Source: Gemmatimonadota bacterium (GTDB lineage: Bacteria > 4572-55 > J002). From it: a stretch of 64,000 bases of DNA. Both the position numbers and the translations under genes were made by a program. The stretch spans positions 1 to 64,000 of the forward strand of contig RFFQ01000113.1 of assembly GCA_003697105.1 (NCBI GenBank). The letters are read 5' to 3'. This document shows, piece after piece, positions 1 to 64,000 of this stretch (positions are counted from its first letter, which is position 1; each line of letters starts with the position of its first letter). The notes below the pieces were generated by a model. It was given only the letters and a program-made list of their open reading frames with translations, had not been told where the DNA came from and did not search any database.

Positions 1-162
1 AAAAGGAGCGGATTGTTCTAGAAAGTAGAAGAAAGTGGACTTTTTTTCAAGTTTCGTCGTGTACTATGCATGTCACCTCAAATTTTGGCGAAGGTATTGT
101 TTAAAAGATGTATTTTACACGGTATTTATTTATCTAAACCCTAAGTATAAAGGAGCATATTC

Positions 163-2202
163 ATGGTAAAACGTGTATTGATACTATCCTTAGGACTCGT
201 ATGGCTCGGGGCAATGAGTTTGAATGCGGCACCCCGCACGGTGCTGGGCGAACTCCATACGGCGGATTGGTGAACCTATTGTCCCCACGCCGAAGCGGCG
301 CTCGACCAGTTGGTCGAGGAATACGGTCCCTCCGAATTTATTTACGTGGCTTATCACACCTCTGACCCCTACGCCATCCCCGATGGGGATGCTCGCTGGT
401 CTAGTTTTTACCACAGCACCGCCATCCCCGATACGTGGTTTGACGGCACAGAAAACGTACTCGGCGGATGGGATGGTTGCTACGACGATTATCTGGATAT
501 TTGCGAAGCTCATTGGGCCGAAGAAAGTCCTATTCTGCTTGAACTATTTGGCAGTATCACCGAAACGGAAGGACAAGTGACGGCTTCTGTCACACTAGAA
601 GAAACCATTGAAGACGATGCCAATATCCATTTTGAAGTGGTGGAAAATCATGTTATCGGGGCACGTCATTTTAATAATATGCTACGGCAAGTACTCGAAA
701 CCGAACCGTTAGGCATCTCTGAAGCCGGTGAAACCGCCACCTTTGAACGCACGTTCACGATGGATAGCGATTGGAATTATGAAAACATCGCGGTGGTTGT
801 TTTCATCCAGCGTCCTGCTACAGCAGACCCGCACAATGTCTATCAAGCCGCATATGGCACGATAGAAACACTGTTACCTCCCGCCGCTATCGAAGGCTAT
901 GTGACCGATTGTGATAGTGAACTGGGCTTGGATGTCACTTCCGTATATGCCGAAGGAACAAGTTTCACGACCACTACGGATGCCGATGGCTTTTATCACT
1001 TGAACTTAGAACCGGGAACGCATACCATTATTTTTGAGCGATTTGGTTATGATACGTATGCTCAGGAGGTCACGGTGGCGGAAGATGATTTGCTACCGGT
1101 CGATGTCTGTCTGAATGCGTTTGAGTCCTCCACGTTGACCGGTCAGGTGACGCAGTTGGAAGACAACGTACCGCTCCCCCATGTGCCGGTGGAATTGCTC
1201 AATGTCCCCATTGAACCCACCCTCACCGATGAAAACGGCAGATACACCTTCACGGTTCCGGGGGGATATACTTATGAGATTTCCGTTTATGCGGATGACC
1301 GGGAACCGCAAGTGGTGAGTGTGCCCGTTCCAGAAAATCAAGAAGTGGTCATGGATATTCCGATGCGGTTTGTGCAAAGTTTTGAAGCCAGTGATGGAGA
1401 TTTCACAGCAAACCGGTTGTGGGAGTGGGGCGCCGCAGACCCCAGTGGCGGTGCGGAAAACGCATATATGGGGCTGAATGTGTGGGTGACGGACATCAAC
1501 GGACCTTACCGTAGCAACACCCGGGCAGATTTAATCACCCCGGTTTATAGTCTTGTCGCCGTTGACGACGCCCAATTAGAATACGCCCATTGGCTGGATA
1601 CCAACGAAGGCTGGGATGGCTACAATGTCTCCATCTCCACGGATAACGGAGAGAACTGGACGCGCCTCGTGCCGGAAGGCGGCTATAATAGCAATGCGAT
1701 TGTGGGTCTTAGTGGTCAGGCGGGCTTCTCCGGTGATGCGAACACGTGGGAAATCGTACATTTTGACCTCAACGACTATCTGGGCGAGGTGATTCAGCTC
1801 CGGTTCCGGTTTGGTAGCACAAATAATAACCGCGACTTTTTAGGAGTGTGCATTGACTATTTCGATCTGCGACGCGAAGGCACCGTTGGTGTGGCTGAAG
1901 AACTCATGCCGGTTGCAGTGCCTGCTACCCTGGTACTGGAACAAAACATACCGAATCCATTTAACCCCATGACGGCGATCCGCTTTTCGATTCCATCGGA
2001 TCAATACATCAACCTGAGTATCTACGATGTGAATGGACGGTTGATCCAAACCTTACACGATGGCTGGCTTCAGGCAGGTAATTACCGCCATATGTGGAAC
2101 GGTACCAACCAACATGGGGTTGCGGTTTCCAGTGGGACATATCTCTATCGCCTGCACAGCAACACGGAAACGATTACCCGCCAGATGGTACTCCTCCGCT
2201 AA
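163..2202 (+). CDS. Candidate selenoprotein: secreted thioredoxin-fold (Omp28-like) surface protein with in-frame TGA (Sec37), two carboxypeptidase-regulatory-like domains, a jelly-roll/immune-inhibitor-like region and a FlgD-like C-terminal sorting domain
   Basis: ATG at 163 preceded by AAGGAG at 150-155. Encodes signal peptide MVKRVLILSLGLVWLGAMSLNAAP, then RTVLGELHTADW-TGA-TYCPHAEAALDQLVEEYG, in frame with the long ORF ending at 2202. C-terminus NPFNPMTAIRFSIP...NGRLIQTL...GTYLYRLHS...QMVLLR. The track start at 310 is a TTG without an SD. Confidence 0.75.
271..318 (+). promoter_or_regulatory. Putative bacterial SECIS: UGA codon followed by a stem-loop
   Basis: UGA at 271-273; CTCGACC (301-307) AGTT (308-311) GGTCGAG (312-318) is a perfect 7-bp stem with a GU-containing loop, 34 nt between UGA and loop. 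Confidence 0.6.
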
Positions 2203-2225
2203 TCTTTCCCGTTTAAACGAAAAGA

Positions 2226-2266
2226 GACCTGACCGGTTTCAAAGCCGGTCAGGTCTTTCTTTTTTC
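2226..2266 (+). terminator. Intrinsic terminator, possibly bidirectional between convergent genes
   Basis: AGACCTGACCGG-TTTCAAAG-CCGGTCAGGTCT perfect 12-bp stem followed by TTCTTTTTT. Confidence 0.9.
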
Positions 2267-2298
2267 GCCAGCGGTTTTTAGGGGGTGTCTGCCAACCG

Positions 2299-3723
2299 TT
2301 ATTTTTTCTTGGGGCGATAGACATGTGTGCTTTGCCCGAAGAAGACTTCCGCGGATTCCATCACCGTTTCTGAAAGTGTCGGGTGGGGATGGATGGTCAG
2401 TTTTAGGTCGGATGCCAGCGCCGCCATTTCTACGGCAAGGGTGCCTTCGGCGATCAATTCACCCGCCCCGGCGCCGACGATCCCGACGCCGAGAATACGC
2501 TCGGTCTCCGGTTCAATGATGAGTTTGGTCAGGCCATCTAGCCGGTCTAAGGTCAATGCCCGCCCGGAGGCGCCCCACGGGAATTTCGCTACTTCGATTG
2601 GGATACCCTTTTCCCGTGCTTCGGTTTCGGTCAGACCGCACCACGCCACTTCCGGGTCTGTGAAGACGACGCCCGGAATCGCCGCCGGATCAAAAATCAC
2701 TTTGTGCCCGGCGATTACTTCTACAGCGACCCGTCCCTCGTGAGAGGCTTTGTGTGCCAACATCGGTTGACCCACCAGATCACCAATGGCAAAAATGCGG
2801 GGTTCTGCCGTGCGAAGTTGTTGATCGACCTCTACAAATCCCTGATCATCCACTTTAATTCGGGTATTTTCGAGTCCGATACCGGTAGAATTGGGTTTGC
2901 GCCCGACGGAAACCAACGCCGCATCAAATTTTTCTTCGGTTTCTGATCCACCTTGCCCCTGCAACTTAACCACCAATCCATCAGACTCTTCAACCATGCG
3001 TATCACTTTGGTGTTTTTTAAGATACGGTTCAACTGGATTTTGAGCCGTTTTTCAAGGATTTTTACCAGATCGGAATCGGCGCCCGTGAGTAGCTGAGGT
3101 AGCATCTCCACCACCGTGACCTCAGACCCCAAGGCAGAATAAACCGTTGCCATTTCTAGCCCGATGTACCCGCCGCCAACGACGAGCAACCGCTTTGGGA
3201 TCGATTCCAGACGCAAGGCATCGGTAGAATCCCAAATGCGGGGGGAATCTGGGAAAATAGGAATACGCGCCGGTTGTGACCCCGTGGCTAAAATAGCGTA
3301 GTCAAAAAAGAGGGTCTCATCACTACCATCTTTACGCTCAACCAGCAAGGTATGGTCATTCAGTAGGGTGGCACGTCCCTGAATAAAATCGATGTGCCGC
3401 TGTTTGGAAAGTTGTCCCAACCCTCCGGTTAATTTGGTGACGACGCTTTCTTTCCAAGCACGTAATTGGTCAAGGTCGATCTGGGGTTCGGTAAAGGTAA
3501 CACCCCAATGGGCGGCTTCACGCGTTTCGCGAAGGAGTTTTGCCACATGCAGGAGTGCTTTGGAAGGGATACATCCCCGGTACAAGCAGACGCCGCCGGG
3601 GTTTTGTTCCAAATCGATTAACGTCACTTGCATACCCATATCTGCCGCTAAAAATGCCGCGGCGTATCCGCCGGGACCTCCGCCGATGACGACCAGTTGT
3701 GTCTTTTTGGTTTCATGTATCAT
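2299..3723 (-). CDS. lpdA: Dihydrolipoamide dehydrogenase (E3)
   Basis: MIHETKKTQLVVIGGGPGGYAAAFLAADMG...GGVCLYRGCIPSKALLH redox-active disulfide motif. Start moved from 3807 to 3723 to remove overlap with aceF. Confidence 0.93.
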   Translation of the reverse strand: MIHETKKTQLVVIGGGPGGYAAAFLAADMGMQVTLIDLEQNPGGVCLYRGCIPSKALLHVAKLLRETREAAHWGVTFTEPQIDLDQLRAWKESVVTKLTGGLGQLSKQRHIDFIQGRATLLNDHTLLVERKDGSDETLFFDYAILATGSQPARIPIFPDSPRIWDSTDALRLESIPKRLLVVGGGYIGLEMATVYSALGSEVTVVEMLPQLLTGADSDLVKILEKRLKIQLNRILKNTKVIRMVEESDGLVVKLQGQGGSETEEKFDAALVSVGRKPNSTGIGLENTRIKVDDQGFVEVDQQLRTAEPRIFAIGDLVGQPMLAHKASHEGRVAVEVIAGHKVIFDPAAIPGVVFTDPEVAWCGLTETEAREKGIPIEVAKFPWGASGRALTLDRLDGLTKLIIEPETERILGVGIVGAGAGELIAEGTLAVEMAALASDLKLTIHPHPTLSETVMESAEVFFGQSTHVYRPKKK

Positions 3724-3724
3724 G

Positions 3725-5434
3725 TTACCCCTCCAGTGCCAGCAAGAATGGTTGTTCCAACGCTTCCACAATCCAGCGCAAGAAACGCGCGGCATCCGCG
3801 CCATCAATTAACCGGTGATCATACGAGAGGGATAACGGCATCATCAGACGCGGTTGGAAGTCTCCCTCCACAAAAACCGGTTCGATAGTGGCACGGGAAA
3901 CGCCCAGAATAGCGACTTCCGGTGGATTGACTATCGGGGTGAAATAAGTACCGCCAATGCCGCCCAAATTACTGATGGAGAAGGTGCCACCCTGCATCTC
4001 GTCAAGGCTTAATTTCCGGTCTCGTGCCTTTTGGGAAAGTTCGGTCAATTCTACAGCAAGTTCAATAATGCTTTTTTGGTCCACATTTTTGATAACTGGT
4101 ACCAGCAAGCCGCGTTCGGTATCCACGGCGACCCCAATATGGTAATACGCTTTGTAGATAATCTCGTGATGTTCCATATCGAGGCTGGCATTGACTTTGG
4201 GGAACGCTTTTAAGGCGGAAGCCACAATTTTGAGTAAGATTGCGGTCATGGTTAGCTTTCCACCCGCGGCTTTTGCCCGTTCTCCGTATTTTTTGCGTAA
4301 TTTTTCCACCTGCGTAATATCTGCTTTATCGTGGTTTGTCACATGAGGAATCGTTGTCCACGCATAGCTTAAATGGGAAGCGGTTTTTTTGCGGACATTG
4401 TTCATTGCTTCTCGTCTGATCTCGCCCCATTTGGTGAAATCAGGTAGGGGTTCCATCGCCACGCCGGGTAATGGTCCCCCTGATTCTTTGAGCGCTTCAA
4501 ACTTTTTACTCATTTGTTTGACATAATTTTGCACGTCCAAAATTGAAATTCGTCCGCCGGGACCCGTCCCCGGCACTTTATTAATGTCCACTCCTAATTT
4601 GCGGGCAAAACCTCGGGTCGAGGGTGCTGCCGGCGCCAGTTTACGGGTAGGATCGAATCCGGAAGATTTCCGCTCTACCGGTAATTCGGGCGGTTTGGGG
4701 TAAATCACTTTTTCCGGCTGGGGTGGTTCATATACTGGCACAGATGGCTTTTTGGATTCCGCAGGGGGTGGCGGCACAAAACCCGGTGCAGGTTCTGCCG
4801 TATCTTCTGGAATATTTAAAGATTCCATGACCAACAACAATTGACCCACATGTACCGTCTCCCCTTCCTGAATGTGGAGTGATTTGACCACCCCGCTAGC
4901 GGGCGACGGGACTTCAAGCGTCGCTTTGTCCGTCTCAATTTCCAAAACGGGTTGATCGACTTCAACTTTATCACCCACTTGAACCAATACCCCAACAACA
5001 TCACCGGAAACCACATTTTCACCCAGTTCAGGCAGATAAAATTCAATAGTTTGCGGGGCTTGTTGCGGGATGTTAGCTGGTGGGGAGGACGCCGGTTGTT
5101 GCGATGGTGCCGGCGCTTTCGGGGTCTCTTCGGTGTTGGGTGAGGGTGGTGCCTCGGGCTGGGGACTTTCGGCGGTAGCTGCCGCTGACGGGTTTTCAGC
5201 CGGCTCAACTGTGAGAATCAATTGACCCACCTCTACCGAGTCATTCTCATTCACGTGTAGCGCCGTGATCGTCCCCGAAACCGTTGAAGGTACTTCTAAA
5301 GTGGCTTTATCGGTTTCAATCTCCAAAATGGGCTGATCGACTTCAATATGATCGCCCGGAGAGACAAAAATTTTCACAATATCGGCGGACTCGATGTTTT
5401 CACCGAGTTCAGGAAGTCTGAATTCTGTCACCAT
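3725..5434 (-). CDS. aceF: Pyruvate dehydrogenase E2 (dihydrolipoamide acetyltransferase) with two lipoyl domains
   Basis: Two ...EIETDKATLEVPS... lipoyl motifs, peripheral-subunit-binding region, C-terminal SLSYDHRLIDGADAARFL catalytic motif. Confidence 0.93.
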   Translation of the reverse strand: MVTEFRLPELGENIESADIVKIFVSPGDHIEVDQPILEIETDKATLEVPSTVSGTITALHVNENDSVEVGQLILTVEPAENPSAAATAESPQPEAPPSPNTEETPKAPAPSQQPASSPPANIPQQAPQTIEFYLPELGENVVSGDVVGVLVQVGDKVEVDQPVLEIETDKATLEVPSPASGVVKSLHIQEGETVHVGQLLLVMESLNIPEDTAEPAPGFVPPPPAESKKPSVPVYEPPQPEKVIYPKPPELPVERKSSGFDPTRKLAPAAPSTRGFARKLGVDINKVPGTGPGGRISILDVQNYVKQMSKKFEALKESGGPLPGVAMEPLPDFTKWGEIRREAMNNVRKKTASHLSYAWTTIPHVTNHDKADITQVEKLRKKYGERAKAAGGKLTMTAILLKIVASALKAFPKVNASLDMEHHEIIYKAYYHIGVAVDTERGLLVPVIKNVDQKSIIELAVELTELSQKARDRKLSLDEMQGGTFSISNLGGIGGTYFTPIVNPPEVAILGVSRATIEPVFVEGDFQPRLMMPLSLSYDHRLIDGADAARFLRWIVEALEQPFLLALEG

Positions 5435-5628
5435 TGGCTATCTTCCTAAAAATTTGAGATGAGTTTTGTGAATTTTTTAAGTTTCTATGAGTTTATGCCG
5501 TCCATGAGTCCCGAAGTTGAACACCACCGGCGATGTTCGCAAAGTGGTTTCGACCTTTTGTTTGGAGTCTCCGGTATGGTCTCACCGAACGATAAACTCA
5601 GTATCTCTACTATTCATTACCCTGCTTA

Positions 5629-8295
5629 TTATGATAAAACCGGATCGGCTTTATCCGCATTGATGTTCAGATCATGGATGGCTTTTTCAACGACATCGGC
5701 GCCAATTTTTCCCTCGCGAGCGAGACCCGTCAAGGCGGCCACGACCACATAGCGATGATCGACCTCAAAGAAGTCTCGTAATGCCGCACGGGTATCGCTC
5801 CGCCCGAATCCATCGGTGCCGAGTGACATGAGGGGGCGGGGTAGCCAGCGCGCGATCATATCCGGGACTAATTTCATGTAATCACTTGCGGCGACAAACG
5901 GACCTTCGGTATCCCTGAGGAGTTCTTCCACATACGGTACTTTCCGCTCGGCGGTGGGATGTAACATGTTCCACCGTTCTGCTGCCAGAGCATCCCGGCG
6001 CAATTCTTTGTAACTGGTGACACTCCACACATCGGCGGCGACCCGATACTCTTCTGCCAAAATTTGCTGGGCTTTCAAGACCTCATTGAGAATTGTTCCA
6101 CTACCAAAGAGTTGTGCTTTTAGTTCCGCATCCTGATTTTCAGCGGCTTTCAACCGGTACATACCTTTCAAAATGCCTTCGCGAGACCCTTCGGGCATGG
6201 GCGGCATGGCGTAATTCTCGTTCATCACAGTGATGTAATAGAAGATGTCCTCCTGATTCACATACATCCGTTTGATACCCTCATGGATAATCACGGCCAA
6301 TTCATAAGCGTATGCTGGATCGTATGCCACCAGATTCGGCACGGTGGATGCCAATACATGACTATGCCCGTCCTGATGTTGTAATCCTTCGCCGTTTAAG
6401 GTTGTTCTTCCAGAAGTTGCTCCGAGCAAAAAGCCTTTACAGCGACTATCACCAGCAAGCCATGCTAAATCACCAATCCGTTGCAACCCGAACATGGAAT
6501 AAAAGATGTAAAATGGAATTGTATTGACCCCATGGTTGGCATAGGCGGTGCCGGCGGCGATAAACGACGACATAGAGCCGGCTTCCGTAATGCCTTCTTC
6601 CAAAATTTGCCCGTTGGTGGCTTCCTTGTAGTAAAGCAGACTGTCGGAATCGACCGGTTCATACACCTGCCCCAAGCTGGAATAAATACCGACTTGGCGG
6701 AACAGGGCTTCCATGCCAAACGTGCGGGCTTCGTCGGGCACAATGGGGACGATAAGTTTACCGATGTTCTTATCGCGGAGAAGTTTTGCCAAGAGCCGGA
6801 CAAAAACCATCGTGGTGGAGACTTCTCGCCCGTTCGTACCGGTTTTGAACTCTTCAAACACCGTTTCGGAAACCTCCCGTAAGGGGGGCACACTAATTGT
6901 CCGGGTCGGGACATATCCCCCCAATTTGGCACGCTGTTCTTTCAGATATTGGATTTCCTGACTATCTTCTGCCGGTTTGTAAAATGGGGCTTTTGCCACA
7001 TCTTCATCGGAAATGGGGATGCCAAAGCGGGTACGGAATTCCCGCAATTCCACTTCGTTCAGTTCTTTCTGTTGGTGAGTGACGTTGCGCCCTTCTCCAG
7101 CTTCACCTAACCCGTACCCTTTGATCGTTTTGGCGAGGATCACGGTCGGGCGGTCTTCCTGAGATACGGCGGCTTTGTAGGCGGCATACACTTTTTCGGG
7201 ATCATGCCCACCGCGCCGCATACGGACAATCTGTTCGTCGGAAACTTTGCGGAGCATCTCAACCAACTGTGGGTTGCCTCCGGAGACATGCTCTCGCACA
7301 TATCGTGCATCTTCCACGATAAATTTTTGGTAGTAGCCATCTACTAAGCTTTCCAGTTGTCGTGCCAATGCACCTTCGGTATCTTGGGCGAAGAGGGGGT
7401 CCCAATCGTTCCCCCAAATTACTTTGATAACATTCCAACCGGCGCCGCGGAAGATCGCCTCCAATTCTTGGATGATCTTCCCATTTCCACGCACGGGACC
7501 ATCCAGCCGTTGGAGATTACAATTGACCACGAAGATCAGGTTATTCAATCGTTCGCGAGAGGCGAGGGTGAGGGCGCCGAGTGCTTCCGGCTCGTCGGTT
7601 TCGCCATCACCTAAAAATGCCCAGACCTTTTGATCATCTTTGGGTTTTAACCCCCGATTTTCCATATACTTAATAAAACGGGCATGGTAAATTGCCGTGA
7701 TGGGACCTAATCCCATTGAGACGGTTGGGAATTGCCAAAAATCGGGCATCAACCACGGGTGGGGATAGGAGGGGACGCCCCCTTTTAACTCTTGCCGGAA
7801 ATTCAAAAGTTGTTCCTCACTCAATCGACCTTCCAAAAAGGCTCGGGCATAAATCCCCGGAGAGCCATGTCCCTGAAAGTAAATTTTATCTTGGGTACGG
7901 AAGAAATGATTGAACCCGACTTCATAAAGAGTGGCGGCAGAAGCATACGTGGAAATATGACCCCCAATGCCGTGAAAACGCATGTTGGCATTGACGACCA
8001 TCGCCATGGCGTTCCATCGAATAATACTTTTGATGCGCCGTTCAATCTCCCGACTGCCCGGGTAAGACGGTTGTTTTTCAACAGGAATCGTGTTGATGTA
8101 GGGCGTATTGGCAGAAAAGGGAAATCGAACCCCGGCACGTTGGGCGTGTGTTTTCAATTGCTCCAGCAGTTGGATCACTCGTTCTGAACCACTGTGCCGT
8201 AGCACATATTCCAACGAGTCAATCCATTCCTGAGTTTCAATGGCTTCCAAATCTGAATTCGTCGCGGTATAGAGGTGACGTTGGGTTTCACTCAT
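5629..8295 (-). CDS. aceE: Pyruvate dehydrogenase E1, homodimeric type
   Basis: 888 aa; ...FQGHGSPGIYARAFLEGRLSEEQL..., GDGETDEPEALGAL TPP motif, LNGEGLQHQDGHSH. Confidence 0.95.
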   Translation of the reverse strand: MSETQRHLYTATNSDLEAIETQEWIDSLEYVLRHSGSERVIQLLEQLKTHAQRAGVRFPFSANTPYINTIPVEKQPSYPGSREIERRIKSIIRWNAMAMVVNANMRFHGIGGHISTYASAATLYEVGFNHFFRTQDKIYFQGHGSPGIYARAFLEGRLSEEQLLNFRQELKGGVPSYPHPWLMPDFWQFPTVSMGLGPITAIYHARFIKYMENRGLKPKDDQKVWAFLGDGETDEPEALGALTLASRERLNNLIFVVNCNLQRLDGPVRGNGKIIQELEAIFRGAGWNVIKVIWGNDWDPLFAQDTEGALARQLESLVDGYYQKFIVEDARYVREHVSGGNPQLVEMLRKVSDEQIVRMRRGGHDPEKVYAAYKAAVSQEDRPTVILAKTIKGYGLGEAGEGRNVTHQQKELNEVELREFRTRFGIPISDEDVAKAPFYKPAEDSQEIQYLKEQRAKLGGYVPTRTISVPPLREVSETVFEEFKTGTNGREVSTTMVFVRLLAKLLRDKNIGKLIVPIVPDEARTFGMEALFRQVGIYSSLGQVYEPVDSDSLLYYKEATNGQILEEGITEAGSMSSFIAAGTAYANHGVNTIPFYIFYSMFGLQRIGDLAWLAGDSRCKGFLLGATSGRTTLNGEGLQHQDGHSHVLASTVPNLVAYDPAYAYELAVIIHEGIKRMYVNQEDIFYYITVMNENYAMPPMPEGSREGILKGMYRLKAAENQDAELKAQLFGSGTILNEVLKAQQILAEEYRVAADVWSVTSYKELRRDALAAERWNMLHPTAERKVPYVEELLRDTEGPFVAASDYMKLVPDMIARWLPRPLMSLGTDGFGRSDTRAALRDFFEVDHRYVVVAALTGLAREGKIGADVVEKAIHDLNINADKADPVLS

Positions 8296-8465
8296 TCTTA
8301 GTTTTCCTCGCTAAATGAGATGATTGTTGGATTAAATCTGCAATGAGTTGTTATCAAATGTAAAGGGGCAAAACAAGAAGGATAAAGTTGGTAGCGTATC
8401 GCAGTTAGGCAAAAGGATAACGGATTGACCTTAAAAACGCAAGGGTTTTTTCCGCATCAAAACCC

Positions 8466-8494
8466 TTGAAAAATAAGGCAGACCTTATTATATA
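8466..8494 (+). promoter_or_regulatory. Putative sigma70-like promoter for the MEMO gene
   Basis: TTGAAA (8466-8471) - 17 nt - TATATA (8489-8494). Confidence 0.45.
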
Positions 8495-8543
8495 GCGAAT
8501 AAGAGACCGGGTTTTAGTGAACTTTTACCTTTGCGAGTTAGTC

Positions 8544-9449
8544 ATGAAACCCACGACGGTTCATCATGTTCGACCGCCGGCGGTTGCCGGATCATTTTAT
8601 CCCGCATCCCCGAACCAATTGCGCCAATCCGTGCAGACCTTATTGGATCATGCCGGTAAGTCAGCCATGTCTGCCCCCCCGTTGGCATTGATCGCGCCAC
8701 ACGCCGGGTATCGATTTTCCGGACACGTCGCCGCAGAATCCTTTGCTCTCGTAAAAGATATGCCGGTTCAGCGCGTTGTGATTTTGGGGGTTTCGCATCG
8801 CTACCCGATTGGTGAGCATGTGGCACTGAGTGATGTCGATGCCTTTGCGACACCGCTCGGTATTTGCCCGGTGGATACCGGTGTTCAAACCAAATTAATG
8901 CAGATTGACCCACGACTCTTCCGACCGATTCCTGCCGCCCATGCTATGGAGCATTCCATTGAGGTGGAACTCCCCTTTTTACAGATAGTTCTATCGGATT
9001 CTGTGCCGATTGTGCCATTGTTAGTTAATGATGCCGCGGTTGCGTCTGATGTGGCGCAAGCACTGCATCAACTGGATTTAACAGAGACACTTATCGTTGC
9101 CAGTTCGGATTTTTCTCATTTTCCAACATATGATGACGCGGTACGATTGGACACGGATTCCTTAGCAATGATTGAAACGGGACAGCCGGAAGAGTTAATC
9201 GATTTTAACCAACGACGCACGGTAAAACAGGTTTCTAATTTGTACACCTGTATGTGTGGTGAAGCCGCTATTGCCGCTACAATGCACTACGCCAAGCTTA
9301 AACAGGCAGACCAAATTCAAGTGTTGGAATATGCTAACTCTGGAGATGTTGCCCCTGCCCACCGGACGGAAGTCGTTGGTTATGGTGCGGTAGGGTTTTT
9401 TGATGTGTCACCTGCTGGCAAAGGTAACCGGAAGGGAATCGATAATTGA
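8544..9449 (+). CDS. MEMO1 family protein (AmmeMemoRadiSam system protein B)
   Basis: VRPPAVAGSFYPASPNQLRQSV...LIAPHAGYRFSG...ASSDFSHF motifs. Track start is 8517; MKPTTVHHVRPPAVAG at 8544 is more likely. Confidence 0.9.
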   Translation: MKPTTVHHVRPPAVAGSFYPASPNQLRQSVQTLLDHAGKSAMSAPPLALIAPHAGYRFSGHVAAESFALVKDMPVQRVVILGVSHRYPIGEHVALSDVDAFATPLGICPVDTGVQTKLMQIDPRLFRPIPAAHAMEHSIEVELPFLQIVLSDSVPIVPLLVNDAAVASDVAQALHQLDLTETLIVASSDFSHFPTYDDAVRLDTDSLAMIETGQPEELIDFNQRRTVKQVSNLYTCMCGEAAIAATMHYAKLKQADQIQVLEYANSGDVAPAHRTEVVGYGAVGFFDVSPAGKGNRKGIDN

Positions 9450-10009
9450 AACCAACTGATTTTGAACTTACTTCCGCTGAAAAAACAGCGTTGCTCCGCT
9501 TAGCACATGGGGCAATTGCCAATCATCTTACAGGTGAACCCTTACCCGTTGTTGATGTGACGGAGCGGCTAACTCTGCCCTTAGGGGCATTTGTTACCTT
9601 GCACCATCACGGAGATTTGCGGGGGTGCATCGGATTTATGAGCACAAACAAACCGCTGTACCAAACTATCCCAGAGTTGGCGGTATCCGCGGCATCACGG
9701 GATTTTCGGTTTCCGCCGGTAACGGTAGAAGAACTGCCCCAACTTGATGTAGAAATTTCTATTTTAACACCGCTCGAACCCATTGAAGCGATTGAAGAGA
9801 TTATTATCGGGAAACATGGGTTGTGTATTGAGTTTCGCGGAAGGCGAGGCGTGCTGTTACCGCAGGTTGCACCGCGTTATCATTGGACGGCGCAGGAATT
9901 TGTAGAAGCGGTTTGCCATAAAGCCGGTTTACCCGCTGATGCGTGGCAGGAGGCAGATGCGACACTCTCTATTTTTTCCGCGTATATTTTTGGAGATAGT
10001 ACCGTGTAA
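9446..10009 (+). CDS. AMMECR1 domain protein (AmmeMemoRadiSam system protein A)
   Basis: Contains the conserved LRGCIGF motif. TTG start overlaps the MEMO stop codon (TTGA), implying translational coupling. Confidence 0.9.
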   Translation: MKPTDFELTSAEKTALLRLAHGAIANHLTGEPLPVVDVTERLTLPLGAFVTLHHHGDLRGCIGFMSTNKPLYQTIPELAVSAASRDFRFPPVTVEELPQLDVEISILTPLEPIEAIEEIIIGKHGLCIEFRGRRGVLLPQVAPRYHWTAQEFVEAVCHKAGLPADAWQEADATLSIFSAYIFGDSTV

Positions 10010-10058
10010 GCCCATTTATCAGATTTTGAAAATTGAAATCAAAGGAGACCTTATATTC

Positions 10059-10652
10059 ATGAAGCATCCGTTAGTAAACGTAGTTATATGGATTTTGATA
10101 CTGACTTTTGTGACGCATACCGTTTGGGCTCGTCCCGGTGACCCTAATGCCGGTGGGGATGATGGCGGATTATTGAATACCGATGACCCCACCGTGTTGG
10201 TATTGAGTATCTCGGCGGGGGTGCTGCTTGTCGGAGGGCTTATCTGGTGGTATATGGATAAAAAACAATCCGAGGAACTAGAAGCCGTGCGGCAAGAAGC
10301 AGTGACCATTGGTGAACGGCATGATATTGGGCTTTTCCCGTACCAGACCCAAAATCAAGCGGCAGAGGAACAACAGCTAGACCAGCAACTCACCCAGTTT
10401 ATGTTTGAGGCACTGCGAGACTCGGACAAATTTATTGTAAATGAGACCTCCTCACTCACCGAAAAAGCCATCATGGTTTTGGGAGAGGTCTCCGTGTTTG
10501 GGTCGATTATCGAGGTCGAAACGCGGATGGTTGACTCTCAATTTGGGAAAACCCTATTCAAAGAAACCCAATCCTTTGAAACGGTGGATGATATTCCGGC
10601 GGCATTTTCGGAGATTGTCCTCCGCATGGCGGAAGCGTTGGAATCTGAGTAG
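10059..10652 (+). CDS. Hypothetical membrane-anchored protein
   Basis: AAAGGAG at 10041-10047 upstream of ATG 10059; N-terminal signal/TM, second TM VLVLSISAGVLLVGGLIWWYM. Track start 9939 lies inside the AMMECR1 gene. Confidence 0.7.
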   Translation: MKHPLVNVVIWILILTFVTHTVWARPGDPNAGGDDGGLLNTDDPTVLVLSISAGVLLVGGLIWWYMDKKQSEELEAVRQEAVTIGERHDIGLFPYQTQNQAAEEQQLDQQLTQFMFEALRDSDKFIVNETSSLTEKAIMVLGEVSVFGSIIEVETRMVDSQFGKTLFKETQSFETVDDIPAAFSEIVLRMAEALESE

Positions 10653-10666
10653 GGACGTTGCCATAA

Positions 10667-10960
10667 CAACAAAATCAACGTGCCTGCCGGGTTGGTATTT
10701 CATCACTATCTGTACCCGTGACCGGCAACCGTTTTTTTGGTCATATCGAAAATAGTGAAATGCACCTTTCGCCCATCGGGGAAATCGCTGCGCAATTCTG
10801 GCACGAAATCCCCCGGCATACGACCGGTTTTGTCACAACGGTATCATCGTTATTCATGATAACCGTGTAGGGGCATTGCAATGCCGCCGTCGTAAAAACG
10901 TCATCCGTAGAGACGTTGCATTGTAATGCCGCCGCCGTAAAAACGTCATCCGTAGAGACG
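10667..10960 (+). pseudogene. Degraded REP-associated tyrosine transposase (RAYT, Y1/IS200-like)
   Basis: Conceptual fragments across frames: STCLPGWYFITICTRDRQPFF / GHIENSEMHLSPIGEIAAQFWHEIPRHTTGFVT / NGIIVIHDNRVGALQCRRRKNVIRRDVAL, matching RAYT order (YFVTICT..., L..IG.I....W..IP, HGIIVI...VGA); frameshifted and internally deleted. Confidence 0.65.
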
Positions 10961-11042
10961 TTGCATTGCAACGTCTCTACCACGATGACATCGCCCAATG
11001 CAACGTCGCCGCCGTAAAACGTTGCATTGTAACGTCTCTACC
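10873..11042. repeat. REP-like palindromic repeat cluster with 45-bp tandem units
   Basis: GCATTGyAATGCCGCCGyCGTAAAAACGTCATCCGTAGAGACGTT at 10873 and again at 10918; perfect palindrome GTAGAGACGTTGCA-T-TGCAACGTCTCTAC at 10952-10980; a third diverged copy ends near 11042. Confidence 0.85.
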
Positions 11043-11082
11043 CAATGAACAATGATGAATGTAACAATGATGGAGAATTTCG

Positions 11083-11571
11083 ATGGCAGAAAATCTGTTT
11101 GTCCCACCGGACGCTACGCGGGAGGAAACCTATCAAGTGCTGATCCCCCAAATTGAAGCGCTGATCGAACCTGAAGCTGACCTCATCGCGAATATGGCAA
11201 ATATTACGGCGGTGCTCAAAGAAGCGATGGGTTTTTTCTGGGTTGGCTTTTACCGGCGGATCAACAATGAATTGGTTTTGGGTCCCTTTCAGGGACCCCT
11301 TGCCTGTACCCGCATTGCTCTGGATAAAGGCGTTTGCGGGGCGTGTGCCTCCCGAAAAAAGACGATCATTGTCCCTGATGTAGAGAAGTTTCCGGGGCAT
11401 ATCGCCTGTAGTAGTGCCTCTAAATCCGAAATTGTTGTGCCCCTAGTGGTAGGCAATATCGTGAAATTGGTCTTGGATGTGGATAGTGACCAATTAGATG
11501 ATTTTAGTGAGATCGACCAGCGGTATTTGGAGGAAATTGTAAGTTTGATAAAACGCAGGCATTACCAATGA
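11083..11571 (+). CDS. GAF-domain free methionine-(R)-sulfoxide reductase
   Basis: FFWVGFYRRINNELVLGPFQGPLACTRIALDKGVCGACASRKKTIIVPDVEKFPGHIACSSASKSEIVVPL, fRMsr GAF family with conserved Cys positions. Confidence 0.88.
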   Translation: MAENLFVPPDATREETYQVLIPQIEALIEPEADLIANMANITAVLKEAMGFFWVGFYRRINNELVLGPFQGPLACTRIALDKGVCGACASRKKTIIVPDVEKFPGHIACSSASKSEIVVPLVVGNIVKLVLDVDSDQLDDFSEIDQRYLEEIVSLIKRRHYQ

Positions 11572-11613
11572 AAAAACAGCGGAGCATGTGCTCCGCTGTT
11601 CCGTACATCCGGC

Positions 11614-11651
11614 ACCTGAAACATCTTGTTAATGACGTTTCAGGTTTTTTT
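11614..11651 (+). terminator. Intrinsic terminator between convergent genes
   Basis: ACCTGAAAC ... GTTTCAGGT followed by a T-tract; preceded by another hairpin ACAGCGGAGCatGTGCTCCGCTGT. Confidence 0.8.
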
Positions 11652-11661
11652 GTAAGGCGAT

Positions 11662-13593
11662 TTATTGCCGTTCTTTTACTAATCGCTCCACTACGGAAGG
11701 ATCGGCGAGGGTAGAGGTATCTCCTACATGCTCCAGATCACCCTCCGCAATTTTACGCAGAATCCGGCGCATGATTTTCCCGGAGCGTGTTTTGGGTAAG
11801 GCAGGGGTAAACTGGATTTTATCCGGGACAGCGTGGTGTCCAATGTGTTCTCGAACGGCGTCTTTGATGCGTTGCACAAGTTCATCCCCCGGTTTAACGC
11901 CGGTCATCAGGGTTACATAGGCATAAATTCCTTGTCCCTTTATCTCGTGAGGGAAGCCCACCACTGCCGCTTCTGCCACGCCTTCTGCCCGACCAATCGC
12001 ACCTTCTACTTCCGCCGTGCCAATGCGATGCCCGGAGACATTCAGCACATCATCTACTCGACCGGTAATCCAGTAGTATCCATCTTCATCCCGCCGGCAG
12101 CCGTCACCGGTAAAATAGTAGCCCGGGAAACGGGAAAAATAGGTATTGATGAAGCGCTCGTGATCGCCATAAACTGTGCGCATTTGACTGGGCCAAGAGG
12201 ACTTTATCGCCAGATAACCTTGTCCTTCACCTTCTAATTCCTCGCCGGCTTCGTTGAGCAGTACCGGTTCTATCCCAAAAAATGGCAGAGTTGCCGAGCC
12301 GGGTTTCGTGGGAGTAGCTCCCGGTAGGGGAGTGATCAAAATACCGCCGGTTTCGGTCTGCCACCACGTATCGACAATGGGGCAGTTCTCTTTGCCGACC
12401 ACTGTGTGATACCAATGCCACTCAGGAGATTTGATCGGTTCGCCGACGGTGCCGAGTAGTTTCAGTGAGGAGAGGTCGTGCTGGGTGACCCACGTATCCC
12501 CTTCTTTCATTAGGGCGCGGATTGCCGTCGGGGCGGTGTAGAATTGTTGCACCTTGTGTTTGGCAACTACCTGCCAAAATCGACCGTAATCGGGGTATGT
12601 TGGTACACCTTCAAACATCAGGGTAACGGCGCGATTGGCAAGGGGACCATAGATGATATATGAGTGACCGGTAATCCAACCGATGTCTGCCGTACACCAG
12701 TAAATATCCCCCGGATGATAATCGAACACATACTGATGGGTGAACGAGGTATAGACGAGGTAACCGCCAGTGGTGTGGAGCACGCCTTTGGGTTTCCCTG
12801 TTGAACCGGATGTATAAAGAATGAACAGCGGGTCTTCGGCGCTCATCTCTTCCGGGAGGCAGTTGGCGCCCACTTTTGCCATCTCTTCATGCCAGTAATA
12901 ATCCCGTCCGGCTTGCATATTCACGGCGGTGCCGGTGCGTTTGACCACAATCACGCTCTTAATGGAGGGGGTCTGTTCGACCGCTTGATCCGCATTGGCT
13001 TTCATCGGGATGTCTGTTTTTGGACCCCGTACCCCCGTATCCTGCGTAATAAGCACTTTACACGCCGAGTCATTAATCCGATCCGCGAGCGATTCCGCAC
13101 TGAACGCCCCAAAAACAATTGAATGGATCGCCCCAATCCGGGCACATGCCAGCATGGCTATCGCCAATTCGGGGATCATCTGCATATAAATGCACACCCG
13201 GTCTCCCTTTTGGATGCCATGCGCTTTGAGTACGTTGGCAAACCGGCTGACTTCTGCCAGTAATTGATTGAAAGTAAAGGTCTTATCTTCATTGGGGTCA
13301 TTGCCCTCCCAGATGATGGCAACGTCATCACCATAACCGGCTTCCACATGGCGATCCAAACAGTTATAGCACGCGTTGAGCGTGGCACCTTCAAACCAAC
13401 GGATCTTCCCGTTCACAAAATCGAAGGATCGAACGGTATCCCATTTTTTGTACCACGTGATGCGACCGGCAACCTCGCTCCAAAAGCCTTCGGGGTCGGT
13501 AATCGATTTTTGGTACATCTCGTGATATTCATCCAGAGATTTGATATAAGCATTTTGTGAAAAGGTTGGGGGGGGATAAAATTTACCGGACAT
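11662..13593 (-). CDS. acs: Acetyl-CoA synthetase
   Basis: 643 aa; [51 protein letters not shown]. Confidence 0.95.
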
Positions 13594-13670
13594 TCACAAG
13601 CTCCTTTCGTGGTAAAAAGTTTTAATTATGGTGAAAGGGATTCGATGGGTAAATGATGAATCGATTTCAG

Positions 13671-13853
13671 CTAATTCATCACGAAGAACAGAATAAATGC
13701 CGCTCCTACAATCGCGGAAAATGAACTGGTTAGCACACCATACAGCAACCAGACATTTTCTTGTCTTATAATTCGCGGTAAAATGGCGATCAATCCGGCG
13801 ACCTCTGCCACAATAAACAACACTAAAATGACCAGTTTAAGTGTCGTTGTCAT
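13671..13853 (-). CDS. Small hydrophobic protein (60 aa, two predicted TM segments)
   Basis: MTTTLKLVILVLFIVAEVAGLIAILPRIIRQENVWLLYGVLTSSFSAIVGAAFILFFVMN, directly after the ankyrin gene; start revised from 13973. Confidence 0.55.
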   Translation of the reverse strand: MTTTLKLVILVLFIVAEVAGLIAILPRIIRQENVWLLYGVLTSSFSAIVGAAFILFFVMN

Positions 13854-13854
13854 C

Positions 13855-15957
13855 TCAATACGCTCCAGCTTGGCGCAGAATGTGGGTGATTTCTTCGTAA
13901 CCCTCTGCGGTTGCTCGATAGAGGGGTGTTTCATCATACGGATTGCGCGAATCAAGGATGGCACCGGCATCAACCAACAACTGCACCATTGCCGGCTGGC
14001 GTGCCATCACTGCCCATTGGAGGGCGGTAGCTCGGTCTCCTTTGACCTGACGCCGCCCCTGTTCATCGTAAAAAGTGACTTCCCGCCGGCGATTGACATT
14101 TGCCCCATGATTCAGCAAAAATTCGGCAAATTCCACATGCCCTTGCCGGGCGGCAATCATCAGGGCGGTTGTACCGTGGTCATCCTGATCTGTGGTGTTG
14201 GCACCCGCCCGGATCAATGCGTTGGCAAACATCATGTTACCACTTTCCGCCAAATACATCAAGGTTGTTTTGCCGTGTGCATCTCGATCATTGATGGTGG
14301 CGCCCGCGCGGATCAGCAATTCAATGAGGCGAGTATTGCCGTTGGCGAAGGCAAACATGATCGCCGTCCGTCCATGAAAATCTGCCAGTAATACACTCGC
14401 ATGTGCGGCGATAAGTCGTTCTGCTACCCGGTAATGCCCCCCTTTTGCCGCCAGCATTAAAGGTGTTTTCCCTTCATTATCGTGTAAATAGACCCCCGCA
14501 CCGTTATCGAGCAAATGTTCCACAACCTGCAAATGACCCGCTCCGGCAGCCGCCATCAAGGGGGTTGTACCGTCCTGTGCCGGTTCATTCAGATCCACGC
14601 CGTGCTTTACGTAAAAATCGACAATTTCCAGATGACCGGCTTTTGCCGCTTTGAAAAACGCGGTCTCGCCGGCTACATCTTTGGCATAAAGGTCACTCCC
14701 TTTTTTGACCAGCAGTTGAAATGCCTCCACATGCCCGTTTTCTGCCGCAATCATTAACGCTGTTTTACCGTCGATATCCTGATCGTAAGGGTCAAGCCCG
14801 CGTTGGTAGAACAGATCGATCAGGTCTGGGTTACCTTGTTCGGCGGCTAACATCAACATCGTACGTTCGTGTATGTCGCGGAGGGTGTAATCCGCACCCT
14901 GCTGGATCAGGAATCGTGCCGCCTGCAAACGACCGGCTTGCACTGCGGCGGTCAATGGATTTTGCCCGCGCACGGTGGTGGCGTATAGATCGCCTCCGCT
15001 ATAGAGGACGGTTTCAATTTGCGTCACATCCCCGCGAGCGGCGGCTTCAAACAATGCCCGGTCTGCGGGGTAAAGATAATCCCTCGCCCCGGCGTCGCGC
15101 AGTATCTCTACAATCTGGGTGTGCCCTTGGGCTTCAGCAATCATTAGGGCGGTTTGCCCCTCTGGGTTTTCCCGATCCAAATCCTGCGGCTGTTCGATCA
15201 ATGCCTGCACGACCTCCTGATCCCCCCGATATGCGGCAACCATCAAGGGTGTATTGCCTTTAAAAAAGCCTTTGTCAAATGGATCGTCGAAATCGGCTTG
15301 GGCTTGATCCGAAATCAAGCCCGGATAGCCGTACCACGCTACGTCAAAAAGCGGTTGGTTGGGTTCCGGGGCGGCTCGGCGGAGCCGGTACACCATCTGT
15401 TTAGCGGTTTCATTGCCGGTGAGGGCTTTCTTTTCCGCCAGATAAAAGGGGGAATCGTGCGGATCATCGGGTTCGGTCAAATCCACCTGATGGTCCACCA
15501 GCCACGCCAGCAGATCGAGATCATCATGTTGAACTGCCCATAACAGCGGTGTGACCCCACTGGAATCCGGTGCATTGAGATCAGCACCGGATTGGATCAA
15601 CTGTTGCAAGGAATCGCGGGAAACCACACCCAACTGATCAATTAAGCGAATCGCTGGGGAAGTGGGTTCTAGCGGTATGGCGAGCGTATCTACCGGAGCG
15701 ACTTCCGGCAACGTGTCCGGTAGGGCGAGGTTGAGGGAATCGCGGGGATGTTTCATCAGCAAACTGTCAATTTCCAGTGCTAGGGTGTCCATCTCCAGGT
15801 GTAGCAAGGAATCCAGCCAAGCGGGGGCATTTTGTTCTAGTATGTCATTGGTGATGATCCGGTTCGAGTCTGGCTGTTCCGCAGCGAAACAGACCCCCTT
15901 CAACAAAAGTAAGATGCTGGTAATGAGTAGGATACGGTTGGTCATAAATGATTTCAT
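13855..15957 (-). CDS. Exported ankyrin-repeat protein with many tandem repeats
   Basis: Signal peptide MKSFMTNRILLITSILLLLKGVCFAAE; repeated G.TPLM.AA..GH...V..L...GA units. Start revised from 16056. Confidence 0.9.
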   Translation of the reverse strand: MKSFMTNRILLITSILLLLKGVCFAAEQPDSNRIITNDILEQNAPAWLDSLLHLEMDTLALEIDSLLMKHPRDSLNLALPDTLPEVAPVDTLAIPLEPTSPAIRLIDQLGVVSRDSLQQLIQSGADLNAPDSSGVTPLLWAVQHDDLDLLAWLVDHQVDLTEPDDPHDSPFYLAEKKALTGNETAKQMVYRLRRAAPEPNQPLFDVAWYGYPGLISDQAQADFDDPFDKGFFKGNTPLMVAAYRGDQEVVQALIEQPQDLDRENPEGQTALMIAEAQGHTQIVEILRDAGARDYLYPADRALFEAAARGDVTQIETVLYSGGDLYATTVRGQNPLTAAVQAGRLQAARFLIQQGADYTLRDIHERTMLMLAAEQGNPDLIDLFYQRGLDPYDQDIDGKTALMIAAENGHVEAFQLLVKKGSDLYAKDVAGETAFFKAAKAGHLEIVDFYVKHGVDLNEPAQDGTTPLMAAAGAGHLQVVEHLLDNGAGVYLHDNEGKTPLMLAAKGGHYRVAERLIAAHASVLLADFHGRTAIMFAFANGNTRLIELLIRAGATINDRDAHGKTTLMYLAESGNMMFANALIRAGANTTDQDDHGTTALMIAARQGHVEFAEFLLNHGANVNRRREVTFYDEQGRRQVKGDRATALQWAVMARQPAMVQLLVDAGAILDSRNPYDETPLYRATAEGYEEITHILRQAGAY

Positions 15958-15980
15958 TTTGTGCCAATAGAGGTTGCGAG

Positions 15981-16448
15981 CTACAATAGCGCAACCAGCT
16001 TTTCTACAGCTTCTGCGGGAGTTTCCGCACGAGGGGCGGGGACATCCAGCGCCCACGAACGGAGCAGTACAAGCGGTTTTTGCTGGGAGAGTGCTACCGC
16101 AATTTCTGAGAGCGTACCGTAACTGCCCGCCAACGCAATGATTCCATCACTGGAACTGATATTGATCCAGTTGCGGGCATAGCCGATGCCGGTAAAAATG
16201 GGAATATCCACGTAAGGGTTGGGTGGGGACTCCTGTGCATGAGTGCCGGGCAGGATACCGATGGTCAATCCACCCGCGGTTTTTGCTCCTTTACAGGCGG
16301 CTTCCATCACGCCGGTACGTCCCCCACACAACAGATGTGCACCTTTGGCAGCAATTAACCGCCCGGTTTCATACGCTAAGTTGTAGGTGACAGTGTCACA
16401 TTCCGAGCCGCCCATAACGCCGATTATTTTTGCCGGGGTTGATGTCAT
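15981..16448 (-). CDS. TIGR00725/LOG-like Rossmann-fold (SLOG) family protein
   Basis: IIGVMGGSECDTVTYNLAYETGRLIAAKGAHLLCGGRTGVMEAACKGAKTAGGLTIGILPG. Confidence 0.85.
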   Translation of the reverse strand: MTSTPAKIIGVMGGSECDTVTYNLAYETGRLIAAKGAHLLCGGRTGVMEAACKGAKTAGGLTIGILPGTHAQESPPNPYVDIPIFTGIGYARNWINISSSDGIIALAGSYGTLSEIAVALSQQKPLVLLRSWALDVPAPRAETPAEAVEKLVALL

Positions 16449-16921
16449 AACAAGACCTTCCAATCGATAGTAGGTATGGTTTTTTCCAACCGGTGTCTAT
16501 CCTCAACCACATGAAACGTAAGATTTGTAAAAATGTGTTTCGCATAAAAATGCACTTCATCTAGGGGGCAAACCTCATCTTGTGCTCCCTGATAAATGGT
16601 GGTGGGTATATCCACTTGACCGGGCAGATTCTCCCCGAATGCCCGCTTGACCAATGCGGGCGCCAGTAACACCAACTGGTGCACTTTTTCCGGGTGGTGG
16701 ATCGCGTAAACGGTTGCCATCAAGCCGCCAAAACTGGAACCGACAATCCGCCAATTATTGCCTTGAGCTAGAATGGGTTCGAGCTGTGCCATGCGCGCTT
16801 CAAAGTCGCCGGTAAAGTCTGGGGTGACGATTTCATTGGGGAAAATTTTTCGCAAAAGCACTGCTTTGGTGCTTAGGCTACTGCTCTCCAAACCATGAAT
16901 AAAAATTCGGTTTATCTTCAT
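16445..16921 (-). CDS. Alpha/beta hydrolase (YqiA-like esterase)
   Basis: IFIHGLESSS...NNWRIVGSSFGGLMATVYA...LVLLAPALV; G-x-S-x-G nucleophile elbow. Start revised from 16963. Confidence 0.8.
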   Translation of the reverse strand: MKINRIFIHGLESSSLSTKAVLLRKIFPNEIVTPDFTGDFEARMAQLEPILAQGNNWRIVGSSFGGLMATVYAIHHPEKVHQLVLLAPALVKRAFGENLPGQVDIPTTIYQGAQDEVCPLDEVHFYAKHIFTNLTFHVVEDRHRLEKTIPTIDWKVLL

Positions 16922-16932
16922 ATTTTTATCCT

Positions 16933-17931
16933 TCAATTTACCGCACCATTTTTCTTTGCCCACGTTACAAACTCTTGCCGTACACTATCCAACCGGATGT
17001 TGATCCCGCTGATGTTCGCCCCTTTGATGCTCTTCATTTTTTTCCAATCGGTATCGAACAGCACCATTTGGCGAAGATCGGCATTGCTGAAGTCTGCTCC
17101 TTTTACATTTGTTTCCCAGAGCTTGGCTTTTTGTAGATTTGTATTGCGGAGATCGGCATTTTTCAAGTTGGCTTGGCTCAAATCGGCGCCGGGCAATTCG
17201 GCATCATACAATTTAGCATCTTCCAGATTTGCCTCCACAAAGGTGGCGCCGTCCAGTTTTGCCCGCCGGAAGGAGACATTTTTCAAGTTTGCCCCATCAA
17301 AATTGGCTTGGCGCAAATTGGCACCACTGAAGTCCACATTTTCCAGATGAACGCCCTGCAGTTGGGCACCTGCCAGAATTGCCCCGCTGAGATTGATCGT
17401 ACCCGCTTGGATACCTGCCGCTTTAAGTTCTGTGCGTTCCATTTCCACGTAGGCTTTGAGGGCTTCTGCCCGGACCCGGATATTGATCTGTGGATTGTAG
17501 ATCGTCTCCAGTAATTGGGCACGCCGGGCAAACCGGGTATCCAGACTTTGCGCGTCGATCTGCCGTTGGATTTGCCGGTTTTGCTGGGCGAGTAAGAAGT
17601 TTTGCTGAATCAGGAGCAAAAACGGAATGATGCTGATGACCAATCCCACGGTACCGACTCGGATCATCCGCCGTAGAATTGCTGCAACAAAATCAGCGGT
17701 CTCTTCTGCATCAAGCCGCTTTTGGTCGATCAGACTTTTGAACCAACGGCGGGCACTGGTGGTGAGGGATAATCCCGCGATCAATTTGACGGCAAATTCC
17801 GTGAAGGTTAGGGTTATCTTTCGGTATTGTTTTTTTGTTTCGGCAATCCGCTCTAGATCGCGCTGTAACGTGGCATTTTCTGCCTTGAGTTGCTCATTTT
17901 CCGCTTTTAATTTTTCCCATTGATCTGCCAT
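16933..17931 (-). CDS. Membrane-anchored pentapeptide-repeat protein with N-terminal coiled coil
   Basis: N-terminal MADQWEKLKAENEQLKAENATLQRDLERI, TM GTVGLVISIIPFLLLI, then A(D/N)LxxA(N/D)L pentapeptide repeats. Confidence 0.85.
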   Translation of the reverse strand: MADQWEKLKAENEQLKAENATLQRDLERIAETKKQYRKITLTFTEFAVKLIAGLSLTTSARRWFKSLIDQKRLDAEETADFVAAILRRMIRVGTVGLVISIIPFLLLIQQNFLLAQQNRQIQRQIDAQSLDTRFARRAQLLETIYNPQINIRVRAEALKAYVEMERTELKAAGIQAGTINLSGAILAGAQLQGVHLENVDFSGANLRQANFDGANLKNVSFRRAKLDGATFVEANLEDAKLYDAELPGADLSQANLKNADLRNTNLQKAKLWETNVKGADFSNADLRQMVLFDTDWKKMKSIKGANISGINIRLDSVRQEFVTWAKKNGAVN

Positions 17932-18010
17932 CGGTCAATCCTCCAATCCGAAAAAGTGTATTGTGTGCGCCTCAGCATAGTAAAAAACGGGGTATAAATC
18001 AATAGGTTTG

Positions 18011-18039
18011 TTGACAGACGCCGCTTTTGAGCGTATACT
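18011..18039 (+). promoter_or_regulatory. Putative sigma70-like promoter
   Basis: TTGACA (18011-18016) - 17 nt - TATACT (18034-18039). Confidence 0.7.
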
Positions 18040-18089
18040 TTGCCCACACTCCTGCCAAAGACCCCCCTTTTCAGAAAGGCAAACCTTAT

Positions 18090-19067
18090 ATGAAAGCCGC
18101 GATATATCACCAATATGGAACGCCGGACGTCATTAAGCTGACCGAGGTTGAGACGCCGGTACCACACGATCATGAAATTCTCATTCGGATTCACGCGACG
18201 ACGGTTACAACGGTGGATTGCATTTTTCGTCGAGGTGACCAACTTGCCGCTCGGCTGTTTACCGGTGTCATGACCCCCAAATATCCCATTTTAGGGAGCG
18301 AACTTTCCGGCGAAATCGCCGCAACCGGTAAAGATGTGACCCGTTTCGCGGTAGGTGATGTGGTGTTTGCTTCCACCGCCGGATTTGGGGCACATGCCGA
18401 ATATGTCTGTTTACCAGAAGATGCCGCGGTGGCGCTCAAACCGGAACATCTAACCCACGAAGACGCCGCCGCGCTGGTGGATGGCGCGCTTACCGCATTG
18501 CCCTTTTTACGAGATACTGGACGGCTTCAACGCGGACAGACCCTACTGATCAATGGAGCTTCCGGTTCCGTGGGAAGTGCCGCCGTTCAACTTGCCAAGT
18601 ATCTGGGGGTAACCGTTACGGGGGTTTGCAGCACCAGCAATATCGATTGGGTAAGCTCACTTGGTGCGGATCAGGTGATCGATTATACCCAAACGGATTT
18701 TACCCAAACGGGTGATACTTACGACCTTATTTTCGATACCGTCGGTAAAGTACCGTTTTCACAGGCAAAACGGGCACTAAAACCCAGTGGCATGTATATG
18801 TCCACGGTGATTTCACTAACCATTCTCCGCCAAATGTTGTGGACATCCATCTTTGGTAATAAAAAAGCAAAATTTACTGCTACCGGGACGCGGTCTGCTG
18901 CCGAACGGAGGAAAGACCTCGCCTTTGTCAAAGACCTGGTTGAGGCAAATCAACTTAAACCCATCATTGATCGTGCCTACCCGCTGGAACAGATCGCCGA
19001 AGCGCATCGCTACGTGGAAAAAGGACACAAAAAAGGCAATGTGATCATCACTGTAGCCAAGAGATAG
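18090..19067 (+). CDS. Zinc-independent MDR-family NAD(P)-dependent alcohol dehydrogenase/quinone oxidoreductase
   Basis: MKAAIYHQYGTPDVIKLTEVETPVP..., LINGASGSVGSAAVQLAKYLG nucleotide-binding motif. Start revised from 18027. Confidence 0.9.
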   Translation: MKAAIYHQYGTPDVIKLTEVETPVPHDHEILIRIHATTVTTVDCIFRRGDQLAARLFTGVMTPKYPILGSELSGEIAATGKDVTRFAVGDVVFASTAGFGAHAEYVCLPEDAAVALKPEHLTHEDAAALVDGALTALPFLRDTGRLQRGQTLLINGASGSVGSAAVQLAKYLGVTVTGVCSTSNIDWVSSLGADQVIDYTQTDFTQTGDTYDLIFDTVGKVPFSQAKRALKPSGMYMSTVISLTILRQMLWTSIFGNKKAKFTATGTRSAAERRKDLAFVKDLVEANQLKPIIDRAYPLEQIAEAHRYVEKGHKKGNVIITVAKR

Positions 19068-19069
19068 CC

Positions 19070-19801
19070 ATGAAACTGAAGGAAATATTTACCGCTAAAG
19101 ATGTCATCAAAATCGTCATTGAGATTGCCACCATCGTGTTCAGCGTTTTGCTGGCGTTTGGCATCAATGAATGGCGGCAAAACCAGATTAATCAAAACAA
19201 TGTGAAAAGCGTTTACGGGAGTATCCAGTACGAAATAGAAACCAATAAGCAAGCCATCCAAGACGCTTTTTCTTACCACGAAACACTGATCAAAGCAATT
19301 TACAACGGCGATCACTCCCGTGAAGTGGCAGCGTTTGATCTGAAAAACGAGCCTTTAGATTTTAACAATGAAGCGCACGTAACCGCCTTTTTTGCACGAG
19401 AGGTTGAGATTGATGACGATTATCAGCTCATCAAAAAATCACCCGAAAAATATCTGATTTGGTTCGATTATACCATGCGAGGCAAAATCACACTGGAGAA
19501 CGACACCTTAAAAATCTATTTTCCGAAAGGGATTCAATTACAGTCTGCGGTTGTAGCCAACAATGCTTGGGAGATTGCACTTGCCACGCAGGCAACGGTT
19601 CACATGGATTACAATATCGTGCAAAAAATGGCAGAAATTTATAAATTACAAGTGCTGTACGAATCTCTCAACATCGAAAGTTTGAAGATGCTTTATCAAG
19701 GGAATTTCAAACTTCCCGCACTGGAAGATATAACCGAATTTGAACGAATGTTACTGCAAAAATATGATGAAATGAATGTCTTACTTGCTAGTCATATTTA
19801 A
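19070..19801 (+). CDS. Uncharacterised protein with one N-terminal TM segment (DUF6090-like architecture)
   Basis: MKLKEIFTAKDVIKIVIEIATIVFSVLLAFGINEWRQNQINQNNVKSVYGSIQYEIETNKQAI. Confidence 0.6.
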   Translation: MKLKEIFTAKDVIKIVIEIATIVFSVLLAFGINEWRQNQINQNNVKSVYGSIQYEIETNKQAIQDAFSYHETLIKAIYNGDHSREVAAFDLKNEPLDFNNEAHVTAFFAREVEIDDDYQLIKKSPEKYLIWFDYTMRGKITLENDTLKIYFPKGIQLQSAVVANNAWEIALATQATVHMDYNIVQKMAEIYKLQVLYESLNIESLKMLYQGNFKLPALEDITEFERMLLQKYDEMNVLLASHI

Positions 19802-19816
19802 AAGAAAGGGGTCAAC

Positions 19817-21259
19817 TTGAAAGATTTACTCAAACATGCGCTCGATGTGGCGCAAGTCAACGGGGCAACGTATGCGGATATTCGCATTGTGGATCACGAG
19901 ATTCAGACCATCAATGTCAAAAATGGAGCCGTGGGCGCGCTTCGCCACCGTACCGATTATGGGTTTGGGGTGCGGGTCATTGCAAACGGGGCATGGGGCT
20001 TTGCTAGCAGTGATGAAATGACCAAAGCCGAGATTGAGCGTGTGGCGGCGCTTGCTGTCAAAATCGCCAAAGCCAGTGCCCTCGCCGGAGGACGCAATGT
20101 GGTGCTTTCACCACTTGATCCCGTGGAGGATGTCTGGGCGAATCCGTATGACATTGACCCGTTTTCCGTCTCTCTTGAAGATAAAATTGAGTTAATGCTC
20201 AAAGCCGATGCCGAGATGCGAACGGTCAAGGGGGTCACGATCACCGAAAGTTCGATGGTCTGCCGCCGGTATCATCAGTTTTTTGCCAGTACGGAAGGTA
20301 GCTTGATTGAGCAGACCATCACCATCACGGGGGCGGGTATTATCTGTACGGCTATTCAGGATGGTACGGTGCAAGTGCGTTCGTTTCCGTCCTCGTTTCG
20401 CGGGCAGTACCAGACACGGGGTTACGAGCTGGTGCACGAACTGGATTTGGTCGGGCGCGCTGGCAAATGTGCCGAAGAAGCCGTTGCGCTTCTTAGTGCC
20501 AAACCTTGCCCAGAAGGGGTGATGGATATTGTGTTAGAAGGATCGCAATTAGCGTTGCAGATTCATGAATCCTGCGGGCATGCCATCGAACTAGACCGGG
20601 TACTCGGTTATGAAGCTAATTTTGCAGGCACCAGCTTTTTAACGCCTGATAAACAAGGCCGCCTAAAATATGGTTCGGATATCGTCAACTTGGTGGCGGA
20701 TGCAACCGCTCCCAACGGGCTGGGTACGTTTGGCTACGATGATGAAGGTGTGCCGGCACAAAACATACCGGTTGTCAAAGACGGGCTTTTTGTGGATTAC
20801 ATGACCTCGCGTGAGACCGCACCCCTCATCGGGCAACGTTCCAACGGTACGATGCGTGCCAACGGGTGGAATAACATCCCCCTGATCCGTATGACGAACG
20901 TCAGCCTGCTACCGGGAGATTCCAATCTGGAAGAGATGATCGCCGGAATCGATCACGGTGTTTATTTTTCGACGAACCGAAGTTGGAGCATTGATGACAA
21001 ACGCTGGGATTTTCAATTTGGTACCGAGATCGGCTGGGAGATCAAGAATGGTAAGCTGGGAGATATGGTCAAAAATCCGGTTTACGCCGATAATACCGTC
21101 CATTTTTGGAACAGTTGTGATGCCATCGGCAATGCATCCGAATGGACTTTATGGGGCACGCCGAATTGTGGTAAAGGTGAGCCTTCCCAAGTGATCAATA
21201 CCGGGCACGGTGCGGCGCCGGCACGATTTCGGAACATTAACGTGAGACGGGGGGCTTAA
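19817..21259 (+). CDS. tldD: TldD/PmbA family metallopeptidase (TldD-like)
   Basis: Conserved HESCGHAIELDRVLGYEANFAGTSFL metal-binding segment; TTG start. Confidence 0.9.
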   Translation: MKDLLKHALDVAQVNGATYADIRIVDHEIQTINVKNGAVGALRHRTDYGFGVRVIANGAWGFASSDEMTKAEIERVAALAVKIAKASALAGGRNVVLSPLDPVEDVWANPYDIDPFSVSLEDKIELMLKADAEMRTVKGVTITESSMVCRRYHQFFASTEGSLIEQTITITGAGIICTAIQDGTVQVRSFPSSFRGQYQTRGYELVHELDLVGRAGKCAEEAVALLSAKPCPEGVMDIVLEGSQLALQIHESCGHAIELDRVLGYEANFAGTSFLTPDKQGRLKYGSDIVNLVADATAPNGLGTFGYDDEGVPAQNIPVVKDGLFVDYMTSRETAPLIGQRSNGTMRANGWNNIPLIRMTNVSLLPGDSNLEEMIAGIDHGVYFSTNRSWSIDDKRWDFQFGTEIGWEIKNGKLGDMVKNPVYADNTVHFWNSCDAIGNASEWTLWGTPNCGKGEPSQVINTGHGAAPARFRNINVRRGA

Positions 21260-21261
21260 GC

Positions 21262-22593
21262 ATGTACAACCCAGATCAAATTTTGGAGACATTAGAACGG
21301 ATTCTACGTCTTTCCTCTGCCGATGAGACTGAAATTCTTTATCATGAGGGGGAAGGGGCTTTGACCCGTTTCGCGGAAAATCGGATTCATCAAAATGTAT
21401 CTAACCGGGCAAAGCAGGTGACGATTCGCGTGTATCGGGGTAAAAGGGTCGGGGCAGTTACTACCGGCAAACTTGATGAATCATCGATCCAAAAAGCGTT
21501 GCAACAAGCACTGGCTCAAACCACCGTGCAACAAGATGACCCAGATTATGTCCCTTTACCGGCGGCGCAAACGTATGCCCCCAAACCCCCTCAATTTGAC
21601 GATCATACCGCGGTGTGTGAGCCGGAAGAACGGGCACAGGTGGTGATTCAAGCGTTGGAGAGAGCTAAAGCGGAAAATGTGGTGGCTTCCGGGATATTTA
21701 GCACCCAATGGGGAGTGACGGCATTGGTTAATTCCAAGGGGGTACGGGCGTTTCATTCTCGCACGGATGCTGAATTTGCTACCACGATGACTTCCGTACA
21801 AGACACCACCGGCTGGGCACGAGACCACAACAGCTATCTGGCACATCTCGACCCGGTCACCGTTACGGAACGGGCAATTCAAAAAGCGAAAGATGGCATG
21901 AACGGTACAGTGCTCGAACCGGGCACGTACACCGTGATTTTAGAGCCGGAAGCCGTGGCGAATCTAGGCAGTTTTTTAAGCTGGCTCGGCTTAGGGGCAC
22001 AAGCCTTTTTAGAAGGACGCTCGTTTATGAGCGGTAACCTTGGCCAGCCGGTGATGGGGGAAAATATAACGATTGAAGATAACGTCTTCCATGATGCTTT
22101 TGCCAGCCCGCCTTTCGATTATGAAGGGATGCCCAAAAAGCAAGTTACGTTGATCGAAAATGGCGTCGCCAAAGGTGTGGTGTATGACCTGATCACGGCA
22201 AAGCGTGCCAGAACGCAATCTACCGGTCATGCGATGCCCAAACCGAATACATTTGGACCCTTTCCCAGCAACATCGTCATTCATGGCGGGGAACAGACCC
22301 TCGATGAGATGATCGCCTCTACGGAACGGGGTATTTTGGTGACTCATTTCCACTATAACCGCGTTGTCCATCCAATGAAGGTCATCTTGACCGGACTCAC
22401 CCGTGATGGTGCCTTTTTGATTGAAAATGGGAAGGTTACATGTGGCATTAAAAACATGCGCTACAATCAAAGTGTGCTGGAAGCATTTCGGAATGTGGAA
22501 ATGATGTCAGCCTCCGTGCCCTGCGGCACCAGCATCATTTGCCCCGCTATGAAAATCCATAATTTTAACTTCTCAGCCGTTGCCGGGAGTTAG
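21262..22593 (+). CDS. TldD/PmbA family protein (TldE/PmbA-like)
   Basis: Adjacent to TldD; RTDAEFATTMTSVQDTTGWARD, C-terminal SASVPCGTSIICPAMKI. Confidence 0.88.
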   Translation: MYNPDQILETLERILRLSSADETEILYHEGEGALTRFAENRIHQNVSNRAKQVTIRVYRGKRVGAVTTGKLDESSIQKALQQALAQTTVQQDDPDYVPLPAAQTYAPKPPQFDDHTAVCEPEERAQVVIQALERAKAENVVASGIFSTQWGVTALVNSKGVRAFHSRTDAEFATTMTSVQDTTGWARDHNSYLAHLDPVTVTERAIQKAKDGMNGTVLEPGTYTVILEPEAVANLGSFLSWLGLGAQAFLEGRSFMSGNLGQPVMGENITIEDNVFHDAFASPPFDYEGMPKKQVTLIENGVAKGVVYDLITAKRARTQSTGHAMPKPNTFGPFPSNIVIHGGEQTLDEMIASTERGILVTHFHYNRVVHPMKVILTGLTRDGAFLIENGKVTCGIKNMRYNQSVLEAFRNVEMMSASVPCGTSIICPAMKIHNFNFSAVAGS

Positions 22594-22628
22594 TCAAGTC
22601 CCGGTTTGAGAGTTACCCTTGAAGGTCA

Positions 22629-22662
22629 AAATACCCGGTGCGCGTATGTGCCGGGTATTTTT
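22629..22662 (+). terminator. Intrinsic terminator after the TldD/TldE pair
   Basis: AAATACCCGG-(TGCGCGTATGTG)-CCGGGTATTTTT. Confidence 0.8.
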
Positions 22663-22750
22663 AGAATCTCTGGCTCGAAAAAATCCATTGCCACGAGTTG
22701 GTGTGATGTGTAAGTTAAGGGCGGTTTTGGACTCCTGACAAAGGTAAGAA

Positions 22751-23266
22751 ATGACCAACCGCAACACACTTCACATTCGGATATACACCATTCACGAGGC
22801 GGGGTTTTGGGCAGGCATACTTGCCCGGTTGACCTCCATTAATTACTATTTCAAAGCGCCCTTACTTAAGGAATTGAACTATCTCAACCGGTTTTCACAG
22901 ATTGGCTTTAAGCCGTTTAACCCTCCCCACTATCTGTTGGAGGTAGGAGTTTATCCCCTTCGTAAAATACCGGTGGCTCAATTGGAACTACAGACGATCT
23001 ACCAATTTACCGATAGGCGTCAGGAATGGGAACCGTTCCGAACCGAAGTGAAAACACTTTTTACGTATGAGGCACTACGCCGGGAGGAGCCCCAACTGGA
23101 AAAGATCAGTGAACCCAAGAAAAATTGGAATCAACTGCAAACGGAACGTTTTGAAACCGAGAACAGCCAATATATTCAAGCGGTACGGCAAGCGGTACGG
23201 GAAAATGTCGCGACATTTGCCAAACAATTTTTAGCCGCTCTTCCATCTTCACCTTTAAATTTATAG
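22751..23266 (+). CDS. Hypothetical protein
   Basis: 171-aa ORF immediately upstream of purH; no family recognised. Confidence 0.6.
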   Translation: MTNRNTLHIRIYTIHEAGFWAGILARLTSINYYFKAPLLKELNYLNRFSQIGFKPFNPPHYLLEVGVYPLRKIPVAQLELQTIYQFTDRRQEWEPFRTEVKTLFTYEALRREEPQLEKISEPKKNWNQLQTERFETENSQYIQAVRQAVRENVATFAKQFLAALPSSPLNL

Positions 23267-23276
23267 GAATTATGCC

Positions 23277-24833
23277 ATGCTTAGACGAGCCCTTATTAGT
23301 GTTTCCGATAAATCCGGAATTATCGATCTGGCTCATTATCTGATAAATAAAGATATTCAAATTATATCGACCGGGGGTACTGCCCGGCTACTTATGGAAC
23401 AGAACATTCCGGTCACACCGGTGGATCATCTGACCGGCTTCCCGGAGTGCCTTGATGGACGGGTGAAGACGCTTCACCCCCAAATTCATGGTGGAATTCT
23501 TGCCCGGCGAGATGATAACCAGCACCAGCAACAAGCACAAGAACTCGGTATCCAGATGATCGACCTTGTGATTGTCAATTTGTACCCTTTTGAGGCAACC
23601 ATCCAAAAGCCACAAGTTGACCTGGCGGAAGCCATTGAAAATATTGATATTGGTGGCGTAGCCTTGATCCGCGCCGCCGCTAAAAATTACAAAGATGTTC
23701 TGATCGTGACAGACCCCCGGGATTACGCCTTGCTAATGGAAGCGGAGGACCCCAATCAATTGGATATGGAATTTCGGTTAAAACTCGCCGCCAAAGCCTT
23801 TCAGGTGACGGCGTATTACGACAGCTTGATTGGTAGCTACCTGAGCCAGCAACTCCAGCCCACCGAAACCCTTCTGCCCGAGTGCATCACGCTTGCTTTT
23901 CGCAAAGTGCAAAATCTACGCTACGGCGAAAATCCACATCAACCCGCCGGCTATTATGCCGAAGTCAACCCGCCGGCGGGCAGTCTTGTCCATGCCAAAC
24001 AATTGCACGGCAAGGGACTCTCATTCAATAACATCAATGATGCACACGGCGCGTTGGAACTGCTCAAAGAATTTACCGAACCCACGGCGGTTGCCGTCAA
24101 ACACACCAATCCATGCGGGGTCGGTACGGGTGAAACCCTGTTTGAAGCTTTTCAGCGAGCGTATGAGGCAGACCCGATTTCTATTTTTGGAGGGATTGTC
24201 GCCTTAAACCGGGACGTGGATGAAGAAACCGCCCAAAAATTAAAGGAAATCTTTTTGGAGATTATCATTGCTCCCCATTTCAGTGATGCCGCGCTAAAGG
24301 TACTCAAAAAGAAGAAAAATTTGCGCTTGCTTGAGTTGCCCGATTTGGCTCATCTTCAAGATTTGCCTCAGGTGAAAACGTATGATTACAAGCGCGTTTC
24401 CGGTGGACTGCTGGTGCAAAGTACAGATGAGGTGTTGCTGAATTCGGATCAACTTCAGGTGGTCACGCACCGCAAACCGACGGAAACTGAAATGGCTGAC
24501 CTTATTTTTGCGTGGAAGGTCGTCAAACATACCAAATCCAATGCGATTGTGGTGGCGAAGAATGGGAAAACATTAGGCTTAGGTGTGGGTCAAACCAGCC
24601 GGATTTGGGCGGTGGAAAATGCCATTGAGCGTAGCCGCGAGTCGACACTAGGAGCTGTTTTAGCCTCCGATGCCTTTTTTCCGTTCGCAGATTCCGTTGA
24701 GGCGGCGCACAAAGCAGGTATCACGGCAGTCATTCAGCCCGGTGGGTCTAAACGCGATCAGGATTCAATTGATTTTTGTAATGAACAGGGCATGGCGATG
24801 CTTTTCACAGGTATTCGCCATTTCAAACATTAA
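23277..24833 (+). CDS. purH: Bifunctional AICAR formyltransferase/IMP cyclohydrolase
   Basis: RRALISVSDKSGIIDLAHYL, KTLHPQIHGGILARR, LRYGENPHQ. Confidence 0.96.
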   Translation: MLRRALISVSDKSGIIDLAHYLINKDIQIISTGGTARLLMEQNIPVTPVDHLTGFPECLDGRVKTLHPQIHGGILARRDDNQHQQQAQELGIQMIDLVIVNLYPFEATIQKPQVDLAEAIENIDIGGVALIRAAAKNYKDVLIVTDPRDYALLMEAEDPNQLDMEFRLKLAAKAFQVTAYYDSLIGSYLSQQLQPTETLLPECITLAFRKVQNLRYGENPHQPAGYYAEVNPPAGSLVHAKQLHGKGLSFNNINDAHGALELLKEFTEPTAVAVKHTNPCGVGTGETLFEAFQRAYEADPISIFGGIVALNRDVDEETAQKLKEIFLEIIIAPHFSDAALKVLKKKKNLRLLELPDLAHLQDLPQVKTYDYKRVSGGLLVQSTDEVLLNSDQLQVVTHRKPTETEMADLIFAWKVVKHTKSNAIVVAKNGKTLGLGVGQTSRIWAVENAIERSRESTLGAVLASDAFFPFADSVEAAHKAGITAVIQPGGSKRDQDSIDFCNEQGMAMLFTGIRHFKH

Positions 24834-24848
24834 GTAAAAGAGGTTGTT

Positions 24849-26099
24849 ATGAACATTTTAGTGATTGGTGGCGGTGGACGGGAGCATGTGCTCACGTGGA
24901 AAATCGCCCAAAGTCCGAACGTCGAAAAAATCTACTGTATTCCCGGCAACGGGGGTATTGAAGCGTTGGCAGAATGTGTCTCTATGAATCCGGCACGCCA
25001 CGATCAGGTGATAGATTTTATGCAATCACACCAGATCGATTTAGCGGTGATTGGTCCAGAAGCCCCGCTGGCGGAAGGACTGGTTGATGCCCTGCAAGAC
25101 GCCGGTTTACGGGCATTCGGACCCTCCAAACGGGCGACGCTGATCGAAAGTAGTAAAGTGTACGCGAAAAACTTGATGAGAAAATATAATATTCCCACCG
25201 CCGATTTTTGGGTATTTGAAAGTGATGAACAGGCGATTGAATTCCTGAAAACCCATAATCGATACCCCATTGTTATTAAAGCCGATGGGTTGGCGGCAGG
25301 TAAAGGCGTCATCATTGCCCAAGATCAAAAAGAGGCGTTCCAAGCCATTTTAGAGATGATGATTGATGGTAAATTCGGCGACGCCGGAAAGCATATCGTC
25401 ATTGAGGAATTTTTGGCAGGTACGGAAATTTCGGTGCTGACTTTTACAGATGGAAACGTGGTGGTACCGATGGTTTCCGCCAAAGATTACAAAAAAATAG
25501 GGGAGGGAGATACCGGACTCAATACCGGTGGGATGGGAGCGATCTCACCCAACCCGATTTACACCGACGAGCTAAAAACCCTTTGCCAAAATACGATTTT
25601 TGAGCCAACTATTCAGGCACTAAAGCGTGAAGGACACCCTTTTCAGGGTGTGCTCTATTTTGGACTGATCCTAACTGCCAATGGGCCAAAAGTACTGGAA
25701 TACAACGCCCGGTTTGGTGACCCAGAAGCGCAAGTTGTTCTACCCCGATTGGAAACCGATCTGGTGGAGATTATGAATGCGGTGCTGGATGGTACACTGG
25801 CCGACCTATCCATCACATGGAGCGACCAATATGCCTGTACGGTGGTGATGGCGTCCGGGGGCTATCCGGGGAGCTATAGCAAAGGCTTCCCGATTGAGGG
25901 CATTGAGGATGTCACCAGTGGAATTGTCTTTCAGGCGGGTACCGTCCGGCGAGACGGCGTTTTGACTACATGGGGAGGCCGGGTGCTGGCTGTGACCGGT
26001 CTGGGCGATGATCTAGACCATGCCGTTGCGCAAGCCTATGCCGGCGTTGAAAAAATCCGCTTTGAAAATGCCTATTTTCGGAAAGATATTGGAAAATAA
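24849..26099 (+). CDS. purD: Phosphoribosylamine-glycine ligase
   Basis: MNILVIGGGGREHVLTWKIAQSPNVEKIYCIPGNGG; ATP-grasp motif; GGMGAISPNPIYT. Confidence 0.96.
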   Translation: MNILVIGGGGREHVLTWKIAQSPNVEKIYCIPGNGGIEALAECVSMNPARHDQVIDFMQSHQIDLAVIGPEAPLAEGLVDALQDAGLRAFGPSKRATLIESSKVYAKNLMRKYNIPTADFWVFESDEQAIEFLKTHNRYPIVIKADGLAAGKGVIIAQDQKEAFQAILEMMIDGKFGDAGKHIVIEEFLAGTEISVLTFTDGNVVVPMVSAKDYKKIGEGDTGLNTGGMGAISPNPIYTDELKTLCQNTIFEPTIQALKREGHPFQGVLYFGLILTANGPKVLEYNARFGDPEAQVVLPRLETDLVEIMNAVLDGTLADLSITWSDQYACTVVMASGGYPGSYSKGFPIEGIEDVTSGIVFQAGTVRRDGVLTTWGGRVLAVTGLGDDLDHAVAQAYAGVEKIRFENAYFRKDIGK

Positions 26100-26106
26100 G
26101 TACCGA

Positions 26107-28950
26107 ATGTCTCTCCGGCGATACGCGATTCTTCTCATTCTTGGAAGTCTGACCCTTTGGTCTTGTCCGGTGGGGGCGGAGTTTCCGCCTCGACCGGCAC
26201 AACTGGATTGGCAAATCCTCGAAACCGCTCACATCAAATTATACCACCCTGAGGAGCTTGAGAAAATTGCCGCCCTCAAGCTTCACCAGTATGAGGCGCT
26301 GTTGGATTCTATCCGCCTCCATCTCTACCCCTATTACCAACCAGAGCGCCCGCTTCATATCGTCCTTTTGGATTATGACGACCCACAATTTGACCGCCGT
26401 TCGGCGATTATCCTGCGCCCCTCTACTGCCATTTATCACCCCTTTCAAGCCCGGATAGAGCCGGTTCCTTTCGCCGTCCCTTACCAAATTTACCAGCAAC
26501 TCTTGGATCAAAATCTCAACCCGTTATGGCGTTACGCTTATGTTCCTCCGGATTGGGTGGTTTTCGGCTTTTTAGACCGCGAACTTTCCGAATGGGGTGC
26601 CTACCGGGAAATGATCTTACGGGTGGCGATCCGGGAAAATGCGATTCTGTCTTACGACCATATGGCGAATGTTTGGGAAAGTGATAACCTGTTGTACCAA
26701 ATTTTGGCACTGGTGCAAGGACATGCCTTGCTTTCCTATATCGCTGAATTTTGTTGCGCATCCTCCGAAGAGTATGCCCATTTTTTAACCCGATTGGGAC
26801 GTCAGGGGAAATCCGCACGGGACTTTTACAATGAGTGGTGGATTGAACATCAGATTGACTATTTTGAAACCCACCCGCACCCGCCACCGATTACCCCGGG
26901 CGATTGGCAATGTAGCCGGCAAGGGTTTTTGAATGTTTCCCCGCGCTGGTCTCCTACCGGCGAACAGATCGCGTTTGCCTCCAATCAACGCTATAAGCTG
27001 GATAAATTCGACCTCTTTCGGATGCCCTTGGATGGGGGGACACCCGAATGCCTCATTGAGGATATTGACGGCGCATTCTGCTGGGGAGATGACGGTACCT
27101 CCATTATTTACAGTAAATCCACATTGAACGAAAATCTATACCCTACTTTAGATTTATACCGGTTTGATATGGTGACGAACACCCATACCCGTATCACAAC
27201 CGGTAAGCGAGCCAATATGCCGGATGTATACGGGCAGCAGATTGCATTCACGCAGTATGATGCCGGAAATTACAATATCAGTGTGATTAATGTAGATGGT
27301 ACACATTACCGCCAATTGACCCATTTTGAAGCGGGTTTTGCCCAAAATTACCGTCCCCGCTGGTCACCAGATGGGGAATGGATCTATTTTATCTCATATT
27401 GGGGTGGGCGCAAAACCCTTTGGAAAATTCGCCCGGACGGGACGGATGAGCAATTGGTGTTTGAGTGCCAAGGAAGTATCCATGATTTTTACCCGAGTCC
27501 GGTGGATTCTACGATCTATTTTATCTCCGATGCCAACCGCACCTTTGAACTCTACCAACTCGATTTATCCACAGGGCAAGTGTGGCAACTTACCGAAGTG
27601 GACGGCGGTATTTTTGAGATAAACACCGACCCCACGGGTGAATCGTTGTTGCTCACCGCGTATTCTCAGGCGGGATGGCACATTTACCATCAAGACCGGG
27701 CGGCACTAGCCCCCGTGCCGGTTCAACTCTGTTCCGGTTTTAGCGATGAACCCTCACAACTTTGGCGACGTCATATTTCGTTCCCACAACCGTATAAGCC
27801 CAGTTGGCAGATCGACTACCCCCGCCTGACCGACCGCACCCGGCATACCATCCTGTTTGATCGGGATTATCAAAGTTGGACCATCGGTACCGTGTTAAAT
27901 CTACATGATAATCCGATCCGGTTGCTCCGTAAAACCCATATCAAAGGTCAGGTGGAGTATGCGTTTGAGACTGAACAGGTCAATTTTAGCCTTGGATATC
28001 GCCGGACACTACCGGCAGTTGATTTGGAAGGTACTGTTTATCGTGCCAAAAATAGTTTGGGGCGTTTTGGGGTAGATGCCGCCGGCCAACCGGTATCGGA
28101 TTTAGAATCGGTTTCACCCACACAAACGATGGCACACCAGCGAAACGGTGGTTCCTTGGGAATAATGTACCGCCGGCAGAGCAACCAACAGTTGGGTCTG
28201 CGGATTTTTGGCGAAGAAGAGCATTTAAACCCTGAGGATGTTCCGGCAACGCTCGCTCTGACCCCTTATAACCGACTGTGGGGGTTGAAACTAGACTGGC
28301 GCTGGGATACGATTGATTTGAATCAATATGATCGAGACATCAACCCGCGCCGGGGACGACGGGTGACGGCACTGGTGGAAACCTCACAACAGGCATGGGG
28401 CAGTGACCGGGATTACACGGCGCTCCGGTTGGATTGGCGGGAATATATGGCACTGCCGCTTCCGACCCATACCTTGGTGATAAAGATGAGTGGCGGGGTT
28501 TATCTCCAAAAAGAGGCATTTACCCAGCGCTTTTTGGTCGGGGGTTTTACCGGAGTGGGTGACTTGACCGACATTCGCCGTCAGGAAGGGTTACGCGGGT
28601 TTGCCAGTGCCCGCTTTGCCGGAAACCGGTTTGTCGTGGGCACTCTGGAACACCGGATGAGCCTTTACCGCCCGCGCGTTGAACTGTTCTCATTTTTACC
28701 GGTGATGTTTCCGGCGTTTTATGTGGATTCTATTTATGGCTCTCTGTTTGCCGATGGGGGTCAGGCGTGGTATGACAATATCCGCCGTTCGGAGTGGCAA
28801 AAAGGGTGGCGTACGGGTGTGGGTGCCTCTTTGCGGATCAAGATTAAAATTGCGCACCGTTACCCGCTCGTATTGGGGATCGGGTTGGCTCATGGATTTC
28901 AGGCTCAACGCGATTTTCGTCTCACCTATACGGCGAATGGGGCATTTTGA
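26107..28950 (+). CDS. Exported TolB-like beta-propeller protein with C-terminal outer-membrane beta-barrel-like region
   Basis: Signal peptide MSLRRYAILLILGSLTLWSCPVGAE; repeated RWSPxGExI propeller motifs; C-terminal GFTGVGDLTDIRRQEGLRGFASARFAGNRF... surface-antigen-like region. Start revised from 26020. Confidence 0.85.
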   Translation: MSLRRYAILLILGSLTLWSCPVGAEFPPRPAQLDWQILETAHIKLYHPEELEKIAALKLHQYEALLDSIRLHLYPYYQPERPLHIVLLDYDDPQFDRRSAIILRPSTAIYHPFQARIEPVPFAVPYQIYQQLLDQNLNPLWRYAYVPPDWVVFGFLDRELSEWGAYREMILRVAIRENAILSYDHMANVWESDNLLYQILALVQGHALLSYIAEFCCASSEEYAHFLTRLGRQGKSARDFYNEWWIEHQIDYFETHPHPPPITPGDWQCSRQGFLNVSPRWSPTGEQIAFASNQRYKLDKFDLFRMPLDGGTPECLIEDIDGAFCWGDDGTSIIYSKSTLNENLYPTLDLYRFDMVTNTHTRITTGKRANMPDVYGQQIAFTQYDAGNYNISVINVDGTHYRQLTHFEAGFAQNYRPRWSPDGEWIYFISYWGGRKTLWKIRPDGTDEQLVFECQGSIHDFYPSPVDSTIYFISDANRTFELYQLDLSTGQVWQLTEVDGGIFEINTDPTGESLLLTAYSQAGWHIYHQDRAALAPVPVQLCSGFSDEPSQLWRRHISFPQPYKPSWQIDYPRLTDRTRHTILFDRDYQSWTIGTVLNLHDNPIRLLRKTHIKGQVEYAFETEQVNFSLGYRRTLPAVDLEGTVYRAKNSLGRFGVDAAGQPVSDLESVSPTQTMAHQRNGGSLGIMYRRQSNQQLGLRIFGEEEHLNPEDVPATLALTPYNRLWGLKLDWRWDTIDLNQYDRDINPRRGRRVTALVETSQQAWGSDRDYTALRLDWREYMALPLPTHTLVIKMSGGVYLQKEAFTQRFLVGGFTGVGDLTDIRRQEGLRGFASARFAGNRFVVGTLEHRMSLYRPRVELFSFLPVMFPAFYVDSIYGSLFADGGQAWYDNIRRSEWQKGWRTGVGASLRIKIKIAHRYPLVLGIGLAHGFQAQRDFRLTYTANGAF

Positions 28951-28962
28951 AGGCGGCCACCG

Positions 28963-30783
28963 TTACTGGAATTCGCCGGTTGGGTTGTGTTTGGGGAGTT
29001 CAATAAAAAAGGTTGAGCCTTGATTTTTACCGGGGCTTTCTGCCCAAACGTGACCATCCATGAGTTCAATCAATTTTTTCACAATGGATAGTCCCAAGCC
29101 GGTGGAATGCTCGCCGCCAGTGGGTTTTGCGCTGAGACGAGCAAATTTACCAAATAGTTTTTCTTTGTCGCTTTCCGTTAAGCCCAGCCCTTCGTCCTTG
29201 ATGGCGAGGATGATGGATTCTTCCTTTTCCCACAGTCGAATAAAGACATTCCGACCCGGTGGGGTGTATTTCAAGGCATTGGAAATCAAATTATCCAACA
29301 CTTGACCGGTCGCATTAAAATCCGCATAGACTGTTGGTTTTTCCACTGAATATTCTTCATGAAAGCAAATTTGCTTTGCCTCGGCGATCCGCGAGTATCC
29401 TTTGATGGTATATCGGATGGCGGTCCGCAGGTCGAACAATTCCGCTTTGATCTTCATTTCACCGGATTCCAGCGCATTGACATCCAACAGATTTTTGATG
29501 AGGGCAAACATACGATTCGCGCTTTTTTCCACGGCAGAAAGCAAGTCAAATATCTCTTCTGAGGAGAGCATATTTAAGGAGTCCCTGATGAAGGTCACGG
29601 TGCCGCGAATCGCGGAAAGGGGATTTTTAAGATCGTGGGCGGCAATCCCCAGAATCTCGCTTTTTTCGTGGTTAAGTCGTTCCAAATGCGCTAATGCTTC
29701 CGCCAATTCGACATTTTTTAGCCGGTAGATTTCAGCTTCTTTTTGGGCATTTTCAATTTGGTGTCTGACCTGTAGATTGCGAAGTTTTTCATTCGTTTCT
29801 TCATTAAAAACGGCTTCCTTGATGGTGTGGAATTGTTCGTAATGGTCTAAAGCTTTATCGAGTTGGCCCAACTCTTTATAGGCTTCCGATAGGACTTTGT
29901 GCGTCTGAAATGCTAACCGTTTGGATTTAATGTGTTTTGCCAGATTCAAGGCTTCGGTTAGGTGTTGCAGAGCCTCCTTTTTTTGGTGCTGTACCAAATA
30001 AAGTCGCCCTAAACTGATGCGAATCTTGGCTTCCGTATATTTTTCTTCGACGTCTTGGGAAAAGCGTAACCCCTGCTGTAGGTAGGTTTGTGCTTTATCC
30101 ATCTCGCCTAAACGGCGGTGTTCTTCACCAATCAAGTAGAGTGTCTCTGCCTGACCCCGTTTATCGGTCACTGCCTTGTAAATTTCAAGGCTTTTGAACA
30201 GATAGACCAATGCCTCTTTATAGTTTTTCAGATGCTCATACAAAATTCGTCCCACATTATTCAGGGCATCCGCTAAACTCTCTTGGTCGTCTAATTCTTT
30301 GAGGATACCCAACGTGGCATCGAAACAACCGAGCGCCTTTTCATAATCTCCCATGTTTTCATGAACTAGCCCGATACCGCTTAGTGCCATGGCTTGACCT
30401 TGGAGGTCGTCAATTTGCTCAAATAAATTCAGGCTCCGAAAATGGCAATCCAAGGCATTGGAATGATCATCTAATCGCCCGTAAGCGACGCCGATTTCGT
30501 ACAACATCCGCGCCATATTGGGGATGTCATCAATGTCTTCAAATAACCGGAAGGCTTCTTGCTGTTTGACCAGCCCTACCTCATAATTGGAGAGCCAAAA
30601 GTGGCATTTGCTAATCAACTGGAGGCTATGCGCTAATCCTTTTTTATATTTCAATTCAGATGACAACCGGTAGGCAGTTTCACTGAGTTCTAATGCTTGC
30701 CGGGTATCTGTATTGCGAATTGACCAGGCACGTTGAATGAGGGCATCGACCTCCGCCTGCTGTTTTTCTTGATGTTCATGCAT
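28963..30783 (-). CDS. Cytoplasmic TPR-repeat sensor histidine kinase
   Basis: TPR repeats; HisKA EILGIAAHDLKNPLSAIRG; HATPase LIKNLLDVNALESGEMK...STGLGLSIVKKLIELMDGHVWAES. Start revised from 30825. Confidence 0.92.
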   Translation of the reverse strand: MHEHQEKQQAEVDALIQRAWSIRNTDTRQALELSETAYRLSSELKYKKGLAHSLQLISKCHFWLSNYEVGLVKQQEAFRLFEDIDDIPNMARMLYEIGVAYGRLDDHSNALDCHFRSLNLFEQIDDLQGQAMALSGIGLVHENMGDYEKALGCFDATLGILKELDDQESLADALNNVGRILYEHLKNYKEALVYLFKSLEIYKAVTDKRGQAETLYLIGEEHRRLGEMDKAQTYLQQGLRFSQDVEEKYTEAKIRISLGRLYLVQHQKKEALQHLTEALNLAKHIKSKRLAFQTHKVLSEAYKELGQLDKALDHYEQFHTIKEAVFNEETNEKLRNLQVRHQIENAQKEAEIYRLKNVELAEALAHLERLNHEKSEILGIAAHDLKNPLSAIRGTVTFIRDSLNMLSSEEIFDLLSAVEKSANRMFALIKNLLDVNALESGEMKIKAELFDLRTAIRYTIKGYSRIAEAKQICFHEEYSVEKPTVYADFNATGQVLDNLISNALKYTPPGRNVFIRLWEKEESIILAIKDEGLGLTESDKEKLFGKFARLSAKPTGGEHSTGLGLSIVKKLIELMDGHVWAESPGKNQGSTFFIELPKHNPTGEFQ

Positions 30784-30885
30784 GTTTCCCCGGACTCCCT
30801 TACTCCCCCCAACGGGTACTTCCACTAAAAAAATGATGTGTTTTGCTAAGGTATTACGGCAGTGTTATCGCCATTGGTCTTCACC

Positions 30886-33237
30886 TCAAACCTTTGTCCA
30901 TTTATCGATCACGGTTTTTAGCATATCGGACCGGACCGGCTTTTCTAACAGGTCATCAACACCGGCAGTTAGCAATTCATGCCGGTTGGCAGGCAATAGC
31001 GTTGCCGAAACGGCGATAATTTTCGGGCGCTTCTTCCCCAAGCGCTGGATAATATGCTGTGTGACTTCAATGCCATCCATCCCCGGCATCTGGACATCCA
31101 TCAATACCACGTCGTATTGATTGGTGGTAATTTTATCGAGTGCCTTTTGCCCGTTATCAACAATATCGACCCGACAATGCAACGATTCCAACATCCGCTG
31201 GAAAAGCTTTTGGATCACTCGATTATCATCAACAACCAGCACCTTCGTAGAATTTAGTGTATTCGGCCTCGGATCAGGCTCCGCCGGTGGGATGAATAAG
31301 GGTAACGTGACCGTGAATGTGGTGCCATGACCGGGTGTACTCTCTAGGTGTAATTCTCCCTTCATTAAATCCACCAAGCGCTTGACGATGGCAAGTCCGG
31401 TACCTAACCCGCCATACCGTCGCGTGATGGATGAATCTCCTTGCGAAAAGGCATCAAACAATTGGTTTTGTAACGCCGGTTCTATGCCGATACCGCTATC
31501 TTGCACGGCGACACTTAATTGGTAACACTCAGGAGATACGACTTGACCGGTCGCCACAACTTTGATAAAACCTGCATTAGTGAACTTGACAGCATTGGAC
31601 AGCAAATGTTTTAGAATTTTTTGAATCCGTGCGGCATCTCCCCACACTTGATCGGGGACGTTTTCCGGCAAGGTCACTTCAAATACGAGACCTTTTTCCT
31701 CGATCTGGTCTCGATATCCCATACAGGTACTGGTTAAAGCCTCCTCTATCGAAAACGGTTTTGATTCGATACCAATTTTTCCGGAATCAATACTAGACAG
31801 GTCGAGAATATCACTGATAAGTTCCACCAAAATGTTGCCGCTTTCCATAATGGCGGATACCATTTCGTGCTGTTCGTCATTAAGCGGTGTTTCTTCCAAT
31901 AATTGTGCCATACCGAGAACACCGTTGAGGGGGGTTCGGATTTCATGACTGACCACCGCTAAAAATTCGGATTTTGCTTTGGAGGCAGCTTCGGCGGCAA
32001 CTTTTGCCTGCGCCAATTCGACATTTTTTAGGCGGTAAATTTCGGCTTCTCTTTCCTTTTTTTCGGTTTCGTAGCGGGTGCGGAGTTCCGCGATGCGTTC
32101 CGTAACCTGATCATCAAACAGTTCATCTTTAATTTTGGCATATTGGCGATGGTAATCCAATGCGGTTTGGTATTCGTGCCGTGCCGCATACAAATCGGAG
32201 AGGGCAAGGTAAGCATCTTTAATAATATCCTTTGCGCCGATGGATTGTGCCATCTCCAAGCCCTGCCGGAGTTCTCTTTCGGCATCATCTAACTGGGCTA
32301 AATGGATGTAGTTAATTCCAATACTGATCCGGGAGCTTGCGATTCCTTTTTTGTCGTGTAAGGTTTCGTCTAACTCCAGTCCTTGCCGGAAATAGCGAAT
32401 CGAGCTTTCATAATCGCCCAAGGAACTCAATACTTTACCTAAATTTCCAAGTGTGATAGAATAACCGACCCGGTCTTTTGGTGGATCGATCATGTCTAAC
32501 GCTTGTCGATAATAATCCAGTGCCAGTTGGGGTTGGCCGGTATGTTCGTAAATATTCCCTAGGTTGTTTAATAGCCCGGCAATTCCTTTTTTATCGTTTA
32601 ATTCGCGTTTTAATGCCAATGCCCGGTTTAAGTAATTCAGTGCTTTTTCATATTGGCGCAAATTTTTATAAATCAACCCAATATTATTGAGGGAGGTGGA
32701 GATTTGGGTTGTTTCACCTAATTTTTCCTCAATTCGCAAGGCTTTTAGATGGTAGTCCAGGGCATTGGCGTATTGCCCCAAGTTCCGGTAAACCAACCCG
32801 ATGTTGTTATATGTCAACGAGATGCTCTTGCTGTCTTTTATCTGCTCTTTAAGCTTCAGGGCTGCTTTGTAAAACTCAAGCGCTTTTTCGTAATGGCGGA
32901 GATACAGATAGTTGTTGCCGAGGTGGTTTAAGGCTTTTGCTCGCCCAAATTCATCGGAAAGCTGTTTGTACACCTCGGCGGCTTGGTAGGTAAAATGGAT
33001 GGAGGTCTCGTAATTTCCTTGATAGAAATGGCTGGCGGCAATGGTAAATAGAGCATTCGCCCGGTGGGTATCGTTGCCGTAAAGTTTTGCTTGTTCCAGA
33101 GCTTGGGTGGCGTATTCTATGGCTTGGGAGGGGTCTAAGCGTTGTAAACTGCGGGAAAGATCGAGTAATATGGGGAGTTTCTCGATGCCGATCGCCGTGG
33201 CTAAGGCATATCGGAGTTGATCAATTTTGTTGGGCAT
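30886..33237 (-). CDS. TPR-repeat hybrid histidine kinase with C-terminal receiver domain
   Basis: TPR repeats; HisKA EFLAVVSHEIRTPLNGVLGMAQLL; HATPase; REC KVLVVDDNRVIQKL...DVVLMDVQMPGMDGIE. Start revised from 33330. Confidence 0.93.
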   Translation of the reverse strand: MPNKIDQLRYALATAIGIEKLPILLDLSRSLQRLDPSQAIEYATQALEQAKLYGNDTHRANALFTIAASHFYQGNYETSIHFTYQAAEVYKQLSDEFGRAKALNHLGNNYLYLRHYEKALEFYKAALKLKEQIKDSKSISLTYNNIGLVYRNLGQYANALDYHLKALRIEEKLGETTQISTSLNNIGLIYKNLRQYEKALNYLNRALALKRELNDKKGIAGLLNNLGNIYEHTGQPQLALDYYRQALDMIDPPKDRVGYSITLGNLGKVLSSLGDYESSIRYFRQGLELDETLHDKKGIASSRISIGINYIHLAQLDDAERELRQGLEMAQSIGAKDIIKDAYLALSDLYAARHEYQTALDYHRQYAKIKDELFDDQVTERIAELRTRYETEKKEREAEIYRLKNVELAQAKVAAEAASKAKSEFLAVVSHEIRTPLNGVLGMAQLLEETPLNDEQHEMVSAIMESGNILVELISDILDLSSIDSGKIGIESKPFSIEEALTSTCMGYRDQIEEKGLVFEVTLPENVPDQVWGDAARIQKILKHLLSNAVKFTNAGFIKVVATGQVVSPECYQLSVAVQDSGIGIEPALQNQLFDAFSQGDSSITRRYGGLGTGLAIVKRLVDLMKGELHLESTPGHGTTFTVTLPLFIPPAEPDPRPNTLNSTKVLVVDDNRVIQKLFQRMLESLHCRVDIVDNGQKALDKITTNQYDVVLMDVQMPGMDGIEVTQHIIQRLGKKRPKIIAVSATLLPANRHELLTAGVDDLLEKPVRSDMLKTVIDKWTKV

Positions 33238-35293
33238 GACAATCCTGTATTTTCGGTAATTCCACGATAAAAGTAGCTCCTTTATTTTTGCCTTCACTTT
33301 CTGCCACGACATTGCCGTCCATTTCTTCAACTAATTTTTTCACAATCGATAGCCCCAAGCCGGTAGAATGCTCCCCACCGGTGGGTTTGGCGCTTAGCCG
33401 GGCAAACTTATGAAATAAATACTTTTGATCTTCTGGTGTCAAGCCTTGTCCTTCATCGCGGATTTTACACCGAACCACCTGACCGTCTCCTGTGAGCATA
33501 ATATGGACATTTTTATGAGGGGGGCTGAATTTGACGGCATTGGAAATCAAATTGTCTAAAATTTGACGAGTTGCATTTTTATCGGCATAAACCATATTCC
33601 CGGTGTTTTCGGCTTCAAAATACAGTTGAATATTTTTTTTAGCCGCCTGAGGGCGATAATGCTCGATACATTCCGAGACCACATCATTTAGATCAAATTT
33701 TTGGGGTAGAAATTCCATCCGTCCGGATTCCAAGCGGTGAATATCCAACAGATTGGTTATCAGTTCAAACATGCGATTCCCACTTTTTGCAATTTCTGGG
33801 AAGAACGAGAGCAATTCATCCCGACTAAAGCTATCTTTGTGTTCCTCTACTAACTTTGTGATTCCTAAAATATAGGTTAATGGATTTTTTAAATCGTGGG
33901 AGACAATCCCCAAAAACTCATCTTTTTCTTTATTGAGTGCTTTTAATTGGGTAATGGCATCGTTGAGTTCCGTGTTTTTTCGTTGGACTTCCTTATTCCG
34001 AGCTTTCAGCAGTTCCGTGAGGTGAGTCCGGTAGCGGTTCATCCGGTAAAAATAGATTAAAATCAAAGTAAAAAGAATTAACAAGCTCAATAAGATATAG
34101 CTTTGGAATTCTTTTTGACGGAGTTCTTCCTCTTGGCGGATTTGCTCTTGGCGGAGCAACTTGTTTTCGGCTTCTTTTTTCTGGGTCTCATACTGCATCT
34201 GGAGTTCTGCCACCGCGCGCATATTTTCTGCGTTGAGTAAGCTATCTTTCAAGGTATCATAGCGGTGATAGTAGTCTAAAGCGGACTTATAATCGCCCCG
34301 TTCGGCGTGAAGCCGCGAAAGGAGTTCATAACTTTCTTGAATTTGGATTCGTTCACCGGTTTGTTGGGATAATTTCAGTCCGCGCTCCAGATACTCCTGA
34401 GCTTGACGGTATTTCTTTTGATTCAGGTACACATGCCCGATATTGGTGTTCAGATTACCAATATCCGTTACTAAATTCAGTTTTTGTGCCAAATCCAAGG
34501 CGCGGCTGTAATACATGAGCGCCTCATCATATCGCCCTAAGGTGTTGGCTAAAAAGCCCAAATTATTGAGGGCAATCATCACGCTGGCTTGATCGTCTAG
34601 GGAATCGGCAATATCAAGTGACCGCTGGTAATAGACCATGGCGCTGTCATACTCCCCAATGTCATCATACACAACGCCCATACTATTGGTGATAATACCC
34701 ACCCATTCCATATCGTGGGTCTGGCGGTAATACGTTAATGCTCTCCGGTAAAATTCCAGTGCTTGTTGGTGTCGTTGCATCGTGGAGTAAATATCGGCAA
34801 TTTGGGACTCCAGCTCGGCAATCCATGCTTTGTCATCCAACTTTTCATAGAATTTCAGGCTTTTCAGAAAGGCATCCAACGCTTTATCATAATTGTAATT
34901 CCGGGCATAGGAGACACCCAACCGGTACAAATTTAGGGCTTTAAAAGATAGGTTATCGAGTGTTTCAGCAAGCTGTTGTGCTTGTTGGAAATAATAAATC
35001 GCTTGGGGGTAATTGTTCGATGAGTAGAAATAGATGACTCCAATTCCCGATAGTGAACGGGCTTCCAGCAGACGGTTCTCAAGCTGGCGAGATAGTTTCA
35101 AGGCTTCTCGCGCATGGGCTAATGCGGTGTCCATTTGGGTTTCATCATACTCATAGGCTAAATCGAGTAACACTTCGACCCGGTCCGGGCTTGGTGGCAA
35201 TGTGGGTAATAATTGCTTCAGACTATCCACATTTGCCATCAAAATGGTAGGTAAAAAAAATATTATTAGCAAACATGTATGGATCATTATCAT
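33221..35293 (-). CDS. Signal-peptide/TM TPR-repeat sensor histidine kinase
   Basis: N-terminal hydrophobic segment, extracytoplasmic TPRs, TM SYILLSLLILFTLILIYFY, HisKA EFLGIVSHDLKNPLTYILG, HATPase. Confidence 0.93.
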   Translation of the reverse strand: MIMIHTCLLIIFFLPTILMANVDSLKQLLPTLPPSPDRVEVLLDLAYEYDETQMDTALAHAREALKLSRQLENRLLEARSLSGIGVIYFYSSNNYPQAIYYFQQAQQLAETLDNLSFKALNLYRLGVSYARNYNYDKALDAFLKSLKFYEKLDDKAWIAELESQIADIYSTMQRHQQALEFYRRALTYYRQTHDMEWVGIITNSMGVVYDDIGEYDSAMVYYQRSLDIADSLDDQASVMIALNNLGFLANTLGRYDEALMYYSRALDLAQKLNLVTDIGNLNTNIGHVYLNQKKYRQAQEYLERGLKLSQQTGERIQIQESYELLSRLHAERGDYKSALDYYHRYDTLKDSLLNAENMRAVAELQMQYETQKKEAENKLLRQEQIRQEEELRQKEFQSYILLSLLILFTLILIYFYRMNRYRTHLTELLKARNKEVQRKNTELNDAITQLKALNKEKDEFLGIVSHDLKNPLTYILGITKLVEEHKDSFSRDELLSFFPEIAKSGNRMFELITNLLDIHRLESGRMEFLPQKFDLNDVVSECIEHYRPQAAKKNIQLYFEAENTGNMVYADKNATRQILDNLISNAVKFSPPHKNVHIMLTGDGQVVRCKIRDEGQGLTPEDQKYLFHKFARLSAKPTGGEHSTGLGLSIVKKLVEEMDGNVVAESEGKNKGATFIVELPKIQDCHAQQN

Positions 35294-35530
35294 TATTTAT
35301 CTCCCTAGGTGGCTACCCCTTCGATAATTTACCAGACTCTTTGCAAACAAAAAACCTGCCGGAATGAATCTGACAGGTTCAATTATCCTATATTTTAGCA
35401 AAATGTCAAGGTTATTTAGAATGTTTTCCCCTGAGGTGGCTCAAAAAGATAAATTTTGGCTGGGTATGATTCCCCAAACTATGAGCGGAGGATTGGTGGA
35501 AAATGTCCGGTACTAGATTTTCCGTATTTC

Positions 35531-37405
35531 TCAGGTTAAAACCTCCAATACCCGTACCGCCAACCGGGAACCGCCAGCGACCGGCATCACATAGACGCCT
35601 TGCACCATCGGTTTGGCGGCTAAAAGCGCTTCCTGCGCGAGTTGAATCCCAATTTCTTTCGCTTCTTTTTCCCTTTTTGCCGCGGCTAATTTCTCCCGGA
35701 TGTTCTCTGGGACACTCATGCCGGGTACTTCATTGTGGAAAAATTCTGCTCGTTTGTAGCTGGTCAACGGCAGGATGCCCACTAAAATCGGGATATTCAG
35801 ATGTTCCACCCGCTTGATGAATTTTTCCAATATCCGCACATCAAACACCGGTTGGGTCATGGCATATTCGGCACCAGCTTCTGCTTTTAGCTCAAACCGG
35901 CGAACTTCTTCTTCAAAATTGATGGCACCCGGGTTCGCTCCGACCCCCACATGAATGGCGGTTGGTTCACCGACCGGATTCCCGACCAAATCACACCCAT
36001 GATTGAGATTGGTGATGATCCGGGTTAAACCGATGGAATCCACATCATAAACGGCAGTAGCATCCGGGTAATCTCCCATTTTGGGCGGATCGCCGGTGAT
36101 GACCAAAATGTTGCGGATATTGAGGGCATGTGCACCGATCAAATCGGATTGCATTCCCAATAAGTTGCGATCCCGGCAACAATAATGAATAATCGGTTCG
36201 ATTTCCACCTGTTGCCGGATCAGCAATGCCATGGCTTGGGGGCTCATCCGGGCAACTGCACGCGCGCCATCCGGGATATTGATGCAATCTACACCATGTT
36301 CTTTCAGACGGGTAGCGGCTTTAATAACCCGGTCATAATTTGTTCCGCGCGGGGGTAGAAGTTCAACGGAACTCACAAATTTCCCTTCGCTGAGCTTTCG
36401 GGCGAGTTCACTTTTTTGGGCTTTTGGCACCGGTTCTACCACCGGTTGGGTGTCTTCTACGGTGATATGTTCGGGTTTTGGTATGTGGAATAGGCGCGAT
36501 ACGGCGGGTCTTAAGGCGGCAAGTTCTGTTGCCACGGCTTTGATATGCTCTGGGGTGGTTCCGCAACAGCCTCCCACAATGCGACATCCGGCTTTGATAA
36601 AGCGTTTGGCATATTTCCCCAAATATTCGGGGGAGGTCATGTAAATGTAACGCTCATCCACCAATTTGGGTAAACCGGCATTGGGCATGGCACTCAGTGG
36701 GCGATTTGTGACCGTCGCCATCGCGGAAATGCTATCTAGCATCGGTTGGGGTCCAATACTGCAATTGGCACCGATAACATCCACTTCCCAGCCTTCCAGC
36801 ACCCGGGCGACTTTTTCCGGTTTTGCCCCGTAAAGCGTGTTACCATCGTCGCCGAATGTCATTTGAGCAATAATCGGGGGCGTGTAACCCAGATGCTCGC
36901 TTGCTTCCCGAATGGCAATAATTGCCTGATGGATTTCATTCAAACTGCTAAAGGATTCCAGTACAAATAGGTCAACCCCGCCATCAATCAATCCTTCGGC
37001 TTGCTCTCGGAATGAGCGGCGCACATCCTCCGGTGAGATATGCCCAAACGGTTCAGGAGGGAGCTTCAACGGACCCATTGCTCCCGCTACAAACACGCGA
37101 CGGTGGGCTTTTTCCGCCTCTTTGCGAGCAAGGTGTGCCCCTTCCAAATTGATCTCATACACCTTGCCCTCCAGACCGTGCGGCTCTAATTTGAAGGAAT
37201 TTGCCGCAAATGTGTTGGTTTCGATGATGTCCGCTCCCGCTTGAATATACTCCCGGTGGATTTCTCGCACTAAACCCGGCATGGACACATTGAGTTCATC
37301 AAAACTCCGATTGATAAAAATGCCCCGGCTGTAGAGCATCGTACCCATGCCCCCATCGGCAATTAATATCGATTTTTCGAGCGCTTCTAAAAAGGAATCT
37401 GCCAT
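35531..37405 (-). CDS. Bifunctional homocysteine S-methyltransferase / methylenetetrahydrofolate reductase (YitJ-type)
   Basis: N-terminal ILIADGGMGTMLYSRG...VGGCCGTTPEHI; C-terminal VDCINIPDGARA...ILVITGDPPKMGDYPDATAVYDVDS MTHFR motif. Start revised from 37492. Confidence 0.92.
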   Translation of the reverse strand: MADSFLEALEKSILIADGGMGTMLYSRGIFINRSFDELNVSMPGLVREIHREYIQAGADIIETNTFAANSFKLEPHGLEGKVYEINLEGAHLARKEAEKAHRRVFVAGAMGPLKLPPEPFGHISPEDVRRSFREQAEGLIDGGVDLFVLESFSSLNEIHQAIIAIREASEHLGYTPPIIAQMTFGDDGNTLYGAKPEKVARVLEGWEVDVIGANCSIGPQPMLDSISAMATVTNRPLSAMPNAGLPKLVDERYIYMTSPEYLGKYAKRFIKAGCRIVGGCCGTTPEHIKAVATELAALRPAVSRLFHIPKPEHITVEDTQPVVEPVPKAQKSELARKLSEGKFVSSVELLPPRGTNYDRVIKAATRLKEHGVDCINIPDGARAVARMSPQAMALLIRQQVEIEPIIHYCCRDRNLLGMQSDLIGAHALNIRNILVITGDPPKMGDYPDATAVYDVDSIGLTRIITNLNHGCDLVGNPVGEPTAIHVGVGANPGAINFEEEVRRFELKAEAGAEYAMTQPVFDVRILEKFIKRVEHLNIPILVGILPLTSYKRAEFFHNEVPGMSVPENIREKLAAAKREKEAKEIGIQLAQEALLAAKPMVQGVYVMPVAGGSRLAVRVLEVLT

Positions 37406-37563
37406 TGTTTGAACTCCTGTGTGAAGGAAAGGTAATGCCGGAAAATAGTATGATCTGAGGATTGGGGCAAGTGGATTTTCGATGTAGTGCAATCAACCTT
37501 GACTTTAACGATAGAATCGCCTACTTTTAGCGTCTTATTTCATCCTTAATCTGGCGGTTATCC

Positions 37564-38178
37564 ATGAAAAAAACAGCTATTTTGAGGCGCATCCGGCATT
37601 ACTTAAAAGAACATTCGCCCACCGGTGACGTTGGCATTCCCGAATCACCGGAAGTTGGGTCCATGCCAGACCTCGTGGAGACATTTTCCGTTGCGCTGGC
37701 ACAGGTTAAAGGGGAGTTTTATCAGGCAACGTCGTACCAAGAGGTGGTATCGGTTCTAAAAAGGGTACTCTCTCCGGCACAACCGATCTATCTAGCGCGG
37801 GATACATTTCCGCCGGATGTTGACTGGCACTGGCTGGAAACTGAGTTTTCCGGTCAGGGGGTTAGTTCGCTGGCAGAAAATACCGTAGTAGCCCTTACCG
37901 GAGCGACGTTTCTCATTGCGGAGACGGGCACAATTGGTATCCAGTCGGATTTAGTGGCATCGCTATTACCGGAGCACCATATTGTTTTGGCTATGACGGA
38001 TCAACTGTATCCCACATTGGAGGCACTTGTGGCACAACGTCCTGATTTTATGGTCGATATACCGTACACCACGCTGATTACTGGGCCCAGCCGCACGGCG
38101 GATATTGAAAAAACGTTGGTCTTGGGTGCCCATGGTCCGGGACGGTTGACTGTTATCTTGCTAATCCCTAATCCCTGA
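37564..38178 (+). CDS. LutC/YkgG LUD-domain protein
   Basis: VVALTGATFLIAETGTIGIQSD...LITGPSRTADIEKTLVLGAHGPGRLTVILL. Confidence 0.88.
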   Translation: MKKTAILRRIRHYLKEHSPTGDVGIPESPEVGSMPDLVETFSVALAQVKGEFYQATSYQEVVSVLKRVLSPAQPIYLARDTFPPDVDWHWLETEFSGQGVSSLAENTVVALTGATFLIAETGTIGIQSDLVASLLPEHHIVLAMTDQLYPTLEALVAQRPDFMVDIPYTTLITGPSRTADIEKTLVLGAHGPGRLTVILLIPNP

Positions 38179-38230
38179 TCCCCAACCCCTGATTCCTAAT
38201 CCCTGATCCCTAACCCCTAACCCCTAAATC
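38161..38230. repeat. Degenerate 7-bp tandem repeat (CTAAYCC)10 spanning the LUD stop codon and the gap to mutS2
   Basis: ctaatcc|ctaatcc|ctgatcc|ccaaccc|ctgattc|ctaatcc|ctgatcc|ctaaccc|ctaaccc|ctaaatc, exact 7-bp register. Confidence 0.9.
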
Positions 38231-38236
38231 CGAATC

Positions 38237-40630
38237 ATGAATGAACACGCTCTTAAAATACTGGAGTTTGATAAATTTTTAGCGCACCTTGCCGAACGGG
38301 CGACCTCCGATTTGGGTAGTGAGCGGATTTTACATCTGCGCCCGTCCACCAGCCTGAATTATATCCGTACCGAATTGGAGAAAGTAGCGGAATTGGTTTC
38401 GGTTTTGGAATGCGGGTTGACGTTTCCTATTCGTGGTGTGAAAGACATCCGGCAAGCGTTACGCCGGGCAGAAATTGAAGGCAGTTTCCTGACTCCGGAG
38501 ACGTTGCTGGATGTGGCGTCCGTGTTACAAACGGGTCGAAATATTGTCCATTTTATGCGGAATTGGGATGCCGATTCACCCCATCTGAAGCATCTCAGCC
38601 ATACGATCACCGTCATGCGGGGTATCGAAGACCGGATACATAATGTGGTGAATGAGAAGGGAGAAGTTCGGGACAACGCCAGTGCCGCCCTTAACAAAAT
38701 CCGTAAAGATTATTATGTGATCCGGGACCGGATTCAACACAAGCTCAATGCGATTATTCGCTCCGAGGCGGGTAAAGATGCCCTCCAAGAGGATGTGATT
38801 ACGGTGCGGGATAATCGATTTGTGTTACCGGTGAAAAGCTCTTTCCGGGGCCGAATTCGGGGAATCATCCATGATGAATCTGCCAGCGGTGCCACCGTTT
38901 TCATCGAACCGCACGGTACCGTGGAAATGAACAACGAACTCCGTAGCCTTGCCCTCAAGGAAAAACGAGAGGTTGAGAAGATTTTACGAGACGTGACCGC
39001 CTTAATTCGTAAGCATGTGCCGGAGATTAGTCTCAATTTGGATGTGTTGGTAGAATTGGATGTTATTCATGCCCGGGCAAGCTACGCCGTAAGTTACGCT
39101 TGCACGATTCCGCGCATCAATGATGACCGGTATCTTTGTTTAGAAAGCGCCCGGCACCCGCTGCTGGCAATTCAGTTTGCGGATCGGGAGGATGCGGCAG
39201 TTGTGCCCTTGGATATCCACCTGAGCCATAACCGGAGTTCCATTTTGATTACGGGACCCAATACCGGCGGGAAGACCGTTGCTCTTAAAACCATTGGGCT
39301 TTCGGCGCTGATGGTACAAAGCGGTATCCCCATCCCCGCCGCAGACCATACCGAATTGCCCGTTTTCACCGAAATTTTTGCCGATATTGGCGATGAACAA
39401 TCGATTGAACAGAATTTGAGTACATTTTCCTCGCACATGACCCACATTATCGAGATTTTAGAGACCGCAGATGAGCACAGTTTGGTATTGATGGATGAAG
39501 TCGGCGCCGGGACGGACCCGGATCAAGGGGCGGCGTTAGGGATGGCTATTTTAGAGGAGTTAATTTATCGCGGAGCATTAACCGTTGCTACTACCCACTA
39601 CGGTTCGTTGAAAGCATTTGCCCACCAAACGAAGGGGATGGAAAATGCGTGTATGGCATTTGATAGTGAGACTTTGCAACCTACCTACCATCTGTTGATG
39701 GGGGTGCCGGGCAGTAGTAAAGCTTTAGATATTGCCAAACGGCTCGGGATGCCGGATCATATCATCCAAAAAGCCGCTACTTATCTCGGCGCGGCGGAAA
39801 TCGAGATCAGTTCCCTGATTACCGATTTGCAAGAACACGCACGGGTCATGCGCGAGAAACGGGATGCCATTGAACAAAAAGAAGCCCGGTTGGAAAAACA
39901 AATTGCCGAATATACCGCTAAAACGAAAGCCCTCGCTACCGAATTAGCCCAAATCCGGCGGGAAGCACTCGCGGAAGCCGACCGCATCGTGCGGGAGGCA
40001 AATAAATTAGTTGAACGTACCGTGCGCGACCTCAAATCCGCTAATGCCGGAAAGGCTGCCCGCGAAACCGCAAAAATGCGCTTGAAACAAGCTCGGGAGG
40101 AGATTCGGGAGTCCTTGAAGGACATCCAGCCACCGCCGGCAGCACCCGCCCCGGATGCCAAACCCGTGAAATTGCCGGAACTCAAGCCCGGACAAAAGAT
40201 CAAATTGCACTCCCTGCAAAAGGAAGCGACGGTCTATCTCTTTGAACCCGGTTCGGATGAGGTGGAAGTGGCAATAGGCAACCTGCGGATGCGCGTGCCA
40301 CTCGCGGATGTGATTCCCCTCGACCTACCCGAAACCACACCCAAAACGGTTTCACCGGGAAATTTATCGACGTTCGATAATCCGGTTGGTTTAGAATTGG
40401 ATATTCGAGGACATACGTTTGATGAAGCCGAATGGAAGATCGAAAAATATTTAAATGATGCCCATTTAGCCGGTCTGGCATCCGTGCGGATTATTCATGG
40501 GAAAGGCACCGGTGCTCTCCGGCGAAAAGTTCAACGATTTTTAGACCGCCACCCGCTGGTGAAACACCACCAACTGGCAGAACCGCAGGAAGGCGGTGCC
40601 GGCGCAACAAATGTAGAACTGTGGTTATAG
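38237..40630 (+). CDS. mutS2: MutS2 family endonuclease with C-terminal Smr domain
   Basis: Walker A ITGPNTGGKTVALKTIG; LMDEVGAGTDPDQGAALG; Smr LDIRGHTFDEAEW...VRIIHGKGTGALR. Confidence 0.96.
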   Translation: MNEHALKILEFDKFLAHLAERATSDLGSERILHLRPSTSLNYIRTELEKVAELVSVLECGLTFPIRGVKDIRQALRRAEIEGSFLTPETLLDVASVLQTGRNIVHFMRNWDADSPHLKHLSHTITVMRGIEDRIHNVVNEKGEVRDNASAALNKIRKDYYVIRDRIQHKLNAIIRSEAGKDALQEDVITVRDNRFVLPVKSSFRGRIRGIIHDESASGATVFIEPHGTVEMNNELRSLALKEKREVEKILRDVTALIRKHVPEISLNLDVLVELDVIHARASYAVSYACTIPRINDDRYLCLESARHPLLAIQFADREDAAVVPLDIHLSHNRSSILITGPNTGGKTVALKTIGLSALMVQSGIPIPAADHTELPVFTEIFADIGDEQSIEQNLSTFSSHMTHIIEILETADEHSLVLMDEVGAGTDPDQGAALGMAILEELIYRGALTVATTHYGSLKAFAHQTKGMENACMAFDSETLQPTYHLLMGVPGSSKALDIAKRLGMPDHIIQKAATYLGAAEIEISSLITDLQEHARVMREKRDAIEQKEARLEKQIAEYTAKTKALATELAQIRREALAEADRIVREANKLVERTVRDLKSANAGKAARETAKMRLKQAREEIRESLKDIQPPPAAPAPDAKPVKLPELKPGQKIKLHSLQKEATVYLFEPGSDEVEVAIGNLRMRVPLADVIPLDLPETTPKTVSPGNLSTFDNPVGLELDIRGHTFDEAEWKIEKYLNDAHLAGLASVRIIHGKGTGALRRKVQRFLDRHPLVKHHQLAEPQEGGAGATNVELWL

Positions 40631-40646
40631 AAGGAGACCCATTACC

Positions 40647-41921
40647 ATGACAAAACCGGAAGTGATTATTATTGGCGGAGGATTAGCCGGCTTGTGCTGT
40701 GCCATGCGACTTTCGGAAAGTGAGGTGCCTTGCCTGTTGTTGGAAGCCTCTGACGCCGTCGGGGGGCGGGTGCGCACCGATGTGTTTGATGGTTTCCGGT
40801 TAGACCGGGGCTTTCAAGTATTCCTGACCGCTTACCCAGAAGCCCAACGGGTATTAACGTCTTCAGCCTTGCGGTTGCGCCCGTTTTATCCCGGGGCAAA
40901 CGTGTTTTATGAGGATAAATTCCACCGGGTTGCGGACCCACTCAAGCGCCCGTTGGATAGCTGGCGTACCGTATTTTCCGCGGTGGGGACTCTGGGGGAT
41001 AAAGTGCGAATCGGGGCGTTGCGACAACGATTGCAACAGCAATCCATCGAATCGATTTGGAATGCCAAAGAACGTACCATTTTGAATATCCTCAGCACGG
41101 AAGGGTTTTCGCCCACGATTATCGACCGGTTTTTCCGTCCCTTTTGGGGCGGAGTCTTTCTCGATCCGGCACTGCATACTTCCGGGCGAATGTTTGAATT
41201 TGTATTTAAAATGTTTGCGGAAGGGGATGTTGCTATTCCAGAACAGGGTATGGAAATGATTCCGCGTTACCTTGCCCAGCAACTGAAGCCGGATACCATC
41301 CGGGTTGGGGCATGGGTGCGGCATATTGAAGACCAAACAATCACCCTTGCCTCTGGAGAGCGGCTTTCTGCCCCCAATATTGTCGTGGCAACCGATGGCA
41401 CAACGGCATATCAATTGTTGGGGGGTACCGTTTGCCCGCCCCCGCAAGCATGGCGAGCTGTAACGACCCTCTATTTTTCTGCCAATGTATCGCCACTTTC
41501 TGAGCCGGTTCTTTGCCTCAATGGGGAAGGCAAAGGGCTAGTCAACCACCTCGCGGTACTGAGTGATGTCAGCCCCGCTTATGCCCCGTCGGGAGCGGCA
41601 CTAATTTCGGTGACCGTCTTGGGTAACCCCCCTATCCCTGATTCAGAATTGAAAGATCGGGTAAAAACAGAGTTAAAACGCTGGTTTGGGATCCGACCGG
41701 TGCGGCGTTGGCGACATCTTAAAACATACCGGATTTTTCAGGCACAACCCGAGCCACTGGTGACGCGAGAACCGCCCAAATTGCGGGATGGGTTGTATGT
41801 CTGTGGGGATTTTCGGCAAAATGCCTCGATCAACGGGGCGATGGAATCCGGGCGAATTGCCGCGGAAGCCGTATTAAAGGATATCCGGCGAGAAATGGTA
41901 ATGGTGGAGGCGGCTCCATGA
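40647..41921 (+). CDS. FAD-dependent amine oxidase / protoporphyrinogen-oxidase-like oxidoreductase
   Basis: VIIIGGGLAGLCCAMRLSESEVPCLLLEASDAVGGRVRTD; C-terminal YVCGDFRQNASINGAMESGRIAAE. Confidence 0.9.
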   Translation: MTKPEVIIIGGGLAGLCCAMRLSESEVPCLLLEASDAVGGRVRTDVFDGFRLDRGFQVFLTAYPEAQRVLTSSALRLRPFYPGANVFYEDKFHRVADPLKRPLDSWRTVFSAVGTLGDKVRIGALRQRLQQQSIESIWNAKERTILNILSTEGFSPTIIDRFFRPFWGGVFLDPALHTSGRMFEFVFKMFAEGDVAIPEQGMEMIPRYLAQQLKPDTIRVGAWVRHIEDQTITLASGERLSAPNIVVATDGTTAYQLLGGTVCPPPQAWRAVTTLYFSANVSPLSEPVLCLNGEGKGLVNHLAVLSDVSPAYAPSGAALISVTVLGNPPIPDSELKDRVKTELKRWFGIRPVRRWRHLKTYRIFQAQPEPLVTREPPKLRDGLYVCGDFRQNASINGAMESGRIAAEAVLKDIRREMVMVEAAP

Positions 41922-42874
41922 AAATCAGTGGCTTTTCAATGGTCAAAAATGCGACAAAGCTTTACTATCCGGTTGCCGCCTCCATCCAATCGATTTTACC
42001 CCTTGTGGATGAGTTTGTGATTGCGCTTGGCGATTGTGATCCCGATGACCACACCCGGGCGGAAATCGAATCCATCGGCTCGGACAAAATTAAAATCATT
42101 GATACCGTTTGGGATTTGGAGAAATACCCCCGCGGGATGGAAAATGCGCATCAGACCGACATCGCTAAAAATGCCTGTTCCGGGGATTGGCTGTTTTATT
42201 TGCAAGCGGATGAGGTCGTACACGAGCAGGATTTACCCGTTATTCAGCGTGCTTGCGAAACATTACTGGATGACCCTCGCATTGAAGGGTTACTCTTTAA
42301 GTATCGTCATTTTTGGGGTGATTATAACCATTACCATATTTCGCACGGCTGGTATCCCTATGAAATTCGGATTGTGCGCAATGACCCGGATATCCACTCG
42401 TGGGAATCTGCCCAATCGTTCCGGCGCATTCCCAACTTTGATGGTATTCATTATCGCCAGCAAGAAGGGACGTTCAAGCTCAATGTGGCACGGATTGATG
42501 CCTATATCTATCATTATGGCTGGGTGCGCCCACCCCAGTACATGCAAAACAAGCGTAAAGCGCTGGATACCATCCACAAAGGCAAAGCCAAAGTTGATCA
42601 GTTATACCAGAACCAGCAAGCGGCGTTCGATTATGGCCCCTTGGGGGTATTGGCGACCTTTGATGGCACCCATCCACAGGTGATGGCACCGTGGTTAGCG
42701 CGTTTTGATTGGGCTGACCAGCTCAATTATAGCAAAAAACGGAATCCCCAACAGCCAAAACATAAACATGAAACGCTAAAGTACCGCCTGTTGACTTTTC
42801 TTGAACACCGTCTGCTGGGGGGACGGCAGATTGGTGGCTTCAAAAATTATAACTGTATTTTGACCCTCGATTAA
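41918..42874 (+). CDS. Glycosyltransferase family 2-like protein
   Basis: MKISGFSMVKNATKLYYPVAASIQSILPLVDEFVIALGDCDPDDHTRA...GDWLFYLQADEVVHEQD. ATGA overlap with the preceding gene. Confidence 0.8.
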   Translation: MKISGFSMVKNATKLYYPVAASIQSILPLVDEFVIALGDCDPDDHTRAEIESIGSDKIKIIDTVWDLEKYPRGMENAHQTDIAKNACSGDWLFYLQADEVVHEQDLPVIQRACETLLDDPRIEGLLFKYRHFWGDYNHYHISHGWYPYEIRIVRNDPDIHSWESAQSFRRIPNFDGIHYRQQEGTFKLNVARIDAYIYHYGWVRPPQYMQNKRKALDTIHKGKAKVDQLYQNQQAAFDYGPLGVLATFDGTHPQVMAPWLARFDWADQLNYSKKRNPQQPKHKHETLKYRLLTFLEHRLLGGRQIGGFKNYNCILTLD

Positions 42875-42910
42875 CGCCCGTTGGGCTATTTACCCTCGCC
42901 AAATTCAATC

Positions 42911-42939
42911 TTGACTTTTTTGTACAGATTCTCTATACT
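42911..42939 (+). promoter_or_regulatory. Putative sigma70-like promoter
   Basis: TTGACT (42911-42916) - 17 nt - TATACT (42934-42939). Confidence 0.65.
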
Positions 42940-42977
42940 ACATCGCAAATTAGGGTTTGCATTGTAAAATTGACCGG

Positions 42978-44141
42978 ATGAAAGGGCACATTTTAGCCAT
43001 GTCGATGTTAAAAGTTTTAGGACAGACGGCGTTGTATAACAGCTATTATCATCTGAAATTCCCGAAGATTATGCCGGCGAATTTCACGATCAGCATTCTC
43101 TACACCTGTAATTCGCGGTGCAAAACGTGCAATGTCTGGAAAAAGCGCGTGGATAATCTGACGGTGGAAGAGTACGACAAAATTTTTCATTCGGTAGGTC
43201 ATGATCCCTATTGGATTACGATCAGTGGGGGCGAACCGTTTTTACGAGCGGATATTGATGAGATTGCCAAAGTGGTGTACCAGCGCTCCTCGCCGGGGAT
43301 TTTGAATATCCCGACCAATGGCTTATTGACCCGCCGCATCCCGGAAAAAGTGGAAGCGATTGCGCGGAGTTGCCCCAAACAGGAATTGGTGATCAATCTC
43401 TCTTTGGATGGTGTGGGCGAGGAACATGATGAAATCCGAGGGGTAAAGGGCAATTTCAAGCGCTCCTTGGAAACGTGGGCAGAACTTAAAAAACTTCAAA
43501 AAGGGCTGAAAAACCTAACGTTAGGCGTGCATACGGTGATCTCGGTTTACAATGTCAAACGCATTGCCGAGATCGAAGATTATTTGGTAGAACATTTGGA
43601 ACCGAATAATTTTATCAGTGAAATTGCGGAGGAGCGGATCGAACTGGCGACGATTGGGACGGGTATCACCCCGCTGGCAGAAGATTATGAGCAGGCAGTC
43701 AGTCATTTGCAACAGAAAATCCGCCAATCCGAATTTAAGGGGGTGGCTCGTATTTCGCAGGCATTCCGGTACCGGTATTACAATTTTGTGAAGCAGTATA
43801 TGTACGATAAGCGGCAGATTATCCCCTGTAAAGCGGGGGTGGCATCTACCCACATTGCACCGGATGGCAATGTGTGGGGATGTTGTATTCGTGCCGAAAG
43901 TTTGGGAAATTTGCGCGACCATGATTATAACTTTCCGAAAATCTGGTTTAACCAAAAGGCAGATGCCTTCCGCCGAAGTGTAAAGAATAAGGAATGCCAT
44001 TGCCCGCTGGCGAATGCGAGCTATACCAATATGTTAGCACATTATCCAACGCTGGCGGCGGTCGGCACGGATTTGCTATTGAATCGCTATCCCAAACCCT
44101 ACACCCAAACGAAACCTAATGGAGATCATGAGCCATCCTGA
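42978..44141 (+). CDS. Radical SAM protein with SPASM-like C-terminus
   Basis: YTCNSRCKTCNVWKK (CxxxCxxC); C-terminal CKAGVASTHIAPDGNVWGCCIRAESLGNL and CHC motif. Start could also be 42957 (TTG) or 42999. Confidence 0.85.
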   Translation: MKGHILAMSMLKVLGQTALYNSYYHLKFPKIMPANFTISILYTCNSRCKTCNVWKKRVDNLTVEEYDKIFHSVGHDPYWITISGGEPFLRADIDEIAKVVYQRSSPGILNIPTNGLLTRRIPEKVEAIARSCPKQELVINLSLDGVGEEHDEIRGVKGNFKRSLETWAELKKLQKGLKNLTLGVHTVISVYNVKRIAEIEDYLVEHLEPNNFISEIAEERIELATIGTGITPLAEDYEQAVSHLQQKIRQSEFKGVARISQAFRYRYYNFVKQYMYDKRQIIPCKAGVASTHIAPDGNVWGCCIRAESLGNLRDHDYNFPKIWFNQKADAFRRSVKNKECHCPLANASYTNMLAHYPTLAAVGTDLLLNRYPKPYTQTKPNGDHEPS

Positions 44142-45309
44142 AGCCAAACGGGTGTATCTGGACTATCCGGCAACCACACCCGTCGATCCACGAGTGGTGG
44201 ATGCCATGTTACCCTTTTTTACCGAGTGTTACGGAAATGCCGCCAGCACGAGCCACGATTGGGGCTGGGAGGCAGAACGCGCGGTAGAAGATGCCCGTTC
44301 CATTGTGGCAGAGGCACTCCACGCCCGTGAATCCGAGATCATCTTTACGAGCGGGGCAACTGAATCCAACAATTTGGCATTAAAAGGTGTGGCACAAAGG
44401 GCTACGGAGCGGCGTCATCTGGTCACTGTGACAACGGAACACTCCTCCGTGCTGGAAGTGATGCGCCAACTAGAGCGGGATGGGTTTGAAGTGACCTATC
44501 TACCGGTGCAACCGGATGGTTTGCTCGATCTGGAGCGGGTGCGAGAAACGATCTCCCACCGCACGCTGTTGATCTCGGTTATGCTGGTTAATAATGAGAT
44601 TGGGGTCATCCAACCGGTAGCGGACATCGCCCAGATGGCACATGAGCACGGCATTTTGGTTCATACGGATGCCACGCAAGCCGTCGGTAAAATTCCGGTG
44701 GATGTAAGGGCACTGAAGGTTGACCTGCTCTCCTTTTCAGCCCATAAATTTTATGGACCCAAAGGTACCGGTGGGTTGTATCTGCAGCAGACCTCCCCTA
44801 AAATCAGGCTCAAACCCCTTTTTCAGGGTGGCGGGCAGGAATATGGCTTGCGGTCGGGGACGTTGAATGTGCCCGGTATTGTGGGGCTAGGGAAGGCACT
44901 GGAACTTTGCCTTGCGGAAATGGCGGCGGAACAAAAACGCTTGCAGGAGTTACGTCACTATCTGGAAGAAAATATATTAAAACGGATTCCTGATGCTTGG
45001 GTCAATGGGCATCCTCACCAACGTGTCCCGTATATTGTGAGTTTGACCATCCCCGGTGTGGCAGGAGAAGCGCTATTGCTTTCACTCAAACAGGTGGCGG
45101 TTTCTGCCGGTTCTGCCTGTGCCTCGGGAGGTGTAGAACCCTCGCATGTTCTCCGGGCACTCGGTGTGGGCGATTCGGCGGCTCGATCTTCGCTCCGGTT
45201 GGGTTTGGGGCGGTTTACCACCCGTGAGGATATTGACTTTGCCCTAGATTATCTGACCGAAACGGTTCAATTTTTAAGCAAATCAACAACCACATTATCA
45301 ACAGGTTAA
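44119..45309 (+). CDS. Cysteine desulfurase
   Basis: VYLDYPATTPVDPRV...IIFTSGATESNNLALKG...SFSAHKFYGPKGTGGLY...SAGSACASG. True start may be ATG 44128. Confidence 0.93.
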   Translation: MEIMSHPEAKRVYLDYPATTPVDPRVVDAMLPFFTECYGNAASTSHDWGWEAERAVEDARSIVAEALHARESEIIFTSGATESNNLALKGVAQRATERRHLVTVTTEHSSVLEVMRQLERDGFEVTYLPVQPDGLLDLERVRETISHRTLLISVMLVNNEIGVIQPVADIAQMAHEHGILVHTDATQAVGKIPVDVRALKVDLLSFSAHKFYGPKGTGGLYLQQTSPKIRLKPLFQGGGQEYGLRSGTLNVPGIVGLGKALELCLAEMAAEQKRLQELRHYLEENILKRIPDAWVNGHPHQRVPYIVSLTIPGVAGEALLLSLKQVAVSAGSACASGGVEPSHVLRALGVGDSAARSSLRLGLGRFTTREDIDFALDYLTETVQFLSKSTTTLSTG

Positions 45310-45330
45310 GTTAAAAGGAGTGACATATTT

Positions 45331-45693
45331 ATGGCAGGACTTACGCAAGAAAAACCGGCTTTGCAGTGCCCGGTAACCTTGACCCCCCAAGCAATTCAGC
45401 AGATCAAAAAAATCATTGCCGAAGAGAATGATCCCAATCAGGTCCTCCGCATGGGTGTTAAAGGGGGTGGCTGTTCGGGATTGTCTTATGTCTTACAACT
45501 GGATGATTATCACCCGGAATACGATCAGCGGTTTGAGGTGGATGGTATCCCCATTGTGATCGATTCCAAGAGTATATTATACATCGCCGGAATGACGTTA
45601 GATTATAGTACGGAGATGCTGGGCGGTGGCTTCCGGTTTGATAATCCCAATGCGACCAAGAGTTGCGGTTGCGGGACCTCATTTGCGGTGTGA
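45331..45693 (+). CDS. HesB/IscA/ErpA-type iron-sulfur cluster assembly protein
   Basis: LRMGVKGGGCSGLSYVLQLD...PNATKSCGCGTSFAV with conserved C...CGC cysteines. Confidence 0.93.
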   Translation: MAGLTQEKPALQCPVTLTPQAIQQIKKIIAEENDPNQVLRMGVKGGGCSGLSYVLQLDDYHPEYDQRFEVDGIPIVIDSKSILYIAGMTLDYSTEMLGGGFRFDNPNATKSCGCGTSFAV

Positions 45694-45727
45694 TTTCATA
45701 CAGAGTTTCAATAACATTTGGTGTAAG

Positions 45728-45758
45728 CCCTTGGGGTTTTGGATGCCCCAAGGGTTTT
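45728..45758 (+). terminator. Intrinsic terminator
   Basis: CCCTTGGGG-TTTTGGATG-CCCCAAGGG-TTTT. Confidence 0.8.
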
Positions 45759-45763
45759 GGTGT

Positions 45764-46801
45764 TTAAACCGCTTGTTCCACCCGTAATTGCCCGCAGGCG
45801 GCGGCAATATCCCGTCCACGGTTTTCTCGCACGGTCACGGCATACGTTCGGGGGAGCAGGTACTCCCGAAAGCGGGTGACCCCATCCTCTTGGGGACGTT
45901 CAAAGCCGCTGTTGCGGTGGGGGTTAAAGGGAATCAAATTGATTTTGCAGGGTACCCCGTGGACAATTTTAACCAGCCGTTTGGCATCTTCTATCGTGTC
46001 GTTTTGCCCGGCAAGCAGGACGTATTCAAAAGTGACCCGTCGTCCGGTCTGTTGGGTGTAATATTTGGCGGCCGCGATGAGTTTCTCGATAGGGTATTTG
46101 CGGTTGACCGGTATCACGGCAGAGCGGGCTTCATTAGAAGAGCTATTCAACGAAATAGCTAAACCGACTTTCAAGCCCTCATCTGCCAATTGGTAGATGC
46201 GCGGGACAAGCCCGACGGTGGAAACCGTAATCCGTTTTTGCCCGATTTGTAAGCCGTAATCATGGCTCATCAGCTTTAACGTGGGGATCAGGTTATCATA
46301 ATTTGCTAACGGTTCGCCCATGCCCATCATGACGACGTTGATCCGTTCCCGTTTGTCCAACATTGCCTGATCGCGCAGGATATAAAGTGCCTGATCGATG
46401 ATTTCCCCGACGGAAAGATTCCGCTGGTAACCCATTTTTGCCGTGGCGCAAAAAGTACACCCCATACCACAACCCACTTGGGATGAGATGCAAAGCGTCG
46501 TGCGCCGTTCCCCCGGCATAAACACCGCTTCAATTTGTTCACCATCAGCCAATTCAAACAGATATTTTCGAGTCCCATCTTGGGAATCCTGCCGGAGAAG
46601 TTGTTTTAACTCGCTGACCGTCGCCACTTCCGCTAGTTTTTCCCGGAAGGAGTGGGAAATATCGGTCATTTCTTTGAAATCAGAGACACCTTTACCGTAA
46701 ATCCACCTCATCAGTTGCTTGGCGCGGTACGGTTTTTCTCCCAGTTGGGTTACAAATTCGGTCATTTGATTCAAGGAGAGTCCTTTCAGATTTTTTTTCA
46801 T
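45764..46801 (-). CDS. rlmN: 23S rRNA/tRNA adenine-2 methyltransferase RlmN
   Basis: CISSQVGCGMGCTFCATAKMGYQRNLSVGEIIDQ; NVVMMGMGEPLANYDN. Confidence 0.95.
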   Translation of the reverse strand: MKKNLKGLSLNQMTEFVTQLGEKPYRAKQLMRWIYGKGVSDFKEMTDISHSFREKLAEVATVSELKQLLRQDSQDGTRKYLFELADGEQIEAVFMPGERRTTLCISSQVGCGMGCTFCATAKMGYQRNLSVGEIIDQALYILRDQAMLDKRERINVVMMGMGEPLANYDNLIPTLKLMSHDYGLQIGQKRITVSTVGLVPRIYQLADEGLKVGLAISLNSSSNEARSAVIPVNRKYPIEKLIAAAKYYTQQTGRRVTFEYVLLAGQNDTIEDAKRLVKIVHGVPCKINLIPFNPHRNSGFERPQEDGVTRFREYLLPRTYAVTVRENRGRDIAAACGQLRVEQAV

Positions 46802-46805
46802 GCTG

Positions 46806-48395
46806 TCATCCTTTTTGTGATGTCATGGTGGTAATGGTGGTAAATGTGCCGGTCAATATGGCTTGGGTACTTGGGGCAAATTGCAGACTGGGATGAACGG
46901 TACAGGGGATGGCGCGAAACCGTTCCTGCCACTGTGGATCCGGATGTTTGCGAATTTGGGCGCAAAATTGCTCGATTTCTGGATTATTCGCCCGGCGAAT
47001 CTCCACGCCATCAAAATCGAATATCGTTTTAATCTTCAACCAGTTTACCTCTGCCCGGGTGCCGTTGATCACAAGGGTTTTTTCTTGTTGTTCATCCAAC
47101 ACGGCGATGATGGTGTGAATACCGTGTAGGAGCGGTTCGATCTGCTTGCACCGGTTGCAGTAATAAATGTCTCCCGTAAACCAGCGGTTCAGCGGGACCT
47201 TTTCGTGAGTGACCCGGGTGAAGCAATCGCGGCACATCAGTGTATTGGGGGTGCGGCAAAGGGGTTTGCACTGCCGGACTAAGGCACAGGCGGCCGCAGA
47301 TTTCACTTTAGGGTCGGAATCCCGCAAGCGCCGGTAAAGGCGTTCAAAGGCGTGCGGCACAGGTTGTTTTGCCAGTTGTTTGCAGGCACTTACCCGGTGG
47401 GAGGGTTCTTTACTGTTGAGCTGGCGGATCAGACGTTGCTGTTGGTGTTGCACCTCGCTTTTTACCGGTGAAATGGGGAACACCCGTTGTTGATTTTCCG
47501 CTTCCTGTTCGCGCCAGGCGTAATATTCCACGTGCCCAAATTTTTGTTGGAGTTGTTCCACTTGGGATGGTGCCAACTTGCACTGATCATCTACAAAGCA
47601 GACCATTTGGGGATAACGCTGGGTGCGAATCCGGTCGGTATCGGATTGAAGCTGGTTGATGAAGGCGTCGATCTGATTTCCGCGGGCACGCAGAATTTCA
47701 ACCCGTTCGATCTCGCCTAGGCTTGATTGAAGTAATCCATTGATTCTAAACTGGTTGTCGGTTTGAGCGGTTCGTTTTTTCCAGCGTTGGTCTAGCACCC
47801 AGACGATCTCACCGGCGGCTTTGATCACCGTCCGGCTTTGCCGGCACGAGCGGCAGGCGATGAATTGAAAGGTGGTTTTGTGGCCGCTTAACGTCTGCTT
47901 GCTCAAGCGCGTTAGGCAGTTTTGGCAGAGGTACTGTTCTGTATTATCACCAAATTCCTGTAGGGTGTACTGGCAAATGGATTGAACCAACCAGTTTGCT
48001 GTTGCCCAATGAGGATGATCCGGGTTTGTCACCAGTGGCGTTAAGGCGGTGAATGTTTCGCTACCTAGTTGGGTGATGGCGTATGCCGCCACGAGCCGGG
48101 TGATCCAATCGGAGTCATCCAAATCCGTAAGGTACTTGGTCACCGGCGAAAGTTTATTTAGGCTGTTTATTCGATCTTTAAGGCGCTTTAACCATCTGAT
48201 TTTAAAATGATTATCTTCACCGGCGTCGAAAAGTATGGGCAGTGTTTCAGAAAGCGGCGGGCGGTGATGCCAGCACTCTGGCTGGGGTCGTTTGCGTGTT
48301 CGTTTGGGGTCATTAATGATTTTGACCAGGTGGCTGGCATACTCTCGATCCGGAGTAAATTGCCATTCGCGAGCCAGAATATCGAGTTTATTCAT
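46806..48395 (-). CDS. Uncharacterised protein with HEAT-like segments and two Cys-pair zinc-ribbon-like regions
   Basis: 529 aa; CQNCLTRL...ACRSCRQ and CRTPNTLMCRDCFTRV...YYCNRCKQIEPLL; HEAT-like DWITRLVAAYAITQLGSE and DPKVKSAAACALVRQ. Confidence 0.75.
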   Translation of the reverse strand: MNKLDILAREWQFTPDREYASHLVKIINDPKRTRKRPQPECWHHRPPLSETLPILFDAGEDNHFKIRWLKRLKDRINSLNKLSPVTKYLTDLDDSDWITRLVAAYAITQLGSETFTALTPLVTNPDHPHWATANWLVQSICQYTLQEFGDNTEQYLCQNCLTRLSKQTLSGHKTTFQFIACRSCRQSRTVIKAAGEIVWVLDQRWKKRTAQTDNQFRINGLLQSSLGEIERVEILRARGNQIDAFINQLQSDTDRIRTQRYPQMVCFVDDQCKLAPSQVEQLQQKFGHVEYYAWREQEAENQQRVFPISPVKSEVQHQQQRLIRQLNSKEPSHRVSACKQLAKQPVPHAFERLYRRLRDSDPKVKSAAACALVRQCKPLCRTPNTLMCRDCFTRVTHEKVPLNRWFTGDIYYCNRCKQIEPLLHGIHTIIAVLDEQQEKTLVINGTRAEVNWLKIKTIFDFDGVEIRRANNPEIEQFCAQIRKHPDPQWQERFRAIPCTVHPSLQFAPSTQAILTGTFTTITTMTSQKG

Positions 48396-49806
48396 GGGAG
48401 TGACGCCTCATCCGGGCAATAAAAAAGCCGTCGGTGTGGTGATCTGCCGGGTTCAAGGTCACCATTGTCGCCCGGGGTGCAAGCCCGGGGATGTAAATGT
48501 GATGGCTTTCCAAAACGGGTGGCACGGGGTCCAGGGTAAAGGTAGGATGTTCACTCAGAAATTGATGTACTACCTGCTCATTTTCCGCCGGAAGCAAAGA
48601 GCACGTGGAATAAACCAGTACGCCGCCCGGCTTGACCGCCTGTGCATAGCGGGATAAAATCGCAAACTGCTTTTTTTCCAGTCGCGGAACGGTTTTGGGC
48701 TTTAGTTTGTATTTAATAAGCGGATTGCGCCGGCTGGTGCCGAGGCTGGAGCAGGGCGCATCCACCACCACCAGATCACACTTGTTCGCCAGATGTGCCA
48801 ATCTGGCGGGCAACGAGTCGCCCCTTTCCGGGCGGGTAATGTGAACGGTTTCTATGGATTGAAAACCCTGCCGTTGTGCCCGAAAACGGATTTCTTTTAG
48901 GCGGTTATATTCCGTGTCGCTGGCGATGATGTGCCCTTGATCATGCTGTAATGTCGCTAAATGGAGCGTCTTACCGCCGGCGCCAGCACAGGCATCTAAA
49001 ATGCGCCAGCGGGGTTGCGGGGAGGCGACGAAGCCGACCAACTGGCTGGCTTCATCTTGAATTTCGATTTCCCCGCGGGTAAGTACCGGCTTGCCCCCAA
49101 GTTGGACGCGCTCTTCACAAATGATCGCCGCTGGAGAGAGCTTCCCCGGATGTCCGGTGATTCCTGCCTCCCGGAGTTGCTCCAGTACCCGTTCTACAGA
49201 TGTTTTATGCCGGTTGACCCGCATACTAAGCGGGGCGCTTTGCCACAGGGCTTCTCCCACACGGATTGCCCACTGCCAAGAGTATGTTTCTGCCCATATT
49301 TCCAATATCCATGCCGGAACAGAGGTGTACGCGGCTATCACCTGCGGGTCTATCGTGCCGGCATTCAATTGAGCCGCGCTCTCTTGTTTCAGACGATGCC
49401 AACCGTCTCGAATCTGATGTTGCCACTGCGCGGCGCCGCTTGAATCGATCTCAAAAAATTCGACCAGTGTCGCTGTTATTTCGGCGGTGTAATCTTGGGC
49501 TAACAGATGTTCTTCAATTCCGATGCAGGTGGCGGCACACAGGACTAAAAGTTGATCCGGTAACACATTGTCTTTATTTATCTTACCGGGTTTTATTTCC
49601 GGTGAGATATGCGATACGCCGTAGCGGGCGGGCTGGTACATTCGCAGGGCATGGTACACCAGTTCCGAGATGATCTGTTTTTCCTTCTGGTGGAGTTGCC
49701 GGCGCTGTTGCAGGTAACTGGAGGTGACTTTTTCCGGGGCTTGGTGCGATTTCCAGAGCTGGTGAAAAAGGCGGGCACTATGTTTAAAAAGCGTTGGGAA
49801 GCGCAT
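48388..49806 (-). CDS. RsmB-like RNA (cytosine-5) methyltransferase
   Basis: ILDACAGAGGKTLHLA...VVDAPCSSLGTSRRNP...VYSTCSLLPAENE. Confidence 0.92.
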   Translation of the reverse strand: MRFPTLFKHSARLFHQLWKSHQAPEKVTSSYLQQRRQLHQKEKQIISELVYHALRMYQPARYGVSHISPEIKPGKINKDNVLPDQLLVLCAATCIGIEEHLLAQDYTAEITATLVEFFEIDSSGAAQWQHQIRDGWHRLKQESAAQLNAGTIDPQVIAAYTSVPAWILEIWAETYSWQWAIRVGEALWQSAPLSMRVNRHKTSVERVLEQLREAGITGHPGKLSPAAIICEERVQLGGKPVLTRGEIEIQDEASQLVGFVASPQPRWRILDACAGAGGKTLHLATLQHDQGHIIASDTEYNRLKEIRFRAQRQGFQSIETVHITRPERGDSLPARLAHLANKCDLVVVDAPCSSLGTSRRNPLIKYKLKPKTVPRLEKKQFAILSRYAQAVKPGGVLVYSTCSLLPAENEQVVHQFLSEHPTFTLDPVPPVLESHHIYIPGLAPRATMVTLNPADHHTDGFFIARMRRHSHE

Positions 49807-49811
49807 GGAAA

Positions 49812-50258
49812 CTAACGGCGAAGCATCTGAATATGTAAAATTCCGTCTTCATCGTAAGGCGGACTGACGGTTTCAAAACCAAAACCGGTATAAAAATTTT
49901 CCAAATAGGTTTGGGCTGAGATGCGCACGGGGGGTTGGTTGAATTTTTCATCAATTGTGTGCAAAACGTGTTGCATCATTGCCCGCCCCAAACCCTTGCC
50001 GCGATACGCGGGGGCAACAACAATGCGCCCCAGACCGATTTCGGGAAAGTACGTACCGGCGGGGAGTATCCGCAAGTATGCCGCCAGTTCCGTTCCGTCC
50101 CAGCCGGTAAAGTGCCATGCGGCTTGGTCCTGATTATCGGCATCCAAAAAAGGGCAATTTTGTTCCACCACAAATACTTCCTGCCGCAACCGCAAGACCG
50201 TGTACAATTCTTCCAGGGTTAATTCAGAGAAGGCAGACCATTGCCAGCGGATTTTCAC
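49812..50258 (-). CDS. ElaA-like GNAT acetyltransferase
   Basis: LYTVLRLRQEVFVVEQNCPFLDADNQDQAAWHF...GLGRIVVAPAYRGKGLGRAMM. Confidence 0.88.
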   Translation of the reverse strand: MKIRWQWSAFSELTLEELYTVLRLRQEVFVVEQNCPFLDADNQDQAAWHFTGWDGTELAAYLRILPAGTYFPEIGLGRIVVAPAYRGKGLGRAMMQHVLHTIDEKFNQPPVRISAQTYLENFYTGFGFETVSPPYDEDGILHIQMLRR

Positions 50259-50971
50259 GCTTCTGACCTCGCGAATTGAACTAAGGCTTGGCGGGCTTCT
50301 TCGGCGGTATGAACCGGTGCAGGGAAGGTAAAGCGATAGCGTTTATGCTGATAATGGGTATCGATACCAAACGCATCAATACCCACCATTGTTACGGGTT
50401 CATTTTCCGGGATTTCCATGGATTTCATGGACTTAAAATAATGGCGCAAGGCGGCTTGATGATCGGTATTCATGTGGTCAATGATCGCTTTTTCTGTGGT
50501 TTCGTCAAAGGGGTTAGGCTGGAGAAAATCCGCCGGTTCAATCCAAAAAATTTTACCAAATCCACCAATATACCGGATACGCGTGAGGTGGATCGTCCAA
50601 AAATCAAAATCATGGGCGGTATGGTAGCCGCGTGCTTGTGGGAAATAGCGGTAATATCGTTCGGCGATGGCGTCCACATCTTCTGTTCGGCGGGCTTGTC
50701 CCAAATAGGTGATACGTCCATGTGCTTGCACATCGGCATCCGGTGACGCTTCCACCAGCGTTAAGGAGACATGGGGATCGTGCTGGATGTTTTTGGTGTG
50801 CTGGGCAATACGACTGATGAGAATCACCATTTGCCCGTGGCGATCCACACAGTAGGGGGCAACCGATCCGAAGGGGTAGCCGGGCATTTGCACGGAGTGG
50901 GTGGCCAGGATACCGTGCCCGACGGTACGGTACAACTCGGCTGCGGTCTGAATAGCAGTGGTGTGGGGCAT
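50255..50971 (-). CDS. HugZ-like pyridoxamine 5'-phosphate oxidase family protein with DUF2470-type C-terminus
   Basis: GILATHSVQMPGYPFGSVAPYCVDRHGQMVILIS...IDHMNTDHQAALRHY...VGIDAFGIDTHY. Confidence 0.87.
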   Translation of the reverse strand: MPHTTAIQTAAELYRTVGHGILATHSVQMPGYPFGSVAPYCVDRHGQMVILISRIAQHTKNIQHDPHVSLTLVEASPDADVQAHGRITYLGQARRTEDVDAIAERYYRYFPQARGYHTAHDFDFWTIHLTRIRYIGGFGKIFWIEPADFLQPNPFDETTEKAIIDHMNTDHQAALRHYFKSMKSMEIPENEPVTMVGIDAFGIDTHYQHKRYRFTFPAPVHTAEEARQALVQFARSEA

Positions 50972-51044
50972 AATCGCTCCTATAGCAAAGCGACGAAATG
51001 AAATCGATCACTTCGTCGCTTTGAGGCTTAAAATGAGGGTTCTG

Positions 51045-51554
51045 TTATTCGTTGCTTTCAGCTTCCGGCGCACGTTCGCCTAATTCTCGATCCAGCAGAA
51101 ACAATGCCTGCCCGGAGTCACCGATGAGTTTCAATTTTTCGATGATGTCGGTCGCATTTTCTTCTTCTTCAACTTGCTCATCGATAAACCAGTGGAGTAA
51201 GGTCTGGAAGGCGTAATCTTTTTCTTCCACTGCCAGCGCGTATAAGTCATTAATCCGCGAGGTGATATATTGTTCGTGCTGTAGTACGGCTTCAAAAATT
51301 TGCAACGGGTTTGTCAACTCAATTTCGGGTTTATCAATGGTTTTAAGTTCCACCGAGCCACCGCGGCGCAGGATAAAATGGTAAAACTTCATCGCATGTT
51401 CGATCTCTTCCTGCCATTGCAATTGCAACCAGTGGGCAAAACCGTTCAGATTTCTTTCGGCAAAATGAGCGGACATCGCTAAATAGATATACGCTGACTG
51501 AAATTCAGCTTGAATTTGATCATTGATCGCGTCTTGAATCTTTTTATTCATCAT
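51045..51554 (-). CDS. Ferritin
   Basis: MNKKIQDAINDQIQAEFQSAYIYLAMSAHFAERNLNGFAHWLQLQWQEEIEHAMKFYHFI...WFIDEQVEEE. Confidence 0.94.
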   Translation of the reverse strand: MMNKKIQDAINDQIQAEFQSAYIYLAMSAHFAERNLNGFAHWLQLQWQEEIEHAMKFYHFILRRGGSVELKTIDKPEIELTNPLQIFEAVLQHEQYITSRINDLYALAVEEKDYAFQTLLHWFIDEQVEEEENATDIIEKLKLIGDSGQALFLLDRELGERAPEAESNE

Positions 51555-51606
51555 AGACTCCTTTCATCTGAGCTTATTAATGTTATAAAAATGTTATAAG
51601 TATGAC

Positions 51607-51652
51607 CAAAAAAAGGGTTTGCTAACCCCTTCGGGTTTTAAATCAGCAAACC
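51607..51652 (-). terminator. Intrinsic terminator downstream of pgi
   Basis: Minus strand: GGTTTGCT...AGCAAACC-CTTTTTTT. Confidence 0.8.
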
Positions 51653-51708
51653 AATCTACAGATTATGAATGGCTACATCATATAAAAATTCGCGATGCGG
51701 GTCAATGC

Positions 51709-53157
51709 CTAATTTTCGGGTTTGAGTTTGGTTTTCATGATCGTTTTGTAGGCTTCCACTCCCGGTTGGTTAAAAGCATCTACATTGGCTAGAGCACCTT
51801 CATACGCCACAGAAAGTGCCAAGATGTACATGATTTGCCCCACATAGTAGGCATTAAGTTGGGGTAAGGTAAAGGTTGCATTCAGCCGTCCGGCAGAGAT
51901 TTGCGCTTCCGCATTGGCGGCAAGTGCCGCATCGAGTCCTTGGCTCATGGAGATGTTGGTAAAGGCATTAAATGCCGGAAATTCGGGATAGGGGTTCGGG
52001 ATCACCGGATCGGGGTTCCACTGTTCAACCCGTACAAACTGTACCACTTTATCGAGGGTCCCTTCCTGATGTTGCTGAACTTGCGCGTGCATATCTGTTG
52101 TTCCGACGGCTACGATGGGTGTGCGCCCGTAATGAACCACATTACCCGCCCGGTCATATTTTTTGCCTAAACTTTCTGCCAGTAACTGGATGTACCATTC
52201 GGCGAGGGATTTAAGCGTGTTGCTATACGGCATAAACACTTCGATATTACGTCCGTACTTCACATACGCCAGATATTTGAGTACCGCATTTAGGAGTGCC
52301 ATGTTCTCAAACGGGTCTGCCGCTTGGGTCTGCTGATCGGCGTCTCGGGCACCTTGTAAAAAGGCATGGATATCGAAGCCCAATGCCGCTCCGGTCACCA
52401 ACCCGACGTCGGAAAATACACTGAATCGCCCGCCCACACCGTCCGGTACACGGAATATTTGCCAGCCATTTTTCACTGCCATTTTGTGGAGGATTGTCTC
52501 TTTTTCGTCGTCTCTGGGATCGGTGACGGCAACGACGGTGGTCTTAATGTTGGCTTCTTTCAATTTTTGCTGGAGGACAAAAAAGCACGCCATCGTTTCC
52601 ATCGTACTGCCGGATTTGGAGATGATTTGTAATAGCACGTGGTAATCCGGGGTTATGCGGGCATCCCGCTGGAGGTGCTCCGCCAGTTGTGAGGTATGCG
52701 CCGGGTCCACATTGTTGCCGGAAAAATAATATTTCGGGCGACCACCCCGTTCGGCGGGGGTCAGTTCGTTCCAAAACTCCCCGCACTGCAGATCAAAAAG
52801 TACTTTGTTACCCAAAAACGATCCCCCGATGCCCAAAGAGACGACGGTATCAACCTGATTTTTAAGGGATTCTCCCCACGTGATTAACTGTTGTACGGTT
52901 TCGGTGGTGTTTAAGTGATCATGACCGCGATCCAAATACGGCAGTTGGGTGAATAAAACATCTTCCGGGCTTCCGTCTTTACTGCAGTGATGGGGAATGA
53001 AGCCGGTCTCACGCAAGGTTTGGATTTCGCGATGGGCGGCATCGATTTTATCCTGAAGATGGTCAATGTCGCGCGGAGTTACGCCCTGCTCGTGGAGCAG
53101 ATTTCTAAAATCGAATGTCAAACCTTGGGGGAGGGTTATCATTTTTGTTGACATCAT
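51709..53157 (-). CDS. pgi: Glucose-6-phosphate isomerase
   Basis: VVSLGIGGSFLGNKVLFDL...ISKSGSTMETMACF...GGRFSVFSDVGLV. Confidence 0.93.
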   Translation of the reverse strand: MMSTKMITLPQGLTFDFRNLLHEQGVTPRDIDHLQDKIDAAHREIQTLRETGFIPHHCSKDGSPEDVLFTQLPYLDRGHDHLNTTETVQQLITWGESLKNQVDTVVSLGIGGSFLGNKVLFDLQCGEFWNELTPAERGGRPKYYFSGNNVDPAHTSQLAEHLQRDARITPDYHVLLQIISKSGSTMETMACFFVLQQKLKEANIKTTVVAVTDPRDDEKETILHKMAVKNGWQIFRVPDGVGGRFSVFSDVGLVTGAALGFDIHAFLQGARDADQQTQAADPFENMALLNAVLKYLAYVKYGRNIEVFMPYSNTLKSLAEWYIQLLAESLGKKYDRAGNVVHYGRTPIVAVGTTDMHAQVQQHQEGTLDKVVQFVRVEQWNPDPVIPNPYPEFPAFNAFTNISMSQGLDAALAANAEAQISAGRLNATFTLPQLNAYYVGQIMYILALSVAYEGALANVDAFNQPGVEAYKTIMKTKLKPEN

Positions 53158-53256
53158 GCTCTCCTATATAACAATACCTGCACCAAAATTTTTTGAAGAC
53201 CTTAGTGGTTTTATTATCAATTCGCAAATTTGATAAACATCTCGGCATCACACAAC

Positions 53257-53760
53257 TCAAAATGACTGAAATTGATGCTGATAGCGGACACGGTTTTGCC
53301 GAAAGGCTTCCATGGTGATCATAGCGACCGAATTTGCCAAATTGTAAGCGCGAATGTTCCCCAAAATGGGAATTTTCAGACACCGCTCTGTGTACTGTTC
53401 CCGAAGCGCGGCGGGTAAGCCGTGCGTTTCATTACCAAACAGAAAGAGATCGCCCGGTTGAAATTCAACGTCGGTATAGTAGCGGCTGCCAAATTTGGTA
53501 ATCAGATAAAAATTAAAATCGGTTAGGGGAAAGTCCTTTAGGGACGCATATATCTGATAATCCAAGTGTTCCCAGTAGTCAAGTCCGGCACGTTTAACGG
53601 TACGGTCACTCAACACAAACCCAAAGGGGCGGATAAGATGCAAGCGTGCCCGAAGTCCGGCGCATAACCGCCCGATATTTCCGGTATTTTCCGGAATTTG
53701 AGGTGAATATAAACCGACATGAAAGGTCGGGATTTCCCGTTGGTGGGGTGATCTTTCCAT
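53257..53760 (-). CDS. trmL: tRNA (cytidine/uridine-2'-O-)-methyltransferase TrmL
   Basis: VGLYSPQIPENTGNIGRLCAG...LFLFGNETHGLP...IPILGNIRAYNLANSVAM; SPOUT family. Confidence 0.93.
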   Translation of the reverse strand: MERSPHQREIPTFHVGLYSPQIPENTGNIGRLCAGLRARLHLIRPFGFVLSDRTVKRAGLDYWEHLDYQIYASLKDFPLTDFNFYLITKFGSRYYTDVEFQPGDLFLFGNETHGLPAALREQYTERCLKIPILGNIRAYNLANSVAMITMEAFRQNRVRYQHQFQSF

Positions 53761-53761
53761 G

Positions 53762-53905
53762 CTAATCCACGTTGAATTGTTCGCGCCACTTATCCAATAC
53801 CATCGTGAGCAGTAATGCCGCCGAAATACCGGTAGAGGCGTAATAATATTCGCCTAGAAAAAAGAACATAGCATAAAGTACCAGCAGGTAAAACGGGATT
53901 TTCAT
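53762..53905 (-). CDS. Small membrane protein (47 aa), not in the ORF track
   Basis: MKIPFYLLVLYAMFFFLGEYYYASTGISAALLLTMVLDKWREQFNVD*, ending 1 nt before the trmL start codon. Confidence 0.5.
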   Translation of the reverse strand: MKIPFYLLVLYAMFFFLGEYYYASTGISAALLLTMVLDKWREQFNVD

Positions 53906-53972
53906 TTGATTATCGTCCGTTTTCGATACACATCTTGTCCTTAATACAAAAAGAGTTGAATCCCAATCCGGG

Positions 53973-55478
53973 TTACAGTTCGTACAGCTCGCCGTATTTT
54001 GTTTTGAGATAGGTCATATACGGTTCGATGGTCATCGATTTACCGGTGACCCGTTCGATGAGTTCTGGAGCGGTGTACTTGCTACCGTGTTGGTAGATAT
54101 TTTCCTTTAACCAACCGTGGAGTATCTCAAACTGTCCCTTTTCGATCTCGGATGGAATCCCCGGATGGGCGTTGAGGGCGGCTTCAAAGAACTGTCCGCT
54201 AAGGATATTCCCCAGCGTATAGCCCGGAAATGAGCCACCGATCATCCCGTGGAACCAGTGTACATCTTGCATACAGCCATCTTTATCATGGGGTGGGGTG
54301 ATGCCCAAATCGCTGGTGTAGCGGGCATTCCACGCTTCCGGTAAATCTTTTACAGCCAGTTTGTTTTCGAGCATTTCATTGGCTAAGTCAAAGCGGATCA
54401 TGACGTGTAAGTTATAGGTGACTTCGTCGGCATCAACCCGGATTAACGAGGGTTCAACTTTGTTGATTGCCCGATAAAATTGACCGGTGTCCACATCGTG
54501 GAGTTGCTCGGGGAAAACCGCCTTCAGTTTTGGGAAAAAGTGTGTCCAAAACTCCCGACTACGTCCAACCACATTTTCCCACAGGCGAGATTGGCTTTCG
54601 TGCACGCCTGCTGAGGTTCCGCGATCCAAAGGTGTACCCTCATAGGCGGGGTTAATGCCCTGCTCGTACATGCCGTGTCCGGCTTCATGCAGGGTGCTGA
54701 ATAGGGCGTCGCTAACGTCATCTTCCCGAAAGCGGGTTGTTATGCGCACATCCCCGATGGAAAATTTGGTGCAAAAGGGGTGGTGGGTGCGATCCTGTCG
54801 CCCCCGGTTCAAATCGTAACCGTATTTTTCAATGACCATGAGTCCAAACCGTTCTTGATCCGCTTCGGGGTAGTGGCGGTGGAGGAAGTCCGTGCGGGGC
54901 GGGGGCTGTTGGCGGATGGCTTCCACCAGCGGCACCAGATGGCGACGCAATTCCGCGAACAGCGGTTGGATGGTGGCAACGGTCATGCCGTAATTCCACC
55001 GGCTAATACGGGCATCTGCCGGATGGTCCAGCTCTGGATAGAATGCGGAATGCTCGCGACTAAAATCCAATGTTTTTTCCAAATAGGGGCGGATTTTCTC
55101 AAAGTCATTTGCTGGGCGGGCTTGTGTCCATATTTGGTAGGATGTGCCGATGTGTTCGTAAAAGCGTCCCATGAAGTCCGCGGGAACTTTTGTTGCCCAT
55201 TCAAAATTGCGCCGTCCTACGCGGATGACACTCGCCTCGTCGGAGTCATAGGGGAGACTTTCTTCATACGGTTTCAGGTCATCCAGCAGTTTGCCGAGTT
55301 CATCCGCCGTTGCTTTTTCGTGAAAAATGCGTCCCAACGTGGCCGTTTGGCGGCTACGGGCGGCGGTGCCACCGGGGGGCATGTAGGTGGATTGGTCCCA
55401 ATGTAAAACGGACAGTACCCGGCTGATGTCTGTCATTTCCTGATAGTAGCGGAGCAACTGTTGATATAATTCGTGCAT
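53973..55478 (-). CDS. M32 family metallocarboxypeptidase (carboxypeptidase Taq)
   Basis: FSTLHEAGHGMYEQGI (HExxH variant HEAGH), HESQSRLWENVVGRS. Start revised from 55562. Confidence 0.93.
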   Translation of the reverse strand: MHELYQQLLRYYQEMTDISRVLSVLHWDQSTYMPPGGTAARSRQTATLGRIFHEKATADELGKLLDDLKPYEESLPYDSDEASVIRVGRRNFEWATKVPADFMGRFYEHIGTSYQIWTQARPANDFEKIRPYLEKTLDFSREHSAFYPELDHPADARISRWNYGMTVATIQPLFAELRRHLVPLVEAIRQQPPPRTDFLHRHYPEADQERFGLMVIEKYGYDLNRGRQDRTHHPFCTKFSIGDVRITTRFREDDVSDALFSTLHEAGHGMYEQGINPAYEGTPLDRGTSAGVHESQSRLWENVVGRSREFWTHFFPKLKAVFPEQLHDVDTGQFYRAINKVEPSLIRVDADEVTYNLHVMIRFDLANEMLENKLAVKDLPEAWNARYTSDLGITPPHDKDGCMQDVHWFHGMIGGSFPGYTLGNILSGQFFEAALNAHPGIPSEIEKGQFEILHGWLKENIYQHGSKYTAPELIERVTGKSMTIEPYMTYLKTKYGELYEL

Positions 55479-55506
55479 ATGTTCTCCTAATGTTGAGGTT
55501 AGGTGT

Positions 55507-56337
55507 TTATAGCTGGTGATGTTTGCTTTGCCGGGGGATGGGCAAATATTCCACACCGCCACTCTGCCGTCGCATCGGTTGGGGATAGAGCGTCATCAGG
55601 TGGAGGATATCCGCGGGCATATCGGTATTGACCGGAAGCCCAAGCGAGCGGGCTTCTTCCGCCGAGATGGGGTAATCATGTGTCCATGTACCACTGGCTA
55701 ATCGGGTGGCGAGTTCTTTCGCGGTGGTTTCGTCCATTGTTCGTCGTAAGAGGTCGGTTGTTGCCGCTTCGAGTTGCTGGATTGCTTTGCGCCCGATGTC
55801 CGCCATCATGAGGGTTTCATCTTCGACCTCGGCAACCGGTTTCTGGTCAACTACTTTCAGGAAGGAGGCGGCGGGATATTGACCCAGTTGGGGATCAATG
55901 GGTCCCAAAACAGAATGTTTACACATGACGATTTCATCCGCGGCTAAGGCAATCAGCGTGCCCCCCGACATGGCATAATGAGGGACAAAGACCGTCACTT
56001 TACCCTTGTGAGTTTGAATAGCACGGGCAATTTGCAATGAAGCCAATACCAATCCCCCCGGGGTATGCAGTACGATGTCTAGCGGAACGTCATCATCGGT
56101 CATGTGGATCGCACGCAAGACTTCCTCCGAGTCATTGATGTCGATGAAGCGCATCAACGGAAAGCCGAGTAAACTCATGGTTTCCTGCCGGTGAACGAGG
56201 AGAATAACCCGCGAGCCGCGCATCTTTTCAATTTGGGCAATCTTTCGCGTTCGCATCGCATCCAGATATCGCCGTTGTAAGGTGGGTTGTAGCGCTGAAA
56301 TGATAAAGAAAAGCCACAGAACATCTATCACACCCAT
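55507..56337 (-). CDS. Membrane ClpP-class serine protease (SDH/SppA-like)
   Basis: N-terminal TM; DIVLHTPGGLVLASLQIARAI; FVPHYAMSGGTLIALAADEIVMCKHSVLGPIDPQLGQ. Confidence 0.88.
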   Translation of the reverse strand: MGVIDVLWLFFIISALQPTLQRRYLDAMRTRKIAQIEKMRGSRVILLVHRQETMSLLGFPLMRFIDINDSEEVLRAIHMTDDDVPLDIVLHTPGGLVLASLQIARAIQTHKGKVTVFVPHYAMSGGTLIALAADEIVMCKHSVLGPIDPQLGQYPAASFLKVVDQKPVAEVEDETLMMADIGRKAIQQLEAATTDLLRRTMDETTAKELATRLASGTWTHDYPISAEEARSLGLPVNTDMPADILHLMTLYPQPMRRQSGGVEYLPIPRQSKHHQL

Positions 56338-57092
56338 GGTGATCCTCCTGATGAGCGATAACCGTTTGGAAAAAAACCATAACGCCCTTCGTCGGCATAA
56401 AACCGGCGGTAGGTGCGTTCGGATCGTTTAATTAGCGGGGTTAATATCCAGCCGGCGAGAAATCCGCCGATATGTGCCCACCACGCAATGCCACCGGTGG
56501 TTGGAGGCAATAGTAGCGAAAACACGCCGGGGATGATCTGGGTCATAAACCAGAAGAAGGCAAAAAAGATGGCGTACACTTCCACAAAAACCGGAAAAAT
56601 AAATACCGGAATGACCATCACCAGCCGTGCCAGCGGGAACAGACGCACATAACAGCCGATGACTCCCGCAATTGCGCCGGAGGCACCTAACGCCGGAACA
56701 ACCGAATGCGCATTTAACACGGCATGAGCCAGAGATGCCGCTATCCCACATAACAGATAAAAGCAGAGAAAACGCATGGACCCAAGTCGATCTTCCACCG
56801 CGGGTGCAAAAATCCAAAGTGTCCACATGTTCAAAATCAGATGTATCCAGCTGCCATGCAAGAACATGTTGGAGAAAAACGGGAGATAGTCGAATAGGGT
56901 GTGGGGCGGTGCGACTCCCGCGAGATGCCCAAAGTAGCGCGCCGGAATCAGGGCAAATACGGCAAGAAACCGCTCCAGCACCGGTGGTGAAAGGGATGCC
57001 TGAAACATAAAAATCATCCCGTTTAGGAATATTAGCATCCACGTAATCAGGGGTGGGTAACGGGTGGCTACACCATCTTGAATCGGAAACAT
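56328..57092 (-). CDS. Rhomboid family intramembrane serine protease
   Basis: FFSNMFLHGSWIHLILNMWTLWIF; ALGASGAIAGVIGCY (GASG catalytic Ser); WWAHIGGFLAGWI. Confidence 0.93.
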   Translation of the reverse strand: MFPIQDGVATRYPPLITWMLIFLNGMIFMFQASLSPPVLERFLAVFALIPARYFGHLAGVAPPHTLFDYLPFFSNMFLHGSWIHLILNMWTLWIFAPAVEDRLGSMRFLCFYLLCGIAASLAHAVLNAHSVVPALGASGAIAGVIGCYVRLFPLARLVMVIPVFIFPVFVEVYAIFFAFFWFMTQIIPGVFSLLLPPTTGGIAWWAHIGGFLAGWILTPLIKRSERTYRRFYADEGRYGFFPNGYRSSGGSPWV

Positions 57093-57327
57093 GCGAGTCT
57101 GAATCCATCTTTAGTTATCGTTTTTTGTGAGAGTGTCCTCCGGTTGGGGCGCTTTTTCCCTGTGAAGGTTATACGATCTCTGGATTCGATTGTCAATGAT
57201 AAAACCCCATCCATTTTCCATGATTGGGCTATTGTGGATGCCTTGAAAAGGTTGTATATTGGGCGTCCACTCTAGCGAATCCATTTTGCGATCTCTATCA
57301 CAACATTTTTATGGCAAACTCGGGCTT

Positions 57328-59127
57328 ATGATTTCTCCCTATTTTCAATATAAAGATTTTATGCAACAGCATTATGGTACTCAACTTCACCGGATTCCAC
57401 TGGATATGGGTGATAGTTGTCCCAATCGCCTGCCGGATGGCTCCGGGGGGTGTACGTTTTGTAATCTGCGGGGCAGTAGAGCGATTCAAACCCTCGGTTA
57501 TGAAACGGTTTATGAGCAAGTTGATGCCGCTATCCGCTTTGCCCAGAGACGCTACCGGGCGACCCAATTTATCGCTTATATTCAGGCGTTTTCGGCGACT
57601 TTTGGGGCGAAGCGGCAACAGCAATATCTGGATTTGCTTTCCCGCTTCCCTTTTAGAGCGGTAGTCTTTGGCACCCGGCCGGATTATTTAACCCGATCCG
57701 CTTATGCTTTTTTGCAACAGCTTAATGAGTCGCTTGAAGTGTGGGTGGAGCTTGGTGTGCAGACCGTCCATGATCGCACTCTCCGGCGGATTAATCGGGG
57801 CCATGATTGGAGCGCCAGTGAACGGGCTATCCAGAAGCTACATGACACCGGTCTTCGGGTTGCCGTCCACGTGATTTTGGGGTTGCCCGGCGAAACTCCC
57901 GAAGACTTCCAATATACTGCCAATACCCTGGCGTCACTGCCGATTTCTGGGGTGAAAATCCACAATCTGCATATCGAAAAAGGTACGACTCTCGCTAAAG
58001 AACATGCGCTTACGCCGGTGCCTACCTTGATGGAATATGAATACGCCGAACATCTCATGGATTTTATCCGGCGGATGCCGCCAGACATCCCCATTATGCG
58101 TATCCATACGGACACGTTGCCGGAAGAACTCATTGCGCCCAAATGGCATATGGATACCCAACAGTTTAAGGCGTATGTAATTCGTCAAATGGTGTATCGT
58201 CAGTGGCGGCAAGGTGATTTATACCGCCATGGCTCGCCCTCTATGCCCATTGATCCTGAACCACCCGCGCCGGTCGCTACGGCGGATGGCTCCATTACCT
58301 TCTGGAGTGCCGATTATAAAGAACATTACCACGCAGCCGTCGGTGCGCGAACCGAAGCGTTGGAGAAGTTTATCCGGCCTTCTAACTTAATCGACCGATT
58401 AAAAAAAGGGGATGTCCGGTTGCTGGATGTTTGCTTCGGGTTAGGGTATAACAGTTTAATGGCGCTGGATGTGGCTCTTGCCACCAATGGTAAAGAACCG
58501 CTCCATGCGTTGGAGATTGTGGCGTTAGAAATGGATAAACGGGTGGTGCAAGCGGCGAGTCAGGCGCTTATCCCCTTAGAGACGGATTCATTTTGTTGGC
58601 AAACGGCTTTGCACGACCTTGTAACCCACGGTCACTGCACCGTAAGCCCGTCGGCTTCCATTGATATACGCTGGGGCGATGCACGTTTTACCGCTTCTCA
58701 ACTTCAACCCCATAGCATTGATATTATCTATCTGGATGCGTTTTCGACACAGCGGAACAGTGAACTCTGGACGGTTGATTTTTTCCGACAGTTACGAAAT
58801 CTGATGAAAGCGGATGGCGTTCTGATTACGTATTGCGCGGCGATTCCGGTGCGAAGCGGTCTTCTTGCCGCGGGTTTTCAGGTGGGAGAAACACCGCCGG
58901 TGGGGCGAGACCGGGGCGGAACTATCGCCGCCATCCAAGCGAACCATATTCCGCGACCTCTTCCGGCGAATGATCGTCATCTCATCGAGCACACGACCCG
59001 CGGGATTCCCTACCGCGACCCGTATGGCGTCTGGACAAATACGGAAATCTTAAGGCACCGGGAAGCGGAGATTTTAAAGTATAAGCAGGCTCGTGCATCG
59101 AACAGAATCGGGGCGGAGGTTTCATGA
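57328..59127 (+). CDS. Fusion: TIGR01212-type radical SAM (YhcC/YtqA-like) + MnmC-like (DUF752) methyltransferase
   Basis: N-term HRIPLDMGDSCPNRLPDGSGGCTFCN; C-term LLDVCFGLGYNSLMAL...IDIRWGDAR...IDIIYLDAFSTQRNSELWTVDFFRQL. Start revised from 57259. Confidence 0.9.
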   Translation: MISPYFQYKDFMQQHYGTQLHRIPLDMGDSCPNRLPDGSGGCTFCNLRGSRAIQTLGYETVYEQVDAAIRFAQRRYRATQFIAYIQAFSATFGAKRQQQYLDLLSRFPFRAVVFGTRPDYLTRSAYAFLQQLNESLEVWVELGVQTVHDRTLRRINRGHDWSASERAIQKLHDTGLRVAVHVILGLPGETPEDFQYTANTLASLPISGVKIHNLHIEKGTTLAKEHALTPVPTLMEYEYAEHLMDFIRRMPPDIPIMRIHTDTLPEELIAPKWHMDTQQFKAYVIRQMVYRQWRQGDLYRHGSPSMPIDPEPPAPVATADGSITFWSADYKEHYHAAVGARTEALEKFIRPSNLIDRLKKGDVRLLDVCFGLGYNSLMALDVALATNGKEPLHALEIVALEMDKRVVQAASQALIPLETDSFCWQTALHDLVTHGHCTVSPSASIDIRWGDARFTASQLQPHSIDIIYLDAFSTQRNSELWTVDFFRQLRNLMKADGVLITYCAAIPVRSGLLAAGFQVGETPPVGRDRGGTIAAIQANHIPRPLPANDRHLIEHTTRGIPYRDPYGVWTNTEILRHREAEILKYKQARASNRIGAEVS

Positions 59128-60089
59128 CAACGGCGACCTCATTTTGGATTGTGGCCCCCCAAACCGGCCAATTTCGCTCAGAATCGTTGCCCCCTTTAGC
59201 CCCAAATGAGGTGGGTGTACGCACCCTATATAGCGGGATTAGTCGCGGTACCGAACGGTTGGTTTTTAAGGGCGATGTACCGGTTTCCCAATATCCGGTT
59301 ATGCGGGCACCATTTATGGCAGGAGAATTTCCTTTTCCGGTTAAGTACGGCTATTGTAACGTGGGAGTGGTAGTGGAAGGTGTCCCAGCATGGCAGGGAG
59401 CACGGGTATTTAGCTTGTTTCCACATCAGGATTATTTTCATCTTCGCACAGATGATCTGCTGCGTATCCCGGAGACGGTACCCTCCGAGCGAGCCGTTTT
59501 GGCGGCAAATATGGAGACTGCACTAAACAGCATTTGGGATAGCGACCTGCGGATTGGCGACCGGGTTGCCGTCATCGGTGCCGGGGTGGTGGGGTGCTTA
59601 ATTGCCTATCTTGCCGCCCAAATTCCAGCGGTCAATGTGACCCTGATCGATACATATCCGCCACGGCAGACCATTGCCGATCACTTGAACATCCCATTTC
59701 AAACACCGGATCAGGTGCAGAGCGAGTTTGACCGAATTTTTCACGCCAGCGGCCATCCGGCAGGGTTACAAACGGCGTTACAGTGGGCGGCACCAGAAGC
59801 GCAAATTATCGAAGCGAGTTGGTTTGGAGATACAGAAGTGTGTTTACCCCTTGGGGAGGCATTTCACTCCCGGCGGTTGCAGGTTATTGGTTCGCAAGTG
59901 GGATCGGTTGCCATCTCTCGCCGGACACGATATACTTCCCGGCAACGCTTGGCATTAGCACTCTCACTTCTCGCGGATGACCGGCTGGACGCGTTGTTCA
60001 CGGATCGTATTGCCTTTGCGGATTTACCGGAGCAGTATCCCCGCTTGTTGAATGCCGCGTCCGTACTGGGCATCATTGTGAAATATTAG
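59124..60089 (+). CDS. MDR-family (zinc-type alcohol dehydrogenase-like) oxidoreductase
   Basis: LYSGISRGTERLVFKGDVP...VIGAGVVGCLIAYLAA; ATGA overlap with the preceding gene. Confidence 0.83.
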   Translation: MTTATSFWIVAPQTGQFRSESLPPLAPNEVGVRTLYSGISRGTERLVFKGDVPVSQYPVMRAPFMAGEFPFPVKYGYCNVGVVVEGVPAWQGARVFSLFPHQDYFHLRTDDLLRIPETVPSERAVLAANMETALNSIWDSDLRIGDRVAVIGAGVVGCLIAYLAAQIPAVNVTLIDTYPPRQTIADHLNIPFQTPDQVQSEFDRIFHASGHPAGLQTALQWAAPEAQIIEASWFGDTEVCLPLGEAFHSRRLQVIGSQVGSVAISRRTRYTSRQRLALALSLLADDRLDALFTDRIAFADLPEQYPRLLNAASVLGIIVKY

Positions 60090-60095
60090 GGATAT

Positions 60096-60143
60096 GAGTT
60101 GGGGAGTTTAGGAGTTTGGGAGTTTAGAAGTTAGGGAGTTAAA
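60096..60143. repeat. Degenerate 8-bp tandem repeat (GAGTTTRG)6 abutting the next start codon
   Basis: gagttggg|gagtttag|gagtttgg|gagtttag|aagttagg|gagttaaa in exact 8-bp register. Confidence 0.85.
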
Positions 60144-63100
60144 TGGATATATCAAAGCAGATCGAACAGTGGCAACACCAGCCGGGGATAGAAACGGCAG
60201 TTGGCTTATTGGAAGCAATGGAAACAACGCCGGTGCAAGTTGAACTTGCTCCCAGTTGCCTTCGGCTTACCGGTAAAAGTGATTTTTTACGAAACCTGCC
60301 GCAATATGAGTTACGGTTGCGTTGGGCACAAACGGCTTTACGCTGGATTCGAGAAACTCCGTTTAAATTGGTCGATTTATTCACAATGCGGGTAAAAGAA
60401 TACCCAAACCGGGTATTGTTTCAGGAGATGCGCGGTACGATGCCGCACTACTGGACGTATCGCCAAGTTGATCGGATGGTGAAGGAGATTGCCACAGCGT
60501 TCTATACGGTTGTACCGGCGTCTCCGCGGGTCGCGATTTTTGCGGAAAACTGTCTTGGTGGGGCATGTGCAGACCTCGCCTGCCTGTTTTATGATATTTT
60601 AGATACACCGCTCAATATTCATTTTGATGATGAGACCTTGCTCGATATTTTGGATCGGTTGCAGATTAACATTGTGGTGACCGATACAGAGAGCCGTTGC
60701 CGCCGCTTGGAGAATCTCCGGCGAAAGACTGCCCGTCCTTTTGTAGTATTCGTTGTTCAACGGCAGATCAAGCTTCATGAAAATGATACCTATTTTTTGG
60801 ACGAATATTGTAAGCATTTAAGCCAGGAGCAGATCGACACCCAGCTGGCAAACCGTCCCCGCCGGGATTTGCGCGATGTTGCGACCGTGATGTTCACTTC
60901 GGGAAGTACCGGTAAACCCAAAGGGATTGCCTTTTCGGAGTACCACTTGGTCAGCAAACGTTTTTGTCGTGCCGCGGCTTTGCCCAAAGTGGGGGATAAC
61001 GAGGTGTTACTCTGCTATTTACCGCTTTTCCATACGTTTGGGCGATATTTGGAAATGCTGGGCACGATCTATTGGGGGGGTACGTATGTTTTTACCACGA
61101 ATACTTCTGCTGAGAATCTGCTCTCCTTGTTCCCGCAGGTCAACCCAACCGGGTTTATCAGTGTGCCGATCCGGTGGGTCCAGTTATACGAAAAATGTTT
61201 GAAAAAGATAAAACATGAAACCGATTTGCAGGCGGTACAACTAGCCGTTCGTTCCGTGATCGGACACCGGTTGCGGTGGGGGCTTTCCGCCGCGGGGTAT
61301 CTTGACCCCAAAATCTTCCGTTTTTTCCAGCGGAATGGCGTGGATTTATGTAGCGGGTTTGGTATGACGGAAGCCACCGGCGGCATTACCATGACACCGC
61401 CCGGTAATTATGTGGAAAATGCCGTGGGGATTGCCTTACCGGGTATCGATATCCGGTTAACGGATAACGGCGAAATGCAGATCAGTGGGCATTACATCGC
61501 CCGGTATTTAGATGATTTGCCGAGTGCCAGTGCCGCGATCCCCTATCCAGAGGAGGAGGTGTACTGGCTCTCGACCGGTGATCTGTTTCAAGTGACCCCC
61601 GAAGGTTTTTACCAGATTATTGACCGCACAAAAGATATTTACAAAAATAACAAAGGGCAAACGGTCGCTCCGGTCAAAATGGAGAAAAAATTTACCGGAG
61701 TCCCGGGAATTAAACGGACCTTTTTAGTCGGGGATGGCAAACCGTACAATGTCCTCTTCATTGTACCGGACGAAACAAGCGACTTCATGCAGAAATTTCG
61801 CACGGAAGAGAGCCGCCGAGAGTATTTTCAACAATTGATTACCACCGCGAATCAAAAATTGGCGCCGTATGAACGGGTAATCAATTTTGCCATTTTAGAC
61901 CGGGATTTTGATCTCAAACGGGGGGAACTGACCCCCAAAGGTTCGTTCAATCGCAAAATCATCGTGGCGCATTTTAGCCACTTAATCGATGAACTTTATC
62001 AGCGTGAATATGTAGAATTGGCGTGCGATGAGGTCTGTGTGCGGATTCCACGCTGGTTTTTCCGGGATCAAGGTATGTTAGAAGGGAGTATCTCCATCTC
62101 TCGCATGGGGTTGCACAATTTGACGACCGGTAAAATGTTACCTTTAAAACGGGTGGCGGAGTCGGGTACAACTCTTATTGGGGATTTAGAATATACGGTC
62201 ACGAATGGCGTCATTGACTTAGGGCTATTTTCCCGCCAACCCCGCCTCTGGGTCGGAAATCCGGCACTGATCGCATTTTGCATCTGTAAAGAGGGCTGGG
62301 ATGTACCGCTGGATGGGGTTTCGGCGCACCTTTTTCGTCCGTGGGAGATTGCCCGGCAATATGACCCAACGGAGTTACCAGTACCGCAAAAAGTGCGGGA
62401 TGCCGAGTTGCTTCGCATCAATCGGCTGGTCTGTACGGCAATTTTGGGTCCTACGGAACTGGCGTATTCAGCGTTGGAAGAACTTAGTACGGCGTTAACA
62501 GAGGTTGATAGCCGTTTAGGTGATGTCATCCGCCGCCGGTTGGAAACCTTAGCCCGCCACCCAGACGAAGATATCCGCTGTTTCGCGTATCAAATTTTGT
62601 TACTCGATGAGCCGGTCTCCAATTACAACCTAGCTTTTCCGGCATTTATGCAATCTGGCTTATCTTTTCTCAATAAAAAATCGATAGAAAATATTGCCTT
62701 TGGTAAGATGGAAAAAAAGCGGCTGGAAGCGCTTCGCCAGCGGCTGTTTAGTTACCGGATGCAACTAAATTGGCCCCTCAATGAGAGCATGCGCCAACAG
62801 TTTGAGCGCATCTTCCAACTGCTGGTCAGTTTTGTGGACCAACATCCGGAATTTTACCATCCCTTGCGGGCAGAACTGGCAAGTTGGGTTCTCCACCGCA
62901 ACGACCGGGCTTTGGCTGAGATTGCAGAACGGTATTTTAATGAATTGTATCAGGTTTATCAGAGCAAGTTTGAGGGCGACCTCGATACTTACCAGCAGGC
63001 AGATTGGGACGAAAAAATTGTATTTGATGATGGTTTGGTGGCGGATGAAATTCAGCGCATAAAAGCCGTTTTCCGGGCGGCGCCGTTCCTCAAACATTCC

Positions 63101-64000
63101 GTGATGCTCGCATTTGATGAACGCCAATTTCATCTGGCAGATGTCCCGCCGGGTGGAATTTGGGTCTCGCGGGTAGAATCGGGACATTATCGTGACCAAT
63201 ACCGGGTCTGTATTAATACCATCCATGACGCCCATTTTGATCTACAACTCGTACTCAGCGACGACCTCGATCAAGCGATGACCAAAGAATCCGTTTACTG
63301 GCATGTGGCGATCAGCGGGTATCCTTACGGGCAATCGGTGTTACCGCGAATGGGGTGTTTTGATACCGGAAGTGGCGCTTTGGCAACACGTTATACCGGC
63401 GAACTGAGCGTGTGGGAGAAAATCCGCGAGTTTTCCAGTGCTCGTATCCCCGGCAAGACGTTTCCGGGACTCAATGCGTGGCGAAAGTTGTTTATTCAAG
63501 CCTTAGCCGGATTTTATCGCGGCTGGCACAATAGCGGCTTTCAGATTGTGCCGGGCGTCATCTCGCCCAATAACATTGCCGTACCGGAACTCGATTTTTT
63601 GGAAAGTTCCACGATCTTGTCCATGATCGGCTGGCAAGAGTACACCAACACGCTTTCCCTCATTAAACCGATGCTGCAAAACTTCTACTTCAAGACGGTC
63701 GCTCACTATCCCTGGTGCAAAGATGATTTGCATGTGGATTGGATATTTGATGCCTGCCAAGAAGCGTTAGGACGGGAGCCGGCGCAGGAATTTTTCGCCC
63801 AACTCCAGACGGAACTCAGCGGGGAACGGCTGGTATGGCTGGATGGTACGCCATTGGGACAATGCCTAGAGCGGTATCTCAAGGATAACGAGGATTTCTA
63901 TTACCTGCCCCTTGCCGTCCGCAAAGCCATTGAGTGGTACAAAACGTGGGAAAAAACGAATGAGGCAATTCACTCCACTGCCCGGAAAGAAGTGGTGTTG
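60143..64000 (+). CDS. Very large AMP-binding (acyl-CoA synthetase-like) fusion protein, truncated by the window edge
   Basis: Segments translated from 60143 and at the window end are open in frame (at least 1286 codons to 64000); [71 protein letters not shown]; >600 aa follows the ligase. Not listed in the track because no stop is in the window. Confidence 0.88.
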   Translation, partial: MDISKQIEQWQHQPGIETAVGLLEAMETTPVQVELAPSCLRLTGKSDFLRNLPQYELRLRWAQTALRWIRETPFKLVDLFTMRVKEYPNRVLFQEMRGTMPHYWTYRQVDRMVKEIATAFYTVVPASPRVAIFAENCLGGACADLACLFYDILDTPLNIHFDDETLLDILDRLQINIVVTDTESRCRRLENLRRKTARPFVVFVVQRQIKLHENDTYFLDEYCKHLSQEQIDTQLANRPRRDLRDVATVMFTSGSTGKPKGIAFSEYHLVSKRFCRAAALPKVGDNEVLLCYLPLFHTFGRYLEMLGTIYWGGTYVFTTNTSAENLLSLFPQVNPTGFISVPIRWVQLYEKCLKKIKHETDLQAVQLAVRSVIGHRLRWGLSAAGYLDPKIFRFFQRNGVDLCSGFGMTEATGGITMTPPGNYVENAVGIALPGIDIRLTDNGEMQISGHYIARYLDDLPSASAAIPYPEEEVYWLSTGDLFQVTPEGFYQIIDRTKDIYKNNKGQTVAPVKMEKKFTGVPGIKRTFLVGDGKPYNVLFIVPDETSDFMQKFRTEESRREYFQQLITTANQKLAPYERVINFAILDRDFDLKRGELTPKGSFNRKIIVAHFSHLIDELYQREYVELACDEVCVRIPRWFFRDQGMLEGSISISRMGLHNLTTGKMLPLKRVAESGTTLIGDLEYTVTNGVIDLGLFSRQPRLWVGNPALIAFCICKEGWDVPLDGVSAHLFRPWEIARQYDPTELPVPQKVRDAELLRINRLVCTAILGPTELAYSALEELSTALTEVDSRLGDVIRRRLETLARHPDEDIRCFAYQILLLDEPVSNYNLAFPAFMQSGLSFLNKKSIENIAFGKMEKKRLEALRQRLFSYRMQLNWPLNESMRQQFERIFQLLVSFVDQHPEFYHPLRAELASWVLHRNDRALAEIAERYFNELYQVYQSKFEGDLDTYQQADWDEKIVFDDGLVADEIQRIKAVFRAAPFLKHSVMLAFDERQFHLADVPPGGIWVSRVESGHYRDQYRVCINTIHDAHFDLQLVLSDDLDQAMTKESVYWHVAISGYPYGQSVLPRMGCFDTGSGALATRYTGELSVWEKIREFSSARIPGKTFPGLNAWRKLFIQALAGFYRGWHNSGFQIVPGVISPNNIAVPELDFLESSTILSMIGWQEYTNTLSLIKPMLQNFYFKTVAHYPWCKDDLHVDWIFDACQEALGREPAQEFFAQLQTELSGERLVWLDGTPLGQCLERYLKDNEDFYYLPLAVRKAIEWYKTWEKTNEAIHSTARKEVVL

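Follow-up and report, generated by a model that had tools for sequence, protein, structure and literature searches.

In Escherichia coli, the FAD-dependent MnmC1 domain of MnmC makes nm5U34 from cmnm5U34, and the MnmC2 domain then methylates nm5U34 (PMC3648344). MnmEG is also able to form nm5U directly, and MnmC2 can therefore work without the oxidase (PMC3648344). A 2025 review attributes nm5s2U34 to MnmC or MnmL and mnm5s2U34 to MnmC or MnmM (PMC12548931), and work from 2023 stated as an open question which enzyme makes nm5U34 in organisms that have an orphan MnmC2 and lack MnmC1 (PMC9976899). MnmL, MnmM and MnmC2 are each already known. In the literature within our reach, which excluded the primary MnmL paper, we found neither a description of an MnmL–MnmC2 fusion nor biochemistry on any such fusion. 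That paper, by Jaroch et al. in 2024, is said to mention fusion proteins in its abstract, so the Rosetta-stone link may have been anticipated in part, and its priority is uncertain.

The window analysed here is a 64,000-nucleotide stretch of a Gemmatimonadota contig. On its + strand, an open frame from 57328 (ATG) to 59127 (TGA) encodes 599 amino acids without an internal stop. Starting at an alternative in-frame TTG at 57259 would lengthen the frame; alignments of its orthologues begin at about the 57328 ATG and not at the TTG. The earlier note had read this gene as a natural fusion of a radical SAM enzyme with a methyltransferase, which our analysis confirms: the single frame carries a TIGR01212 and an MnmC2-type domain, and the arrangement is repeated in other genomes, including 13 complete orthologous fusions. 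Because 14 other genomes carry the same fusion, we rejected chance or an assembly artefact as its source.

Assignment with hidden Markov models agrees with the two domains originally proposed, a TIGR01212 radical SAM domain and an MnmC-like methyltransferase, and PF04055, PF16199 and PF05430 all scored over their cut-offs. The N-terminal MnmL/YtqA domain, which includes Radical_SAM_C (PF16199), spans residues 5–299 (57340–58224, + strand) and matched TIGR01212 at 226.1 bits against a cut-off of 180. Its radical SAM cluster motif, C31-x10-C42-x2-C45 (57418–57462, +), is present, and the three cysteines, the putative [4Fe-4S] ligands, are invariant in all 14 aligned fusions. A linker that differs in length and sequence among orthologues (58222–58284, +), with the lowest model confidence at residues 303–307, joins this half to the MnmC2-type methyltransferase domain (58261–59049, +), which includes a C-terminal YRDP..W tail. 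PF05430 scored 88 bits against a gathering score of 22. The MnmC2 model NF033855 matched residues 327–530 at 109.6 bits (E 1.8e-31), which is under its cut-off of 136 and counts against a bifunctional reading; an unfused MnmC2 (L088) also fell under that cut-off, at 108 bits. The residue equivalents of MnmC2 are present: alignment places the SAM-binding loop FGLGYN (residues 370–375, with the glycine loop FGLGY at 370–374; 58435–58452, +) at Gly66–Gly70 of E. coli MnmC, E401 (58528–58530, +) at Glu101, which contacts the SAM ribose, and D470 (58735–58737, +), within DAFS..RNSELWT, at Asp178 (roles in PMC3648344).

Among solved structures, the C-terminal half is closest to the standalone MnmC2 of Aquifex aeolicus (3vyw; 113 bits), with which it aligns over nearly the whole domain from TADGS to YRD, and the N-terminal half is closest to Elp3. 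An AlphaFold2 model built from the 14-row fusion alignment contained two confident domains (pLDDT 86.6, pTM 0.85), and its Foldseek matches were Aquifex MnmC2 (3vyw) at the top, E. coli MnmC and Elp3. The methyltransferase half falls with a tRNA enzyme, Aquifex MnmC2, and not with other methyltransferases. The view that it is of MnmC rather than YtqB type is also upheld, by the PF05430, NF033855 and 3vyw matches. Elp3 likewise acts on U34 (cm5U), but its reaction adds a carboxymethyl group and it carries an acetyltransferase domain, unlike the fusion, on which the Elp3 model scored 52.5, far under its cut-off of 350.

Bifunctional MnmC, as found in E. coli and Yersinia, combines MnmC2 with MnmC1 and carries out the last two mnm5(s2)U34 steps in one polypeptide, as we predict for the fusion; the two share a homologous MnmC2 domain with equivalents of Glu101 and Asp178. 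They differ in domain order, the methyltransferase being C-terminal in the fusion, and in the first step, performed by an FAD oxidase in MnmC and predicted to fall to an unrelated radical SAM domain in the fusion. No MnmC1 domain (TIGR03197) was detected in the fusion protein, which is therefore not an MnmC and only possibly MnmC-like in function. The MnmL/YtqA of Bacillus subtilis belongs to the same radical SAM family as the fusion, which is over the TIGR01212 cut-off, but it and MnmM/YtqB are encoded by two separate genes, and MnmM (PF06962) represents another methyltransferase family, one absent from the source genome.

Apart from the fusion, that genome (4.18 Mb, 96.9% complete) has no TIGR01212 protein over the cut-off and no PF05430 protein. 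A genome-wide search returned no separate MnmC2, no match to MnmM (PF06962) and no MnmC1 reaching its cut-off. The earlier note had proposed looking for mnmE and mnmG and had named a separate, intact mnmC or mnmM, combined with a lack of complementation, as evidence against its reading. We found mnmG (922 bits) and, by reading contigs, mnmE (L186:14449–15870, – strand; 443 bits, cut-off 253), whose product ends in FCIGK, but no separate MnmL, MnmC2, MnmC1 or MnmM. We saw no MnmA in the 1.25 Mb (30%) of the genome examined for it, a result that bears on that portion alone. The phylum is represented by two genomes in the collection, and the other, G001, of the same class, has an unfused MnmL and no MnmC2.

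Several neighbouring genes in the window were also recorded. About 3.5 kb from the fusion, on the opposite strand, lies a gene for a TrmL-like wobble-nucleotide 2'-O-methyltransferase (53257–53760, –), with 157 bits to TIGR00185, under the cut-off of 191. Immediately downstream is an alcohol-dehydrogenase-like gene (59124–60089, +; weakly BchC-like). Its start codon and the stop codon of the fusion share the sequence ATGA, an overlap that suggests co-transcription; this gene is not kept beside the orthologues examined. It is followed by a frame of more than 1286 codons that leaves the window (60143–64000, +) and whose start, as we read the sequence, resembles an AMP-binding acyl-CoA synthetase.

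The fusion occurs in at least 15 species, the source and 14 further genomes, from several bacterial phyla. A sample of 386 genomes spread over the domain yielded two further fusions, in Termititenax and Cloacimonadota genomes (G123 and G223, at 51% and 42% identity, respectively). One pattern-based scan of the species-genome collection, using the methyltransferase alignment, gave 14 loci, these two among them, a number that is a lower bound on the family given the nature of the scan. The gene is complete at 13 of the 14, and all 13 are fusions in which the radical SAM domain precedes the methyltransferase, with 33–68% identity per domain; the remaining locus is severed by contig ends, with its MnmL half on another contig (L107). 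The hosts include Pontiellaceae and other Kiritimatiellales, a Lentisphaerae MAG, Candidatus Termititenax, a Cloacimonadota MAG and Campylobacterota (Sulfurovum, Sulfurospirillum, Helicobacteraceae and others). A search of viral contigs for relatives of the fusion found none. Long frames in G148, G241 and G344 were considered as other MnmL fusions and rejected, being overlapping or upstream open frames with no second domains.

A tree built from 60 MnmL domains united the 14 fused domains from complete copies, including that of the window, in one clade with support of 100/100 and placed the window domain with the Kiritimatiellota/Lentisphaerota rows (99/97). We relied on this tree because that of the methyltransferase domain had long branches and resolved the fused rows too weakly. 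The single clade is compatible with the two genes having fused once, with later transfer or differential loss, but falls short of proof. The orthologues have no conserved gene neighbourhood, and the genes downstream of the fusion vary, including DAHP synthase (L068, L072), argC (L070) and others. At the Helicobacteraceae locus, a DTW-domain gene (L077:3477–3977, +) overlaps the end of the fusion gene; we take this domain to mark the family of tRNA acp3U enzymes.

The fusions fall into two types. Type A (n = 8) comprises the window, six Kiritimatiellota/Lentisphaerota genomes and Termititenax, and none of these eight genomes encodes a TIGR01212 protein (E <= 1e-20) or a PF05430 protein other than the fusion. 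Every aligned type A row keeps E401, D470, an FGLGYN or FGMGYN loop and DAFS..RN.ELWT, and the Termititenax copy is as similar to the window in its methyltransferase half (50% identity) as in its MnmL half (49%). Type B (n = 7) comprises the Campylobacterota and Cloacimonadota genomes (L075, L076, L077, L078, L079, L080 and L081), whose copies share 47–51% identity with the window in the MnmL half and 33–37% in the methyltransferase half. Here all seven copies have lost the DAFS..N.ELW motif after the aspartate and five have D at the position of E401, but every one retains the YRDP..W tail at its C-terminus. Each type B genome also has a second, unfused MnmL (in G395 a contig end leaves just a fragment of it), and a separate MnmC2 occurs in two of the seven. 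A second MnmL thus accompanies 0/8 type A and 7/7 type B fusions (Fisher p = 1.6e-4, uncorrected for kinship); relatedness among six of the seven type B genomes means that this value carries the weight of a few independent events. It is possible that the methyltransferase half of type B has changed function.

Outside the fusions, MnmL is variously linked to methyltransferases. Its gene adjoins that of MnmM in three genomes (G053, G107 and G327), in G268 it and an MnmC2 gene are arranged head-to-head, and in G148 an unfused mnmL and mnmG are divergent neighbours (L046:4652–7605). Three f12-family genomes (1.5–1.6 Mb) have both a separate MnmC2 and a separate MnmL. Across the 386 genomes, co-occurrence of standalone MnmC2 with MnmL, based on hand counts (12/26), was not significant (Fisher p = 0.21), which counts against the bifunctional reading. 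By hand count in the same sample, MnmC2 and MnmM are both missing from about 120 of the roughly 142 MnmL-bearing genomes, indicating that MnmL need not always serve mnm5. Where MnmL stands alone, nm5U may often be the end product, or MnmL may have an unrecognised methyltransferase partner or a different role.

Since MnmC1 and MnmC2 catalyse successive steps in E. coli (PMC3648344) and MnmL and MnmM have been assigned to the corresponding ones (PMC12548931), the fusion should carry both. We consider it probable that it is a bifunctional enzyme converting cmnm5(s2)U34 to nm5(s2)U34 and then to mnm5(s2)U34, with a radical SAM domain in place of the FAD-oxidase half of MnmC; here we infer what each domain does, in which order and on which substrate. 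In this scheme, MnmE and MnmG would put cmnm5 (or nm5) on U34, and the N-terminal MnmL domain would take the carboxymethyl group off cmnm5(s2)U34 by reductive SAM cleavage at a [4Fe-4S] cluster bound by C31, C42 and C45. The freed amine of nm5(s2)U34 would then be methylated by the C-terminal MnmC2 domain with a second SAM to give mnm5(s2)U34, making the fusion the functional equivalent of bifunctional MnmC, with the FAD oxidase swapped for a radical SAM domain.

The two halves could instead serve separate branches, the methyltransferase acting mainly on nm5U34 made by MnmEG with ammonium and the radical SAM domain catalysing a different or additional tRNA reaction. Direct formation of nm5U by MnmEG and the independence of MnmC2 from the oxidase (PMC3648344) would permit this, as would the fact that MnmL turns up in far more of the sampled genomes than either MnmC2 or MnmM does and occurs alone in G001. 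We nevertheless regard it as unlikely, as the work cited in the review places MnmL at nm5s2U34 formation (PMC12548931), and both the fusion and the adjacency of MnmL to a methylating partner favour sequential steps.

A substrate other than tRNA U34, whether another RNA or a protein, seems quite improbable to us. Radical SAM enzymes are functionally versatile, and E. coli, our control, has a TIGR01212 member, presumably YhcC, despite having MnmC, so family membership is no proof of the MnmL reaction. However, the nearest solved relatives of both halves are U34-modifying enzymes, and the source genome has MnmE and MnmG with no other MnmC2, MnmC1 or MnmM to complete the pathway. We give very little credence to the idea that the methyltransferase half is degenerate, a mere tRNA-binding appendage on what is in effect an MnmL. 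That account suits type B, with its lost motif, altered E401 and additional MnmL, but all signature residues are kept throughout type A, the window copy included, the Termititenax methyltransferase is conserved like its MnmL half, and the fused domain is the only MnmC2 in the source genome.

Under the bifunctional reading, a radical SAM route would suit these anaerobic lineages because no flavin oxidase is needed. More tentatively, and with somewhat less than even confidence, we propose that the family represents a widespread O2-independent counterpart of MnmC in anaerobes, and that in type B, where a second MnmL has been kept, the methyltransferase half has been turned to a new use. The recurrence of the same fusion across phyla links MnmL and MnmC2 functionally. 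Because eight genomes from several phyla have no other member of either family, the fusion would name MnmL as the maker of nm5U34 there. It also offers one protein in which both half-reactions are separable by point mutants, and suggests that nature has twice combined these two steps in a single chain, using flavin in one case and radical chemistry in the other.
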